Origin: Caloramator sp.
GTDB lineage: Bacteria > Bacillota > Clostridia > Clostridiales > Caloramatoraceae
Direction of reading: 5' to 3'
DNA length: 61,616 nucleotides
Assembly (NCBI GenBank): GCA_026416875.1
Contig: JAOAEI010000003.1
Location: 1 to 61,616, forward strand
In this document: piece after piece, positions 1-61,616 of the stretch
Position numbering within the stretch: the stretch's first letter is position 1
Layout: each line of letters starts with the position of its first letter
Position numbers and translations under genes: made by a program
The notes under the pieces: generated by a model
The model's database searches: none
The model's input: only the letters and a program-made list of their open reading frames with translations
What the model was told of the DNA's origin: nothing

Positions 1-759
<759 letters not shown>

Positions 760-782
760 TAACTTACATTATTGTACCCCTA

Positions 783-815
783 GATAAGCTAAAGGGCAAA
801 GCCCTTTAGCTTATA
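783..815 (+). terminator. Rho-independent terminator after eno
   Basis: TAAGCTAAAGGGcaaaGCCCTTTAGCTTA dyad. Confidence 0.75.
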
Positions 816-924
816 ATTTATAATAGCACATAAAACAATTATGATATATGATTATGATTGTATTTATTTATTTTATATGTTAAAATATGAATTATGAATT
901 GATTCTAATAAGGAGGTGCTTTAG

Positions 925-1161
925 GTGAAAACATTTGTTATTATTGTCCATGTAATTGTAAGTTTAATAATAATAGCTACAGTTTTAGGTCAGCCTGCTA
1001 AAACTTATGGATTATCAACTGCAATATCAGGTGGTGCAGAAACTTTCTTTGGCAAAAATAAAGGAAGAACTATTGAAGGTAAGCTAAGAAAACTTACTGT
1101 ATTTGCCATGATTCTTTTTGTTATTACATCAATGCTTTTAGTATATTTAACAGGCAAATAA
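925..1161 (+). CDS. secG: Preprotein translocase subunit SecG
   Basis: 78 aa, two hydrophobic segments, [26 protein letters not shown] motif; follows eno. Confidence 0.93.
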
Positions 1162-1183
1162 TATTCACAAAGGGGGTACAATA

Positions 1184-3205
1184 ATGAATATTGTTTTAGC
1201 GCCAATTGCAGGTATAATTGCTCTCTTATTTGCTTTATACCTATCAAATAAGATTTCAAAGGCAGATGCAGGAACTGACAGAATGAAGGAAATTGCCAGC
1301 TACATACATGAAGGTGCTATGGCCTTCTTAATGAGGGAATATAAGTCATTATCAATATTTATCATAGTTGTATTTTTAGTTCTTGGATTTTTTATAAACT
1401 GGCTAACAGCACTATGCTTTATATTTGGTGCTTTATTTTCAATCCTAGCAGGATTTTTCGGAATGCAGGTTGCTACAAAGGCAAATGTTAGAACAGCTAA
1501 TGCTGCAAGAACAGGTCAAAACAAAGCCCTTGAAATTGCCTTTTCAGGTGGGGCAGTAATGGGTATGAGCGTAGTAGGTCTTGGGCTTTTAGGAGTAGGT
1601 GCACTTTATATGATTTTTAAAGATGCTAACATTGTTACAGGTTTTGGTCTTGGTGCCAGCTCAATTGCCCTTTTTGCCCGTGTTGGTGGAGGAATTTATA
1701 CAAAGGCTGCCGATGTTGGTGCTGACCTTGTTGGAAAGGTTGAAGCTGGGATTCCAGAAGACGACCCAAGAAACCCAGCAGTTATTGCAGACAACGTTGG
1801 AGACAACGTTGGAGACGTTGCTGGTATGGGTGCTGACCTTTTTGAATCCTATGTAGGATCAATAATTTCAGCACTTACATTAGGAGCAATAGTTTTTAAT
1901 GATAATAGAGGTATAATATTCCCATTGATATTAGCAGCAGTAGGTATTGTTGCTTCAATTATTGGTTCTTTATTTGTTAAAGGAGATGAAAACTCTAATC
2001 CCCAAAAGGCTCTTAAAAATGGAACCTATGTAAGCAGTATATTAGTTATAATCGCTTCTGCAATATTAAGCAAAACTGTTTTTGGAGATTACAGAGCATT
2101 TTTTGCAATAACAGCTGGCTTAATAGTTGGAGTTTTAATAGGTCAATTTACAGAAATGTATACTTCAGCTGACTATAGTCACGTTAAAAAGATTGCAAAA
2201 CAATCTGAAACAGGACCTGCAACAACAATAATTTCAGGTCTAGCTGTAGGTATGTATTCTGCTGTTTTACCTGTTGTATTTATAGCTTTTGCAACAATCC
2301 TTGCCTTCTTTATAATGGGAGGATATGGTTCAAGCCAAAATGTTTTAGCTGGACTTTACGGAATATCACTTGCTGCTTTAGGTATGCTTTCAACTACAGG
2401 TATGACAGTTGCAGTTGACGCATATGGCCCAATAGCTGACAATGCAGGCGGAATTGCTGAGATGTCAGAACTTCCAAAGGAAGTTAGAAAGATTACTGAT
2501 ACTTTAGACTCCGTAGGAAACACAACAGCAGCGATTGGAAAGGGTTTTGCTATAGGTTCAGCTGCTTTAACAGCCCTTGCATTATTTGCTTCATATTCAC
2601 AGGCAGTTCAATTAAAGGCAATTGACCTTTTAAACCCAATGACATTAGTTGGACTTTTAATTGGTGGTGTCTTACCATATTTCTTTGGTGCATTGGCAAT
2701 GGAGGCTGTTGGAAAAGCAGCAAATCACATGATAGAAGAAGTTAGAAGACAATTTAAGACTATACCTGGCCTTATGGAAGGAAAGGCAAAGCCAGATTAT
2801 AAAACTTGTGTTGATATTTCAACAGCTGCAGCACTTAAAGAGATGGTTCTTCCAGGAGTTTTAGCTGTTGTTGTTCCGCTTTTAGTAGGGTTACTGCTTG
2901 GTGCAGAGGCTTTAGGAGGACTTCTTGCCGGTTCACTTGTATCAGGTGTTCTAGTTGCAATCCTAATGGCTAATGCCGGCGGAGCATGGGATAATGCTAA
3001 GAAGTATATTGAAACAGGTGAACATGGAGGAAAGGGTAGCTTTGCCCACAAGGCAGCAGTTGTTGGAGATACTGTAGGCGATCCTTTTAAGGATACTGCA
3101 GGACCAGCAATGAATATTTTAATTAAGCTTATGACAATTGTTTCCCTTGTATTTGCACCACTGTTTGCAAAATTTGGTGGAATATTATTGAACTTAATAA
3201 AATAA
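1184..3205 (+). CDS. hppA: Membrane-bound ion-translocating pyrophosphatase, probably K+-dependent subtype
   Basis: 673 aa polytopic protein; [36 protein letters not shown] and [21 protein letters not shown] motifs; [10 protein letters not shown]. Confidence 0.96.
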
Positions 3206-3209
3206 TTAA

Positions 3210-3266
3210 GGACCTGCGAAAGCAGGTCTTTAATTTAAGCTTTTTTATATGTATAAAAAAGCTTAA
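3210..3266 (+). terminator. Two consecutive dyads after hppA (GACCTGCgaaaGCAGGTC and AAGCTTTTTTATATGTATAAAAAAGCTT)
   Basis: Inverted repeats followed by T-rich tract. Confidence 0.65.
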
Positions 3267-3295
3267 TTGTCAAAAAATACTTAGGAGGGGTTATA

Positions 3296-3847
3296 ATGGA
3301 TAGAAGTTTGGCTTTTTTACAGGTTAAGGAAAGGGTAAAAAATGAAAATCTTATAAAACACATGCTTGCTGTTGAAGCAGTAATGAAATCCCTTGCAAAA
3401 AAATTAGGTGAAGATGAATTAAAGTGGGGAATCTGCGGATTAGTTCATGATATCGACTATGAAGAAACATATGATATTCCTGAAAAACATAGCATAGTAG
3501 GGGCAGAAATATTAAAAAATTTAGGGTATCCTGATGATTTAGTTTATGCCGTTAAGGTTCATAATGAGGTTCACGGTCTGCCAAGATTAAGCCTTCTTGA
3601 TAAAGCTCTGTGGGCATCTGACCCTGTAACAGGACTTATTACAGCTTCAGCTCTTGTATTACCGGATAAAAAATTAGAAAGCTTAACGGTAGATTCAGTT
3701 ATTAAGAAGATGAAGAAAAAGGACTTTGCAAAGGGGGCTAACAGGGAACAAATAAGATCGATTGAGGAGATTGGCATTTCTCTAGAAGACTTTTTAAGTT
3801 TATCTATTGATGCTATGAAGGAGATAGCAGAAGAATTGGGGTTGTAA
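3296..3847 (+). CDS. HD-domain phosphohydrolase family protein
   Basis: HMLAVEAVMKSLAKKL...GLVHDIDYEETYD...EVHG, HD-domain pattern. Confidence 0.85.
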   Translation: MDRSLAFLQVKERVKNENLIKHMLAVEAVMKSLAKKLGEDELKWGICGLVHDIDYEETYDIPEKHSIVGAEILKNLGYPDDLVYAVKVHNEVHGLPRLSLLDKALWASDPVTGLITASALVLPDKKLESLTVDSVIKKMKKKDFAKGANREQIRSIEEIGISLEDFLSLSIDAMKEIAEELGL

Positions 3848-3858
3848 GGAGTGATCAG

Positions 3859-5979
3859 ATGAGCAAAATCAAAGAGGCTATTTTAGAATTTTTAAGAAGC
3901 GATAGCTATAGGCCGATGTCGGCTGAAGAACTTGTAAAGGCCTTTGACATCGACAGAAAACAAATTGGTGAATTTTTCTCGGTTATCGATGAGATGGAGG
4001 AGGAGGGGCTAATTTTTAAAACAAACAAAGAAAAATATGCTCTTCCAGAAAAGATGAATTTAGTTATCGGGAAATTACAGGGACATCAAAAGGGATATGG
4101 CTTTGTAATTCCCGACGATGAAAAGTTAATGGATATTTTTATTGCAGCTGAAAATATCAACGGGGCTATGCACAACGACAGGGTTGTAGCAAGAATTATT
4201 AAAGCTGCAACGCCGACTAAAACTGCCGAGGGCGAAATAATTAAAATACTAAAAAGAGCAAATACAAGGGTTGTTGGATCCTTTGAGAAGAATAGTTATT
4301 TTGGCTTCGTTGTCCCTGACGATAAGAGGATATATCAGGATATATTTATTTCTAAATCGAATTTTAACGGTGCAAAAAACGGCGATAAGGTTATAGTGGA
4401 AGTCACAAAATGGCCCGAAAAAAGAAGAAATCCTGAGGGTAAGATTATAGAAGTATTAGGGAATAAAAACAAACCTGGTATTGATATTTTGTCGATTATT
4501 AAAAAATATAATCTTCCAGAGGAATTTCCTAAAGAAGTTGAAGAATATGCAAATGCTATACCGGATGAAATACCTGAAAAGGAGATTAAAAGAAGAAGGG
4601 ATCTAAGACACTTAAAAATTGTAACGATTGACGGAGAAGACGCAAAGGATCTGGATGATGCAGTATCAATAGAAAGACTTTCTGATGGTAAATTTAAACT
4701 TGGTGTTCATATTGCAGATGTTACATATTATGTTAAAGAAAAGTCACCTTTAGATAAAGAAGCTTTAAAAAGAGGAACAAGCGTATATCTTGTAGATAGA
4801 GTAATTCCAATGCTACCTAAAAAGTTATCAAATGGAGTTTGTAGTTTAAATCCGAGGGTAGATAGATTAACCTTATCCTGCGTTATGACAATCGATCAGA
4901 ATGGTAAAGTTGTTGACTATGAAATATTCGAAAGCGTCATAAAGACATGTGAAAGAATGACCTATACTGATGTTACAAAAATATTGAGGGATAATGATCC
5001 AGACCTAAAAAAAAGATATGATTACTTATATGAAGACTTTAAAGCAATGGAGGAGCTTTGCAATATTTTAAATAGAAAAAGAATGCAAAGGGGAGCTTTG
5101 GATTTTGACTTTGAAGAATGCAAGATTATCCTTGATGAAAAAGGAAAGCCAGTTGAGGTTAAACCCTACGAAAGGGATATAGCAAACAGGATTATTGAGG
5201 AGTTTATGATTGTTTGTAATGAAACCATTGCAGAGCATATGTTTTGGGCAAATATTCCCTTTGTTTATAGAATTCATGAGGACCCAGATTACGAGAAGAT
5301 AATGCATTTTAATGAATTTGTTCACAATTTAGGATATAAGGTAAAGTTTGCAAAGGATATCCATCCTAAAATGCTGCAGGAAGTTTTAGAGAGCGCAAAG
5401 GGTAAAAAGGAACAGCCTATTGTTGATATGCTTCTTTTGCGTTCATTAAAACAAGCCAGATATTCACCTGAGTGTTCAGGACATTTTGGTTTGGCTTCGA
5501 AATATTACTGCCATTTTACCTCACCGATAAGAAGATATCCGGATCTGATAATTCATAGGATAATAAAGGAATATTTAAAGGGTAAAATCGATGAAAACAG
5601 AATAGAAAAATTAAAGGTAATTGTAGAAAAGGCTGCAAAGCAGTCAAGCGATATGGAAAGATTGGCGGATGAAGCAGAAAGGGAAACAGAAGATTTAAAG
5701 AAGGCAGAATACATGGCAGAAAGAATTGGGGAGATTTATACGGGTATAATTTCCTCTGTAACTCACTTTGGTATGTTTGTAGAGCTTCCTAACACCATTG
5801 AAGGATTAGTTCATATTAATAGCATGATGGATGATTACTATATATTTGATGAAAACCTTTATGCATTAATTGGAGAAGAAACTAGGAAGATTTATAGGCT
5901 TGGAGACGAGGTAAAAGTTAAGGTTCATAGGGTTGATGTAGAAAGCAGAAATATAGATTTTGTTTTAGTTGAGGATTAG
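3859..5979 (+). CDS. rnr: Ribonuclease R
   Basis: 706 aa; RNB domain TIDGEDAKDLDDAVSIERL, HFGLASKYYCHFTSPIRRYPDLIIHR, C-terminal S1 domain; next to smpB/ssrA. Confidence 0.97.
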   Translation: MSKIKEAILEFLRSDSYRPMSAEELVKAFDIDRKQIGEFFSVIDEMEEEGLIFKTNKEKYALPEKMNLVIGKLQGHQKGYGFVIPDDEKLMDIFIAAENINGAMHNDRVVARIIKAATPTKTAEGEIIKILKRANTRVVGSFEKNSYFGFVVPDDKRIYQDIFISKSNFNGAKNGDKVIVEVTKWPEKRRNPEGKIIEVLGNKNKPGIDILSIIKKYNLPEEFPKEVEEYANAIPDEIPEKEIKRRRDLRHLKIVTIDGEDAKDLDDAVSIERLSDGKFKLGVHIADVTYYVKEKSPLDKEALKRGTSVYLVDRVIPMLPKKLSNGVCSLNPRVDRLTLSCVMTIDQNGKVVDYEIFESVIKTCERMTYTDVTKILRDNDPDLKKRYDYLYEDFKAMEELCNILNRKRMQRGALDFDFEECKIILDEKGKPVEVKPYERDIANRIIEEFMIVCNETIAEHMFWANIPFVYRIHEDPDYEKIMHFNEFVHNLGYKVKFAKDIHPKMLQEVLESAKGKKEQPIVDMLLLRSLKQARYSPECSGHFGLASKYYCHFTSPIRRYPDLIIHRIIKEYLKGKIDENRIEKLKVIVEKAAKQSSDMERLADEAERETEDLKKAEYMAERIGEIYTGIISSVTHFGMFVELPNTIEGLVHINSMMDDYYIFDENLYALIGEETRKIYRLGDEVKVKVHRVDVESRNIDFVLVED

Positions 5980-6080
5980 GGCACAATATGTGCCTATTTT
6001 TTTATTGCATTTACAAATACAGCTGTTATAATATAAGATGAATCAAAGTGTAACCTATACCGGTTTTGTGAGGTGTTGAT

Positions 6081-6548
6081 ATGAAGAAAACTGAAAAAAG
6101 GATTTTAGCTGAAAACAGAAAGGCAAGGCATGATTATTTCATAGAAGAAACTTATGAAGCAGGAATTGAGCTTTTTGGAACTGAAGTTAAGTCTGTAAAA
6201 TTAGGCAAAGCCAATCTCAAGGACAGCTACGCAGAAGTTGTTGATGGTGAGATTTTTGTTTATAACATGCATATTAGTCCTTATGAGAAGGGAAATATCT
6301 TCAATAGGGATCCCCTTCGTCCTAAGAAGCTTTTAATGCACAAATCTGAAATTAGAAGGTTAGCAGGCTTGGTTTCTCAAAAGGGATACACTTTAATACC
6401 TTTATCGCTATATGTTGTAAGAGGATTAGTTAAGGTTGAACTTGCCCTTGCAAAGGGTAAAAAACTTTACGATAAGAGGGAAGATATTGCAAAACGCGAC
6501 GCAAGAAGAGAAGTTGAAAAGGAATTTAAGATAAAAAATCTATACTAA
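6081..6548 (+). CDS. smpB: SsrA-binding protein
   Basis: 155 aa; [27 protein letters not shown]...[15 protein letters not shown]. Confidence 0.98.
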
Positions 6549-6553
6549 TTCCA

Positions 6554-6582
6554 TTGAAAATTGCTTTAAAACTTGCTATAAT
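6554..6582 (+). promoter_or_regulatory. ssrA promoter (TTGAAA-N17-TATAAT)
   Basis: Consensus-like -35/-10 with 17-bp spacing just upstream of tmRNA. Confidence 0.7.
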
Positions 6583-6600
6583 ATAATGTGACCTCTTATG

Positions 6601-6951
6601 GGGGCGTCTTGGCTTTCGACGGGGGTAGGAGGAATTCGGGAAGCGAGTCGTGGTGCTCGGAACCACGTTAAAAACCGGGACTTAAAAATAAACGCAAACG
6701 ATAATTTAGCTTTAGCTGCCTAATTAAAGGCGGCCGTCCTACCCAAGAGGCCCACGGCTTGGGATAGGGCGTGGACTAGTGGGGAACGGGCCTATCTAAG
6801 CTTTGCGATAGGTCGGCATCTATGAAGCTACTGAAGTCCGAATCCTGTCAGTGGGAGTCGGATGGAGGGAATGTCAAAACACTGACTGCGCTCGGAGATG
6901 CCTGGGTTTCACTGCCTTCGGACAGGGGTTCAACTCCCCTCGCCTCCACCA
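6601..6951 (+). ncRNA. ssrA: tmRNA, tag peptide (A)ANDNLALAA
   Basis: 5' GGGGCGTCTTGGCTTTCGAC and 3' GGACAGGGGTTCAACTCCCCTCGCCTCCACCA; tag ORF gca aac gat aat tta gct tta gct gcc taa at 6694-6723. Confidence 0.98.
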
Positions 6952-6981
6952 AATTTGAACAACGTATTGATACGATAGATA

Positions 6982-7015
6982 GAAGCTCTGAGAAATCAGG
7001 GCTTTTTTGCTTTTT
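6982..7015 (+). terminator. Terminator after ssrA
   Basis: GAAGCTCTGAgaaaTCAGGGCTTTTTT. Confidence 0.75.
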
Positions 7016-7231
7016 TGAAGTTGAAATAACTTAGAGACGATGGGAGTTGGATAAAAAATATATCACAAAAAGAAGGAAAGTAAGTGGATATGTAGAATAA
7101 AATAAATAAGACGTAATTTCATCTCTCCTTCGGATGTAAATGATAAAATAAAAATGTGCGAAAAGTGGAAAATAAAAATGTTCAAAATTGTCCATGCCTC
7201 TGGTATCCTTCTGATTGGGAGGGATACCAAG

Positions 7232-8434
7232 ATGGTAAATATAATAGGACAAATTAACATATTTAAAGCCATGAAGATAAAACCTAATTTTTCAGAATTA
7301 GCAAGAGAATTTGGAATAGATAGAAGAACTGTTAAAAAGTATTATGAAGGATATGAAGGAAAGCCAAAAACAAGAAAAAAGCAAAGTAAATTAGATAAAT
7401 ACTATGATGAAATAAAAGCAAAACTTCAAATAAAAGGGGTCACAGTAAAAGGTGTATATGAATACTTTGTTTCTAAAAAATATGATATGGGAACATATTC
7501 TAATTTCAATAAATATGTGAAAAGAAAGGGATTAAAACCTAATAAAAAAGTAAGTGGTCATCCAAGATTTGAAACTCCTGAAGGTAAACAAGCTCAAGTA
7601 GATTGGAAAGAGAATCTAAAATTAATTTCAAAACACGGAGAAGAATTCATTGTTAATGTCTTTAATTACAAACTTGGATATTCAAGATACTGTCATTTTG
7701 AATATAGAAAGACTAAAACACAACAAGATGTAATTGAGTGTTTAATATCAGCATTTAAAGCTACAGGAGGTGTTCCTCAAGAGATACTTTTTGATAACAT
7801 GAAAACAATAGTTGATATTACAAGTGAAGGGAGGAAGATAAATAATAAGCTAAAGGCATTTGCAGATGATTTTGGTTTTAAAATACGCTTATGCAAACCT
7901 AGACATTCCTATACAAAAGGGAAGGTAGAAGCAGCTAATAAATTTATTGAGTGGCTATTGCCATATAATAATGAATTTGAAAACGAAGAAGAATTGATAA
8001 AGATAATTAAGGAAATAAATAAAAAGGTAAATCAATCAATAAATCAATCAACAGGCATACAGCCCATGTTGCTATTCCAAAAAGAAAAGGAGTATTTATC
8101 CCCTTTACCTAATAATAGTATCATAGAAAATTATATGAACTTTGAACAAAAGGCAACTGTTCATAAAGATTCTATGATATATTACAAGGGAAATAAATAC
8201 TCAGTCCCAGCAAAATATATAAATAAAACTGTAACTCTTAAAGTAATAGAAAATGAGTTACATATATATTTTAACACAGAATTAATTTGCGTCCATAGTT
8301 TAAGTAATAAAAAATTAAATTATCTTGATTCACATTATAGGGAATTGATGAAAAATGCTATCAAGAATAAGGAAGATATAGAAGATATATGTTCAAATAA
8401 TCTTTATGAGTTAGATAGATTGTTACAGAGGTAG
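7232..8434 (+). CDS. istA: IS21 transposase IstA
   Basis: HTH (FSELAREFGIDRRTVKKYY) plus DDE-type integrase core (QVDWKENL, FDNMKTIV, KGKVEAANKFIEWLL). Start moved from 7154 to 7232 on RBS. Confidence 0.93.
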   Translation: MVNIIGQINIFKAMKIKPNFSELAREFGIDRRTVKKYYEGYEGKPKTRKKQSKLDKYYDEIKAKLQIKGVTVKGVYEYFVSKKYDMGTYSNFNKYVKRKGLKPNKKVSGHPRFETPEGKQAQVDWKENLKLISKHGEEFIVNVFNYKLGYSRYCHFEYRKTKTQQDVIECLISAFKATGGVPQEILFDNMKTIVDITSEGRKINNKLKAFADDFGFKIRLCKPRHSYTKGKVEAANKFIEWLLPYNNEFENEEELIKIIKEINKKVNQSINQSTGIQPMLLFQKEKEYLSPLPNNSIIENYMNFEQKATVHKDSMIYYKGNKYSVPAKYINKTVTLKVIENELHIYFNTELICVHSLSNKKLNYLDSHYRELMKNAIKNKEDIEDICSNNLYELDRLLQR

Positions 8435-8442
8435 GTGAAAAA

Positions 8443-9207
8443 GTGAGTAATTACGTTAAATTATTAAACAATTTAGAGGAACTCGGATTAAATAATATAA
8501 AAAATAATATAGATACATATTTAAATCTAATAAGTTCTGGAGAAAAAAGCATTGTAGATGCTCTATATGAATTGAGTAATTTAGAAATAAAATCTAAGCA
8601 GGAAAAAGCAATACTTGCATGTGTTAAAGTAGCAAACTTTCCATTTCTTAAGGAACTTGATGATTTTGATTTTGAATTTCAACCAAACATAAATAAGCAA
8701 GAAATTCTTGACTTAAAAAGCCTAAGATTTGTAGAAAACAATGAAAATATATTGTTTGTAGGAACACCTGGGGTAGGCAAGACACACCTTGCCACCTCAA
8801 TAGGAATAGAATGCGCTAGGCATAGATATTCAACATACTTTATTCATTTTCAAGAATTAATGTCACAATTAAAAAAGGCATTAGCAGAAAATCGTTTAGA
8901 AAATAGATTGAAACATTTTTCAAAATATAAAGTGCTTATCATAGATGAAGTAGGATATTTACCAGTAGACGCTGATGCTTCAAATATATTCTTTCAGCTA
9001 ATATCAAAAAGATATGAAAAACATAGCACTATAATAACAACGAATATGCCATTTTCTAACTGGGCAGAAGTATTTGGTTCTGCTACAATTGCTAATGCAA
9101 TATTGGATAGATTGTTGCATCATTCACACGTTATATCTATAAAGGGCCCTTCATATAGATTACAATCAAAAATTAATTATTTTAACAGTTCTTCAAATTC
9201 ATCTTAG
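8443..9207 (+). CDS. istB: IS21 helper ATPase IstB
   Basis: Walker A GTPGVGKTHLA, Walker B VLIIDEVGYLP; directly after istA. Confidence 0.95.
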   Translation: MSNYVKLLNNLEELGLNNIKNNIDTYLNLISSGEKSIVDALYELSNLEIKSKQEKAILACVKVANFPFLKELDDFDFEFQPNINKQEILDLKSLRFVENNENILFVGTPGVGKTHLATSIGIECARHRYSTYFIHFQELMSQLKKALAENRLENRLKHFSKYKVLIIDEVGYLPVDADASNIFFQLISKRYEKHSTIITTNMPFSNWAEVFGSATIANAILDRLLHHSHVISIKGPSYRLQSKINYFNSSSNSS

Positions 9208-9339
9208 TAATTTTTTTATACAAAATTATATTCCACTTTTTGTACAAAAATATATTGACATTTACATTCGGAGGTATTTTGTTTTTCGCTATATATAAGA
9301 TAACTCAAAGGGGAGATGAAATTCAAATATCATATAACT

Positions 9340-9678
9340 TAACAAAACTTTATTGAAAATTGGGTTGAAATATATGAAAAATTAATTAAAGAATTATCTC
9401 TTGAAGAAGAAGAACAATTATTTAATTACTATTTTAAATTAACTGAAATAAAAGATTTGAATTACCAAATTAGAGGTTACTTATTAATTGCTAGAGCTAA
9501 GCATAGTGGAATGTCTCAAAGTGGTAATTTACAAGAATTTTACAGAGAAGATTTTAATATTGCCTGTGAAACCCTTTCATTACAATCATTGTATAAAGAT
9601 AAAATAAATGAATTAAGAAATATTGATATAAGCTTGGTTATTAACAAATTGAAAGTATTATCAAATAAACAATATTAG
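9340..9678 (+). pseudogene. Remnant gene of unknown function between IS21 and RM locus
   Basis: Frame opens right after a TAA without ATG (QNFIENWVEIYEKLIKELSLEEEEQLF...VLSNKQY); ORF track starts it internally at 9457. Confidence 0.4.
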
Positions 9679-9857
9679 ATTTTTGGTAATTAATTTATTA
9701 CTGATGATTATATTTTAATAAAAGATGTATTACCACGTTGAAATTTTTAAGCTTTACGATATACTACAAATATATAAATATTTATTAAGAAATATAAAAT
9801 TCCTGTTTGTTTTTTAAAGTTTAATCTAATACAATAATACACATTGGAGGAGATAAT

Positions 9858-11885
9858 ATGACTTTAATGGAAGAACTGAAAAAAACGTTAAAAGAAGATA
9901 ATTTTTTTCTAGATGATGAAGGGAACATTTTAAAAAACAAAGTAATGGAGTATGTTCTGAAATCAGATGAAAATTTAATTAAACTTCTACTTAGGAATGA
10001 AAAAATAAAGGAGCACTTTTTTAAGGATATTAATGGGGTTCTGTTGTTTGAGAGAGAAAAATTTATTAAGTTTGTGGATAATAAAGAATTTCTTCCAGAT
10101 TCATATACTTCTTTTAAAAATAAAATTGGTTTAGCTGATGAAGATGGAAAGTATTTAGCAAAGAGCAAAGAGGTTGTTCTTGTATGGCCTTATAAAGATT
10201 GTATTCTTGAAGGTGGGCAAGAAAAGGCCGATGAAAAGAGAAAAGAAATTTTTCATAATGTGATTCTTGCACCTGATGAGATAGACAGACTATTAGAACC
10301 TAAAGTTTTCACAAACTTCAAAAGAATAGATAAAGATGGCGAAAAGAATCTTGAAAACTTTAGAAGAGATCCTGAAATAAACAGAAAAAGAGGATTACCT
10401 GAGGATACGATAACTGATAATTTAATTATTAAAGGAAATAATTTATTAGTTCTTCATTCTTTGTTAAAAGAATTTAAAGGTAAAGTTAAACTTATTTATA
10501 TTGATCCACCATATAACACTGGAAATGATGAATTTAAATATAATGATAACTTTAATCATTCCACATGGCTTACTTTTATGAAGAATAGGTTGGAAATTGC
10601 TAGAGAATTATTAAAAGATGATGGGAGTATTTTTGTTTCAATAAACCATATTGAATTAGGCTATTTATTGGTATTAATGGATGAAATATTCGGAAGAGAA
10701 AACAAACTTCCAATTATTACTTTAAAAAGCGGGACTACAGCCAGCTATAGAGCTATTAATGAATGCCCAGTTAATGTATGCGAATATGTTGTTGGTTACA
10801 GAAAAAGCAATAAATATAAAGGAAATACTATATATATTGAATCTGATTATTCTGAAGACTATTCTCATATAATAACAAACATTCAATCTGAACCGCAAAA
10901 TTGGGAGTTAATTAGTCTTGATAAATATATTTATGATGCAGAGAATTGTAATAGTTGGATGGATTTTAAACAAAAATATGGTCCTGCATGGAAAATTATT
11001 CGATTTCATATGAAACGTGAATTAGCTTATAAATATCCTGATAGAATAGTAAGTCTTAATACATTACAAAAGCCTTCAAAAAAGATTGAACAAGTATTAA
11101 ATATTTCTAAAAAAGAACGTAATAAAGTATTTGTTATAGAAAGAGAAAATGATTCACCAATTTATTGTTATAATGGAAGAACTCTTGCATTTTTTGCTGA
11201 TAAATTTAAAGAAATAAATGGGAAAAAAGTTCCAGCGGAAGTTTTAACCAATTTATGGCTAAATGTTTCTTTTCTTGGAATAGGACCAGAAGGCAATGTA
11301 AATTTACCAAATGGTAAAAAACCAGAATTACTTATAAAATATCTTATTGAAATTGCTACAAAGAAAGATGACTTGGTTTTAGACTTTTTCATGGGAACAG
11401 GAACGACTTGTGCTGTTGCTCATAAAATGAACCGTCAATATATTGGAATAGAACAACTTGATTATGGAAATGATAGTGCTATTAATAGATTAAAAAATGT
11501 TATAAGCGGCGATCAAACAGGTATTTCAAAAGAAGTTGATTGGCAGGGTGGCGGTGACTTTGTTTATATGGAACTTTCGAAGCTTAATGAATTTTATGTA
11601 GAAAAAATAAGAGATGTAAAAACGACAGAAGAAGTTTTGAACATTTGGGGTGATATGAAACACAACGGATTTTTAAGTTACAGTGTTGATCCAAGATTAT
11701 TTGATGAAAACATAGAAGAATTTAAGGTTCTTAAATTAGAGGAACAGAAAAAACTTCTTCTTGATATGCTTGATTATAATGACCTTTATGTAAATTATAG
11801 CGAAATTGATGATGCTATTTACAATATAAGTGAAAGAGATAAGAAGCTGAATAAAGAATTTTATGGTGGTGACGAGAATGTATGA
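9858..11885 (+). CDS. Type III restriction-modification DNA methyltransferase (Mod)
   Basis: LIYIDPPYNTGNDEF motif IV; DFFMGTGTTCAVAHKMNRQYIGIE motif I region; followed by Res. Confidence 0.93.
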   Translation: MTLMEELKKTLKEDNFFLDDEGNILKNKVMEYVLKSDENLIKLLLRNEKIKEHFFKDINGVLLFEREKFIKFVDNKEFLPDSYTSFKNKIGLADEDGKYLAKSKEVVLVWPYKDCILEGGQEKADEKRKEIFHNVILAPDEIDRLLEPKVFTNFKRIDKDGEKNLENFRRDPEINRKRGLPEDTITDNLIIKGNNLLVLHSLLKEFKGKVKLIYIDPPYNTGNDEFKYNDNFNHSTWLTFMKNRLEIARELLKDDGSIFVSINHIELGYLLVLMDEIFGRENKLPIITLKSGTTASYRAINECPVNVCEYVVGYRKSNKYKGNTIYIESDYSEDYSHIITNIQSEPQNWELISLDKYIYDAENCNSWMDFKQKYGPAWKIIRFHMKRELAYKYPDRIVSLNTLQKPSKKIEQVLNISKKERNKVFVIERENDSPIYCYNGRTLAFFADKFKEINGKKVPAEVLTNLWLNVSFLGIGPEGNVNLPNGKKPELLIKYLIEIATKKDDLVLDFFMGTGTTCAVAHKMNRQYIGIEQLDYGNDSAINRLKNVISGDQTGISKEVDWQGGGDFVYMELSKLNEFYVEKIRDVKTTEEVLNIWGDMKHNGFLSYSVDPRLFDENIEEFKVLKLEEQKKLLLDMLDYNDLYVNYSEIDDAIYNISERDKKLNKEFYGGDENV

Positions 11886-14499
11886 AAAACAGAGATTAAG
11901 TCAGGGATATGATTTTCTTTCAAAGATGGGACTTTTAAAAAAAGATATTCCTAAGTACATTGAAAATAATCTAAATCCTCGTTTTAAATTGAGACCTTAT
12001 CAAATTGAAGCAATATCAAGATTTATTCATTATTTTGAAGAAAATCCTAATAGAAAAAAACCAATATATCTTTTATTTAACATGGCTACTGGTTCTGGGA
12101 AGACGCTTTTAATGGCAGCAAATATACTATACCTTTATTTTAAAGGATATAGAAATTTTTTATTTTTCGTAAATAGCACAAATATTATAGAAAAAACAAG
12201 GGAAAATTTTTTAAATACTAATACAAAAAAATATTTGTTTAATGAAAAAATAAAATTTGATGATATGGAAGTCAAGATAAGGGAAGTTTCGAATTTTGAT
12301 CAAGCAAATGAATATGATATAAATATAATATTTACTACAATTCAAGGATTGCATAGTCAATTAAATATGTTTCGTGAAAATTCAGTTACATTAGAAGATT
12401 TTAAAGATAGGAAGATTGTTTTAATTTCTGATGAAGCTCATCATATAAATGCATGGACACGAAATAGATTAAATAGCAGTGAAGAAGTAGTGAAAAACAC
12501 ATGGGAATATACAATTATGCAAATTTTAAATTCTAATGAAGAAAATATATTACTTGAGTATACTGCAACTATTGATATGGATGACCAAAATATTTTTGAG
12601 AAATATTCAGATAAAATTATCTTTGAATATGATCTAAAACAATTTAGAATAGATGGTTATTCTAAGGAGGTTAAAGTTTTACAAGCTGACTTAGATAATT
12701 GGCAAAGAATGTTGCAGGCTATTATTTTAAGTCAATATAGAAGAAAAATTGCAGAAAAGAATGGAATTAGATTGAAACCAGTAATACTTTTTAAATCGAA
12801 AAGTATTAGAGAATCAAAAGAAAATTACGAATTGTTTAGAGAAAAAATTGGGAGATTAAATGAGGATGATATAAAAAAGATTATTCTTAATGGTAGAGGC
12901 ACAGTAATAGAGACAGTAGATAAATATTTAGTTAGTGAAGGGATAACTTATGATAATTTAGTAACTGAATTAAAGGAAGATTTTTCTGAAGAAAAATGTG
13001 TATTACTTGATTCGGAAAATATTGAAAGAGATAAACAGATTAAACTCAATACCTTAGAAGATGTAAATAATGAAGTTAGAGCCATTTTTGCAGTAAAAAT
13101 GCTTGATGAAGGATGGGATGTTCTTAATTTATATGATATTGTTAGATTATATGATACAAGGGATGGAAAATGGACAAGAGATGGCAGATATATTCCAGGC
13201 AATACAACTATTGCAGAAAGACAACTAATTGGTAGAGGAGCGAGATATTATCCATTTAAAATAAATGAAGATGATGACCCTTTTACTAGAAAATTTGATA
13301 ATCAATATGATAATCCTATGAAAATTCTTGAGGAGCTTTATTATCATAGTAAACACAATCCAAGATATATTCAAGAGCTTACTACTGCACTAAAAGAATA
13401 TGGAATAATGCCATATGAACAAAAAGAAATTAATATTAGAGTTAAAGATAATATAAAAGAAACACAGTTTTGGAATAAAGGAATATTATTTATTAATAAG
13501 AGGAAAAAAGCATCCAGAAAAGGTATTAAAACTTTAGATGACATAAAACATGAAAAAATATATAAGTATCAATTATTAACTGGATTTATGAAGGAGGATA
13601 AAATTTTAGAAGAAACTAGTAATACTAGCACTTTAGAAACTACAACAAAAACATATAGCCTTGGCGATTTTGGTGAAGTATTTATACGAAAATCAATGGC
13701 TAAACTTGAATTTTATAAATTCAATAATTTAAAAAAATATTTTCCAGAATTAGTGTCTTCCAAAGAATTTATAGAATCTTTAAAGAAGATAAATGTAGAT
13801 ATAACTACGACAAAGGACCGATTTAATAAATTAACGCCGGATGATAAGATAGAAATATGCTTGAATGTTTTGAAACAATTAGAGACTGAAATTTTAAATG
13901 ATTATGTTGAATATGAGGGAACAGAAGATTTTATTCCTAAACCAATTAGGGAAATAGTAAAAGATAAATTATTAAAAATAAATGTTGGTGATGATGGTGA
14001 TCAAGAATACGGTATTCCTATGAGTAATTCAAAAAGTGCCATTTTAAGGATTAATTTAAAAGATAAGGAATGGTATATATATGATGAAAACTATGGAACA
14101 TTTGAAGAAAAATCTTTTATTAAATTTATTGATGGATTTATTGATAATTTAAAAGAGAAATATAGTGACATTTACTTATTAAGGAATGAAAATTTATTTA
14201 AGATTTACAAGTTTTCTAACGGTGAAGCAATTGAACCTGATTTTGTATTGTTTCTTAGAAAGAAAGACTCAGAAAAATTTGAACAATATCAACTTTTTGT
14301 GGAAGCTAAAGGTGAACATTTAGTAAAAAAGGATCAATGGAAAGAAGATTTTTTGAAAGAAATAGAAAACAATTATAAAATTAACCCAACATTATTTAGT
14401 GAGAATGAAAAATATATTATTGTAGGACTTCCGTTTTATAATGAAAATAGAAAAAGTTCATTTATTAAAGAATTTGAAACGAAGTTGAATCTTGTATAG
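11863..14499 (+). CDS. Type III restriction endonuclease (Res), DEAD/DEAH helicase
   Basis: MATGSGKTLLMAANILYLY, LISDEAHHINAW, C-terminal PD-(D/E)XK-like EPDFVLFLRKK...QLFVEAKGEH; overlaps mod. Confidence 0.94.
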   Translation: MVVTRMYEKQRLSQGYDFLSKMGLLKKDIPKYIENNLNPRFKLRPYQIEAISRFIHYFEENPNRKKPIYLLFNMATGSGKTLLMAANILYLYFKGYRNFLFFVNSTNIIEKTRENFLNTNTKKYLFNEKIKFDDMEVKIREVSNFDQANEYDINIIFTTIQGLHSQLNMFRENSVTLEDFKDRKIVLISDEAHHINAWTRNRLNSSEEVVKNTWEYTIMQILNSNEENILLEYTATIDMDDQNIFEKYSDKIIFEYDLKQFRIDGYSKEVKVLQADLDNWQRMLQAIILSQYRRKIAEKNGIRLKPVILFKSKSIRESKENYELFREKIGRLNEDDIKKIILNGRGTVIETVDKYLVSEGITYDNLVTELKEDFSEEKCVLLDSENIERDKQIKLNTLEDVNNEVRAIFAVKMLDEGWDVLNLYDIVRLYDTRDGKWTRDGRYIPGNTTIAERQLIGRGARYYPFKINEDDDPFTRKFDNQYDNPMKILEELYYHSKHNPRYIQELTTALKEYGIMPYEQKEINIRVKDNIKETQFWNKGILFINKRKKASRKGIKTLDDIKHEKIYKYQLLTGFMKEDKILEETSNTSTLETTTKTYSLGDFGEVFIRKSMAKLEFYKFNNLKKYFPELVSSKEFIESLKKINVDITTTKDRFNKLTPDDKIEICLNVLKQLETEILNDYVEYEGTEDFIPKPIREIVKDKLLKINVGDDGDQEYGIPMSNSKSAILRINLKDKEWYIYDENYGTFEEKSFIKFIDGFIDNLKEKYSDIYLLRNENLFKIYKFSNGEAIEPDFVLFLRKKDSEKFEQYQLFVEAKGEHLVKKDQWKEDFLKEIENNYKINPTLFSENEKYIIVGLPFYNENRKSSFIKEFETKLNLV

Positions 14500-14593
14500 G
14501 ATCAACTTTGCTTAGAGTATAAGATTTCAAGGTTAGATTTTATATGCTAACTTAATTATTATATAAAGAATAAAGCTATGTATAAAAGTTTTA

Positions 14594-14640
14594 AAAAAGC
14601 CATAGCCTAATCTCTAAGGTTATGGCCTTTTCTTTATTCT
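14594..14640 (+). terminator. Terminator after res
   Basis: AGCCATAGCC...GGTTATGGCCTTTTCTTT. Confidence 0.6.
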
Positions 14641-14675
14641 CCCTCTAAACATTCTTTCCCGTTTCCAAAACACAA

Positions 14676-14930
14676 TCACATAACAAAATCAAAAAACCTC
14701 TCAAAAAATAAATACTCAACATTAGCATACACATCTTTGTGTCCAAACTTTTTAACATTATCAAAAATATAAATTGAAGCCTCCTCAGCAACATTGCATA
14801 TGGCTTGAACCATAGCAGGTCTTAGACCATGAATATTTTTAAGTAGAGCAATTGGTGCTAAAAGCTCTGCAGCAAATGCATTAATTATATTATTGTTTAT
14901 ATTATCAGAAAAATTTGTATTAATCGACAA
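14676..14930 (-). pseudogene. Possible truncated ImmA/IrrE-type C-terminal fragment
   Basis: INAFAAELLAPIALL...AICNVAEEASIYIF resembles the region downstream of HExxH in ImmA/IrrE proteins; catalytic motif absent. Confidence 0.4.
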
Positions 14931-15042
14931 TTTTTGATTATAAGCTATGTAAAATGATGTTATAATTTACCTAAAGATAAAAAGTTAAAAACATCAGATA
15001 AAAATAAATAATATAAACTGCCTATTTGAAGGAGATGATATA

Positions 15043-16911
15043 TTGGCAGCTAATCGTTCCTTTACAGAATATATAGCAAATAGATTTGAAAATGAGTTAT
15101 TTGAAGCCATTCAGGATTATATTGAATATAACTATAATAATTTAGACTTGTGGTTATATAAAGTTAGAAAAATTGGTGGCATTGAATTATCAGATATCGA
15201 AGTGAAATTTGTAAATGTCAATGACTTGCCAGGCATGAAGATAGAATTTGATGTAGTAGTAGAAGCTGAATTTGAAGTAAGAGAGTCAGACTATCACTAT
15301 GATGAATCTGAAAATTGTGTGCAGTGGTTTGTATTAAAATGTTCTGGAGATTTAGACTGTAATTTAGATGACTTTAAAATTTACAGTTTAACTGAGTATA
15401 AAATCAAAAGTAAGCAGCCCAAACCTATGTCAGATTCACTTGTTCCATTTATTTATAGTGAACAATTAGAATCTGTTGCCACAGAATTTCTACGCAAAAA
15501 TTATCCAGAAGCATTAAAGACTCCGATGGCAGTTGACCCACAATTATTGGCAGAAAAAATAGGTCTTAAAATAGAAATTAGAGATATTACAAAGGACTTT
15601 ACAGTGTTTGGACAAATTTTTTTTCATGATTGCGAAGCAGAATTCTATGATAAAAACAGTGATAAAATGGTTCAAATTCATGTAAATGCTAAAACTATTT
15701 TTGTAGATCCGAAAGCATACTTTCTACGTAACCTTGGATCTGTTAATAATACTATTGTTCATGAGTGCGTTCATTGGGCTCTACACAGAAAGGCATTTGA
15801 ATTGGAAAGGTTATATAACAGTAGTGCAACAAAAATAAAATGTCAAGTAGTAGGTGGAATAAAAGATAGTAACAGGGATGCAACTGAATGGATGGAATGG
15901 CAGGCAAATGCACTTACCCCAAGGATACAAATGCCAATTTCAACATTTAAAGAAAAGGCATTTGAACTTATAAAGAAATATAAACAATTATTACAAACAG
16001 AAAAAATAATAGATGTAATGGAACCAGTTATTGATGAATTGGCTTTATTTTTTGGTGTTTCAAGATTAGCAGCTAAAATTCGAATGATTGATGTAGGATA
16101 TGAAGAAGCAATAGGAACTTTTACTTATATAGATGGTCATTATATCAGACCACATTGTTTTAAAAAAGGTTTTTTAAAAAGAAATCAGACCTTTTCAATT
16201 AGTGCAATAGACGCAGCTATACAAAGTTTTATTGATCCAGAATTATCTGCTTTGATAAAAGAAGGTAGTTACATATATGTAGATTCACATTTTGTTTTAA
16301 AACATCCTAAATATGTAACAAGAGATGAAAATGGATATGCTATATTAACTGATTATGCAAGAACTCACATGGAAGAGTGCTGTTTAGTTTTTGATCTATC
16401 AATTAAATCAGGATTTAAGGAAAGTTATCATAGTGAGTGTTTTCTAAATCGTGATAAAGGTTCAAATATAGATTTTGAATTAAAATTTAATAATGGATTT
16501 CAATATGCATCTCAAGAAAAAAAGATTAAGATACTTGCAGATGTTTTAGAGGAGGAAGCAAGAATTTTTAATGAACTACCCAATAGTTATACTAAATCAC
16601 TTGAAATGGTCATTGAATGGAGAGGTGTAACATATAAGGAATTAGAAGAAATGACATTGCTTAATGAGAAAACAATAAGGAGAATTGTTAATGGGGAAAC
16701 AAATGGTTCAATTGAATCATTAATTGTAATTTGTCTTGCATTAAATCTTCCACCAATGATAAGTAACCATATTATTAGTAAATCTCCACATTCACTAAAT
16801 TTAAACAATAGAGACCATCAGTGGTATAATTTTGTGTTAACATGCCAATACACAAAGTCAATGGATGAAATAAGACAATTTTTAAATCAGTGTGGTGCAA
16901 AGCCACTATAA
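15043..16911 (+). CDS. ImmA/IrrE-family metallopeptidase with C-terminal HTH
   Basis: VHECVHWALH (HExxH) ... EWMEWQANALTPRIQMP; C-terminal ITYKELEEMTLLNEKTIRRIVNGE-like HTH; start TTG with RBS GGAG. Confidence 0.85.
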   Translation: MAANRSFTEYIANRFENELFEAIQDYIEYNYNNLDLWLYKVRKIGGIELSDIEVKFVNVNDLPGMKIEFDVVVEAEFEVRESDYHYDESENCVQWFVLKCSGDLDCNLDDFKIYSLTEYKIKSKQPKPMSDSLVPFIYSEQLESVATEFLRKNYPEALKTPMAVDPQLLAEKIGLKIEIRDITKDFTVFGQIFFHDCEAEFYDKNSDKMVQIHVNAKTIFVDPKAYFLRNLGSVNNTIVHECVHWALHRKAFELERLYNSSATKIKCQVVGGIKDSNRDATEWMEWQANALTPRIQMPISTFKEKAFELIKKYKQLLQTEKIIDVMEPVIDELALFFGVSRLAAKIRMIDVGYEEAIGTFTYIDGHYIRPHCFKKGFLKRNQTFSISAIDAAIQSFIDPELSALIKEGSYIYVDSHFVLKHPKYVTRDENGYAILTDYARTHMEECCLVFDLSIKSGFKESYHSECFLNRDKGSNIDFELKFNNGFQYASQEKKIKILADVLEEEARIFNELPNSYTKSLEMVIEWRGVTYKELEEMTLLNEKTIRRIVNGETNGSIESLIVICLALNLPPMISNHIISKSPHSLNLNNRDHQWYNFVLTCQYTKSMDEIRQFLNQCGAKPL

Positions 16912-16971
16912 TATAAAAAATTTTTATAAGACGGACACGAAATGTCCGCTTTTTTTATAAACATATTGTAA

Positions 16972-17022
16972 AGAAGCCTTATATTTAGCCTATTTGTTAG
17001 GTTAATATGAGGCTTCTTTTAT
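16972..17022. terminator. Long bidirectional-type dyad
   Basis: AAGAAGCCTTATATTTAGCCTA...TAGGTTAATATGAGGCTTCTTTT. Confidence 0.65.
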
Positions 17023-17265
17023 TTTCAACTCTTAAAGTCCTTAAAATAGCTACACAATAACCGGACATGAAATGTCCGCCATAGCAGTTTATTTCTATAT
17101 TAAACTGTTTTTAGAAATAAGGAGTTAAGTATTTTTAGGTATCTGTAAAGGAAAATTTACATTATAAAATTTAAGGTTTATTTAAAAAATTTTTCAAATA
17201 GGAAAAAAACCTTCCTATTTGAAATTTAATATAAAGCTACAGAGCAAGGGAAAGGGGGTGAGAAA

Positions 17266-17589
17266 GTGATGGGACCAAATGAAAGGCGAATGAAAATAAT
17301 AGAAGTATTATGCCAAAGAAGGCAGGATACTATGAAGAATTTAGCGTTTGAGTTTGGAGTTACAGAAAGAACTATTAGAAATGATATAAACATCCTATCA
17401 CTTTCTTACCCGGTTGAAACAATTAGAGGAAATGGTGGCGGGGTTAGAGTTATGGATGGTTATAAATTGAACCAAAAGTATCTAAAACCAGAACAAGAAG
17501 AACTTTTAAGAAGATTAAGCCTGCAGTTAACAGGTAATGATCTTACCATAATAAAGAGTATTATTAAAGACTTTGCTCTGAGAGCATGA
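17266..17589 (+). CDS. DeoR/HTH_11-like DNA-binding regulator
   Basis: RRMKIIEVLCQRRQDTMKNLAFEFGVTERTIRNDINIL. Confidence 0.8.
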   Translation: MMGPNERRMKIIEVLCQRRQDTMKNLAFEFGVTERTIRNDINILSLSYPVETIRGNGGGVRVMDGYKLNQKYLKPEQEELLRRLSLQLTGNDLTIIKSIIKDFALRA

Positions 17590-17771
17590 AAGGGAAGGAG
17601 GTGAAATCTATGAATGATATAAATTTAGTGCTGGCAGAAGAATTTGAAAGGCTTGCAGCAGAATATCGAGCAAGAGCAAAACAATATAATCATCAAGAAG
17701 ATATTACTATTCATGATATAAGCATGGTACTAACAGAAAAAAATGAAAAATGGGAAGGTAAAAGAAATTAA
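17586..17771 (+). CDS. Small phage protein of unknown function
   Basis: RBS GGAGG; compact gene packing in phage early region. Confidence 0.5.
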   Translation: MKGKEVKSMNDINLVLAEEFERLAAEYRARAKQYNHQEDITIHDISMVLTEKNEKWEGKRN

Positions 17772-17862
17772 AACACTTTTAAGAAAATATGGTGCAGAAA
17801 AATTAATAGAAGTTAAACCTAAAGACTATGTTGATATATTTGAAGAGGCTAAAAAAATATAA
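17743..17862 (+). CDS. Small phage protein (39 aa: MKNGKVKEIKTLLRKYGAEKLIEVKPKDYVDIFEEAKKI)
   Basis: Short ORF below track cutoff, overlapping upstream ORF, ending just before the antirepressor RBS. Confidence 0.5.
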   Translation: MKNGKVKEIKTLLRKYGAEKLIEVKPKDYVDIFEEAKKI

Positions 17863-17876
17863 AGGAGGAAAAAGGC

Positions 17877-18587
17877 ATGAATGAATTAATAAAAGTAGAT
17901 TACAGCAGAGAAGAACCAACAGTATCAGCAAGAGAACTTCACAAGTTTTTAGAGATTGGGACAGAGTTTAGACATTGGTTTCCCAGGATGTGTGAATATG
18001 GGTTTACAGAGGGAATAGATTATACCCCGGTCATTTTTGACCACCCCCAAAACCATCAGCCCACAACAGATTATTATTTAACAATACCTATGGCAAAAGA
18101 GCTGTGTATGATTCAAAGAACTGAAAAGGGGAAAATAGCACGACAATATTTTCTTTCTATTGAACAGGCATGGAATACACCTGAAATGGTAATGTCAAGA
18201 GCATTAAAGATGGCGGAGAATCATATACAATCTCTTAAATTACTAAATTCAAAGCTAAGTGTTGAAAATGAAATTATGAGACCAAAAGCAGAATATTTTG
18301 ATGACCTTGTTGAAAAAAATCTGCTTACTAATTTTAGAGATACAGCTAAGGAATTAAAAATAAAGGAAAAGGACTTTATAGGATTTTTAATAGATAAAAA
18401 ATACATCTATCGTGATAAAAAAGGAAATTTAAAACCATATGCAGACAAAAATGAAGGTCTATTCGAAATTAAAGAAGCAAAAAATGATAAAACTGGTTGG
18501 GTAGGAACACAAACGTTAATTACCCCAAAAGGAAGAGAAACGTTTAGGCTATTAATAAAAGGTTCAGTTGAAAGAAATATTGTTTAG
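17877..18587 (+). CDS. Phage antirepressor (AntA/AntB N-domain + KilAC-like C-domain)
   Basis: VSARELHKFLEIGTEFRHWFPRMCEYGFTEGIDY...; C-terminal LTNFRDTAKELKIKEKDFIGFLIDKKYIYRD. Confidence 0.9.
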   Translation: MNELIKVDYSREEPTVSARELHKFLEIGTEFRHWFPRMCEYGFTEGIDYTPVIFDHPQNHQPTTDYYLTIPMAKELCMIQRTEKGKIARQYFLSIEQAWNTPEMVMSRALKMAENHIQSLKLLNSKLSVENEIMRPKAEYFDDLVEKNLLTNFRDTAKELKIKEKDFIGFLIDKKYIYRDKKGNLKPYADKNEGLFEIKEAKNDKTGWVGTQTLITPKGRETFRLLIKGSVERNIV

Positions 18588-19839
18588 GCAGGTGATAAAA
18601 ATAAACTTATATCCCCACCAATTACAAGCATTGGAGCAAACCCAAAATCTAAACAGAGTAGCATATTACCTTGATATGGGTTTAGGCAAGACATATTTAG
18701 GCTCTGAAAAAATGAAACAGTTAAATGCACCATATAATCTTCTAATATGCCAAAAGTCAAAGATAAATGACTGGGCGGAGCATTTTAAATTCTACTATGC
18801 ATACAACGTGGTTATTTATAAAAATCAGCCTATTGAATCTATGCCACAAAACAGTGTAATTATCATAAATTACGATTTGATATGGAGAAGGCCACAGTTA
18901 AAACAATTAAAGAATTTTACATTATTGCTTGATGAATCACAGTATATAAAAAGTGAAACATCAAAGAGAACAAAATTCATACTAAATCTAAACCCAACAA
19001 ATGTGATACTACTTTCTGGAACTCCAACAGGCGGTAAATATGAAGAACTTTGGACTCAAGTCAGATTACTTGGCTGGAATATTAGTAAGAAGGCCTTTTA
19101 TAACCACTACACAATAACAGAACAAATAGATGTTGGTGGATTTAAAATACATGTTGTAGTGGGATACAAAAATATAGATAGGCTAAAAGAAAAACTAAAA
19201 TCATACGGTGCAGTATTTATGAAATCTGACGAAGTATTTGATCTTCCAGATCAGATTGAACAGTTAGTTTTAGTTGAAAATATAAGGGAATATACAAGAT
19301 TTAAAAAAGATAGAGTAATCACAATAAATGAAGAAACTTTAGTAGGTGATACAGCTTTAACCAAACTATTATACCTAAGGCAGCTATCATCAATTTACAA
19401 TTCTAATAAACATGAAGCTTTTAAAGATTTAATATCATCAACGGAAGATAGAGTTGTGGTTTTCTATAACTTCAAAAAGGAATTTGAAATATTAAAAGGC
19501 ATCTGTGAAGTATTAGAAAAACCTGTCTCATATATAAACGGTGATGGGACTGATTTAAAAAACTATGAAGTTAAAAATAACACTGTAACATTAGTCCAAT
19601 ATCAAGCTGGAGCAACTGGCATAAATCTTCAAAGGGCTAATAAGGTTATTTATCACAGTTTACCATTATCCAGCGAACTTTGGATGCAGTCAAAGAAAAG
19701 AATACACAGAATAGGCCAGAGTAGGACATGCTTTTACTACTATCTAATAACTAAAAACAGCATTGAAGAAAAAATATTAGATGTTTTAAAAGAAAGGCAG
19801 GATTTTACTTTGGATTTATTTGAGAGGGTGGATAAGTGA
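18568..19839 (+). CDS. SNF2-family phage helicase
   Basis: LYPHQLQALEQ, YLDMGLGKTYLG, LLLDESQYIK, HRIGQSR motifs. Confidence 0.92.
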   Translation: MKEILFRQVIKINLYPHQLQALEQTQNLNRVAYYLDMGLGKTYLGSEKMKQLNAPYNLLICQKSKINDWAEHFKFYYAYNVVIYKNQPIESMPQNSVIIINYDLIWRRPQLKQLKNFTLLLDESQYIKSETSKRTKFILNLNPTNVILLSGTPTGGKYEELWTQVRLLGWNISKKAFYNHYTITEQIDVGGFKIHVVVGYKNIDRLKEKLKSYGAVFMKSDEVFDLPDQIEQLVLVENIREYTRFKKDRVITINEETLVGDTALTKLLYLRQLSSIYNSNKHEAFKDLISSTEDRVVVFYNFKKEFEILKGICEVLEKPVSYINGDGTDLKNYEVKNNTVTLVQYQAGATGINLQRANKVIYHSLPLSSELWMQSKKRIHRIGQSRTCFYYYLITKNSIEEKILDVLKERQDFTLDLFERVDK

Positions 19840-20201
19840 AGGAGAAAGAGTTTCAAAGAAAAGTAACAGAATACCTAAAATCACTTCCAAACACATGGTT
19901 CTTTAAAGTATGGGGAGGCGGTTATCAAAGAAGTGGCATTTCTGATTTAATCTGTTGCATTAATGGAATATTTGTGGCAATAGAACTTAAAGCAGAAAAA
20001 GGAAGTCCAACAGAACTTCAAAAGATGAACGTAAAAAATATAAATGCAGCAGGAGGCATTGGGATAATTTTATATCCGTCAGGATTTGAAACATTTAAAA
20101 AACTCATAGAGGAGGTGCTTCAGTGCAGTTTTCCTACAGTAGAGTTGAATGCTTTGAAAAGTGCAAATACCAATTCAAACTGCGATATATTGATGGAATA
20201 A
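19836..20201 (+). CDS. VRR-NUC domain nuclease
   Basis: SGISDLICCINGIFVAIELKAEKG (D...ExK). Confidence 0.88.
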   Translation: MKEKEFQRKVTEYLKSLPNTWFFKVWGGGYQRSGISDLICCINGIFVAIELKAEKGSPTELQKMNVKNINAAGGIGIILYPSGFETFKKLIEEVLQCSFPTVELNALKSANTNSNCDILME

Positions 20202-21694
20202 GGACAATACCAATGTATGGCCCAGATAGTGCTTTAATAGTTGGTTCAGCAATGCATCTTGGCATAGAAGAAGGAATAGACAAAATGGAGTGGTTCTATT
20301 ATAACCAGTATCCTGTTATAACAGATGAAAATATAAACGAAGTTATAAAACTAATCAATTTAGTAAATAAGGCAAAAGAAGCCCTAAATTCAATACTGCA
20401 CAATAAAGAACCAACAGTTATTTTTGAATACAAAATAGACTTTCCACAATTTGTAGGGTTTGTAGATTTGATTATTAAAAACAAAGATGAAACAATAAGC
20501 ATCTATGACTTTAAATACAGCAATAATAAAGAGAACTATTTACAGTCGAAACAGCTACATTTATATAAATACTTCCTTGAAAAATTAGGATTTAAAGTAA
20601 TAGATTTAGGATATATATTCATTCCCAAAACATCAATAAGACAAAAGAAAACAGAGGATTTGTATCAGTTTAGAAAGCGGCTAAAAGAAACTTTAGAAAA
20701 TATGGAAGTTGAGATAGTAAACATAGACTATGATGAAATAAAGGTTAATGAGTTTTTCAGAATATGTGATGAAATTAAAAATGAAACTGAGTTTGAAAAA
20801 ACACCTTCAAAGCTATGTGAATGGTGTGAATATAAAACTTATTGTGAAGGAGGAGAAACATATATGCTTTTACCTGAAAACAAAAGAAGGGACATAAAAA
20901 TTGATGAAAACCCTGATATGTGGATTTATGCAGACAGCTATGTAGGAAAATCAACTTTTGTTGATAAGTTCCCTAACCTGTTATTTTTAAACACTGATGG
21001 GAATACAGATAACACAACATCTCCAATTGTAAAAATAGCAGATGAAGTAACATTTGAAGGAAGATTAAAGAAAGTAAAAATGGCATGGGAAGTGTTCCTT
21101 GATGTTATAACGGAGCTTGAGAGAAAAGATAATACCTTCGAAAGAGTATGCATTGATTTAATCGAGGACCTTTATGAACACTGCAGATTATATATGTATA
21201 AAAAACTTGGAATAGACCACGAGCAGGATGCTGGCTTTGGCAAAGGATGGGACATGGTTAGAACTGAATTTCTATCAGCAATAAAAAGGCTTAAAAATTT
21301 AGGATACCAAGTGATTTATATATCAAAAGAAATTAATACAGAAATAACATTAAAAAATGGAAACAAGCTAACAACAATAAAACCAAATATAAATGAAAAA
21401 ATAGCCAATGTGTTAGCAGGAACCGTTGATTTAACAGTTAGAGCATATATGGATGGTGATGAAAGATATTTACTACTTGAAAAAAGTGAAAATATCTTCG
21501 GTGGTGGAAGATTTAACTTTAAAGTTCCGAGAGTAAAACTTGATAAAGATGAGTTTATTAAAGCACTTAAAGAAGCCCAAGGGTTTATTTTAGAAGAAGT
21601 ATCATATGACAATGAAGATAAGAACAATGACCCAAATAATGAAATATCAAATGACGATGAACAAACAAAAATGAGCAGACGCTCAAGAAAATAA
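20123..21694 (+). CDS. RecB/Cas4-like PD-(D/E)XK nuclease fused to a Sak4/AAA_24-like ATPase
   Basis: N-term FSYSRVECFEKCKYQFKLRYIDG, SIYDFKYSN, LCEWCEYKTYC; C-term YADSYVGKSTFVDKFPNLLFLNTDG...VCIDLIEDLYEHCRLYMY. Confidence 0.82.
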   Translation: MQFSYSRVECFEKCKYQFKLRYIDGIRTIPMYGPDSALIVGSAMHLGIEEGIDKMEWFYYNQYPVITDENINEVIKLINLVNKAKEALNSILHNKEPTVIFEYKIDFPQFVGFVDLIIKNKDETISIYDFKYSNNKENYLQSKQLHLYKYFLEKLGFKVIDLGYIFIPKTSIRQKKTEDLYQFRKRLKETLENMEVEIVNIDYDEIKVNEFFRICDEIKNETEFEKTPSKLCEWCEYKTYCEGGETYMLLPENKRRDIKIDENPDMWIYADSYVGKSTFVDKFPNLLFLNTDGNTDNTTSPIVKIADEVTFEGRLKKVKMAWEVFLDVITELERKDNTFERVCIDLIEDLYEHCRLYMYKKLGIDHEQDAGFGKGWDMVRTEFLSAIKRLKNLGYQVIYISKEINTEITLKNGNKLTTIKPNINEKIANVLAGTVDLTVRAYMDGDERYLLLEKSENIFGGGRFNFKVPRVKLDKDEFIKALKEAQGFILEEVSYDNEDKNNDPNNEISNDDEQTKMSRRSRK

Positions 21695-21710
21695 AAAGGA
21701 GGAAATAATT

Positions 21711-22169
21711 ATGGCAAGCAAAAGTATTTTTGAAAAATTCGACAAGGAGTTTGACATTAAAGGATTAAAGGAAGATTTAAAGAATGTAGCATCAAATGAG
21801 GCAGAATACAAAGAAGTTCCTTTTGGAACGTATGAGGTAAAGATTGAAAAGATGGAACTTGTAGAATCAAAGACAGGAAAGCCTATGCTAACTTGCTGGA
21901 TGAGGATATTAGAAGGAGAATATAAAAATTCAATTATATTCATGAACCAAGTTTTAAGCACTGCCTATGGAATACACACAGCTAATGAATTTTTAAGATC
22001 CCTTGATTCAGGGATTGAAGTAGAGTTTGAAAGCTTTTCACAATATAATGATTTAATACTTGATATTCATGAAGCAATTGATGGCAATTTAGAATATGCA
22101 GTTGAATATGGGGAAACCAGCAAAGGATTTAAGACTTTTAAAATAACTGAAGTGTTCGAGGTTAATTAA
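21711..22169 (+). CDS. DUF669-family phage protein (ssDNA-binding-like)
   Basis: EVPFGTYEVKIEKMELVESKTGKPMLTCWMRILEGEYKNSIIFMNQVL. Confidence 0.8.
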   Translation: MASKSIFEKFDKEFDIKGLKEDLKNVASNEAEYKEVPFGTYEVKIEKMELVESKTGKPMLTCWMRILEGEYKNSIIFMNQVLSTAYGIHTANEFLRSLDSGIEVEFESFSQYNDLILDIHEAIDGNLEYAVEYGETSKGFKTFKITEVFEVN

Positions 22170-22171
22170 GG

Positions 22172-23863
22172 ATGATTCTATTCTTTGACGCAGAGGTTTT
22201 CTTGGCGGATTGGCTCTTCGTCATATTAGATCCTGAAAAACATAAAAAGTATGTCTTCATAAATGATGCTAAGAAATTAGCATCATTTTATGAAGAACAT
22301 AAAGACTATATATGGATAGGCTATAACAGCCACCATTATGACCAGTATATTTTAAAAGGTATCCTTTGTGGTTTCAACCCTTATGACATTTCAAATTATA
22401 TTATATCAGAAAAAAAGCCAGGATGGCAGTATAGTTCTCTGTTAAAAGATATACAACTTAATGAATTTGACATAATGACAACAACGCATGGTTTAAAAGA
22501 ACTTGAAGGCTTTATGGGAAATGATATTAGAGAAAGCAGTGTTAGCTTTTCAATAGATAGGAAGTTAACAGATGAAGAATTAGAGGAAGTTGTTAAATAT
22601 TGTACCCATGACGTAGAACAAACAATGGAGATATTTTTACACAGAAAAGAAGAATTTGAAACTCATGTAGCATTACTTAATGCATTTAAACTACCACTTA
22701 AATATATAAGTAAGACAAAGGCCCAGCTTGCAGCAATAATATTAAATGCAAAGAAAACAAATAGGGATGATGAATTTGATTTAGAAATACCAAGTAATTT
22801 AAGGATAAATAAATATACTGAAGTTCTTGATTGGTATAGGGATTCTAATAACCATAACTATGAAAAATATTTAGAAATAGATATAAGTGGTGTTTTACAT
22901 GTATTTGCTTGGGGAGGACTACATGGTGCAAAAGAAAAATATATAGGTGAAGGAATAATATTAAACGTTGATGTAGTTTCATTTTATCCAACACTTATGA
23001 TAGAATATGGATTTTTATCAAGAAATGTAGTTGATTCTAATTTATATAAACAAATATATGAAGAAAGAATTAGATTAAAGGCTGAAAATAACCCTCTGCA
23101 TAAGCTATATAAAATTGTTTTAAATTCTACCTATGGTGCTATGAAACATAAATATAACAACCTATATGACCCAAGGCAGGCTAATAACGTGTGTGTAGTT
23201 GGGCAACTTCTTTTATTGGATTTAATAGAGAAGTTAGAACCGCACTGGATGTTAATTCAATCTAATACTGACGGTTTGATAGGGAAAATAAAAAGGATAT
23301 CAGATTTAGACAAAATTAAAGAAATATGCAGAGAATGGGAAGAAAGAACTCATATGAAACTTGAATTTGAAACTTTTAAGAAGATATATCAAAAGGATGT
23401 AAACAACTATATTTTAATTCATGAAGATGGAAGTTTTAAATCAAAGGGAGCTTATGTTAAAACTTTAAATGAAATAGACAATGACCTTCCAATTGTTAAT
23501 ATGGCATTAAAAGAATATTTTATAAACAAAACACCAGTAGAAGAAACAATTAATAACTGCAAAGACTTATTAATGTTTCAAAAGGTAGTTAAGCTAACCT
23601 ATAAATATTCACATGCCTTATATGGGGACAAACCATTAAAGGAAAAAACATTAAGAGTTTTTGCATCAAAGAATGAGGATGATAAAGGTGTATTTAAAGT
23701 TAAACCAAATGGCAGAGTTGAAAAAATAGCAAATACACCAGAAAAATGTTTTATATTAAATGACAGTGTAATAGGGAAAAGAGTTCCAAGACGCCTTGAT
23801 AAAGAGTGGTATATAAATTTAGCAAAGAAAAGAATTGAGGATTTTGTGGGTAAAGTAGATTAA
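22172..23863 (+). CDS. Phage DNA polymerase, family B-like
   Basis: DVVSFYPTLMIEYG (DxxSLYPS), KIVLNSTYGAMK (KxxxNSxYG), SNTDGLI (DTD); N-terminal 3'-5' exo FFDAEVF/IGYNSHHYD. Confidence 0.85.
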   Translation: MILFFDAEVFLADWLFVILDPEKHKKYVFINDAKKLASFYEEHKDYIWIGYNSHHYDQYILKGILCGFNPYDISNYIISEKKPGWQYSSLLKDIQLNEFDIMTTTHGLKELEGFMGNDIRESSVSFSIDRKLTDEELEEVVKYCTHDVEQTMEIFLHRKEEFETHVALLNAFKLPLKYISKTKAQLAAIILNAKKTNRDDEFDLEIPSNLRINKYTEVLDWYRDSNNHNYEKYLEIDISGVLHVFAWGGLHGAKEKYIGEGIILNVDVVSFYPTLMIEYGFLSRNVVDSNLYKQIYEERIRLKAENNPLHKLYKIVLNSTYGAMKHKYNNLYDPRQANNVCVVGQLLLLDLIEKLEPHWMLIQSNTDGLIGKIKRISDLDKIKEICREWEERTHMKLEFETFKKIYQKDVNNYILIHEDGSFKSKGAYVKTLNEIDNDLPIVNMALKEYFINKTPVEETINNCKDLLMFQKVVKLTYKYSHALYGDKPLKEKTLRVFASKNEDDKGVFKVKPNGRVEKIANTPEKCFILNDSVIGKRVPRRLDKEWYINLAKKRIEDFVGKVD

Positions 23864-24115
23864 CTTTATGAAAAAATTATATATAAGGAAAACTTATATT
23901 TACTGTTAAAAATGATTTCTAATTTGGTATGTTTATACCAAAATAAGCTTAAAACAGATAAATTTAAATAAAAAATTATTAGAATCATAGGCTAATATGG
24001 TAGGTTTTGAATGTAATTTGGTATGTTTTATATACCATAAATAGCCTTAAAACATACCAAAATAGATATGTTTTGGTATATAAAACAACCATTTAATCTG
24101 GATTAAACTAACAAG

Positions 24116-26023
24116 GTGGTGTGTAATTTGGAAATATTTAAAGGTTATATTAAGACTAATGGTAAGAAACCTTTAGAGCCTTATCGTAATAAAAAATCCT
24201 TTTATAACTATGAATATATTCGTAGAACGAGTGGAGATTATGCGGGTATTCTTGCTGATGGTATGGTTCAAATTGATATAGATGATGAAAGTGAAGCAAA
24301 ACTGGTAAAAAAGATTATAGAAGATTTAGATATTAAATGTGCGATTTTAAAGACAACAAGAGGTATTCATTTTTATTTTAGAAATAAAGCAGTTAATAAA
24401 AAACAAACAAAAATAATGACTCCAATAGGAGTAAAAGTAGATGTGGCAATAGGGGAACAAAATGCATTAGTACCTATAAAGGTAAATGGTGAGACAAGAA
24501 GGTGGCTAAATAAAATTAATACTATTGAAGAAATTGACTTTCTTCCAGAGTGGTTAATTCCTATTAGTAAGAAAAACGTTCCAGATTTTATCAATCTAAA
24601 AGAAGGTGACGGAAGAAACCAGCAGCTTTTTAATTATATATTAACCCTTCAATCAGAAGGGTTTAGTAAAGATAGTATAAGAAATATTATAACTATCATA
24701 AACAAATATATTTTAAAAGAACCATTAGACCAAAGGGAACTTGATACAATACTTCGTGATGAGGCGTTTTTAAAACAGTCTTTTTATAATAAGTCAAGGT
24801 TTCTTCACGACAAGTTTGCAAGGTTTATTAAGGATGAAGAACATATTATAAAAATAAACAACCAGCTTCATATATTTAAAGACGGTATATATGTAAGCGA
24901 CCCTTTAATTATAGAAGCTGCTATGATAAAGCACCTGCCAGAATTAAATAAAGCAAAGCGAATGGAGACATTAAATTACCTTGAACTAATAACAAATACA
25001 GTATCGCCAAGTAGAGAAGATTATAACAAAATTGCATTTAACAATGGAGTATATGACATATCGGATAATACATTTAAGGAACATTCCTACCAATATATTA
25101 TCACTAATAAAATCCCTTGGGATTATAATCCAAATGCTTATTCAGAACTTGCAGATAAAACATTAAACAAAATAAGCTGCAACGATGCTGAAATTAGAAG
25201 TCTTCTTGAAGAACTTATAGGATACACATTCTATAGAAGAAACATAATAGGAAAGGCTTTTATACTAACTGGAGAAAAACAAAATGGTAAATCAACATTT
25301 TTAGATATGATAACGACCCTGCTTGGGACAGGCAATATTTCAGCACTCGATTTAAAAGAACTTGGAGAAAGGTTTAAAACAGCAGAACTATTTGGTAAAC
25401 TTGCAAATATTGGTGATGATATAGGTGATGAATTTATAGCAGAGCCGTCGTTTTTTAAGAAACTTGTTACAGGAGATAGAATCAATGCAGAGAAAAAAGG
25501 AAGGGATCCATTTGATTTTAATAACTATGCGAAATTATTATTCTCTGCAAATAATATTCCAAGGATAAGAGACAAAACAGGAGCAGTTCAAAGAAGACTT
25601 CTAATAATACCTTTCAATGCAAAGTTTACTGAAGATGACCCTGATTTTAGACCAGAAATTGCTTTTGAGTTAAAAACAAGAGAGGTAATGGAATATTTAA
25701 TTTTATTAGGAATAGAAGGACTTAAGAGGGTAAAGAAAAATAAGAAATTTACAAAGTCTATTGAAGTTGAAAAAGAATTAAAAGAATATGAAAAAATGAA
25801 TAATCCAATAATTGAGTTTTATGAGGACTATGAAGAAGAAATAGGAAATCAGCCAACCAAGGAAGTGTACAAGAAGTATCTTGAGTTTTGTATAAATAAC
25901 AATAATCAGCCGTTAAGCCAGATAGAGTTTTCAAGGCAGATTGTTAAAAGGTTTGGATTTAAAATTGAAGATAAAAAAGTTAATGGAAAGAAATATAGAA
26001 TATTTGTAAAAATACAAAATTAA
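24116..26023 (+). CDS. Phage primase-helicase (prim-pol + D5/SF3 helicase)
   Basis: GDYAGILADGMVQIDIDDE prim-pol-like; LTGEKQNGKSTFLDMITTLLG; GDDIGDEF; LFSANNIPRIRDKTGAVQRRLLIIPF. Confidence 0.88.
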   Translation: MVCNLEIFKGYIKTNGKKPLEPYRNKKSFYNYEYIRRTSGDYAGILADGMVQIDIDDESEAKLVKKIIEDLDIKCAILKTTRGIHFYFRNKAVNKKQTKIMTPIGVKVDVAIGEQNALVPIKVNGETRRWLNKINTIEEIDFLPEWLIPISKKNVPDFINLKEGDGRNQQLFNYILTLQSEGFSKDSIRNIITIINKYILKEPLDQRELDTILRDEAFLKQSFYNKSRFLHDKFARFIKDEEHIIKINNQLHIFKDGIYVSDPLIIEAAMIKHLPELNKAKRMETLNYLELITNTVSPSREDYNKIAFNNGVYDISDNTFKEHSYQYIITNKIPWDYNPNAYSELADKTLNKISCNDAEIRSLLEELIGYTFYRRNIIGKAFILTGEKQNGKSTFLDMITTLLGTGNISALDLKELGERFKTAELFGKLANIGDDIGDEFIAEPSFFKKLVTGDRINAEKKGRDPFDFNNYAKLLFSANNIPRIRDKTGAVQRRLLIIPFNAKFTEDDPDFRPEIAFELKTREVMEYLILLGIEGLKRVKKNKKFTKSIEVEKELKEYEKMNNPIIEFYEDYEEEIGNQPTKEVYKKYLEFCINNNNQPLSQIEFSRQIVKRFGFKIEDKKVNGKKYRIFVKIQN

Positions 26024-26029
26024 GATTAA

Positions 26030-26214
26030 GGTTCAAGATGAGTTCAACATAAGTCCAAGATAGGTTCAAGATTGTAGATAAGTAATATCAAGGTGGTTCA
26101 AGATGTTCAAGATGTGTATATTACTTATTATCAACTTTATATATAAATATAAAATTAATATATGTATATATAAAAAGAAATATATATATCTTTAACTTAT
26201 CTTGAACTCGAACC
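26030..26214. repeat. Iteron-like GGTTCAAGAT repeats plus AT-rich tract (candidate replication origin)
   Basis: GTTCAAGAT-type units start at 26031, 26042, 26053, 26064 (11-bp period), 26096, 26105; inverted copy ATCTTGAAC at 26199; AT-rich segment 26114-26190. Confidence 0.6.
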
Positions 26215-26248
26215 TGTAAAAAAATAACAAATAATGGAGGTTAAAATA

Positions 26249-26500
26249 ATGACAAGAAAAGCAAATGATAAAGGCGGTAAAGATTTAAAGAATTGCTTTG
26301 CATATAAAAACAGAAGGTGCTTGATTTTAAAATCTAAAAATTGTTATGATTGCCCATTCTATAAAACAAGAGAGGAATATAAAGAAGACCGCAGGAAAGC
26401 ATTACACAGAATTAATAAGCTTGATGAGGAGACAAGGATTAAAATTATTGAGAAATACTACTTAGACATATTAAATGCTTTGGATACTGTGGAAAAGTGA
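26249..26500 (+). CDS. Small Cys-rich phage protein
   Basis: NCFAYKNRRCLILKSKNCYDCPFYKTREEY; start at internal ATG with RBS. Confidence 0.6.
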   Translation: MTRKANDKGGKDLKNCFAYKNRRCLILKSKNCYDCPFYKTREEYKEDRRKALHRINKLDEETRIKIIEKYYLDILNALDTVEK

Positions 26501-26530
26501 TACTCAAATACAGTTAGGGAGGAAGGTACT

Positions 26531-26953
26531 ATGAATGCTAAAGAATTTTTAAGGCAGGCTATATGGCTTGATAAACTAATAAACAGCAAATTAGAACAGC
26601 TTGAAAAATTAGAGGCTTTGGCACAAAAGACGACAGTTGAATTATCAAAAGAAAAGGTGTCAGGGGGAAACGGTTCAACAAGTTCTATGGAGAACGTTGT
26701 GGTAAAGATAGTGGAATTAAAAAAAGAAATTAATAATGACATAGATAGATTAATTGATATAAAAAGAGAAATCAGTCAGATTATTTCAAACATAGATGAC
26801 CCAAGCCATCAACTGATTCTTGAAATGAGGTATGTAAACAACAGGGATTGGGAAGAGATAGCAGAGGAGATAGGATACGATATTAGATGGACATTAAAAT
26901 TACATGGTAGAGCATTAAAGGAAGTTGATGAAATATTAAAAACAGGACACTAA
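26531..26953 (+). CDS. DUF1492/ArpU-like phage transcriptional regulator
   Basis: RLIDIKREISQIISNIDDPSHQLILEMRYVNNRDWEEIAEEIGYDIRWTLKLHGRAL, sigma-70 region-4-like HTH. Confidence 0.75.
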   Translation: MNAKEFLRQAIWLDKLINSKLEQLEKLEALAQKTTVELSKEKVSGGNGSTSSMENVVVKIVELKKEINNDIDRLIDIKREISQIISNIDDPSHQLILEMRYVNNRDWEEIAEEIGYDIRWTLKLHGRALKEVDEILKTGH

Positions 26954-27012
26954 AATTCGCAAAAATTCACTAAAGTTCATTGAAAGACACTATTGATTTA
27001 TGATATTATTAG
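26948..27012 (+). promoter_or_regulatory. Candidate activator-dependent promoter 1: five CACT-type 10-bp repeats then TTATGATATTATT
   Basis: CACTAAAATT/CGCAAAAATT/CACTAAAGTT/CATTGAAAGA/CACTATTGAT in exact 10-bp register. Confidence 0.6.
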
Positions 27013-27060
27013 AATGTGAAGATTTGTATGAAGAGTATGGCGAGGGTAAATATTATTATT

Positions 27061-27096
27061 AAAGCTCTGAAGTTATAACACTTTAGGGCTTTTTTA
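27061..27096 (+). terminator. Terminator downstream of promoter 1
   Basis: AAAGCTCTGAAGTtataacACTTTAGGGCTTTTTT (with G.U pairs). Confidence 0.7.
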
Positions 27097-27120
27097 ATTC
27101 AAAATTCATTTTAAAGAGGG

Positions 27121-27168
27121 CACTAAAAGACACTAGAAGCCACTCTTGACTTATGATATAGTTAAAAT
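27121..27168 (+). promoter_or_regulatory. Candidate activator-dependent promoter 2: three CACT-type 10-bp repeats then TTATGATATAGTTAAAAT
   Basis: CACTAAAAGA/CACTAGAAGC/CACTCTTGAC at 27121, 27131, 27141. Confidence 0.6.
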
Positions 27169-27171
27169 AGA

Positions 27172-27206
27172 GAAGCTATTGCAGAAAAATCTGCGATGGC
27201 TTTTTT
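27172..27206 (+). terminator. Terminator/attenuator downstream of promoter 2
   Basis: GAAGCTATTGCAGAaaaaTCTGCGATGGCTTTTTT. Confidence 0.7.
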
Positions 27207-27228
27207 CTTTTATGGAGGTTTTGAAGAT

Positions 27229-27393
27229 ATGATACTTGAAAAAATAGAAATGCTAAACAGAAAAGATGCAATAAAAAAGCTTGTAGCAAAAGGTTACACA
27301 AAGAAAGAAGCAACGAAGTTATATGAAACTTGGAGAGATAACTATGTTAGGGGGATTGATTTAAGTGCCAAGAAAACCAAAACGTCCTTGTAG
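27229..27393 (+). CDS. Small phage protein
   Basis: MILEKIEMLNRKDAIKKLVAKGYTKKEATKLYE; start moved to 27229 (RBS GGAGG), downstream of terminator. Confidence 0.55.
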   Translation: MILEKIEMLNRKDAIKKLVAKGYTKKEATKLYETWRDNYVRGIDLSAKKTKTSL

Positions 27394-27745
27394 CTATCCT
27401 GGTTGTCCTGAACTTACTGAAGGAAGGTATTGTGAAAAACATGAGAAAGAGATGGCAAGGGAATACAATAGAAACAACAGGACCTACAAGTATTTATACA
27501 ACACTGCAAGGTGGAAACGACTAAGAATACAGTTTTTAAAAGAGCATCCCTTATGTGTTGAATGTGGAAAGCATGGAATAATTAAAGCTGCAGAGGTAGT
27601 TGACCACATAATACCCCATAAAGGTAACAAAGAATTGTTTTGGGATGAAGAAAACCTGCAGTCATTATGCAAGGAGTGCCACGATAGAAAAACAGCTAAA
27701 GAAGATGGGAGATGGGGAGAGAAAAATAAATTGTATAAATATTGA
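27365..27745 (+). CDS. HNH endonuclease
   Basis: HPLCVECGKHGIIKAAEVVDHIIPHKGNKELFWDEENLQSLCKECHDRKTAKE; precedes terminase module. Confidence 0.92.
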   Translation: MPRKPKRPCSYPGCPELTEGRYCEKHEKEMAREYNRNNRTYKYLYNTARWKRLRIQFLKEHPLCVECGKHGIIKAAEVVDHIIPHKGNKELFWDEENLQSLCKECHDRKTAKEDGRWGEKNKLYKY

Positions 27746-27844
27746 AAGAAAATGTGGATAACCTGTTAATTGTGTGGACAATTGCGACAGATAGCAACAA
27801 ATTTAGACAAGAATAGAAATAAGCAATAGCTTGCTTTAAAACCA

Positions 27845-27955
27845 TAGGGAAGGGGGGTATAAATCTCTACACCTTGAGCCGCAAGGTCGGGCGGACACCT
27901 TTACGCTAAAATTCGCGAAATTACAGGGCGGGGGTTAAGTGGCCTCAGGCCTTGA
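27845..27955. other. Candidate cos-region: locally GC-rich non-coding DNA with palindromes
   Basis: GGGAAGGGGGGTATAAATCTCTACACC...TTCGCGAA (27912-27919)...GGCCTCAGGCC (27941-27951); lies after HNH gene. Confidence 0.4.
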
Positions 27956-28028
27956 AAAATAAAGGTTTTTACATATAAAAATTAAGGGTATTTTAAAGCA
28001 AATTTTAAAGTTTTAGGGGAGTGGTTTT

Positions 28029-29273
28029 GTGGAGGTAAAAAAGATAGCCATAGAGAATATAAAAGCTGCAAAGTATAATCCAAGGAAAAAGTTAAAACCT
28101 GGTGATGTTGAATATGAAAAATTAAAAAGGTCCATAAAAGAGTTTGGCTATGTTGAGCCTATTATTTGGAACCAAAGAACAGGAAATATAGTAGGAGGGC
28201 ATCAAAGGTTTACTGTTTTAAAAAATGAAGGATATAAAGAAGTTGATTGTGTTGTAGTTGATTTATGTGAGCAAGAAGAAAAGGCCCTTAATATCGCACT
28301 TAACAAAATACATGGTGAATGGGATTTGCCTTTATTAAAAGACCTTTTAGAAGACTTAGATAAATCTATGTTTGATGTTTCATTAACAGGCTTTGAGGCT
28401 GCAGAGATAGAAGAGATTTTTTCAAAAGTCCATGATAAAGAAGTAAAAGATGATGAATTTGATGCAGATAAAGCACTAGAGGAAATAAAGGAGCCTATAA
28501 CTAAATATGGTGATGTATGGCTTTTAGGAAAACATAGATTAATGTGTGGAGATTCAACACTACTTCATGATGTTTTAACTTTGCTTGATGGAAAGAAAGC
28601 AAATATATGTGTTACTGACCCTCCATACAATGTTAACTATGAAGGCGGAACAGAAGATAAGCTAAAGATTATGAATGATAAGATGGACAATAATAAGTTT
28701 TATGAATTTTTACTTTCAGCTTTTAAAAATATATTTGAAGTTTTAGACGATGGTGCTGCGGTCTATGTTTTTCATGCAGACACAGAAGGACTCAATTTTA
28801 GAAAAGCTTTTAAAGAAGCAGGATTCCACCTTGCTAATGTTTGTATATGGGCCAAGAACAGTATGGTTTTAGGAAGGTCTGATTATCAGTGGCAGCATGA
28901 GCCAATACTTTATGGGTGGAAGCCAACAGGAAAGCACAGATGGTATGCAGATAGAAAACAGACGACTATTTGGAACTACGATAGGCCTTCAAGAAATGCA
29001 GAACATCCAACAATGAAACCGGTGCCGCTTATTGCATATCCGATAAAAAATAGCAGCATGACAAACTGCATAGTATTTGACCCTTTTGGTGGAAGCGGTT
29101 CAACTTTGATAGCAGCTGAAGAAACAGGAAGAATATGCTACACAATGGAGCTGGATCCTAAATATTGCGATGTTATAGTGAAAAGATATTTAGAATATAC
29201 GCAGGATGTTGATAATGTGTTTTTGATAAGGGATGGTGAAAAGATTTTATATAAAGATTCAATTAAAAGTTGA
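28029..29273 (+). CDS. ParB-domain/DNA methyltransferase fusion
   Basis: N-term ParB-like (NPRKKLKPGDVEYEKLKRSIKEFGYVEPIIWN...GGHQRF), C-term N-4/N-6 MTase VTDPPYNVNYEGG...DPFGGSGSTLIAAEETGR. Confidence 0.92.
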   Translation: MEVKKIAIENIKAAKYNPRKKLKPGDVEYEKLKRSIKEFGYVEPIIWNQRTGNIVGGHQRFTVLKNEGYKEVDCVVVDLCEQEEKALNIALNKIHGEWDLPLLKDLLEDLDKSMFDVSLTGFEAAEIEEIFSKVHDKEVKDDEFDADKALEEIKEPITKYGDVWLLGKHRLMCGDSTLLHDVLTLLDGKKANICVTDPPYNVNYEGGTEDKLKIMNDKMDNNKFYEFLLSAFKNIFEVLDDGAAVYVFHADTEGLNFRKAFKEAGFHLANVCIWAKNSMVLGRSDYQWQHEPILYGWKPTGKHRWYADRKQTTIWNYDRPSRNAEHPTMKPVPLIAYPIKNSSMTNCIVFDPFGGSGSTLIAAEETGRICYTMELDPKYCDVIVKRYLEYTQDVDNVFLIRDGEKILYKDSIKS

Positions 29274-29278
29274 CTTTA

Positions 29279-29320
29279 CCTGTGTTTAGAGTGATTAATG
29301 TAGTAATAAATAAACACAGG
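29279..29320 (+). promoter_or_regulatory. Hairpin leader copy 1 (CCTGTGTTT...AAACACAGG)
   Basis: 9-bp inverted repeat immediately 5' of GGGAGG RBS; near-identical to copy at 29582. Confidence 0.6.
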
Positions 29321-29332
29321 GAGGAAAATCAA

Positions 29333-29551
29333 ATGGAAGAATTTTATGTGATAACAATGAAAACGAAAACAGGAAAGGATATTTTTTTAAGCCTTTGGGA
29401 CGGAAACCCAAAATGGACATTTGATTTTAATAAAGGCTGCTACTGGGACTCAGAAGAGATGGCAGAAGAATTTGCAAAGAAATGGTTTAAAACCTTTAAA
29501 GGCTGGAATATAAAAGAAATAAAAGTAAATATACACAACTTAGGGCTTTAA
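29333..29551 (+). CDS. Small phage protein
   Basis: MEEFYVITMKTKTGKDIFLSLWDGNPKW; start at 29333 after RBS (track start 29270 lies in leader). Confidence 0.6.
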   Translation: MEEFYVITMKTKTGKDIFLSLWDGNPKWTFDFNKGCYWDSEEMAEEFAKKWFKTFKGWNIKEIKVNIHNLGL

Positions 29552-29563
29552 GCCCTTTTTCTT
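29541..29563 (+). terminator. Terminator AGGGCTTTAAGCCCTTTTT between the two leader-preceded genes
   Basis: Dyad plus T-run. Confidence 0.7.
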
Positions 29564-29581
29564 TTATAAAGCTTGACTTTA

Positions 29582-29622
29582 CCTGTGTTTAGAGTGATTA
29601 ATGTAGTAACAAAAAACACAGG
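29582..29622 (+). promoter_or_regulatory. Hairpin leader copy 2 (CCTGTGTTT...AAACACAGG)
   Basis: Near-identical repeat of 29279-29320 (CTGTGTTTAGAGTGATTAATGTAGTAA). Confidence 0.6.
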
Positions 29623-29627
29623 GAGGA

Positions 29628-30368
29628 ATGAAGATGGATAGAAAAGAAATGGTTAAAACCTTAAGTGAGATTTTAAATTTTCCTGCAAAGTATCTTGGAG
29701 CACCAAGATTTGCTTATGAAATTAAAACTCAAGATGAAATTTACACAATAGATAGGCAGGGCAATATTATAACTTCAGAAGGAAAGAAAGTTACACTTGA
29801 TGAAATTATAAAATCAATTCAACCTAAAGAAGAAAAAGACACTGATAGTATTAATTTAGAACTTCCAATAGAAAATCATAATGGCAGAAGTCTAAAAAAT
29901 GTTTTAAATATGCTTTACAGTAAGCAGCATCTAATTGTTAAAGCATTAGAATTAAAAGAATCTTTTATTGAAGAGGCATTTATTAAAAACTTAAATTTAA
30001 AGAAAATAGAAACTTTAGATGAATTTAAAGATGCTATTACTGAATTAGGAGTAGATGGATTAAAAGGAATATACTTTTACTTTGATAAAGGGACATTTAC
30101 ATTAAAGTTATTAGGTGAAAATATAACCAATGAGAAAATAAAGGCATTTATGAAACTTTCATCGTTAATAAATTCAAATGCTCAACAGTTAAAATACGCA
30201 TCATATAAACAGTCGCAGGAGGATAATCCTAAATATGCTTTTAGGACATGGCTAATTAGGCTTGGCATGAATGGAGATGAATATAAAGAGATACGAAAAA
30301 CACTTCTTTCAAATCTTGATGGGAACAGTGCATTTAGGAAAATATCAAAGGAAGGAAGTGTAGAGTAA
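29628..30368 (+). CDS. Phage protein of unknown function
   Basis: 246 aa, RBS GGGAGG, no family recognised. Confidence 0.6.
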   Translation: MKMDRKEMVKTLSEILNFPAKYLGAPRFAYEIKTQDEIYTIDRQGNIITSEGKKVTLDEIIKSIQPKEEKDTDSINLELPIENHNGRSLKNVLNMLYSKQHLIVKALELKESFIEEAFIKNLNLKKIETLDEFKDAITELGVDGLKGIYFYFDKGTFTLKLLGENITNEKIKAFMKLSSLINSNAQQLKYASYKQSQEDNPKYAFRTWLIRLGMNGDEYKEIRKTLLSNLDGNSAFRKISKEGSVE

Positions 30369-30583
30369 TGGATAAATTTTTTACTCAAAAAACTTGCGAC
30401 CGCTGTGGTGGAAGTTTGAAGGGTGGAAGAATAATGTCAATGTATAATGAGGACTGCATTTGCTTAAGTTGCAAGGAAAAGGAAATGAAACGAAAGGATT
30501 ATAAGAAAGCAGTAGAAGCTGAATTAGAAGAAATTAAAAGAGGTAATTATAACTATAAGGGAATAGAAGGTGAAAGAAAATAA
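30368..30583 (+). CDS. Small zinc-ribbon phage protein
   Basis: CDRCGGSLKGGRIMSMYNEDCICLSCKEKE (CxxC...CxxC). Confidence 0.7.
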   Translation: MDKFFTQKTCDRCGGSLKGGRIMSMYNEDCICLSCKEKEMKRKDYKKAVEAELEEIKRGNYNYKGIEGERK

Positions 30584-30587
30584 GTTT

Positions 30588-30616
30588 AAGAGTCTACATA
30601 TGTAGGCTCTTTTATT
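30588..30616 (+). terminator. Terminator immediately upstream of terS
   Basis: AAGAGTCTACATATGTAGGCTCTTTTATTTT. Confidence 0.6.
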
Positions 30617-30629
30617 TTAGAACAAGGAG

Positions 30630-31109
30630 GTGAAACTTGTGGCAACAAGAGGGAGAAAGCCAAAGCCAACAGCACTTAAAGTTATAGAAGGTAATCCAGG
30701 CAAAAGGCCTTTAAATAAGGCAGAGCCAAAACCTGAAAATAAGGCACCTAAATGCCCATCATGGCTTGAAAAGGAAGCAAAGAAAGAGTGGAGAAGAATG
30801 TCAAAGGTATTAGAAACTCTTGGTATATTAACTGAAGTTGATGCTGCTGCATTTGCAGGATACTGCCAAGCCTATGCAAGATGGAAAGAAGCAGAAGAAT
30901 TTTTATCAAAACATGGAACTATATTTAAGACACCATCTGGATATATACAGCAGGTGCCGCAGGTTTCAATTGCACAGACATATTTAAAAATCATGAAGGA
31001 CTTTTGTGCAGAGTTTGGATTAACGCCATCATCAAGATCAAGAATTGTTGCAAATGAGAAATTAACAGAAAATGATGACCCAATGGAAAGACTTCTGAAA
31101 TGTAAATAA
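30630..31109 (+). CDS. Phage terminase small subunit, P27 family
   Basis: RGRKPKPTALKVIEGNPGKRPLNKAEPKPENKAPKCPSWLEKEAKKEWRR. Confidence 0.93.
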   Translation: MKLVATRGRKPKPTALKVIEGNPGKRPLNKAEPKPENKAPKCPSWLEKEAKKEWRRMSKVLETLGILTEVDAAAFAGYCQAYARWKEAEEFLSKHGTIFKTPSGYIQQVPQVSIAQTYLKIMKDFCAEFGLTPSSRSRIVANEKLTENDDPMERLLKCK

Positions 31110-31166
31110 TTTATGAAAGACAATAAATGACAAAATTTAACATCGGATTTCGATATAATTGTAAAG

Positions 31167-31367
31167 GTGTGGGGGGGTTCAATGAGGCATATTGAAAAAG
31201 TTTTAGATTATGAAAGGCAAAAACTAGATAGAATGGTTAAGTATTTAGATTTTGAAGTTAATAAAGAAAAGATTTTAAAGCAAAGTCAGAAAGTAGATGT
31301 GCTTTTGAATAGATATATGAAATATATTGAAAATAAAAATAACAGAAAGAGGGGCAGCAATGTTTGA
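31167..31367 (+). CDS. Small phage protein
   Basis: Short ORF between terS and terL. Confidence 0.4.
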   Translation: MWGGSMRHIEKVLDYERQKLDRMVKYLDFEVNKEKILKQSQKVDVLLNRYMKYIENKNNRKRGSNV

Positions 31368-33903
31368 CGATAAAAAAGCCAAACATGCGGTAGAGTTTAT
31401 AAGGAACCTCAAGCATACCAAAGGAGTATGGCGTGGGGTTCCTTTTGATTTACTTCCTTGGCAGGAAAAAATAATTAAAGATATATTCGGAACAGTTAAG
31501 GAAGACGGGTATAGGCAGTATAATACAGCATATATTGAAATACCAAAGAAAAATGGAAAACAATTAGCTTTAGATACACCTATTCCAACACCTACAGGGT
31601 TTACAACAATGGGCGAGATAAAAGTTGGAGACCAAGTAATAGATGAAAAAGGAATGCCGTGTAATGTAGTTGCAATAAGTGAAATTGATGATACTGAACA
31701 GGCATATAAAATAACTTTTAGAGATGGAACAAGTATAGTAGCAGGAGAAAGACATCTTTGGAGGGTGCAAGTTACTAATAATGGAAGACGCGAAAAACTC
31801 CTAACAACAGGTGAAATGTATGAAAAAATAAAAAAGGCTTCCCAAAAAGATAAAAGAGCCATATTTCGCATCCCAATAGCGGATGCTTTTATTTTGCCTG
31901 AAATTAATCTGCCTATTGACCCTTATTTATTTGGTTATTGGATAGGAAACGGTAACGCAATAAAGCCAGAAATTACGGTTAGAAGAGATGATGTTGAAAA
32001 GGTTATTAAGAACATACCATATAAACTTCATAATAGATATGAGCAAGAAGGTAATAGTGACATTTTAGTATATAAAGAATTAAAAGCTATATTGGTTAAT
32101 AATTTTAGAGAGAAAAGAATACCAAACGAGTATTTAAGAGCATCAATTCGGCAACGATTAAGTCTTTTAAAAGGACTTATTGATTCAGATGGTTGTATAA
32201 GTAAAGAGAAGGGACAGAGCATATATGTCACTATTTTACCAAAGCTAGCAGAAGATGTTCAAAATCTTTTATGGTCACTTGGAATAAAAAATACACTAAA
32301 AACAACACCATCAACAAGAAAAGGGATCCCAACAGGAGAAACATGTTATATTATAAGATTCACAGCTTTCAAAGATTTAGAAGTTTCAGCTTTAGATAGG
32401 AAAATAGAAAGAGCAAAGGAAAGGAATATAAGAAGCAGGTCCCATTTTCACTATATTAGTTCTATTGAAAAAACAGATAAATGTAAAATGAGATGTATTC
32501 AGGTAGACAGCCCATCAAGGTTATATTTAGCTGGAAAATCTATGGTTCCTACACATAATAGTGAACTTGCCGCAGCAGTAGCTTTATATCTTACCTGTGC
32601 AGATAATGAATGGGGAGCAGAGGTTTATGGATGTGCGTCTGATAGACAACAGGCATCAATTGTTTTTGATGTGGCAGTTGAAATGGTAAACCAGTGTCCT
32701 GCATTGAAAAAGAGAATGAAACTTATTCCCTCAGTTAAAAGAATGGTTTACCTGCCAACAAGTAGCTTTTATCAAGTTCTGTCAGCGGAAGCTTATACAA
32801 AACATGGGCTTAATGTTCATGGAGTTATTTTTGATGAGCTACATTCCCAACCGACAAGAGAACTTTATGATGTAATGACTAAAGGTAGCGGAGATGCAAG
32901 AAAGCAACCGTTATATTTTTTAATCACAACTGCAGGAACAGATAGAAATTCTATATGTTATGAAGTTCACCAAAAGGCAGTGGATATAATTCAAGGGAGA
33001 AAGATTGACCCTACCTTTTATCCAGTAATTTATGGACTTGGTGATGATGAGGACTGGACTTTGGAAGAAAACTGGTATAAAGTTAATCCTTCTTTAGGAT
33101 ATACAATAGATATAGAAAAGGTAAGAGCTGCGTTTAACAATGCAAAAGAAAACCCTGCAGAAGAAAATTTATTCAGGCAGCTTAGATTAAACCAATGGGT
33201 TAAGCAGTCAGTTAGGTGGATGCCGATGGATAAGTGGGATAAATGTGCTTTTGATGTTGAGCCTGAAAAATTAAGAGGAAAAATATGTTATGGAGGACTT
33301 GACCTTTCAAGTACAACCGATATTACGGCTTTTGTTTTGGTGTTTCCACCAACAGATGCAGATGATAAATATTATGTTCTTCCTTATTTTTGGATACCAG
33401 AAGAAAATTTAAAACTTAGAGTAAAAAGAGACCATGTTCCTTATGATGTGTGGGAAAAACAAGGATTTATTAAGACTACTGAAGGAAATGTAATTCACTA
33501 TGGATTTATAGAAAGTTTTATAGAAGAACTTGGGACCAAGTATAACATAAAAGAAATAGCCTTTGATAGGTGGGGAGCGGTTCAAATGGTTCAAAATCTT
33601 GAAGGATTAGGGTTTACAGTTGTTCCATTTGGACAGGGTTATAAAGATATGTCGCCACCAACAAAGGAATTAATGAAGTTAACACTTGAAGAAAAAATAG
33701 CCCATGGAAGCAACCCAGTGTTAAGGTGGATGATGGATAATATTTATATAAAGACTGACCCAGCAGGGAATATAAAGCCCGATAAGGAAAAATCAACTGA
33801 AAAGATTGATGGTGCTGTGGCTTTAATTATGGCACTTGATAGAGCAATAAGGAATCAAAATTTGGGTTCTGTTTATGATGATAGAGGGATTTTGGTGTTG
33901 TAA
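31360..33903 (+). CDS. Phage terminase large subunit interrupted in frame by an intein
   Basis: HAVEFIRNLKHTKGVWRGVPFDLLPWQEKIIKDIFG...IPKKNGK|intein|SELAAAVALYLTCADNEWGAEVYGCASDR; VIFDELHSQ Walker B. Confidence 0.94.
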   Translation: MFDDKKAKHAVEFIRNLKHTKGVWRGVPFDLLPWQEKIIKDIFGTVKEDGYRQYNTAYIEIPKKNGKQLALDTPIPTPTGFTTMGEIKVGDQVIDEKGMPCNVVAISEIDDTEQAYKITFRDGTSIVAGERHLWRVQVTNNGRREKLLTTGEMYEKIKKASQKDKRAIFRIPIADAFILPEINLPIDPYLFGYWIGNGNAIKPEITVRRDDVEKVIKNIPYKLHNRYEQEGNSDILVYKELKAILVNNFREKRIPNEYLRASIRQRLSLLKGLIDSDGCISKEKGQSIYVTILPKLAEDVQNLLWSLGIKNTLKTTPSTRKGIPTGETCYIIRFTAFKDLEVSALDRKIERAKERNIRSRSHFHYISSIEKTDKCKMRCIQVDSPSRLYLAGKSMVPTHNSELAAAVALYLTCADNEWGAEVYGCASDRQQASIVFDVAVEMVNQCPALKKRMKLIPSVKRMVYLPTSSFYQVLSAEAYTKHGLNVHGVIFDELHSQPTRELYDVMTKGSGDARKQPLYFLITTAGTDRNSICYEVHQKAVDIIQGRKIDPTFYPVIYGLGDDEDWTLEENWYKVNPSLGYTIDIEKVRAAFNNAKENPAEENLFRQLRLNQWVKQSVRWMPMDKWDKCAFDVEPEKLRGKICYGGLDLSSTTDITAFVLVFPPTDADDKYYVLPYFWIPEENLKLRVKRDHVPYDVWEKQGFIKTTEGNVIHYGFIESFIEELGTKYNIKEIAFDRWGAVQMVQNLEGLGFTVVPFGQGYKDMSPPTKELMKLTLEEKIAHGSNPVLRWMMDNIYIKTDPAGNIKPDKEKSTEKIDGAVALIMALDRAIRNQNLGSVYDDRGILVL
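31561..32559 (+). other. Intein (333 aa) in TerL with LAGLIDADG-type endonuclease domain; class 3 (WCT) features
   Basis: QLALDTPIPTPTGFTTMGEIKVGDQVID (block A); GERHLWRV (block B, Trp); LFGYWIGNG / LLKGLIDSDG; MRCIQVDSPSRLYLAGKSMVPTHN|S (F/G with Cys and Thr). Confidence 0.92.
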
Positions 33904-34001
33904 AAAATATTACAAAAATGGTAGAATAAATATACGACTTCGAAGTTCTTAAAGAAATAGATTGAAATTTTAAAAAGCTACATTAATGTAAAGTAAAAAA
34001 T

Positions 34002-34022
34002 ATACTTTGATAAACAAAGTAT
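34002..34022. promoter_or_regulatory. Perfect 8-bp dyad ATACTTTG-ATAAA-CAAAGTAT upstream of DUF4238-like gene
   Basis: Inverted repeat without T-run, in non-coding DNA containing TTGTAT-N19-TATAAT at 34034-34064. Confidence 0.4.
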
Positions 34023-34103
34023 TAGTAGTTATATTGTATATTATTGTTTGATAAGTAATATAATTTTGATGTTTAAATTTAGCTCTATAAAGGGGTTATA
34101 GAT

Positions 34104-35117
34104 ATGCCACATGAAAAAAAATATCATCATTTAATTCCAAAAACATATTTGAAAGCTTGGTGTTATAAAAATGAAAGCATATATGTAATTGATAAAAAAA
34201 CAAATAAAATAGATACCAAAAATATTGATAATAATTTTGGACGTAGTGATTTCCATACTATTAAAGCAGGTATGCCTATATGTGAAAATAAGGATTTGGA
34301 AAAAATTTTTAAAGTCTTAGAAGGCTATGAAGTTTATTGTGATAATAAAAAACTTGAAAATTTAGAAGATTATAATAAAAGATACTATGAATTTAATAAA
34401 TGGGTTATTATAAAAGATGGAAATGTAGTTTCTAAAAAAATTAAAAATGTGTTAAAAAATGAAATTGAAAATGTAAAGATAATGGATATAGAAAATCTTT
34501 GGGCCCAAAGGTATGAAGACAAATGGGGTTGGCTTAGAAATACCATTGAATATAAAATTTGTAGAATAAAATTAAAAGAAATTGATGAGTTTTATAAGGG
34601 ATTAATAATGAGATTTGTAATTTTATATAATTGGAGGGGCTTTAATGGTAATGATGTTTTTAATGAGATTTGTGAATGGCTTTCTAAAATAATTGGATTG
34701 GAAAGAATCGATATACCAAAAGAAGACAGAGCAAAATTGTATATAGAAACAGCATCAGAAGAAATAAAACACTTTTATTTGTTAAAGGAATATCGAGAGT
34801 TTTTAAAAGATGAAGGTAAAATGTATGATTTAGCTAAAAAATATATAAAATTTCTAAACATAAAGTTTTATATAGCATCAGGAAACAAAAAATTTATAAC
34901 AAGTGATAGCCCTAGTTTTGTTGGAAAGGACTTAGATGGAAATTTAGCGCATGTAATGCCAGTTACACCTGAGATTTTGATTTGTGTTAGTGCATATAAA
35001 GCAAATAAGAGATATTTAATTGAACGAATAAATGAAAATGAAGTTATAAGTTTTAATAAACAAATATTTGAAAATAGCTTTGAAAGAATAATTACAAAAA
35101 TAAAAGATTTTTATTAA
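34104..35117 (+). CDS. DUF4238-like protein (moron-type insertion)
   Basis: N-terminal KKYHHLIPKTYLKAWC, DUF4238-type; separated from terL by ~200 nt non-coding DNA and followed by own terminator. Confidence 0.75.
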   Translation: MPHEKKYHHLIPKTYLKAWCYKNESIYVIDKKTNKIDTKNIDNNFGRSDFHTIKAGMPICENKDLEKIFKVLEGYEVYCDNKKLENLEDYNKRYYEFNKWVIIKDGNVVSKKIKNVLKNEIENVKIMDIENLWAQRYEDKWGWLRNTIEYKICRIKLKEIDEFYKGLIMRFVILYNWRGFNGNDVFNEICEWLSKIIGLERIDIPKEDRAKLYIETASEEIKHFYLLKEYREFLKDEGKMYDLAKKYIKFLNIKFYIASGNKKFITSDSPSFVGKDLDGNLAHVMPVTPEILICVSAYKANKRYLIERINENEVISFNKQIFENSFERIITKIKDFY

Positions 35118-35149
35118 AAAGCACCTATATTTTGTGGTGCTTTTTTTTT
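35116..35149 (+). terminator. Strong terminator between DUF4238-like gene and portal
   Basis: AAAAGCACCtatattttGTGGTGCTTTTTTTTT. Confidence 0.8.
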
Positions 35150-35174
35150 CTACCTATTTTCAGGAGGTGAACTG

Positions 35175-36437
35175 ATGCGAATACCGTTTTTATCAAAGAA
35201 ATTTGAAGCAAGAGCAGCACCAATTTCAGATAGAATTAAAGCTTTTCTACTTGGAGAAGATATAGAAATTCCAACAAATGCAGGGGTATATGTTAGTGAA
35301 GAAACTGCAATGAGAACAACAGCAGTTTATGCCTGTGTTAGAGTTCTAGCTGAAACAGTTGCAAGCCTTCCGTTATCCTTATACAAAAGACTTGATAGAG
35401 GCAAGGAAAAGGCAACATACCACCCTATATACTTTCTACTTCACGATATGCCAAACTCTGAAATGACAAGTTTTACTTTTAGAGAAACATTGATGACGCA
35501 TTTGATTTTGTGGGGTAATGCCTATGCACAGATAATTAGAAATTCAAAGGGTGAAATAATTGAACTTTGGCCACTTATGCCAAACAGAATGGATATTGAA
35601 AGAGACAAAGAAACAGGAAAGCTAATATATAGGTATTTAACTGATAGTGGTGAGGTAATCCTTCAAAAAGAAGAAGTATTTCATGTAGTAGGCCTTGGAT
35701 TTGATGGATTTAAGGGCTATTCACCAATTCAAATGGCAAGAGAAGCAATAGGACTTTCCATTGCAACTGAAGAATTTGGGGCAAGGTTCTTTGCAAATGG
35801 TGCAAGACCAGGGGGAATACTTGAACATCCTGGGGTAGTTAAGGATCCTGAAAGGCTAAGAAAATCTTGGGAAGAGGTATATAAAGGCACAAAAAACTCC
35901 CATAAGATTGCAGTATTAGAAGAAGGAATGAAATATCATGAAATAGGTATTCCACCAGAGGATGCACAGTTTTTAGAAACAAGAAAATTTCAATTAAATG
36001 AGATATGCAGAATTTTTAGAGTTCCACCTCACATGATTGGTGACTTAGAAAGGGCAACCTTTAGCAACATTGAGCATCAGTCAATTGAATTCGTTGTTCA
36101 TACAGTAAGACCATATCTTGTAAGATGGGAACAGGCTATATCAAAATGCCTTCTAAATGAAGGTGAAAGGCGAATATACTTCCCAAAATTCACAGTAGAT
36201 GGGCTATTAAGGGGTGATTTTAAAACAAGAATGGAAGGATATGCGATAGGAAGACAAAATGGATGGCTTTCACCCAATGATATTAGAGAATTAGAGGACA
36301 TGAACCCAATACCTGAGGGCCAAGGAGGCGATATTTACCTTGTAAATGGCAATATGATACCTGCAAATAAGGCAAAAGATGTGGAAGGTGGTGATGAATT
36401 TGATGGGGAAAATGGAGAGAAGGACGATATATCTTGA
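35175..36437 (+). CDS. Phage portal protein, HK97 family
   Basis: TTAVYACVRVLAETVASLPLSLYKR...FGARFFANGARPGGILEHPG...FRVPPHMIGDL. Confidence 0.95.
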   Translation: MRIPFLSKKFEARAAPISDRIKAFLLGEDIEIPTNAGVYVSEETAMRTTAVYACVRVLAETVASLPLSLYKRLDRGKEKATYHPIYFLLHDMPNSEMTSFTFRETLMTHLILWGNAYAQIIRNSKGEIIELWPLMPNRMDIERDKETGKLIYRYLTDSGEVILQKEEVFHVVGLGFDGFKGYSPIQMAREAIGLSIATEEFGARFFANGARPGGILEHPGVVKDPERLRKSWEEVYKGTKNSHKIAVLEEGMKYHEIGIPPEDAQFLETRKFQLNEICRIFRVPPHMIGDLERATFSNIEHQSIEFVVHTVRPYLVRWEQAISKCLLNEGERRIYFPKFTVDGLLRGDFKTRMEGYAIGRQNGWLSPNDIRELEDMNPIPEGQGGDIYLVNGNMIPANKAKDVEGGDEFDGENGEKDDIS

Positions 36438-37023
36438 AGAATTGAGGGTAAATAGTCTAAAACAAGAAGAAGATAAAGTGAGAATTATTGAAGGACATGC
36501 GGCAGTATTCGATAAATGGAGCGAAGAACTGGGATTTTTAGTCCCTTTTAAAGAAAAAGTATTAAAAGGTGCCTTTAAAGAGAGCATAGAAAAGGACGAT
36601 ATTAGGGCACTTTTTAACCATGATGCAAATTATGTGCTTGGAAGAAACAAATCAGGAACCCTATTTTTACAAGAAGATGAAACAGGTTTAAAGGTTAGAA
36701 TAATTCCACCTGATACACAGTGGGCAAGAGACCTTTTAGTTTCCATAGAAAGGGGTGATATTAGTCAGATGTCCTTTGGATTTACGGTTTTAGAGGACAG
36801 ATGGGGCTATCAGGATGGAATTGACGTTAGAGAACTAGTAAAAGTTAAGCTTTTTGATGTGTCTCCAGTAACTTTTCCAGCCTATACAGAAACAGATGTT
36901 GGAGTAAGAGGACTTGTTGAGGAATATAACAAAAGAAAGCAAACAAGACTTGATGAAGAAAGGAGGAAAAACATCAAAAGGCTAGAACTTTTAAAGAAAA
37001 AATATGAACTTTTAGGGAAGTAG
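36412..37023 (+). CDS. HK97-family prohead protease
   Basis: IEGHAAVFDKWSEELG...ALFNHDANYVLGRNKSGTL...GDISQMSFGF. Confidence 0.93.
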   Translation: MERRTIYLEELRVNSLKQEEDKVRIIEGHAAVFDKWSEELGFLVPFKEKVLKGAFKESIEKDDIRALFNHDANYVLGRNKSGTLFLQEDETGLKVRIIPPDTQWARDLLVSIERGDISQMSFGFTVLEDRWGYQDGIDVRELVKVKLFDVSPVTFPAYTETDVGVRGLVEEYNKRKQTRLDEERRKNIKRLELLKKKYELLGK

Positions 37024-37048
37024 TGCTATATATAGGCACTTTTTTTTA
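37022..37048 (+). terminator. Terminator-like hairpin between protease and capsid genes
   Basis: AGTGCtatatataGGCACTTTTTTTT. Confidence 0.6.
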
Positions 37049-37074
37049 TTACTTAAAAACAGGAGGTTGAGAAA

Positions 37075-38340
37075 ATGGATAAAATAAAAGAAATGCAGGC
37101 AAAAAGAGAAGAATTAAGGCTAAAGGCAGTAGAGCTTATTGAAAAAGTTGAAAGGGAAGGAAGATACCTAACAGAAGAAGAGGAACAAAAGATAAAGGAA
37201 TACGAAGAAGGTATCAAAAGATGGGATGAAACAATAGAAAATGTAAGAAAGTTTATGGTAATTGATACTGTTAAAGACAGAGAACCTATTCAAAATGAAC
37301 CAATAAAAGATGAAAAAAGGTTTAACTCATTTGGTGAACAGCTAATGGCAGTATATAGAGCTGCTGCACCAGATGGGAGAGTAGATTCAAGGCTTACAAC
37401 AAGGGCAGCATTAGGACTTAATGAGTCAGTTCCCTCAGATGGTGGATTTTTAGTTCAGAAGGATTTTGTATCAGAACTTTTAAAAAGAACTTATGAAACA
37501 GGTATTTTAGCATCAAGAGTTAGAAGAATACCAATATCAACTAATTCAAATGGACTTAAAATAAATGCAGTTGATGAAACATCAAGAGCAAATGGCTCAA
37601 GATGGGGTGGTGTTCAAACCTACTGGGAAAATGAAGCAGAACAGATTATATCATCAAAGCCTAAGTTTAGAACAATGGACCTATCATTAAAAAAACTTAC
37701 AGGACTTTGCTATGCAACAGATGAATTACTTCAGGACGCAGCAGCACTTGAAAGCGTAATAAGGCAGGCATTTGCAGAAGAATTTGGATTTAAAATTGAT
37801 GATGCGATAATAAACGGAACAGGTAGTGGCCAGCCACTTGGAATATTAAACTCTGATGCACTTGTTAAGGTTCCAAAAGATAATGGTCAAACAGATGTAA
37901 TTACTGTCGAAAATCTATTAAATATGTGGGCAAGACTGTGGGCAAGAAGTAGGGCAAATGCTGTATGGTTTGTAAATCAAGAATTAGAACCGATTTTATA
38001 CACTCTAAAGGTAGGCGACAAGCCTGTATACATTCCTGCAGGTGGCTTATCAGAAGCTCCATATGCGACACTTCTTGGAAGACCAGTTGTTCCAATTGAA
38101 CAGTGCTCACAGGTTGGAGAAGTTGGGGATATAATCTTAGCTGATATGAGCCAGTATGTGTTAATTGACAAAGGAGGAATAAATGCTGCAAGCTCAATCC
38201 ATGTAAGATTCCTTTATGATGAGAATGTATTTAGGTTCATATACAGAGTAGATGGACAGCCACTATGGAATAAGCCTTTAACACCATACAAAGGAAGTGG
38301 ATCAATAAGTCCATTCGTTGCACTTGCAAAGAGGAATTAA
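37075..38340 (+). CDS. Phage major capsid protein, HK97 family
   Basis: N-terminal coiled-coil scaffold then GGFLVQKDFVSELLKRTYETGILASRVR...GTGSGQPLGIL...DEFGFK-type fold motifs. Confidence 0.95.
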   Translation: MDKIKEMQAKREELRLKAVELIEKVEREGRYLTEEEEQKIKEYEEGIKRWDETIENVRKFMVIDTVKDREPIQNEPIKDEKRFNSFGEQLMAVYRAAAPDGRVDSRLTTRAALGLNESVPSDGGFLVQKDFVSELLKRTYETGILASRVRRIPISTNSNGLKINAVDETSRANGSRWGGVQTYWENEAEQIISSKPKFRTMDLSLKKLTGLCYATDELLQDAAALESVIRQAFAEEFGFKIDDAIINGTGSGQPLGILNSDALVKVPKDNGQTDVITVENLLNMWARLWARSRANAVWFVNQELEPILYTLKVGDKPVYIPAGGLSEAPYATLLGRPVVPIEQCSQVGEVGDIILADMSQYVLIDKGGINAASSIHVRFLYDENVFRFIYRVDGQPLWNKPLTPYKGSGSISPFVALAKRN

Positions 38341-38356
38341 AAGGGGGTAATAGAGA

Positions 38357-38773
38357 ATGAAGATAGTTGATTTAAAGCTTCCAGGGACGATATTTTCATC
38401 ACCTATTAGCACAAGTGAAATAGAACTTAAAAACTATGGTGAAGTAACATTTTTAATAGAAAGCGGAGAAGGACTTGATGGAACTTCAACTGTTACAATT
38501 CAGGGCAGAAATGGAGAAGATGGAGTTCCTTTCAATGTTCCTTTTTTATTTGCAGAAAAGAATGGTGAGTTTACTGAAGTTGAGGAATCAGGTAAAGCAA
38601 TAACAATTGGTGGAACATCTGGTGCAGTTAAGTTTTATAGGGTAAAGGTAACAGATACGCTTTTAGCTTCAAAGGAAGTTGATAGAATAAAGCTTAATTT
38701 AACTGAAGTTGAAGGTTCAACTGTCGTTGGTGCAATTTATGCTATCTTAGATAAGCCAAGATATTCAGAATGA
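38357..38773 (+). CDS. Putative head-associated structural protein
   Basis: Beta-rich small protein between capsid and head-tail connector genes. Confidence 0.5.
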   Translation: MKIVDLKLPGTIFSSPISTSEIELKNYGEVTFLIESGEGLDGTSTVTIQGRNGEDGVPFNVPFLFAEKNGEFTEVEESGKAITIGGTSGAVKFYRVKVTDTLLASKEVDRIKLNLTEVEGSTVVGAIYAILDKPRYSE

Positions 38774-38783
38774 AGGTGGTTAA

Positions 38784-39350
38784 ATGAACCTTAAGGTTAT
38801 TGAAGGACCAAAAGCAGATGTTCTAACTTTAGAAGAAGTAAAAAGCCATTTAAGAGTTGATGGAGATGATGAGGATAGCATCATCTCCTCATATATTAAA
38901 GCTGCAAGAGAATATGCTGAAATATTTACAGGAAGAAGTTTTGTAGAAAAAACTTATGAATATATAACAAATCCAAAAGAAAAGTATGCATATATAGAAC
39001 TTCCAATGCCTCCTTTAGTAGAAGTTTTAGAAGTTTCTGCTATGCAAAGCACTAATGAAGAATTACTTAATGAAGGCAAAGACTATTACATCATAAAAGG
39101 ATATGATGAAAGCCTAATTTATCCTAGCCTAGAGAGAGGATGGCCAAAAGAAACATTAGATAGGTTAGGTGGAATAAAAGTAAAATATAGGGCTGGCTAT
39201 AGTGAAGCACCTATGTCAGTTAAACAAGCAATTCTTATATTAGTAGCACATTTTTACGAAAATAGAGAGAACCTAATAGCAAGGGACTATAAAGAAATTC
39301 CATTTGGTGTATCATCACTTTTAAGACCATTTTGGGTTCCAAGGTGGTGA
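38784..39350 (+). CDS. Head-tail connector protein (HK97 gp6-like)
   Basis: LTLEEVKSHLRVDGDDEDSIISSYIKAAREYAEIFTGRSF. Confidence 0.92.
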   Translation: MNLKVIEGPKADVLTLEEVKSHLRVDGDDEDSIISSYIKAAREYAEIFTGRSFVEKTYEYITNPKEKYAYIELPMPPLVEVLEVSAMQSTNEELLNEGKDYYIIKGYDESLIYPSLERGWPKETLDRLGGIKVKYRAGYSEAPMSVKQAILILVAHFYENRENLIARDYKEIPFGVSSLLRPFWVPRW

Positions 39351-39354
39351 AAGA

Positions 39355-39681
39355 TTGAATATAGGTGATATGAAACATAGAATTACAATACAAAAACCAG
39401 TAAGAGTTATTGATGATAGTGGTTTTGAAACAGAAACTTGGGAGGATTTAAAAACAGTTTGGGCATCTATATCAAATCTTCATGGCAGAGAATACTTTGA
39501 AGCTGCAACTGTAAATGCAGAGAAAACTATAAAGTTTACTATACGATATATTAATGGTATTGATAGTAGCATGAGAATATCCTTTAAAGGAAAACAATAT
39601 GAAATAACCTTCATAGATAATATAAAGTATGAGAATAGATTTCTTGAAATAAAGGCTTTGGAGGTTGAAAGCATTGGCTAA
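39355..39681 (+). CDS. Head closure/head-tail adaptor protein (SPP1 gp16-like)
   Basis: MKHRITIQKPVRVIDDSGFETETWEDLKTVWASISNLHGREYFEA. Confidence 0.92.
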   Translation: MNIGDMKHRITIQKPVRVIDDSGFETETWEDLKTVWASISNLHGREYFEAATVNAEKTIKFTIRYINGIDSSMRISFKGKQYEITFIDNIKYENRFLEIKALEVESIG

Positions 39682-40072
39682 AATAGAACTTGAAGGTATG
39701 CAGGAACTTATTGATAGAGTAAATAAGCTTGGAACAAAAGGTGAGGTTATTAAAAAGAATACACTAATAAAAGCCGGGATGCTTGTTAAAAATGCTATGG
39801 AAAAGAAAGCACCAAGGTCTACTTTAAATAAAAAACATATGGCAGATCATATAAAAATGTCAGATATAGAAAAGGTAAATGGAGTAGATTATATTAAAAT
39901 CGGGCCCAATAAAGGGGATAATTCAGAGTTTTTTTATTCTAAATTTACTGAATGGGGAACAAGTAAAATTCCTGCACAGCATTGGGCCGAGAATTCTTTA
40001 TTAGAAAATAAAAAAGAAATAAATGAAATTATTGTGGAAGAACTAAAAAGGGGGCTTGAGGATGATACGTAG
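39665..40072 (+). CDS. HK97 gp10-like tail-component protein
   Basis: LEGMQELIDRVNKLGTKGEVIKKNTLIKAGMLVKNAMEKKAPRS. Confidence 0.85.
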   Translation: MKALAKIELEGMQELIDRVNKLGTKGEVIKKNTLIKAGMLVKNAMEKKAPRSTLNKKHMADHIKMSDIEKVNGVDYIKIGPNKGDNSEFFYSKFTEWGTSKIPAQHWAENSLLENKKEINEIIVEELKRGLEDDT

Positions 40073-40388
40073 TTTAATTGTTGATGCTTTAAAGCCTCTT
40101 AATGTTCCAGTTTCTTTTCAAAAATATAGTGGAAAAGATGATACTTACATTACCTTTCATGAATACTTTGAAACTGGAGAAGAATATGAGGATGATGAAG
40201 AAAAACTAACAGCACATTATGTTCAAGTTGATGTTTGGTCAAAGAATGATTATTCAGAAATAGTTAAAAAAGTTAAAGAAAATCTAATAAAGATAGGCTT
40301 TAAAAGATTAAATGAAATAGACCTTTATGAGGAAGATACAAAAATCTATCATAAAGGTCTTAAATTTTATTATCTTGAAGAAAGGTAA
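40056..40388 (+). CDS. Tail terminator-like protein
   Basis: Position; EDDEEKLTAHYVQVDVWSKNDYSEIVKKVKENL. Confidence 0.75.
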   Translation: MRMIRSLIVDALKPLNVPVSFQKYSGKDDTYITFHEYFETGEEYEDDEEKLTAHYVQVDVWSKNDYSEIVKKVKENLIKIGFKRLNEIDLYEEDTKIYHKGLKFYYLEER

Positions 40389-40397
40389 GGTGATAAT

Positions 40398-40964
40398 ATG
40401 GCAAGACAGATAGGACTTAGAGATATTCATATAGCAAAACTTACAAAGGACGATTCAACAGGAGTTACTTATGAAACACCAATAAAACTTGAGAGGGCAA
40501 TTAGTGCTAAAATTACACCAAAAATAACCTCTGAAAACATCTATTCTGATGATTCAGTAGAGGATGTTATATCTTCATTTGAAGGAATTGACGTTGAAAT
40601 AGAATTAAATCAGCTATCACTTGAAAGTAGAGCTATACTCCAGGGTGCTAAAGTTGTTAAAGGTGTTTTAATTGAAAGTAAAGATGATTTAGCACCAACA
40701 ATTGCAATGGGGTTTAAATCCAAAAAGACTAATGGCAAGTATAGGTATGTGTGGCTTTTGAAAGGTAAATTTGAACTTGTATCAGATGAATATGATACTG
40801 AAGCAGAAAAGCCTAAGGCTCAAAGTGCAAAGCTTAAGGGTAAATTCTATTCAAGGGATTATGATGGAAACTATAGATTTATAGCAGATGAAGATGCTGA
40901 AGGGGTAGATGCTAGTATTATAAATGGATGGTTTGATGCAGTTGTGAATGAGCCTGAAATATAA
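40398..40964 (+). CDS. Major tail protein (phi13-family type)
   Basis: GLRDIHIAKLTKDDSTGVTYETPIKLERAISAKITPKITSENIYSDDSVE. Confidence 0.87.
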   Translation: MARQIGLRDIHIAKLTKDDSTGVTYETPIKLERAISAKITPKITSENIYSDDSVEDVISSFEGIDVEIELNQLSLESRAILQGAKVVKGVLIESKDDLAPTIAMGFKSKKTNGKYRYVWLLKGKFELVSDEYDTEAEKPKAQSAKLKGKFYSRDYDGNYRFIADEDAEGVDASIINGWFDAVVNEPEI

Positions 40965-41003
40965 TAATATATTTATGATTGTTATAAAACTCGGTCGTCT
41001 ATA

Positions 41004-41507
41004 TTGTATAATATAGATGAAGGGAGTGATAATGTGATAAAAAATAATGAACATAATAGACTGAAAGCATATGATTTTGAAAAAAGAGTTGGATTATATT
41101 TAAATCAAAAATATAAAACCAATTTTAAAGAAAAGGCTTTAATTGTTGGGAATAATAAAGAGCACAAGTTTGATTTAGTTTCTGATGATAATTCAATAGT
41201 TGTTGAATGCAAGAGTTATAAATGGACTAAAGGTAGTAATTTCCCATCTGCAAAGATATCTATAATTATAGAAGCAATATTTTATTTTTCAAGAATTAAA
41301 GCAAATAAAAAGATTATTGTAATTCAAGATTCATTTAATGATAAAGGAGAAAGTTTAGTTGATGTTTTTTTAAAAAGATATGATGGAATTTTGGATGATA
41401 TAGAGGTTTGGGCATATTATGTAGGAAATTCATTAAATGACGATGTGGTAAAAATAAAAAGAGAAAAGAAAGAAATATGGTATGAAAAAATGTATAAAAA
41501 TTGCTGA
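41004..41507 (+). CDS. PD-(D/E)XK nuclease-like protein 1 (moron-type insertion)
   Basis: HKFDLVSDDNSIVVECKSYKW (D...ExK) core in a 167-aa protein. Confidence 0.6.
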   Translation: MYNIDEGSDNVIKNNEHNRLKAYDFEKRVGLYLNQKYKTNFKEKALIVGNNKEHKFDLVSDDNSIVVECKSYKWTKGSNFPSAKISIIIEAIFYFSRIKANKKIIVIQDSFNDKGESLVDVFLKRYDGILDDIEVWAYYVGNSLNDDVVKIKREKKEIWYEKMYKNC

Positions 41508-41561
41508 TATATTTTTAAATAAAGGTATAAAAAAGATTAATAAATATAGGGTGGGGAAATT

Positions 41562-42026
41562 ATGCCAAAGAAGAATTTAGATAGAAAAGTAATTAATGAA
41601 GTTGATTTTTTACAAACAAATAAAGAAGGATGTATTAGAGAAATGTTAGCTGCAATAAAATTAATGAAAGAAGGATATAATGTTTCAAAGACGATGTTTG
41701 ATAAGAGATATGATTTAATCGCAGAAAAATATCCCAAATATATAAGGATACAAGTTAAAAATTTAAAATTAACTTATAAAAGGGATCCAATACAGCCTTT
41801 ATCCATCGACAAATGGGAAATACATGCATATACGAATATAAAAGGAAAGCGAAAAATATATACTAAAGATGAAATAGATGTTGTTTTTGCAATAGATATA
41901 GAAACAGAAAACTTTGCAATAATTCCAGTAGAAAAAATACCTAAAACTGGAGTTGTTAGAATTTCAGAGCAAAGTGATAGAAAAGAGTATTTCAATTCAT
42001 TTAAAGCTTTAGACGATTTGAAATAA
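41562..42026 (+). CDS. PD-(D/E)XK nuclease-like protein 2 (moron-type insertion)
   Basis: EMLAAIKLMKEGYNVSKTMFDKRYDLIAEKYPKYIRIQVKNLKL (D...QVK) core. Confidence 0.6.
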   Translation: MPKKNLDRKVINEVDFLQTNKEGCIREMLAAIKLMKEGYNVSKTMFDKRYDLIAEKYPKYIRIQVKNLKLTYKRDPIQPLSIDKWEIHAYTNIKGKRKIYTKDEIDVVFAIDIETENFAIIPVEKIPKTGVVRISEQSDRKEYFNSFKALDDLK

Positions 42027-42120
42027 TAAATTTTTATGAGAATAACAAAAATTAAACGAAACTGGGTAGCTTAAAAACTATCCATATTTTATTTATTTCC
42101 CAAAAGAAAGGAGAAATGCT

Positions 42121-42447
42121 ATGAAAGCATCAGACCTAAAAAACAAAGGTGTAAAAATAAAATTGAAGGATAAAGAATATGAACTTAAATTTGATATGAA
42201 CACCTTCTGTGAATTAGAAGAAGTCTATGGGGATATAAATAAAGCATTCGAAGATTTACAAAATAAGAAATTCAAAGCAATAAGAGCGTTAATATATGCA
42301 GCAATTAAAGCTGAAGTTGAAAATATTACTTTAAAAGAAGTAGGCCAAATGATAACATTAGATGAATTAGAAGAATTAAGTTTGGCAATTAATAAGGCTT
42401 TAAATATGTCTATGCCTGAAAAAGAGGAAGATATGGGGGAACATTAA
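42121..42447 (+). CDS. Tail assembly chaperone, short product (gpG-like)
   Basis: LKLKDKEYELKFDMNTFCELEEVYGDINKAFEDLQ...; between major tail and tape measure. Confidence 0.85.
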   Translation: MKASDLKNKGVKIKLKDKEYELKFDMNTFCELEEVYGDINKAFEDLQNKKFKAIRALIYAAIKAEVENITLKEVGQMITLDELEELSLAINKALNMSMPEKEEDMGEH

Positions 42448-42632
42448 GCCACACCAATCAAGATTCATGGGATTGGGAGTGGCTTTTGTATTTAGCAACA
42501 AATATCTTAAAGATGAGTGAAGATGAGTTTTGGAAATGCACACCTAAAAAGTTACAAGCTCTATTTAATGTATATAAGAAAGTAAATGGCATAGACGATG
42601 ATAAAGCATATATTGATGAAATAATGTTTTAA
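42448..42632 (+). CDS. Tail assembly chaperone extension (gpT-like), expressed by -1 frameshift
   Basis: -1 frame SHTNQDSWDWEWLLYLATNILKMSEDEFWKCTPKKLQALFNVYKKVNG...EIMF*, no own start; overlaps stop of 42121 ORF. Confidence 0.7.
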
Positions 42633-42646
42633 GAAAGTGAGGTGAG

Positions 42647-44710
42647 ATGGTGGCAAGGGATGCTAACACTGTAATTGCAAGAATTGGACTTGATGATAGA
42701 GGATTCCAAGAGGGTGTATCTAAAATACAAAGAAGCTTAAAGGTTATTCAAAGTGAATTTGCTGCAGCATCATCAAAGCTTGGTGAATTTGGCAATTCAA
42801 CAGAAGGATTAAAACTTAAAGCTGATAGTTTAAATAGGCAGATTGAACTTCAAAAAGAAAAAGTAGCAGCATTAGAGAAGGCATACAAAGAAAGCGTTGA
42901 GGCAAAGGGTGAAGATGCAAAAGCAACTGAAAACCTAAAAATTAAACTTAATTATGCTACTGCAGAGCTAAATAAAATGGAACAAGAGCTAAAAAATACA
43001 ACGTGGGAATTAAAAGAAAAAAGCTCTGCTTGGTATAAACTGTCCCAAAGCATGAATAGTGCAGGGGAGAAGATGAAGTCTGTAGGAGATAAGATGTCAT
43101 CAATAGGCAGTAAACTTTCAACTGCCGTAACACTTCCACTTGTAGGAATTGGAACTGCTGCAACCAAAATGGCTATGGATGCTGTAGAATCTGAAAACCT
43201 ATTTGAAGTTTCAATGGGTGCTATGGCAGGTGAGGCAAGAAAATGGTCAGAGGAAATATCAAAAGCTCTTGGACTTAATGCCTATAATGTAAGAAAAAAT
43301 GTAGCAACATACAACTCAATGCTAACAAGTATGGGGCTAACATCACAAGAAGCATTAAAAATGTCAGAGGGGCTTACACAGCTTTCATACGATATGGCCT
43401 CCTTTTATAATTTAAAACCTGAAGAGGCCTTTGAAAAATTAAAGGCAGGAATATCAGGTGAAGCTGAACCTTTAAAGGCTTTAGGAATATTAGTTAATGA
43501 AAATACAATAAAGACGTATGCATATACACATGGGATTGCAAAACAGGGTGAGGCATTAACTGAACAGCAAAAGGTAATGGCAAGGTATGGGGTTATTATG
43601 GAAGCTACTAAAAATGCACAGGGTGACCTTGCAAGAACTATGGACTCACCAACAAATAAAATAAGGGTTATGAAAGAACAGGCAGAGCAGCTTGGAATTC
43701 AGTTTGGACAAATTCTTTTACCAGTTCTTGAAAAGCTAATAGGAGTAATAAAGCCTTTAATGGATAAATTCCAAGGATTATCAAAAGAGCAGCAGGAGAT
43801 GATTGTAAAAATTGGGCTAGTAGTTGCAGCGATTGGTCCTATTATAGGAATAATAGGAAAAATAATAAGCATAGCAGGCACACTCTCTACTATTATAGGA
43901 AGCACATCAGGGGCAATGGCTACAGCAGGTGGTGCATCTGCAGTTTTAGGAAGTGCTTTTACTGCTTTAACTGGACCTGTTGGAATAGCTGCTATGGCTA
44001 TTGCAGGTATTGTTGCTGCTGGGGTTTTATTAATAAAGAATTGGGATAAAATAAAAGAGGCTCTAAATGTTTTAAAAGAAGGCATAACAACAAAATTCAA
44101 TTCAATAAAAGAAAATATATCAACTGCATGGGATAATGTGAAAAGCAAAACTTCTAACGTGTGGAATAGCGTAAAAAACACAATAAATGAACATGGTGGT
44201 GGGATAAGAGGAATTATAGGAACTTACATTGAGGGATATAAAGCAGTATGGAGTAAGGGATTTGAATTTTTAAACAGCATAACAGGTGGAAAATTAGGAG
44301 AAGTTTTTGAGAAAATAAAAAGCATAGCTGGTTCTATTAAAGAAAAACTATCTGATATGTTTGATTTTAAAATACCTAAAATAAAACTGCCGCATTTTTC
44401 AATAAAGGGTGAGTTTAGTTTAAAGCCACCAAGTGTTCCGCATTTAGAAGTTAACTGGTATGCAAGTGGGGGAATCTTTAACAGGCCCAGTATAATTGGT
44501 GTTGGTGAATCAGGAAGTGAGGCAGTTTTACCAATTGATAGATTAGATGAATTAATGGCAAGAGCAATTGAAAAGGCAAAGGGAAACACCAGCGGAATAA
44601 TACTTCACATAGAAAACTTTTATAATAATTCTGATAAGGATATAGAAAAGCTTGCCTATGAACTTGAGTTTTATAGACAAAGAATTGCACTTGGAAGGGG
44701 TGGGAGGTAA
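42647..44710 (+). CDS. Phage tail tape measure protein
   Basis: Long coiled coil then MKSVGDKMSSIGSKLSTAVTLPLVGIGTAATKMAMDAVESENLFEVSMG; transmembrane-rich middle. Confidence 0.95.
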   Translation: MVARDANTVIARIGLDDRGFQEGVSKIQRSLKVIQSEFAAASSKLGEFGNSTEGLKLKADSLNRQIELQKEKVAALEKAYKESVEAKGEDAKATENLKIKLNYATAELNKMEQELKNTTWELKEKSSAWYKLSQSMNSAGEKMKSVGDKMSSIGSKLSTAVTLPLVGIGTAATKMAMDAVESENLFEVSMGAMAGEARKWSEEISKALGLNAYNVRKNVATYNSMLTSMGLTSQEALKMSEGLTQLSYDMASFYNLKPEEAFEKLKAGISGEAEPLKALGILVNENTIKTYAYTHGIAKQGEALTEQQKVMARYGVIMEATKNAQGDLARTMDSPTNKIRVMKEQAEQLGIQFGQILLPVLEKLIGVIKPLMDKFQGLSKEQQEMIVKIGLVVAAIGPIIGIIGKIISIAGTLSTIIGSTSGAMATAGGASAVLGSAFTALTGPVGIAAMAIAGIVAAGVLLIKNWDKIKEALNVLKEGITTKFNSIKENISTAWDNVKSKTSNVWNSVKNTINEHGGGIRGIIGTYIEGYKAVWSKGFEFLNSITGGKLGEVFEKIKSIAGSIKEKLSDMFDFKIPKIKLPHFSIKGEFSLKPPSVPHLEVNWYASGGIFNRPSIIGVGESGSEAVLPIDRLDELMARAIEKAKGNTSGIILHIENFYNNSDKDIEKLAYELEFYRQRIALGRGGR

Positions 44711-45414
44711 TGCTTAGCTTTAATTTTGCATGCAAAGATAGCTATTTAGATTATGGCATTTTAATTTCTACAAGACCTACCATTCCATCTCCAAAAAGAA
44801 GAGTATCAGCTATTGATATTCCAGGTAGAGATTCAAGTTTAAGGTATGATGAAGGAACCTATGAAGATATTACGATTGCTGTTGAGTGCTCTTTAGCTTC
44901 AGGAAACATTATTCAAAAAATAGATGAAATAAGTGCCTGGCTTTTTAATTCAGGAGAGAATGATTTAATATTCTCATTTCAAAATGATAAAAAGTATATA
45001 GCCCAAGTTGTAAATTCAATAGAGTTTAAACAGGTTTTAAGATATTCTATAAAGTTTCCTGTTATATTTAACTGTAGACCATTTAAATATGCAGTTTCAA
45101 ATAACTTAATTACAATAACTCAAAGCGGAACTAATTTAATAAATCCAGGAACAATATATAGTATGCCTAAAATATATGTATATGGAACGGGTGATATAAC
45201 ACTAAAAATAAATGGAAATGAGATAAAAATAAACGGATTATCAAATAAAATAATAGTTGATTCCACTCTTTATGACTGCTATGATGATAACCTTAATAAC
45301 TTAAACTCAAAGGTTAATGGTAGTTTTCCTATATTAAAAATAGGGAATAATTTAGTTGAATGGACAGGAAATGTTTCAAAAATTGAAATCTTACCTAACT
45401 GGCGGTGGTTGTAG
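44710..45414 (+). CDS. Distal tail protein
   Basis: RRVSAIDIPGRDSSLRYDEGTYEDITIAVECSL... position after tape measure. Confidence 0.87.
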   Translation: MLSFNFACKDSYLDYGILISTRPTIPSPKRRVSAIDIPGRDSSLRYDEGTYEDITIAVECSLASGNIIQKIDEISAWLFNSGENDLIFSFQNDKKYIAQVVNSIEFKQVLRYSIKFPVIFNCRPFKYAVSNNLITITQSGTNLINPGTIYSMPKIYVYGTGDITLKINGNEIKINGLSNKIIVDSTLYDCYDDNLNNLNSKVNGSFPILKIGNNLVEWTGNVSKIEILPNWRWL

Positions 45415-47309
45415 TGATTTGTGTTTATGACAAAAAGACTAAAAAGGGTGAATTTGAAAATATAGGACTTGGTGTTTTAGACGAGTGTATAGTAGCTGAA
45501 ATAACAGAAGAACTAAATGGTGAATACAGTTTATATCTAGAATATCCAGCGAACTCTAAGAAAGCAAACTACTTAGTTGAGTTTAATATAATAAAGGCTT
45601 TAGGTCAGCTTTTTAGGATATATAAGGTTGAAAGAGAAGGAGAAAAAATAGGAAAGATAAAGGTATGGGCAAGGCATATATTTTACGACCTTGCTTTTTA
45701 TTTTATAGAAGCAGCAACACTTGTTAATGCTAATATGAAAGAAGCAATAGAAGGAACCATCCCGCCTGAAGCACAGGCAGTTTTTAAATTTACAGCACCA
45801 GAGGAGAATGTTTATCCATTTAGTATAAGAAATGCAAATGCACTTGAGGCCTTTTTTAAGATACTCCAGCAATATGGCGGAGAAATAGAAAGAGATAATT
45901 ACAACATTGAAATTCTTGAACAAATAGGATCTAATACTGGGATATTAATAAAGTACGGGAAGAACATAAAAGGAATAAGGGCAATAATTGATACTAATGA
46001 TTTTGCAACAAAGATATATCCAATAGGGAAGGATAATTTAGTTCTTCCTGAAAGATATATTGAGGCTGAAGGTGAGGTTGCTAAGATTTTGCTATATCCA
46101 ATAGTTAAAAAGGTTGAATTTGATACAGGGGATGTTGAAGAGTTAAGAAACTTAGGAAAGGAATATATAAAGAAAGCATCAAATCCTTTTATAAACATAG
46201 AAGTGGATTTTTTAGAACTTTCAAAGATAAAAGAATATGAAAACTACAAGAATCTTACAGAAGTTAATCTTGGAGATGAAGTAAAAGTTCTTCATGAACT
46301 ATTAGGAATAACAGCAAAGCTTAGGGTTATAAAGAAAAGAATTGACCTTTTAAATCCTATTAATACAAAAATAGAACTAGGGAATCCATTAAATACGATA
46401 ATAAATAAACTTGATTTTGAGTCAATGCTTGAAAAGATAGAAAGTAAAATAACAGGTTCCCAAAATCAGCTTATTCTAAAAAGAAACGCTGATACATTAA
46501 ATATAACAACCACAAGATATGCGGCGATGGTGATAGGTTTTTCAGTTTCAGCAGATACTAATTTAACTTCTAACATAGTAATATCAGGCAAGGCAAGTAG
46601 TGATTTAACATTAAGCATTTTCTTTTCATTGGATAATAAATATTATGATTTAAAGCCAACTCAAAAGGTTGCATCAGGGGATAATATCATAAACGTTACA
46701 CTTCCGATGCCGCAGGTTACAGCAGGACAGCATGCTTTTATTATAGAAATGCAAACATCAAATGGAACCTTTACTATTGAGAAAAACAACCTTCAGGTAA
46801 CAATTGAAGGAAGAAACCTAGAAGGTGGATTAAGTCCTAAACTTCCAAGAGCAGAAGTTTTACAATCATTCTTATATGAATTGTTTTTAAATAAGATAGA
46901 ACAGCAAAAGCAAGATATAGTCCTTACAAGTATTCAAAAACTAATAAATGATATTAAACCTAACATAGTGCAGACAAATTCATATGCTGATTACTTGGCT
47001 AAATCATTAGAATGTTTGATATATATAAATATTTCAAAAGCATCAGTTGGAATATCTGAGGTTTTCACAAGATATAAAATGTTTGATTATGAATTTGATA
47101 GTTGGATAAATTTTGATTTGGATTTTGAGAAACTGCCAGATGGATCTTACACAAGTTATGAAAGAGCAACAATTAAAGAATTAGAATATATAAATCAAGG
47201 AAACTTTGAAACCACAATAGGGAATGGCGTAATTTATAAAGCTTTTCTTGCAAATAGAGAAGAATATAACAGTTTAGTTTCATTAAATGCAACAATAAAG
47301 GAAGTATAG
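45405..47309 (+). CDS. Phage tail endopeptidase/tail spike-like protein
   Basis: ECIVAEITEELNGEYSLYLEYPANSKKANYL...LFRIYKVEREG, minor structural protein type. Confidence 0.85.
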   Translation: MVVVICVYDKKTKKGEFENIGLGVLDECIVAEITEELNGEYSLYLEYPANSKKANYLVEFNIIKALGQLFRIYKVEREGEKIGKIKVWARHIFYDLAFYFIEAATLVNANMKEAIEGTIPPEAQAVFKFTAPEENVYPFSIRNANALEAFFKILQQYGGEIERDNYNIEILEQIGSNTGILIKYGKNIKGIRAIIDTNDFATKIYPIGKDNLVLPERYIEAEGEVAKILLYPIVKKVEFDTGDVEELRNLGKEYIKKASNPFINIEVDFLELSKIKEYENYKNLTEVNLGDEVKVLHELLGITAKLRVIKKRIDLLNPINTKIELGNPLNTIINKLDFESMLEKIESKITGSQNQLILKRNADTLNITTTRYAAMVIGFSVSADTNLTSNIVISGKASSDLTLSIFFSLDNKYYDLKPTQKVASGDNIINVTLPMPQVTAGQHAFIIEMQTSNGTFTIEKNNLQVTIEGRNLEGGLSPKLPRAEVLQSFLYELFLNKIEQQKQDIVLTSIQKLINDIKPNIVQTNSYADYLAKSLECLIYINISKASVGISEVFTRYKMFDYEFDSWINFDLDFEKLPDGSYTSYERATIKELEYINQGNFETTIGNGVIYKAFLANREEYNSLVSLNATIKEV

Positions 47310-47319
47310 AGGTGATTAT

Positions 47320-48477
47320 GTGGGAATAATACAAGTTCCAGCACAGCCTAAAGGAAATTTAGGGATGACTCTCTTTGGAACAAATAATGATGATTCAACA
47401 GTAACCTTGCCTGACATAGGTTTTAATTTTTTTTATAATGGTACATCTTTAAGACAGATATATACTAGCGGAAATACATGGGTAGGATTTGGCTCAGCAA
47501 CAGAGCACCTAAAAATAAACAGAAGAGATGCAAGTTATAACAAACTATATTATGCTTCAGAAACTGAAGGTGGAAAGAAAACTTTCAGGGTAAGATTTGA
47601 AGGAAATTCAGTTTGGTCGAGTTGGAATACCAATGATTTAATTTGGGAATTGACCTTATTTGAAACAGGTGTTATTAGACTTGTAATTGAAAAAATACCT
47701 AATACAGGGACAAATAGTTTTGACAACCCTAATGTAGGAACGCAAACTTTAACATTAAGCAATGGGGCATCTTTAATATTTTTTCCTGGGACAGCTGATG
47801 GCAAAAACTATACGATACACTACAATTCAAATTATATTCCAACGAATGAAAAATACCTTATAGTTGATGATGAAGGAATAAAAACTTTTTCTAATGGCTC
47901 ATGGAGTAAAATTGGTGATTTACCTTTAACTGAAGAAATGTTTTTAAGTTTTGGGTTAGATAATATTCCGCAAATTTACTCGGGAATTTTAGGAAATCCA
48001 AAGCTTTATTTTTATTCTGATGATGATATTAAAAAAGCAAATCCTACTAAATATATTTTAGAAACAAAGGAAGTTGTAACAAGCAAACCTAAGGTAATAA
48101 AACAAAGGTCGGACTTTTTAATACCAAGTGGTAAAAACATCTTAAGCATAACTGTTGATACAAGTTTTGTAAGAAGAGATACAAGTGGCAATCCAATCTC
48201 AACAAATGGAGCTATAAAATTAGCAATAAGCTTTGATAGTGGTGCTTCATATTATACTTATAATCAAACAAGTGGTGAATTCGAGGTAATTGATATAAAT
48301 GATATAAATCTATTTTTAAATCAAGGTTTAGATGTAAACAACATAAGTCAATTGAACATTAATTTATTAAACCAGCTATTAACAGAAAATCGAACTATTA
48401 GATTTGCATATTTGTTATGTAAGCCTACATTAGATGATGTATGTAAATTAAAGAAAATAAAAATAATGTTTAATTAA
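47320..48477 (+). CDS. Phage tail/baseplate-associated protein
   Basis: Late-operon position; beta-rich. Confidence 0.55.
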   Translation: MGIIQVPAQPKGNLGMTLFGTNNDDSTVTLPDIGFNFFYNGTSLRQIYTSGNTWVGFGSATEHLKINRRDASYNKLYYASETEGGKKTFRVRFEGNSVWSSWNTNDLIWELTLFETGVIRLVIEKIPNTGTNSFDNPNVGTQTLTLSNGASLIFFPGTADGKNYTIHYNSNYIPTNEKYLIVDDEGIKTFSNGSWSKIGDLPLTEEMFLSFGLDNIPQIYSGILGNPKLYFYSDDDIKKANPTKYILETKEVVTSKPKVIKQRSDFLIPSGKNILSITVDTSFVRRDTSGNPISTNGAIKLAISFDSGASYYTYNQTSGEFEVIDINDINLFLNQGLDVNNISQLNINLLNQLLTENRTIRFAYLLCKPTLDDVCKLKKIKIMFN

Positions 48478-48489
48478 GAAGGTGAAAAG

Positions 48490-50154
48490 GTGAGAGAAAT
48501 TGTTTCATATAATAAAGATTTTTTAAACAACACAGTTTTTAAAGAAACAAAGTTAAAGGATGATAGAGGAATAAAAGGCAAAGTATTAATTGAGTTATTT
48601 GATGCGAAAACAAATAAAAAAGTAAAGGAGGCATATACTGAAAACATTATTCCTGATTTGTTTTTTAAGGACATGTTTTTAAGACATTTTGCGGGCGGAA
48701 TAATGGGGATAAATACGCGAAATCAGGATCAATTTAATAATAGTTTTGAATGTATATATCTTACTGACTCCACAAAACCTGAATCGGCAAACACAGAAAA
48801 AGTAACGGGAAATATAATAGGCTATGCTTATAGAAATACTGAGTATTCAGGAACGGATACTTTAAGAGGAACAATAAATAAGGTAGAAAGTAAAATGGAA
48901 ATACTTAATGGGAAAATAAGGACTACATTTGTATTTGACTTTCCAACACATGCTGCAAATGGAAGATTCGAATCTATATATTGGGGAGCTGAACCTTCGA
49001 AAAGAGAAAAATTTTATATAGGGCCACCCATATTTGGAAGAAATAATGGAGATGGAACTATCTATGCAAAACAAAATTTTTATAAAGAGAAATATTGGGC
49101 AATTTATTATATATTTTATAGCGGTGGTTATGGTAGCTTTAGAAGAATATTAAGATTTACAGATTATCATAAAGGATATGCTTACTGTGATGGAACTAAT
49201 AGTAGTGCAACCACAACAAGTTATATTCAATTTCCTGATGATTTAAAAGGACATCAGATTTACCTTCCATTTGACTTAAATTTAGATTACTATGTAGATT
49301 TTTCAAAAGCAGTAAAATTATTAAATTCATCAGGTGGTGCATTTATTTCAAACGAGCTACATGATGTTGTTCCTGTATATAAAGAAAATGGAGAAATAGA
49401 TTATTTTGTAGGGATTTATATATACTATAGCTCTCCCAACTATTACTTAAAAATTTACAAATGGAGTAATGTAGGGGTATTATTGTCAACTGTTGGTCCT
49501 ATAAATTTAACAACAAATTTCAAAGATGCATATAATTCTAATTTTAATTATATAACTTATACGATAAATCCTTTAATGATTGGAGAGGGATATATTGAAA
49601 TATATGGATATAATTCAAGAACCGATACGCAATATAATGAAACAGTTTATACAAATAGATTATTAAGATTAGATCTCAATGGCAATTTAATAAGTGAGTT
49701 AAACTTAAAACCTAAAATAGGAAGTTCTATTTGGTTTGCTTCAAAGGGAATGAATAGTGGCAATATCGAAAGAAGGTGTTATTTAAGTAATTTAAATTAT
49801 AGAACAAAAAATAGAATATATTTATATTATTCTGGAACGCAAGGGGGGACAGGCTTTTATCAAGTAATAACTCCTGAAGGCAATCTTGTGGAAGCTTATA
49901 GAGAATATTTTACCTTTGAAGATTATTCTGATTCAACGGCCTATCCAATAATTGGGACTGACAAGTCCATTTCAATGTATCGATATTCTTACAATGATTA
50001 TGTATATTTTGGCATCTATCATCTATCACTATCAAAACCCTGCGGAGCTCATACAAAGCTTGCTCAGCCAGTTGAAAAAACTGATGCAAATACAATGAAG
50101 ATACAATATACATTTGAGATTGACTTAATAGATTTTGCCTTTGATTTTTATTAA
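48490..50154 (+). CDS. Putative tail fibre / receptor-binding protein
   Basis: 554 aa beta-rich, just upstream of holin. Confidence 0.55.
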   Translation: MREIVSYNKDFLNNTVFKETKLKDDRGIKGKVLIELFDAKTNKKVKEAYTENIIPDLFFKDMFLRHFAGGIMGINTRNQDQFNNSFECIYLTDSTKPESANTEKVTGNIIGYAYRNTEYSGTDTLRGTINKVESKMEILNGKIRTTFVFDFPTHAANGRFESIYWGAEPSKREKFYIGPPIFGRNNGDGTIYAKQNFYKEKYWAIYYIFYSGGYGSFRRILRFTDYHKGYAYCDGTNSSATTTSYIQFPDDLKGHQIYLPFDLNLDYYVDFSKAVKLLNSSGGAFISNELHDVVPVYKENGEIDYFVGIYIYYSSPNYYLKIYKWSNVGVLLSTVGPINLTTNFKDAYNSNFNYITYTINPLMIGEGYIEIYGYNSRTDTQYNETVYTNRLLRLDLNGNLISELNLKPKIGSSIWFASKGMNSGNIERRCYLSNLNYRTKNRIYLYYSGTQGGTGFYQVITPEGNLVEAYREYFTFEDYSDSTAYPIIGTDKSISMYRYSYNDYVYFGIYHLSLSKPCGAHTKLAQPVEKTDANTMKIQYTFEIDLIDFAFDFY

Positions 50155-50160
50155 GAGAGG

Positions 50161-50568
50161 ATGATTAAGATGAAAAACAATACAGTTCAACTTATCTTTG
50201 CTACCATAGGGGGTTACTTAGGTTATTTTTTAGGAGGATTTGATGGGTTTATGTATGCACTTATAACCTTTGTGGTTATTGATTATATAACAGGCCTTAT
50301 GGTAGCAGTTCTTGAGAGGAAGCTTTCAAGTGAGGTTGGGTTTAGAGGGATATTTAAAAAGATTCTTATTTTTATCATGGTTGGCATAGGGAATATAATC
50401 GATGTTAATGTAATAAAAAGCGGTAGTGCAGTTCGCACCGCCGTTATTTTTTTCTACATTTCAAATGAAGGAATAAGTATCATTGAAAATTCAGCAAAGA
50501 TTGGACTACCTGTCCCAGAAAAGCTTAAAGAGCTTTTAAAACAAATAAATGAAGGAGGAGAAAAGTGA
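50161..50568 (+). CDS. Phage holin (phi29/Cph1-type toxin-secretion holin family)
   Basis: GGFDGFMYALITFVVIDYITGLMVAVLERKLSSEVGFRGIFKKILIFIMVGIGNIID. Confidence 0.92.
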   Translation: MIKMKNNTVQLIFATIGGYLGYFLGGFDGFMYALITFVVIDYITGLMVAVLERKLSSEVGFRGIFKKILIFIMVGIGNIIDVNVIKSGSAVRTAVIFFYISNEGISIIENSAKIGLPVPEKLKELLKQINEGGEK

Positions 50569-51224
50569 TGGCAAGGGTATGCTTAGACTATGGGCATGGT
50601 GGAATAGATAGTGGAGCAGTATATAAAGGAAGATGCGAAAAGGATGATAATTTAGAACTCGGTTTGAAGATTGCAGAAGAATTAAGAAGGCATGGGGTTA
50701 TTGTAGGTGAAACAAGAACTTCTGATACAACTTTAAGTTTAAAGGATAGAACATTGTTTGCAAATAAAGGCAATTTTGACTACTTTATATCCTTTCATAG
50801 GAATGCCTATATACCAGAGAAAACAAATGGGGTTGAAACGTATGTATATATAATAGGTAGAGAAAAATCAAAAGAACTAGCAGAAAGGATTCAAAAGGCT
50901 TTAATTCAGGTAGGATTCTTTAATAGGGGAATAAAAAAAGCAAATTTTCAAGTATTAAGAGAAACAAAGATGCCAGCAGTATTAGTTGAAGTTGGCTTTA
51001 TTGACAACAGTGAGGATAACAAATTATTTGACAGTAAAAAAGATGAAATAGCAAAAGGAATTGCAAAGGCTATATTAGAGCAGTTAAATATAAAATATGT
51101 AGAAACTTCTAAAATTTTATACAGAGTTGCTGCAGGAACTTTCTCAAACAGAGAGAATGCTGAAAAGCAGGTTAAAAAATTAAAAGAATTAGGTATAGAT
51201 GCAATAATTGTTGAGTCTAAATAA
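50565..51224 (+). CDS. N-acetylmuramoyl-L-alanine amidase (endolysin) with SPOR domain
   Basis: VCLDYGHGGIDSGAVYKG...FDYFISFHRNAY...PAVLVEVGFIDNSEDNKLF; C-term YRVAAGTFSNRENAEKQVKKLKELGIDA. Confidence 0.95.
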   Translation: MMARVCLDYGHGGIDSGAVYKGRCEKDDNLELGLKIAEELRRHGVIVGETRTSDTTLSLKDRTLFANKGNFDYFISFHRNAYIPEKTNGVETYVYIIGREKSKELAERIQKALIQVGFFNRGIKKANFQVLRETKMPAVLVEVGFIDNSEDNKLFDSKKDEIAKGIAKAILEQLNIKYVETSKILYRVAAGTFSNRENAEKQVKKLKELGIDAIIVESK

Positions 51225-51226
51225 AT

Positions 51227-51442
51227 TTGAAGCTCTTTAGGGGCTTCTTTTTTTTTATTGTCAGAAGGGGGATGTTTATGACTAAGGATCAGTTTGAAAG
51301 AGAAAAAAATTACAGGGTATCAATTTCGATTGCAAAACTTATGATTTCTAAGAACATAATTAATGAAGATGATTTTGAGAAAATAAAGATGCTACTTATT
51401 GATAAATACAAGCCTATTATAGGGTCTCTAACCTACAATTAA
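51227..51442 (+). CDS. SHOCT-like small protein preceding recombinases
   Basis: MTKDQFEREKNYRVSISIAKLMISKNIINEDDFEKIKMLLIDKYKPIIGSL; true start probably internal (51278). Confidence 0.6.
   Translation: MKLFRGFFFFIVRRGMFMTKDQFEREKNYRVSISIAKLMISKNIINEDDFEKIKMLLIDKYKPIIGSLTYN
51228..51256 (+). terminator. Terminator after endolysin
   Basis: GAAGCTCTTTAGGGGCTTCTTTTTTTTT. Confidence 0.75.
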
Positions 51443-51496
51443 CTTGCTTTGTATCAATATAAGAGTTAACATGTGTAGCTGAAAGGGGAGATAAGA

Positions 51497-52777
51497 ATGC
51501 AAAGAAAGGTAATAAAGATTCAACCTAAAATAATAAGAATTCCATCTAAAAAACGTGTTGCGGCTTATGCAAGAGTATCAAGTGGAAAGGATGCTATGCT
51601 TAATTCTCTTTCAGCTCAAATCAGCTACTACAGTAACTTTATTCAAAAACACCTTGAATGGGAGTATGTAGGAGTATATGCTGATGAGGCATTTACTGGA
51701 ACAAAAGAAGAAAGACCAGAGTTTCAAAGACTTTTAAAAGACTGTAGAGATGGTAAAATAGATATGGTTATCACAAAATCAATATCAAGATTTGCAAGAA
51801 ATACTGTAACAATGCTTGAAGTTGTAAGAGAACTAAAGAGTTTAAATGTAGATGTATATTTTGAAAAAGAGAATATTCATAGTCTTAGCGGGGATGGGGA
51901 GCTTATGCTAACTATCCTCGCTTCTTTTGCACAGGAGGAAAGTAGGTCCGTCAGTGAAAACTGCAAATGGAGGATAAGAAAAGGATTTAAAGAGGGAGAA
52001 CTTGTTAACTTAAGATTTATGTATGGGTATAGGATAGAAAAAGGGAAAATAGAAATCAATGAGGATGAGGCTAAAATTGTCCGAATGATTTTTGATGATT
52101 ATATAAATGGAATGGGATGTACAAAAATAGCAAGGAAACTTAGAGAGATGGGCATAGAAAAGATAAGAGGCGGTAAATGGAACTCCGAAAGAGTTGTAGA
52201 AATATTAAAGAATGAAAAATATACAGGGAATGCCTTGCTTCAGAAAAAATTTGTAAAGGACCATTTAACAAAAACTATAGTTAGAAATAAAGGTTATCTT
52301 CCAAAATATTATGCAGAGGAAACACATCCAGCTATAATCGATTTAGAAACATTTCAAAAGGCACAAGAGATTTTAGAAGAAAGAAGATTGAAGTATTCAC
52401 CCCAAAAAGAAGGTTCAAATCATATATTTCAGAGGAAAATTATATGTGGAATATGTGGGAAAAAATATAGGAGAAAAAGAAGAAAGGATAAGTTTATATG
52501 GCACTGTTCTACCTATTTAAAATATGGTAAAGATACCTGCCAGTCAAAGCAGATACCTGAAGATGTATTAATTTCAGTCATTAATGAGGGTGAGTTTGAT
52601 AAAGCGAAAATAAAGGAAATACAGGTGATAGAGCAAGGAAAACTTAACTTCATATTAAATGATGGAAGTGTAGTTGAAAAAGAATGGAGCTACAAACCAA
52701 GAAGTGAAAGTTGGAGTGATGAAGCAAGGCAAAGGGCAAGAGAAAAAAGCCTTAAAAGAATTGAGAGGAGGAGTTAA
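51497..52777 (+). CDS. Large serine recombinase 1
   Basis: RVAAYARVSSGKDAMLNSLSAQISYY...TKSISRFARNTVTMLE; recombinase domain and zinc ribbon CGICGKKY...C. Confidence 0.95.
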   Translation: MQRKVIKIQPKIIRIPSKKRVAAYARVSSGKDAMLNSLSAQISYYSNFIQKHLEWEYVGVYADEAFTGTKEERPEFQRLLKDCRDGKIDMVITKSISRFARNTVTMLEVVRELKSLNVDVYFEKENIHSLSGDGELMLTILASFAQEESRSVSENCKWRIRKGFKEGELVNLRFMYGYRIEKGKIEINEDEAKIVRMIFDDYINGMGCTKIARKLREMGIEKIRGGKWNSERVVEILKNEKYTGNALLQKKFVKDHLTKTIVRNKGYLPKYYAEETHPAIIDLETFQKAQEILEERRLKYSPQKEGSNHIFQRKIICGICGKKYRRKRRKDKFIWHCSTYLKYGKDTCQSKQIPEDVLISVINEGEFDKAKIKEIQVIEQGKLNFILNDGSVVEKEWSYKPRSESWSDEARQRAREKSLKRIERRS

Positions 52778-52780
52778 CTT

Positions 52781-54364
52781 ATGGCAAGAGCAGTAACTGT
52801 AATACCGGCAACAGCATCACGCATCTCACCAATTAATAAAACCAAAGTAGATAAGAAAAGAGTAGCTGCATATGCAAGGGTTTCTACTGATAATGAAGAA
52901 CAACTTCAAAGTTTTGAAGCACAGATGGACTACTATACAAATCATATAAAATCAAACCCTGATTGGATATTTGTAAATGTCTATACAGACGAAGGTATAT
53001 CAGCAACAAGCACTAAAAAGAGAGATGGGTTTAATAGAATGATAGAAGATGCTTTAAATGGCAAAATAGACCTTATAATCACAAAATCAGTTAGTAGGTT
53101 TGCAAGAAATACTGTAGATACATTAACAACAGTTAGAAAACTAAAAGAAAAGGGTGTTGAAGTATATTTTGAAAAGGAAAACATATATACACTTGATAGC
53201 AAGGGAGAGCTTTTAATAACAATAATGAGCTCTTTAGCACAAGAAGAATCAAGGTCAATTTCAGAAAACGTAACCTGGGGACAGAGAAAAAGATTTGCAG
53301 ATGGGAAGTTGAGCCTTCCATACAAGAATTTTTTAGGTTACACAAAAGGTGAGGATGGCTATCCTAAAATAGTTGAGGAAGAGGCTAAAATTGTAAGACT
53401 TATATATAAGCTTTTTCTTGAAGGCAAAACACCATTAAGTATAGCGGAGTATTTAACAGAGAATAATATTCTAACGCCAGCAGGTAAAAAAGTATGGCAT
53501 CAGAGCACAGTTTTAAGTATCCTTCAAAATGAAAAATACAAAGGTGATGCAATACTTCAAAAGACTTTTACAGTAGATTTTCTTACAAAGAAGATAAAGA
53601 GAAACGAAGGAGAAGTTCCACAGTATTATGTTGAAAACAGCCACCCTGCAATTATAGCACCTGAAGTATTTGATTTGGTGCAGATGGAGCTTAAGAATAG
53701 AAAAGAGGTAAAGGGATATAAGACAGGAGGGAGCTGCTTTTCAGGAAAAATTGTATGCGGTGATTGTGGAAGTTTCTACGGCAGAAAGGTTTGGCACTCG
53801 AATAGTAAATATAGAAGGGTTATATGGCAGTGTAATTCTAAGTTTAAAAATGATGAAAAATGCACTACACCACATCTTTATGAGGATAAAATAAAGAAGG
53901 CTTTTGTTGAGGTATTTAATAGCTTGATTGAAAATAAGGAAGAAATTTTAAAAGGATATGAAGATATATTAAAAGCCTTAACAGATACCACAAAGCTTGA
54001 TAAGGAAAGTGTCAAGTTACAAAATGAGCTTGAAATAGTTACTGAGATGATTAGAAAATGTGTTGAGGAAAATGCCCACAGGGCTTTAAACCAAGTAGAG
54101 TATAATGAGAAATATAGGGCTTTAGTTGTGAGGTATGAAAATATCAAAAGGGAAATTGAAAGGATAGAGGAGAAACGATTACAGCAAAGTGCCAAGAAGG
54201 AGAGTATTTTAGAGTTTATTAAGGAACTTAAGCAAAGAGAAGATTTAATAACAGAGTTTGATGAGGAGGTTTGGATAGGAACAATTGATAAGGTGGTTGT
54301 AAATAGAGAAGGGAAAATATCTTTTGTATTCAAGGATGGAATGGAAGTTGAATGGGATATATAA
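52781..54364 (+). CDS. Large serine recombinase 2
   Basis: RVAAYARVSTDNEEQLQSFEAQMDYY...TKSVSRFARNTVDTLT; zinc ribbon, C-terminal coiled coil. Confidence 0.95.
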   Translation: MARAVTVIPATASRISPINKTKVDKKRVAAYARVSTDNEEQLQSFEAQMDYYTNHIKSNPDWIFVNVYTDEGISATSTKKRDGFNRMIEDALNGKIDLIITKSVSRFARNTVDTLTTVRKLKEKGVEVYFEKENIYTLDSKGELLITIMSSLAQEESRSISENVTWGQRKRFADGKLSLPYKNFLGYTKGEDGYPKIVEEEAKIVRLIYKLFLEGKTPLSIAEYLTENNILTPAGKKVWHQSTVLSILQNEKYKGDAILQKTFTVDFLTKKIKRNEGEVPQYYVENSHPAIIAPEVFDLVQMELKNRKEVKGYKTGGSCFSGKIVCGDCGSFYGRKVWHSNSKYRRVIWQCNSKFKNDEKCTTPHLYEDKIKKAFVEVFNSLIENKEEILKGYEDILKALTDTTKLDKESVKLQNELEIVTEMIRKCVEENAHRALNQVEYNEKYRALVVRYENIKREIERIEEKRLQQSAKKESILEFIKELKQREDLITEFDEEVWIGTIDKVVVNREGKISFVFKDGMEVEWDI

Positions 54365-54376
54365 CGTGATTAATAA

Positions 54377-54430
54377 CACCCACAAGGTTGGCTAAAAATG
54401 TAGCAGGCTTTGTGGGTGATTTTTTATTTT
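54377..54430 (+). terminator. Terminator after recombinase 2
   Basis: CACCCACAAgg...ctTTGTGGGTGATTTTTTATTTTTT. Confidence 0.8.
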
Positions 54431-54671
54431 TTGAAAAGTCTAAATGGACTTATTGAGTTAAACATATGTAGAATTATGTTGTAATTAGTTGGAAATTTTC
54501 AATTTACAGAATTGGTAGTGGGGTGGTAAAATAGAAAAAGAAGGAAATAACTAGCTAACCAAACTAATATTTAAATTTTATTAAAATTCAAATTTGTTTG
54601 AAGTTTTTAATTATATGGATTAAGAAATTAATTTATTTGAGCCTTTATGTTTAAAAGAGGGAGGTGATAAA

Positions 54672-54764
54672 ATGACGATAATAAAAATGCCTAAAAAACA
54701 TAAATCAATGATACATATTAGATTTGCTGTTCACAAAGACAGTTGTTGTTCATCAAGAGGATAA
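54672..54764 (+). CDS. Candidate RiPP precursor peptide (30 aa: MTIIKMPKKHKSMIHIRFAVHKDSCCSSRG)
   Basis: RBS GGGAGG 8 nt upstream; immediately upstream of radical SAM/SPASM + ABC transporter; below ORF-track size cutoff. Confidence 0.75.
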   Translation: MTIIKMPKKHKSMIHIRFAVHKDSCCSSRG

Positions 54765-54774
54765 TAAAAAAATA

Positions 54775-54804
54775 TTAGGGGGAATGTATATTCCCCTAAT
54801 TTTA
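54775..54804 (+). terminator. Intrinsic terminator/attenuator between precursor and maturase
   Basis: TTAGGGGGAATgtatATTCCCCTAATTTT. Confidence 0.7.
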
Positions 54805-55037
54805 ATAATTGATCTTTTTGCTAATTAGCCTTCAAAAAAATAATTGATAGAGAGAGAAATAGATAAATACAAATTAGAAGCGAAAATTTTCCATTTATTT
54901 CATATAAATTTTATATCTTAGTATTCCAATAGAAAAGTTTATATAAATAATACATAAATGGGATTAACATAAAGGTCAGATAGAAAGGTCTAATAAAATA
55001 TGATTCTAAAGTTTACATAATTTAGGGTGGTGAAAGT

Positions 55038-56348
55038 ATGAAATGGTCCTTATTTATTTTCCAAACAAAGGTAAAAGATAAAATTTTTCTTTATAATACC
55101 TTTAATGATGCCTTGATTTTTTTAGATGAAAATGTTTATGATTCTATAGATAGATACATAAACAAAAAGAGCAGTAGTTCAAATGAATATAAAAATATCA
55201 TAAATGCACTTGTTGAAATGGACTTCATAATAACAGAGGAGATTAATGAAAAAGAAAAATTCCTATCTAATTTATATTATGAATGGATTAATGATAAGTT
55301 TATGAGTTTACATATCCTTCCTACGACTGAATGTAATTTCACATGTAAATATTGCTATCAAACAGGAATTAATAGAAATTATAGGTTGAATTCAACAGAT
55401 ATCAAAAATGTAGTAAATTATATAAAGAGGTATTTAGAGAAACATCCAATTGAAAAATCTAACATAATAATTCATGGGGGAGAACCAACATTAAATTGGG
55501 AAGCAGTTATAGAATTGATGCCCTCAATAAAAAAACTTTTTGAGCAATATAATGTTAATTTTAATACGCAAATTGTAACTAATGGTTATTTATTAACTAA
55601 GGAAAAAGTAGATTTCTTATATAATTTTAATTGGAATAGAGCACAGATAACATTAGATGGTTTAGAAGAAATTCATAATAAAAGAAGATTTTTGAGAAAT
55701 GGTTACGGAACTTTTAAGCAAATATTAGATAATATGCAATATATAATAGAAAACAATTTCTTAAATCACATTGATTTAAGAATAAATTATGATAAAGAAA
55801 ACTTCGAAACAATTCCACTATTGTTAGAATTTTTAGGTAAAATATTTCCAACTGAAAAAATTCATTTGTCTTTTGGGTTAGTTTCACCTACAATTGCAAA
55901 TACAAATATTCATAGTTTTATCCCAATAGAAGAAACACCAGAGTATTATCCTAAATTATATAAATTAGCTAAAACATTAGGATTTATAATGCCAGAGTTT
56001 TTTATTTTTGATTCATTTTGTACAGCTAAAATAAAAAATTCAATGGTAATTTCTGCTGATTGTAAAATATATAAATGTTTGAGCATGGTTGGAAGGGAAA
56101 ATTTTATTGTTGATGATATATGTAATAATAAAGATAAAGAAAAAGAAATATCTACTTACTTTTTTATAGATTTGTATGAACAATGTTTCGAAAAAAAATG
56201 TGAATTTATTCCATTGTGCAATACAGGATGTAGATTTGATGCTTATTTAAAAAATGGCTCAATTAAAAGCATAGATTGTAAAAAAGAAATAATAAAAAAG
56301 ATTAATAATCAATTATTTGAAATTTTATATTTAGGTGAGATAAAATGA
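55038..56348 (+). CDS. Radical SAM/SPASM peptide maturase
   Basis: CNFTCKYCYQ (CxxxCxxC); IIIHGGEPTLNW; C-terminal SPASM Cys set CKIYKC...CEFIPLCNTGCRFD...DC. Confidence 0.92.
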   Translation: MKWSLFIFQTKVKDKIFLYNTFNDALIFLDENVYDSIDRYINKKSSSSNEYKNIINALVEMDFIITEEINEKEKFLSNLYYEWINDKFMSLHILPTTECNFTCKYCYQTGINRNYRLNSTDIKNVVNYIKRYLEKHPIEKSNIIIHGGEPTLNWEAVIELMPSIKKLFEQYNVNFNTQIVTNGYLLTKEKVDFLYNFNWNRAQITLDGLEEIHNKRRFLRNGYGTFKQILDNMQYIIENNFLNHIDLRINYDKENFETIPLLLEFLGKIFPTEKIHLSFGLVSPTIANTNIHSFIPIEETPEYYPKLYKLAKTLGFIMPEFFIFDSFCTAKIKNSMVISADCKIYKCLSMVGRENFIVDDICNNKDKEKEISTYFFIDLYEQCFEKKCEFIPLCNTGCRFDAYLKNGSIKSIDCKKEIIKKINNQLFEILYLGEIK

Positions 56349-57988
56349 AACAAATCATTATTTTTTTTAAAAATTATTATTCAAAAATAAAAATTTTTAT
56401 TGCATCATACTTAACATTTTCGATTTTTCATAAAATTTCAATTATTTTTATTCCCATATTAACAAAGAATCTTGTCGATGATGCTGTTAAAGGCGATAAT
56501 TTAAATTTACTTTTTGCTGATGCTATTAAATTTCTTATAGCAGTTTTACTTTTTATTTTGTTTTTGTCTTTTAAATATTATTTTCAAAATCTTATAGAAA
56601 TAAATGTTATAAATTGGTTGAAGTTAGATATGATAAAAAAAATTAATAAGATTGAATATGAATATATTTTAAACAAAGAATTAGGATATTTTACTCAAAG
56701 AATAAACAAAGATATAGATAAAATAAAAAGTTTAATAATTTCAGATTATACAACATTCTTTATTAACCTTTTTTATCTAATCACAACAATTTTTATTATG
56801 TTCAAATTAAATATAATACTAACATTAATTTTGTTATTATTGGTTCCAATTTTTCTGTTTTTTTCAAAAATATTTATACCCAAACTAAATAATTTAAATA
56901 ATGAAATTATGGAAAAAAATGAATCAATTGATAATATTATTGAAGAAGCATTTAATGGCAATTTTACATTAAGAATTAATAATGCTATAACATATATTGA
57001 AGAAAAAATGGGAAAATTGCTTATGCAATTGAATGAAATTTTAAGAAAAGAAGTTAGGGTAAACATTTTTTATGAATTTGTTCTTGTCACCGGAATAATG
57101 AATCTTTCGTCTCTTCTTATTTATTGTGTAGGAGGTTATTTGGTTTTTAGAAGAAAAATAAGTGCAGGAACTCTTGTTGCTTTTTCATTATATTTTTCAC
57201 GATTATGGGATCCAATTGAATTTTTTATGGACTTTCCTAAAAAACTAAAAATATCATTAGTTTCATTAAACAGAATAAAAGAATTGTTAGAATTTTCTGA
57301 AGAAAAGGTTGGAGAAATAGAAATTAACGAAGAGTTTAAGCATTTAACTTTAAACAATGTCGAATTTAAATATAATAATAAAATAATATTTAGCAATCTA
57401 AATCTTAAAATAAGTAAAGGAGATAAAATAGGAATTGTTGGTGCAAATGGTAGTGGTAAATCTACTTTATGCTATTTATTAATTAAATTAATTCATCCTA
57501 CTAGAGGCGAAATTTATTATAATAAAATAAGCTATAAAAATATAAATCAATATAGCTTGAGGAAAAGAATAATTTTAATTCCTTCTGAACCATATATATT
57601 TCAAACTACGGTTTTTGAAAATATATCTTTAATTAATAATACATTTAATATTAATGAAAAAGTTTTAAAAAATCTATTAGAAATACTTAGAAATAATAAT
57701 ATAGATTTCAATTCAGATCTTAATAATAAAGGACAAAATTTATCTGGAGGGGAGAAAAAAATTATACAATTAGCTAGAGGATTATCCAGGGATGCAGATT
57801 TATATATTTTAGATGAACCTTTAAATTATATTGATAGCAAATATAAGAGAATAATAATAAACTTTTTATTAGACTATCTGAAAGATAAAACATTTTTAAT
57901 TATATCCCATGATAAAGATATATTTGAAATTTGTAATAAAATTTATTATTTAGAAAACGGTATTCTTAATGATACAAATAATACGTAA
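56345..57988 (+). CDS. ABC transporter, fused permease-ATPase
   Basis: TM domain then GIVGANGSGKSTLCYLLIKLIHPTRG, NLSGGEKKIIQLARGLSRDADLYILDEP; translationally coupled to rSAM; no C39 peptidase. Confidence 0.94.
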   Translation: MKQIIIFFKNYYSKIKIFIASYLTFSIFHKISIIFIPILTKNLVDDAVKGDNLNLLFADAIKFLIAVLLFILFLSFKYYFQNLIEINVINWLKLDMIKKINKIEYEYILNKELGYFTQRINKDIDKIKSLIISDYTTFFINLFYLITTIFIMFKLNIILTLILLLLVPIFLFFSKIFIPKLNNLNNEIMEKNESIDNIIEEAFNGNFTLRINNAITYIEEKMGKLLMQLNEILRKEVRVNIFYEFVLVTGIMNLSSLLIYCVGGYLVFRRKISAGTLVAFSLYFSRLWDPIEFFMDFPKKLKISLVSLNRIKELLEFSEEKVGEIEINEEFKHLTLNNVEFKYNNKIIFSNLNLKISKGDKIGIVGANGSGKSTLCYLLIKLIHPTRGEIYYNKISYKNINQYSLRKRIILIPSEPYIFQTTVFENISLINNTFNINEKVLKNLLEILRNNNIDFNSDLNNKGQNLSGGEKKIIQLARGLSRDADLYILDEPLNYIDSKYKRIIINFLLDYLKDKTFLIISHDKDIFEICNKIYYLENGILNDTNNT

Positions 57989-58154
57989 ACGTTAAAATAT
58001 AATGATGGAGATATTTCAGAAATTTAAAATCTAGAAAATTTATATGAAATATATATAGGAACTATCTTCTACTTACGGATCTTTGAGAACAATTGGATAG
58101 GGTATTCATATAAAAAACTTATCCGTTTTCTTTAGTATTAAAATTATAATCATT

Positions 58155-58226
58155 AGACAAAAGCTAAACTTTAATTTTGAATTTTGATACAATTGCCTTG
58201 AAACATTAAGTTTCAAGGCTTTTTTG
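58155..58226 (+). repeat. Repeat copy A ending in terminator GCCTTGAAACattaaGTTTCAAGGCTTTTTT
   Basis: Near-identical to 60563-60626; lies just before truncated Rhs gene. Confidence 0.7.
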
Positions 58227-58237
58227 AAATAGAGTTA

Positions 58238-59482
58238 ATGCAACCAATAATTACCAATTTACCACATTTTACTTATTGCACTAGGATTATTCAGAATGTT
58301 AATATTCTATTAATATTCGTTTATTTAAATGGAAACCCTTTAACTTACGATGGCTATACCTTCACATGGGAAGAAGGAAGACAGCTTGAGAGGATACAAG
58401 GGAATGGGCTTAACATTTCCTACAAATACAACGACCAGGGCATAAGGACAGAGAAAACTATAAATGGTGTTACAACAAAATATTACCTTTTAGGCGATAA
58501 GGTTATACTTGAAACAAACGGGACAGACACAATCCACTATTCCTACGATACCCAAGACAACCTTGTTTCAATGAACCTAAATGGTGTAGAATATTACTAT
58601 GTAAGGAACGGGCAAGGGGACATTATAGCGTTAATTGACGCTAACGGATATGAAGTTGCAACCTACACTTATGATTCCTGGGGGAAAATTATATCAATTG
58701 ATGGAAGCTTAAAGGATACAGTAGGAGTTAAGAATCCGTATAGGTATAGAGGATACAGATACGATGAAGAGACAAAGCTGTATTATTTACAAAGTAGGTA
58801 TTATAATCCTGAGTGGGGTAGGTTTGCTAATGCGGATGCGATTGTTGGGGAAAATGGAGAACTACTGTCCCATAACATGTTTGCGTATTGCAGTAATGAC
58901 CCAGTAAACATGGAAGACCCAGATGGAGATATAGCATGGTGGGTTGGAGCTGCAATAAGTGGAGCTGCATTTGATTCAGCAGTTTATCTTTTACAGCATA
59001 GAAATGGAGGATTTAGCTGGAGCGGATTAGGTAAAGCAGTTGCAACAGGTGCTATTACGGGTGTAGCATTAGCTGGAGCAGGGAATTTTATTGCAAAGGG
59101 AGTAAGGGCATTAGTTTCTGCTAGAAAAGCAAAGACAATTATAAAAGGTGGAAGCAAAGCTGTTAGTGTAACAAATAAACTAATCAAATTCAAAGGTGAC
59201 GAAGCAGTGGCTCACTTTGAGAAACATGGCAAAGAGTTTATGGATGCATTAGGAAAATATACATACAATCTTAAAGATTATATAAATGATGCTAATCATG
59301 TAATCCAAAATGGCACATATGTCGAAGAATTGAATGGGTATGTTCAATTAATTGGCGGAAAAGGAAGTGCAAAATATGGATTTGTTGGGTTAGATAGGGC
59401 AACTGGGCACATTACGACATTTCACATTAAAACAGCATCTGAGCTAGCAAAAAAAGCACCTAGCTTAGGTATTATAAAATAG
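58238..59482 (+). CDS. Orphan Rhs C-terminal fragment with toxin-like C-terminus
   Basis: Rhs/YD repeats and core boundary (RYRGYRYDEETKLYYLQSRYYNPEWGRFANADA); unique C-terminal domain DEAVAHFEKHGKEFMDALGKYTYNLKDYINDANHVIQNGTYV...; N-terminal ~30 aa not Rhs-like. Confidence 0.82.
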   Translation: MQPIITNLPHFTYCTRIIQNVNILLIFVYLNGNPLTYDGYTFTWEEGRQLERIQGNGLNISYKYNDQGIRTEKTINGVTTKYYLLGDKVILETNGTDTIHYSYDTQDNLVSMNLNGVEYYYVRNGQGDIIALIDANGYEVATYTYDSWGKIISIDGSLKDTVGVKNPYRYRGYRYDEETKLYYLQSRYYNPEWGRFANADAIVGENGELLSHNMFAYCSNDPVNMEDPDGDIAWWVGAAISGAAFDSAVYLLQHRNGGFSWSGLGKAVATGAITGVALAGAGNFIAKGVRALVSARKAKTIIKGGSKAVSVTNKLIKFKGDEAVAHFEKHGKEFMDALGKYTYNLKDYINDANHVIQNGTYVEELNGYVQLIGGKGSAKYGFVGLDRATGHITTFHIKTASELAKKAPSLGIIK

Positions 59483-59497
59483 GAGGTTGGTAAGTTT

Positions 59498-59863
59498 ATG
59501 AAAATTGTTGCAATAAAATGGATCAATGAAATTGCTAAAGAAGCGGAAGTGACAATTTCTAATGGGAGATCAGAGATTATATGTTTTTCTCAGCCGTTTA
59601 ATTATTTAATAAACGACGTATTGATTCAACCAATTTACTGTTTTAATCCAAAATGTATTACAAAGTCAAATTTAGAAGATTGTATAATTAAGAAGCAAGG
59701 ACAATATTTTGAATATTTTCTTAGAGGCAAAATAGTAAATTTAAATGAAAAACTTATAGACGTAGATGGCTTTTTGATAAATCTTGAAGATGCGGATCTT
59801 CCAGGTGACTTAATAAATGGTGATGCTATTGAATTTATAGCTACAAGGCTGGATATTTACTAA
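59498..59863 (+). CDS. Putative immunity protein for Rhs toxin
   Basis: 121-aa ORF directly after Rhs-CT with own RBS (position only). Confidence 0.55.
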   Translation: MKIVAIKWINEIAKEAEVTISNGRSEIICFSQPFNYLINDVLIQPIYCFNPKCITKSNLEDCIIKKQGQYFEYFLRGKIVNLNEKLIDVDGFLINLEDADLPGDLINGDAIEFIATRLDIY

Positions 59864-60339
59864 ATGAATACAACAATTTCAATTACATTTGTAGAAAATA
59901 TGGAAGATGAGTGCAGTTTGGGAACTCAATTGGAGTATATTAAACGGATAATTATAGCGATTACAGAATATTGACGTTCACTTATCGGCTTTATGTCAAT
60001 AGTTGGGGTGGCAATTATTCAGATGCCGCCCTTGCTAATTTTTAAGAGATTTTTGTGTAAATTAGATTAGGTAAGAAAAATATTTAAAATTAGTAATCAC
60101 AAAAAGACCAATCTAAGGTTGGTTTTTGAAAAGTATCAATTTTTAAATATGGTTACCCACAACAATGGAGTATTCGGTTGATAAATTGTTACGGCGTAAA
60201 TTATTACATATCAAAAAAGTCAAATTAATTTAACCTAAAAAGCATTTAAAATTGCTAAAAAAGCAAGGATGAAATAAATTGCACCACAAAAAACAACAAA
60301 AAAGTCAAAATATTTAATCCTGAATGAACATAAAAAAAT

Positions 60340-60358
60340 GAGGGGTAACCCCTCATGG
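60340..60358 (-). terminator. Minus-strand terminator (ATGAGGGGTTACCCCTCATTTTTTT on minus strand)
   Basis: Perfect dyad preceded on + by A-run. Confidence 0.5.
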
Positions 60359-60562
60359 ATAAGCCGAAATAGAGACTGAAAAAATTCTGTGTAAAGTAAG
60401 TAAAAACTTTAATTGTGGTAATAAATAGAAACATAGGCTCTTTGTAATAGTTGCTGCGTATATTTAATAAGAATGCCAATTTCGTTTTATAAAACATAGT
60501 TTTAAGAGAATTTCAATCAAGTAAAACTATATAGTCAATTTGTATCAAAATCATCGTCCAAA

Positions 60563-60626
60563 GACAAAATATAAACTTTAATTTTGATACAATTGTCTTG
60601 AAGCTTTAAGTTTCAAGGCTTTTTTA
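60563..60626 (+). repeat. Repeat copy B ending in terminator-like CTTGAAGCtttaaGTTTCAAGGCTTTTTT
   Basis: Matches 58155-58226 apart from a 7-nt indel and few substitutions; just before truncated recombinase. Confidence 0.7.
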
Positions 60627-60636
60627 CTTTTTTGAG

Positions 60637-61616
60637 ATGGCAGCCTTATCACATATAACTTTTATCTCAGCAATGTTAAGTCTTGCAAAAGAGAAAAGCC
60701 GTTCCATAAGTGAAAACGTAACCTGGGGACAGAGAAAAAGATTTGCAGACGGTAAAGTAAGCCTTCCATACAAGCATTTTTTAGGATATGAAAAAGGAGA
60801 AGATGGATATCCTAAAATAGTCGAGGAAGAAGCAAAGATTGTAAGGCTTATATATAAGCTTTTTCTTGAAGGCAAAACACCATTAAGCATAGCAAAGTAT
60901 TTAACAGAAAATAATATTCCAACACCAGCAGGTAAGAAAATATGGCACCAGAGCATTATTTTAAGTATTCTTCAAAACGAAAAGTATAAAGGAGATGCAA
61001 TTTTACAAAAGACTTTAACATTAGATTTTCTAACTAAGAAAAGAAAGAAAAACGAAGGGGAAGTTCCACAGTATTATGTTGAAAATAGCCATCCACCAAT
61101 TATACCACCTGAAGTATTTGATTTAGTTCAGACTGAGATAAAAAAGAGAAAAGAAGTAAAGGGATATAAAACAGGAGGCAGCTACTTTGCAGGTAAGATT
61201 GTATGTGGTGAATGTGGAAGTTTTTATGGTAGAAAGGTTTGGCATTCTAATAGTAAATATAGAAGGATTATATGGCAATGCAACTCTAAGTTTAAGAATG
61301 ATAAAAAATGTACCACACCACACCTTTATGAGGATAAAATTAAGAAGGCTTTTGTTGAAGTATTCAATAGCTTGATTGAAAACAAGGAAGAAATTTTAAA
61401 AGGATATGAAGATATATTACAAGCCTTAACAGATACCACAAAGCTTGATATGGAAAGTGTTAAGCTACAAAGTGAATTAGAAGTAGTTAGCGAAATGATT
61501 AGAAAATGTGTAGAGGAGAATGCTCATAAAGCTTTAAACCAAGAAGAGTATAACGAAAAATATGATGCATTAGTTAAAAGGTATGAAAGTATTAAAGAGG
61601 AACTTGAAAGGATAGA
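60637..61616 (+). pseudogene. N-terminally truncated large serine recombinase, paralogue of 52781-54364, runs off window
   Basis: SLAKEKSRSISENVTWGQRKRFADGKVSLPYKHFLGYEKGEDGYPKIVEEEAKIVRLIYKLFLEGKTPLSIAKYLTENNIPTPAGKK...; catalytic Ser domain missing. Confidence 0.88.

What the first reader, a model, noticed from the sequence alone, without database searches (positions are those of the whole stretch)
26948..27206. Duplicated promoter-terminator module built from 10-bp-phased CACT repeats right after the DUF1492/ArpU-like regulator
Seen: copy 1 has five units in exact 10-bp register (26948, 26958, 26968, 26978, 26988), then TTATGATATTATT, then a terminator at 27061-27096. Copy 2 has three units (27121, 27131, 27141), then TTATGATATAG, then a second terminator at 27172-27206. 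The two hairpins resemble each other (AAGCT...GGCTTTTTT), suggesting tandem duplication. Repeats on one helical face just upstream of a -10 and lacking a good -35 suggest activator sites, plausibly for the adjacent sigma-region-4-like protein. A promoter followed at once by a terminator resembles the lambda pR'-6S-tR' layout, so transcripts from copy 1 would be ~60-95 nt RNAs unless antiterminated.
Basis: partly seen in the sequence, partly recalled or inferred. Interest (0 to 1): 0.76.

Follow-up and report, generated by a model that had tools for sequence, protein, structure and literature searches.

The report
Phage late-gene switch: repeats, promoter, terminator
This is the on-switch for the late (virion) genes of a prophage: an array of 10-bp sites, probably bound by the regulator encoded next door, sits on a promoter that is blocked at once by a transcription terminator, and many Firmicutes phages share this layout, some with an undescribed structured RNA in between, which suggests they control late genes by helping RNA polymerase ignore terminators.

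Summary
The region is the late-operon control region of a Firmicutes prophage, and its layout is widely conserved.

The DUF1492/phrog_36 regulator (coiled coil plus sigma-region-4 fold) is followed by units in exact 10-bp register. The last three sit at fixed positions -33/-23/-13 before an extended -10 (TGnTATAAT). Across 79 related promoters, lag 10 stands out (z=17); lags 9 and 11 do not. Unit sequence tracks regulator residues 119/120 of the recognition helix, so this protein probably binds the repeats.

An intrinsic terminator follows the promoter in 68/98 loci (9% after other genes), usually starting about 20 nt after the inferred start and ending about 30 nt before the first late gene. 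The window's late operon has further sense terminators; its early region has none. Late transcription must therefore read through terminators, as with lambda Q or conAn. Antitermination is inferred, not shown.

In the clade closest to the window, a roughly 150-nt structured RNA absent from Rfam, supported by compensatory changes, fills the promoter-terminator gap. Window copy 1 retains only a remnant.

Known kind: late transcription regulators (Ltr). New: the conserved promoter-terminator layout and the RNA.

The parts
26531..26953 (+). DUF1492 / phrog_36 late regulator (140 aa): N-terminal coiled coil, C-terminal sigma-region-4-like HTH; recognition residues R119 and W120
   Evidence: PF07374 E=8.5e-9 above cut-off; phrog_36 transcriptional regulator E=1e-27; AF2 model pLDDT 86.6, sigma region 4 domains TMt 0.7-0.8 over about 60 residues
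26948..26997 (+). Operator array 1: five 10-bp units (CACTAAAATT CGCAAAAATT CACTAAAGTT CATTGAAAGA CACTATTGAT)
   Evidence: conserved phasing and position in relatives
26980..26985 (+). -35-like TTGAAA embedded in unit 4 (18-bp spacer)
   Evidence: same middle-unit form CAT(T/A)GAA in relatives
27001..27009 (+). Extended -10 of promoter 1 (TGATATTAT); inferred start about 27016-27017
   Evidence: consensus TGnTATAAT; start position inferred, not measured
27007..27106 (+). Decayed remnant of the conserved leader RNA of related phages
   Evidence: CM R1 18.1 bits, E=0.0035 over 1.2 kb at the expected place; closest relatives L003/L099 52 bits
27061..27096 (+). Intrinsic terminator 1
27121..27150 (+). 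Operator array 2: three 10-bp units
27154..27162 (+). Extended -10 of promoter 2 (TGATATAGT); inferred start about 27169-27170
   Evidence: same 13-bp CACT-to-TG spacing
27169..27206 (+). Intrinsic terminator 2, beginning at about +1 of promoter 2
29542..29563 (+). Further sense terminator inside the late operon (after the MTase and small ORF)
30588..30618 (+). Further sense terminator directly upstream of terS (30630)
   Evidence: TerS phrog_83 E=6.7e-60

Best explanation
The region is the master switch of a prophage's late operon. [quoted passage not shown] The row covers the -35 region up to just short of an extended -10 sigma-A promoter. RNA polymerase starting there meets an intrinsic terminator within about 50-80 nt and meets several more before and among the terminase and capsid genes. 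The most likely job of the regulator is to load onto polymerase at the promoter and make it read through these terminators, probably while also raising initiation: a sigma-4-like, Q-like late antiterminator of Firmicutes phages. In the clade closest to the window a structured leader RNA lies between promoter and terminator and may be an RNA partner; the window keeps only a remnant of it. Shown here: anatomy, conservation, site-regulator co-variation, terminator enrichment, RNA structure. Inferred: binding, start sites, antitermination.
For: Lag-10 self-similarity upstream of the -10 in 79 promoters: z=17; lag 20 z=11-15; lags 9 and 11 not raised. Units at fixed -13/-23/-33 from TGnTATAAT. R119 goes with C at the first unit base in 23/28, without R in 2/20; residues 119/120 beat every other adjacent HTH pair when proteins of similar overall identity are compared. 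Terminator after the regulator in 68/98 loci, 9% after other ORFs, 6% at random places (Fisher 8e-34). Stem starts a median 21 nt after the inferred start; first SD and start codon a median 30 nt after the stem, so there is little room for another promoter. The late region does not avoid sense terminators (67 sense, 62 antisense) while the early region does (16, 42), p=0.002; in the window 0 sense terminators in 9 kb of early region, 6 between regulator and portal gene, one of them weak and inside the TerL intein. Same layout in phi13, whose repeats and Ltr are experimentally required (PMC13123087). Sigma-R4-like 21Q binds direct repeats in the late promoter and blocks termination (PMC6606751).
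Against: No conserved -10-like pause element in the initial transcribed region, which Q and AlpA need (PMC6606751, PMC9371919). The DUF1492 model does not place Q proteins among its 50 best structure matches. Published work calls functionally comparable regulators activators (PMC13123087). Terminator strength and start sites are predictions only, and some terminators may be leaky. The structured RNA is absent from most of the family, so it cannot be essential to the general mechanism.
Confidence: 0.55

Rival explanations
1. Classical late activator. The regulator only recruits sigma-A RNA polymerase to a weak promoter, as proposed for Ltr and Alt. The terminators are leaky insulators that stop early-operon read-through, and strong induced transcription simply overruns them.
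For: Ltr/Alt precedent: repeats upstream of the start, deletion kills activity (PMC13123087). Repeats overlap the regulator stop codon, so an insulator could only be placed downstream of the promoter.
Against: The terminator would also block the late transcript. Several further sense terminators follow. Published phi13 reporter data (YFP behind +50) cannot tell activation from read-through, because +50 includes the hairpin by our coordinates.
Confidence: 0.33
2. The promoter-terminator unit exists to make a short stable RNA (a 6S-like or sponge RNA) during late infection, and late genes are driven from elsewhere.
For: RNA of relatives is closed by a 5'-3' helix that pairs the start with the U-tract, as in stable RNAs.
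Against: Most family members have no structured RNA, only about 50 nt from start to hairpin end. Little space for another promoter before the first late gene.
Confidence: 0.08
3. Translation-coupled attenuation: a leader ORF covering the terminator controls read-through.
For: An ATG lies in window terminator 2 (27196).
Against: Only 5 of 59 loci have an ORF with a Shine-Dalgarno sequence that spans the terminator.
Confidence: 0.03

Closest known systems
Ltr / ArpU / RinA / Alt late transcription regulators of Gram-positive phages (phi13 Ltr, TP901-1 Alt)
   Same: Small protein encoded just upstream of its late promoter; [quoted passage not shown] controls packaging and structural genes; a terminator also follows the promoter in phi13 (16090-16115) and lies before terS in TP901-1
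   Different: Different sequence family (RinA model below cut-off, no ArpU hit). Units every 10 bp reaching into the -35/-10 spacer, against 9/18-bp units ending at -42 in phi13 and repeats at -76 to -32 in TP901-1 (PMC13123087)
Lambdoid Q antiterminators (21Q, lambda Q)
   Same: Sigma-R4-like HTH (21Q), direct-repeat binding element in the late promoter, terminator shortly after the start, long late operon
   Different: No conserved -10-like pause element; three to five units on one face, against two 6-bp subsites contacted from different faces in 21Q (PMC6606751); Q proteins not among the 50 best structure matches
AlpA (Pseudomonas) and GafZ (Caulobacter GTA)
   Same: Protein bound inside the promoter lets RNA polymerase pass a terminator (PMC7969949, PMC11150451); GafZ is also predicted to have a sigma-like HTH
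   Different: Binding element for one AlpA molecule, palindrome for GafZ, not a phased array; homology not tested here
conAn of Gram-positive conjugative plasmids; HK022 put; EAR
   Same: RNA element at the start of a long operon with internal terminators; conAn pairs a protein with an RNA (PMC8955417)
   Different: No Rfam match for the RNA; the protein here probably sits on the promoter DNA; RNA present only in one clade

Membership tests
DUF1492 (PF07374) / phrog_36 | Profile match above curated cut-off | tested here: met
   35.9 bits against 21.5; phrog_36 E=1e-27
ArpU/RinA-type Ltr | Match to TIGR01637 or TIGR01636 above cut-off | tested here: not met
   RinA 17.0 bits against 31.9; no ArpU hit
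[quoted passage not shown]
   Replication genes upstream, HNH, MTase, TerS, TerL, portal and capsid downstream
ArpU/RinA-type Ltr | Direct repeats upstream of the promoter as binding sites | tested here: inconclusive
   Repeats present and co-varying with the HTH; binding not testable
Q-type antiterminator | Sigma-R4-like HTH | tested here: met
   Foldseek sigma-4 domains TMt 0.7-0.8
Q-type antiterminator | Terminator shortly downstream of the late promoter | tested here: met
Q-type antiterminator | -10-like sigma-pause element in the initial transcribed region | tested here: not met
   No conserved TANNNT after the inferred start
Q-type antiterminator | Structural or sequence homology to Q | tested here: not met
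   No Q among the 50 best Foldseek hits or in the PDB sequence search
Q-type antiterminator | Terminator read-through depends on the protein | not testable with these tools
   needs in vitro or reporter assay
Known RNA families (Rfam 15) | Match at gathering score | tested here: not met
   0 matches in 12 loci; window only chance-level hits

The most novel reading that the evidence does not exclude
DUF1492 regulators and the new leader RNA form a bipartite processive antitermination system for late genes of Firmicutes phages. More broadly, Gram-positive 'late activators' (Ltr, Alt, RinA) act wholly or partly as antiterminators, which the published phi13 reporter design could not have distinguished from activation.
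Probability: 0.35. Interest if true: 0.85.

Novelty: new variant of a known kind. Interest (0 to 1): 0.68.

Why it matters
How Gram-positive phages switch on their late genes is usually described as simple activation. A conserved promoter-terminator layout, with more terminators inside the late operon, predicts regulated read-through instead, and predicts it for experimentally tractable phages such as phi13 and TP901-1. A residue-base association (R119 with C, Q119 with G/A; W/Y120 with CACT, T120 with CAGT) would make the operators of uncharacterised regulators of this family predictable. The leader RNA is a new structured RNA candidate with compensatory base changes.

Tried and rejected
Rfam at gathering score and at loose E-value: nothing real.

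A tRNA-like identity for the RNA: considered from the conserved GATTCGATTC stretch; the flanking bases do not form a T-arm.

DNA cruciform instead of RNA: rejected, because the pairs tolerate G-U far more than A-C (116 against 24 cells), which also fixes the strand as that of the late genes.

Leader-peptide attenuation: 5/59 loci.

Universal pairing of the 5' end with the U-tract in RNA-less relatives: noticed by eye, but it overlaps bases before the inferred start, so not claimed.

Lambda-style pause element: none conserved.

RinA/ArpU genome hits as a clean comparison: only 9/24 and 5/8 with a terminator, and many of these hits may not be phage late regulators.

Quiles-Puchalt 2013 not held in the library.

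Full report
OBSERVATION. The sequence is as described, with small corrections. The regulator gene (26531-26953) ends inside the first unit. Copy 1: CACTAAAATT CGCAAAAATT CACTAAAGTT CATTGAAAGA CACTATTGAT, then TTATGATATTATTAGAAT. Copy 2: CACTAAAAGA CACTAGAAGC CACTCTTGAC, then TTATGATATAGTTAAAAT. The promoter parts are a 48-nt direct repeat at 75% identity. Hairpins at 27061-27092 and 27169-27206 end in T runs. No other copy exists in the 61.6-kb window.

CONTEXT. Upstream lie replication genes (helicase, polymerase-like, D5-like primase); downstream HNH, ParB/MTase, TerS, TerL, portal, protease, capsid and tape measure. The 140-aa protein is DUF1492/phrog_36. Its model (pLDDT 86.6) has two long N-terminal helices and a C-terminal sigma-region-4 domain.

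RELATIVES. About 180 regulator genes were collected from viral contigs, genomes and phage records, reduced to 101. Most show the order regulator, phased units, extended -10, terminator, first late gene. Self-similarity upstream of the -10 peaks at lag 10 (0.416 against 0.28 shuffled, z=17) and lag 20; lags 9 and 11 are not raised. The last three units start at -33, -23 and -13 from the TG. The middle unit is usually CAT(T/A)GAA, so it doubles as a -35 (TTGAAA, 18-bp spacer). Unit sequence differs by phage: CACT, CAGT, GACT, GAGT, TTGATA and others.

SITE-REGULATOR CO-VARIATION. In 48 promoters with clear phasing, the strongest association among all protein columns and unit positions was residue 119 with the first CANT base: R with C in 23/28, not-R with C in 2/20. 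For pairs of proteins with similar N-terminal identity (0.35-0.60), sharing residues 119/120 raised unit identity by 0.32; the next best neighbouring pair in the HTH gave 0.16. Related sequences are not independent, so this is support, not proof, that the regulator reads the units. The two residues begin the last helix, the recognition helix of region 4.

TERMINATORS. With one finder for all places, 68/98 loci have a terminator within 280 nt after the regulator, against 41/438 after other ORFs and 6% at random. Visual reading shows the finder misses several (for example L024, L026, L034). The stem starts a median 21 nt after the inferred start and the first late Shine-Dalgarno plus start codon comes a median 30 nt after it, so there is little room for a second promoter. 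In the next 2.1 kb sense terminators are as common as antisense ones (67, 62); upstream of the regulator they are avoided (16, 42; p=0.002). In the window the 9-kb early stretch has none; the late stretch has two in the leader, then 29541 and 30587 (just before terS), 31867 (weak, inside the TerL intein) and 35115 (before the portal gene). Internal terminators in an operon are taken as a sign of processive antitermination in Gram-positive conjugation operons (PMC8955417).

STRUCTURED RNA. In the regulator clade closest to the window (21 of 30 members; 5 parsimony changes against 20 shuffled) about 150 nt of conserved sequence lie between promoter and terminator. Five helices plus the terminator hairpin are supported: 93.8% of cells paired against 40-55% when slid, 15 pairs with changes on both sides against 7.4 shuffled (0/500). 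G-U outnumbers A-C 116 to 24, so it works as RNA from the late strand. Single sequences fold with z below -4. Rfam has no match. Of 34 viral contigs found by a 19-nt core pattern that does not mention the regulator, 33 have the regulator just upstream; the 34th is cut there. The window keeps a weak remnant exactly in place (18.1 bits, 27007-27106); its nearest relatives L003/L099 score 52. One copy with promoter but no regulator lies in a host chromosome (L183/L338).

COMPARISON WITH KNOWN SYSTEMS. phi13 Ltr and TP901-1 Alt use direct repeats before the late promoter, and in phi13 Ltr and the repeats are needed for late expression (PMC13123087). In phi13 the hairpin 16090-16115 starts about 25 nt after the start site (about 16066, from the -42 repeat border given in the paper), so the published reporter (+50) carries it. 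All 8 non-redundant phi13-type loci have such a terminator. 21Q is sigma-R4-like and binds direct repeats in its promoter (PMC6606751); AlpA and GafZ work similarly (PMC7969949, PMC11150451). The present family lacks the -10-like pause element and is not structurally recognised as Q, so it is not filed as Q; it may work like Q.

VERDICT. Late control region with regulator-bound phased repeats: very likely. Regulated read-through of the terminators: somewhat more likely than not. RNA partner: real as a structure in relatives, decayed in the window, role unknown. A tandem promoter-terminator module also occurs in L119/L146 and L003 carries two regulator-promoter-terminator cassettes, so duplication of the module recurs and is not special to this window.

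LIMITS. No transcript data; start sites inferred from the -10; terminators predicted; own assembly 78% complete; RNA model E-values rough; the RNA alignment was seeded by a shared core motif; related sequences are not independent in the co-variation counts.

Noticed in passing
window 31327-33903: The large terminase ORF (858 aa) appears to contain an intein (ALDTPIPTPTG... to ...VPTHNS between the two terminase halves).
   Followed up: no
window 6600-6951: tmRNA gene (tag ANDNLALAA) upstream of the phage region; a common prophage attachment site. A transposase-like gene (phrog_1157) follows at 7154-8434.
   Followed up: no
L119 2923-3130 and L146 2923-3130: A second GAGAGT-type promoter-terminator module follows the first about 118 nt downstream: the tandem arrangement recurs outside the window's clade.
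   Followed up: partly
L003 3001-4110: Two tandem DUF1492 paralogues, each followed by its own CACT array, promoter and terminator.
   Followed up: partly
L183 / L338 about 2299-2439: Orphan copy of repeats, promoter and structured RNA without a regulator, in a host chromosomal context.
   Followed up: partly
L220 4130-4430 (TP901-1): tRNA-like sequences lie between the late promoter and the terminator upstream of terS.
   Followed up: no
L219 15950-16122 (phi13): Experimentally studied promoter P23 is followed by an intrinsic terminator that the published +50 reporter seems to include.
   Followed up: yes
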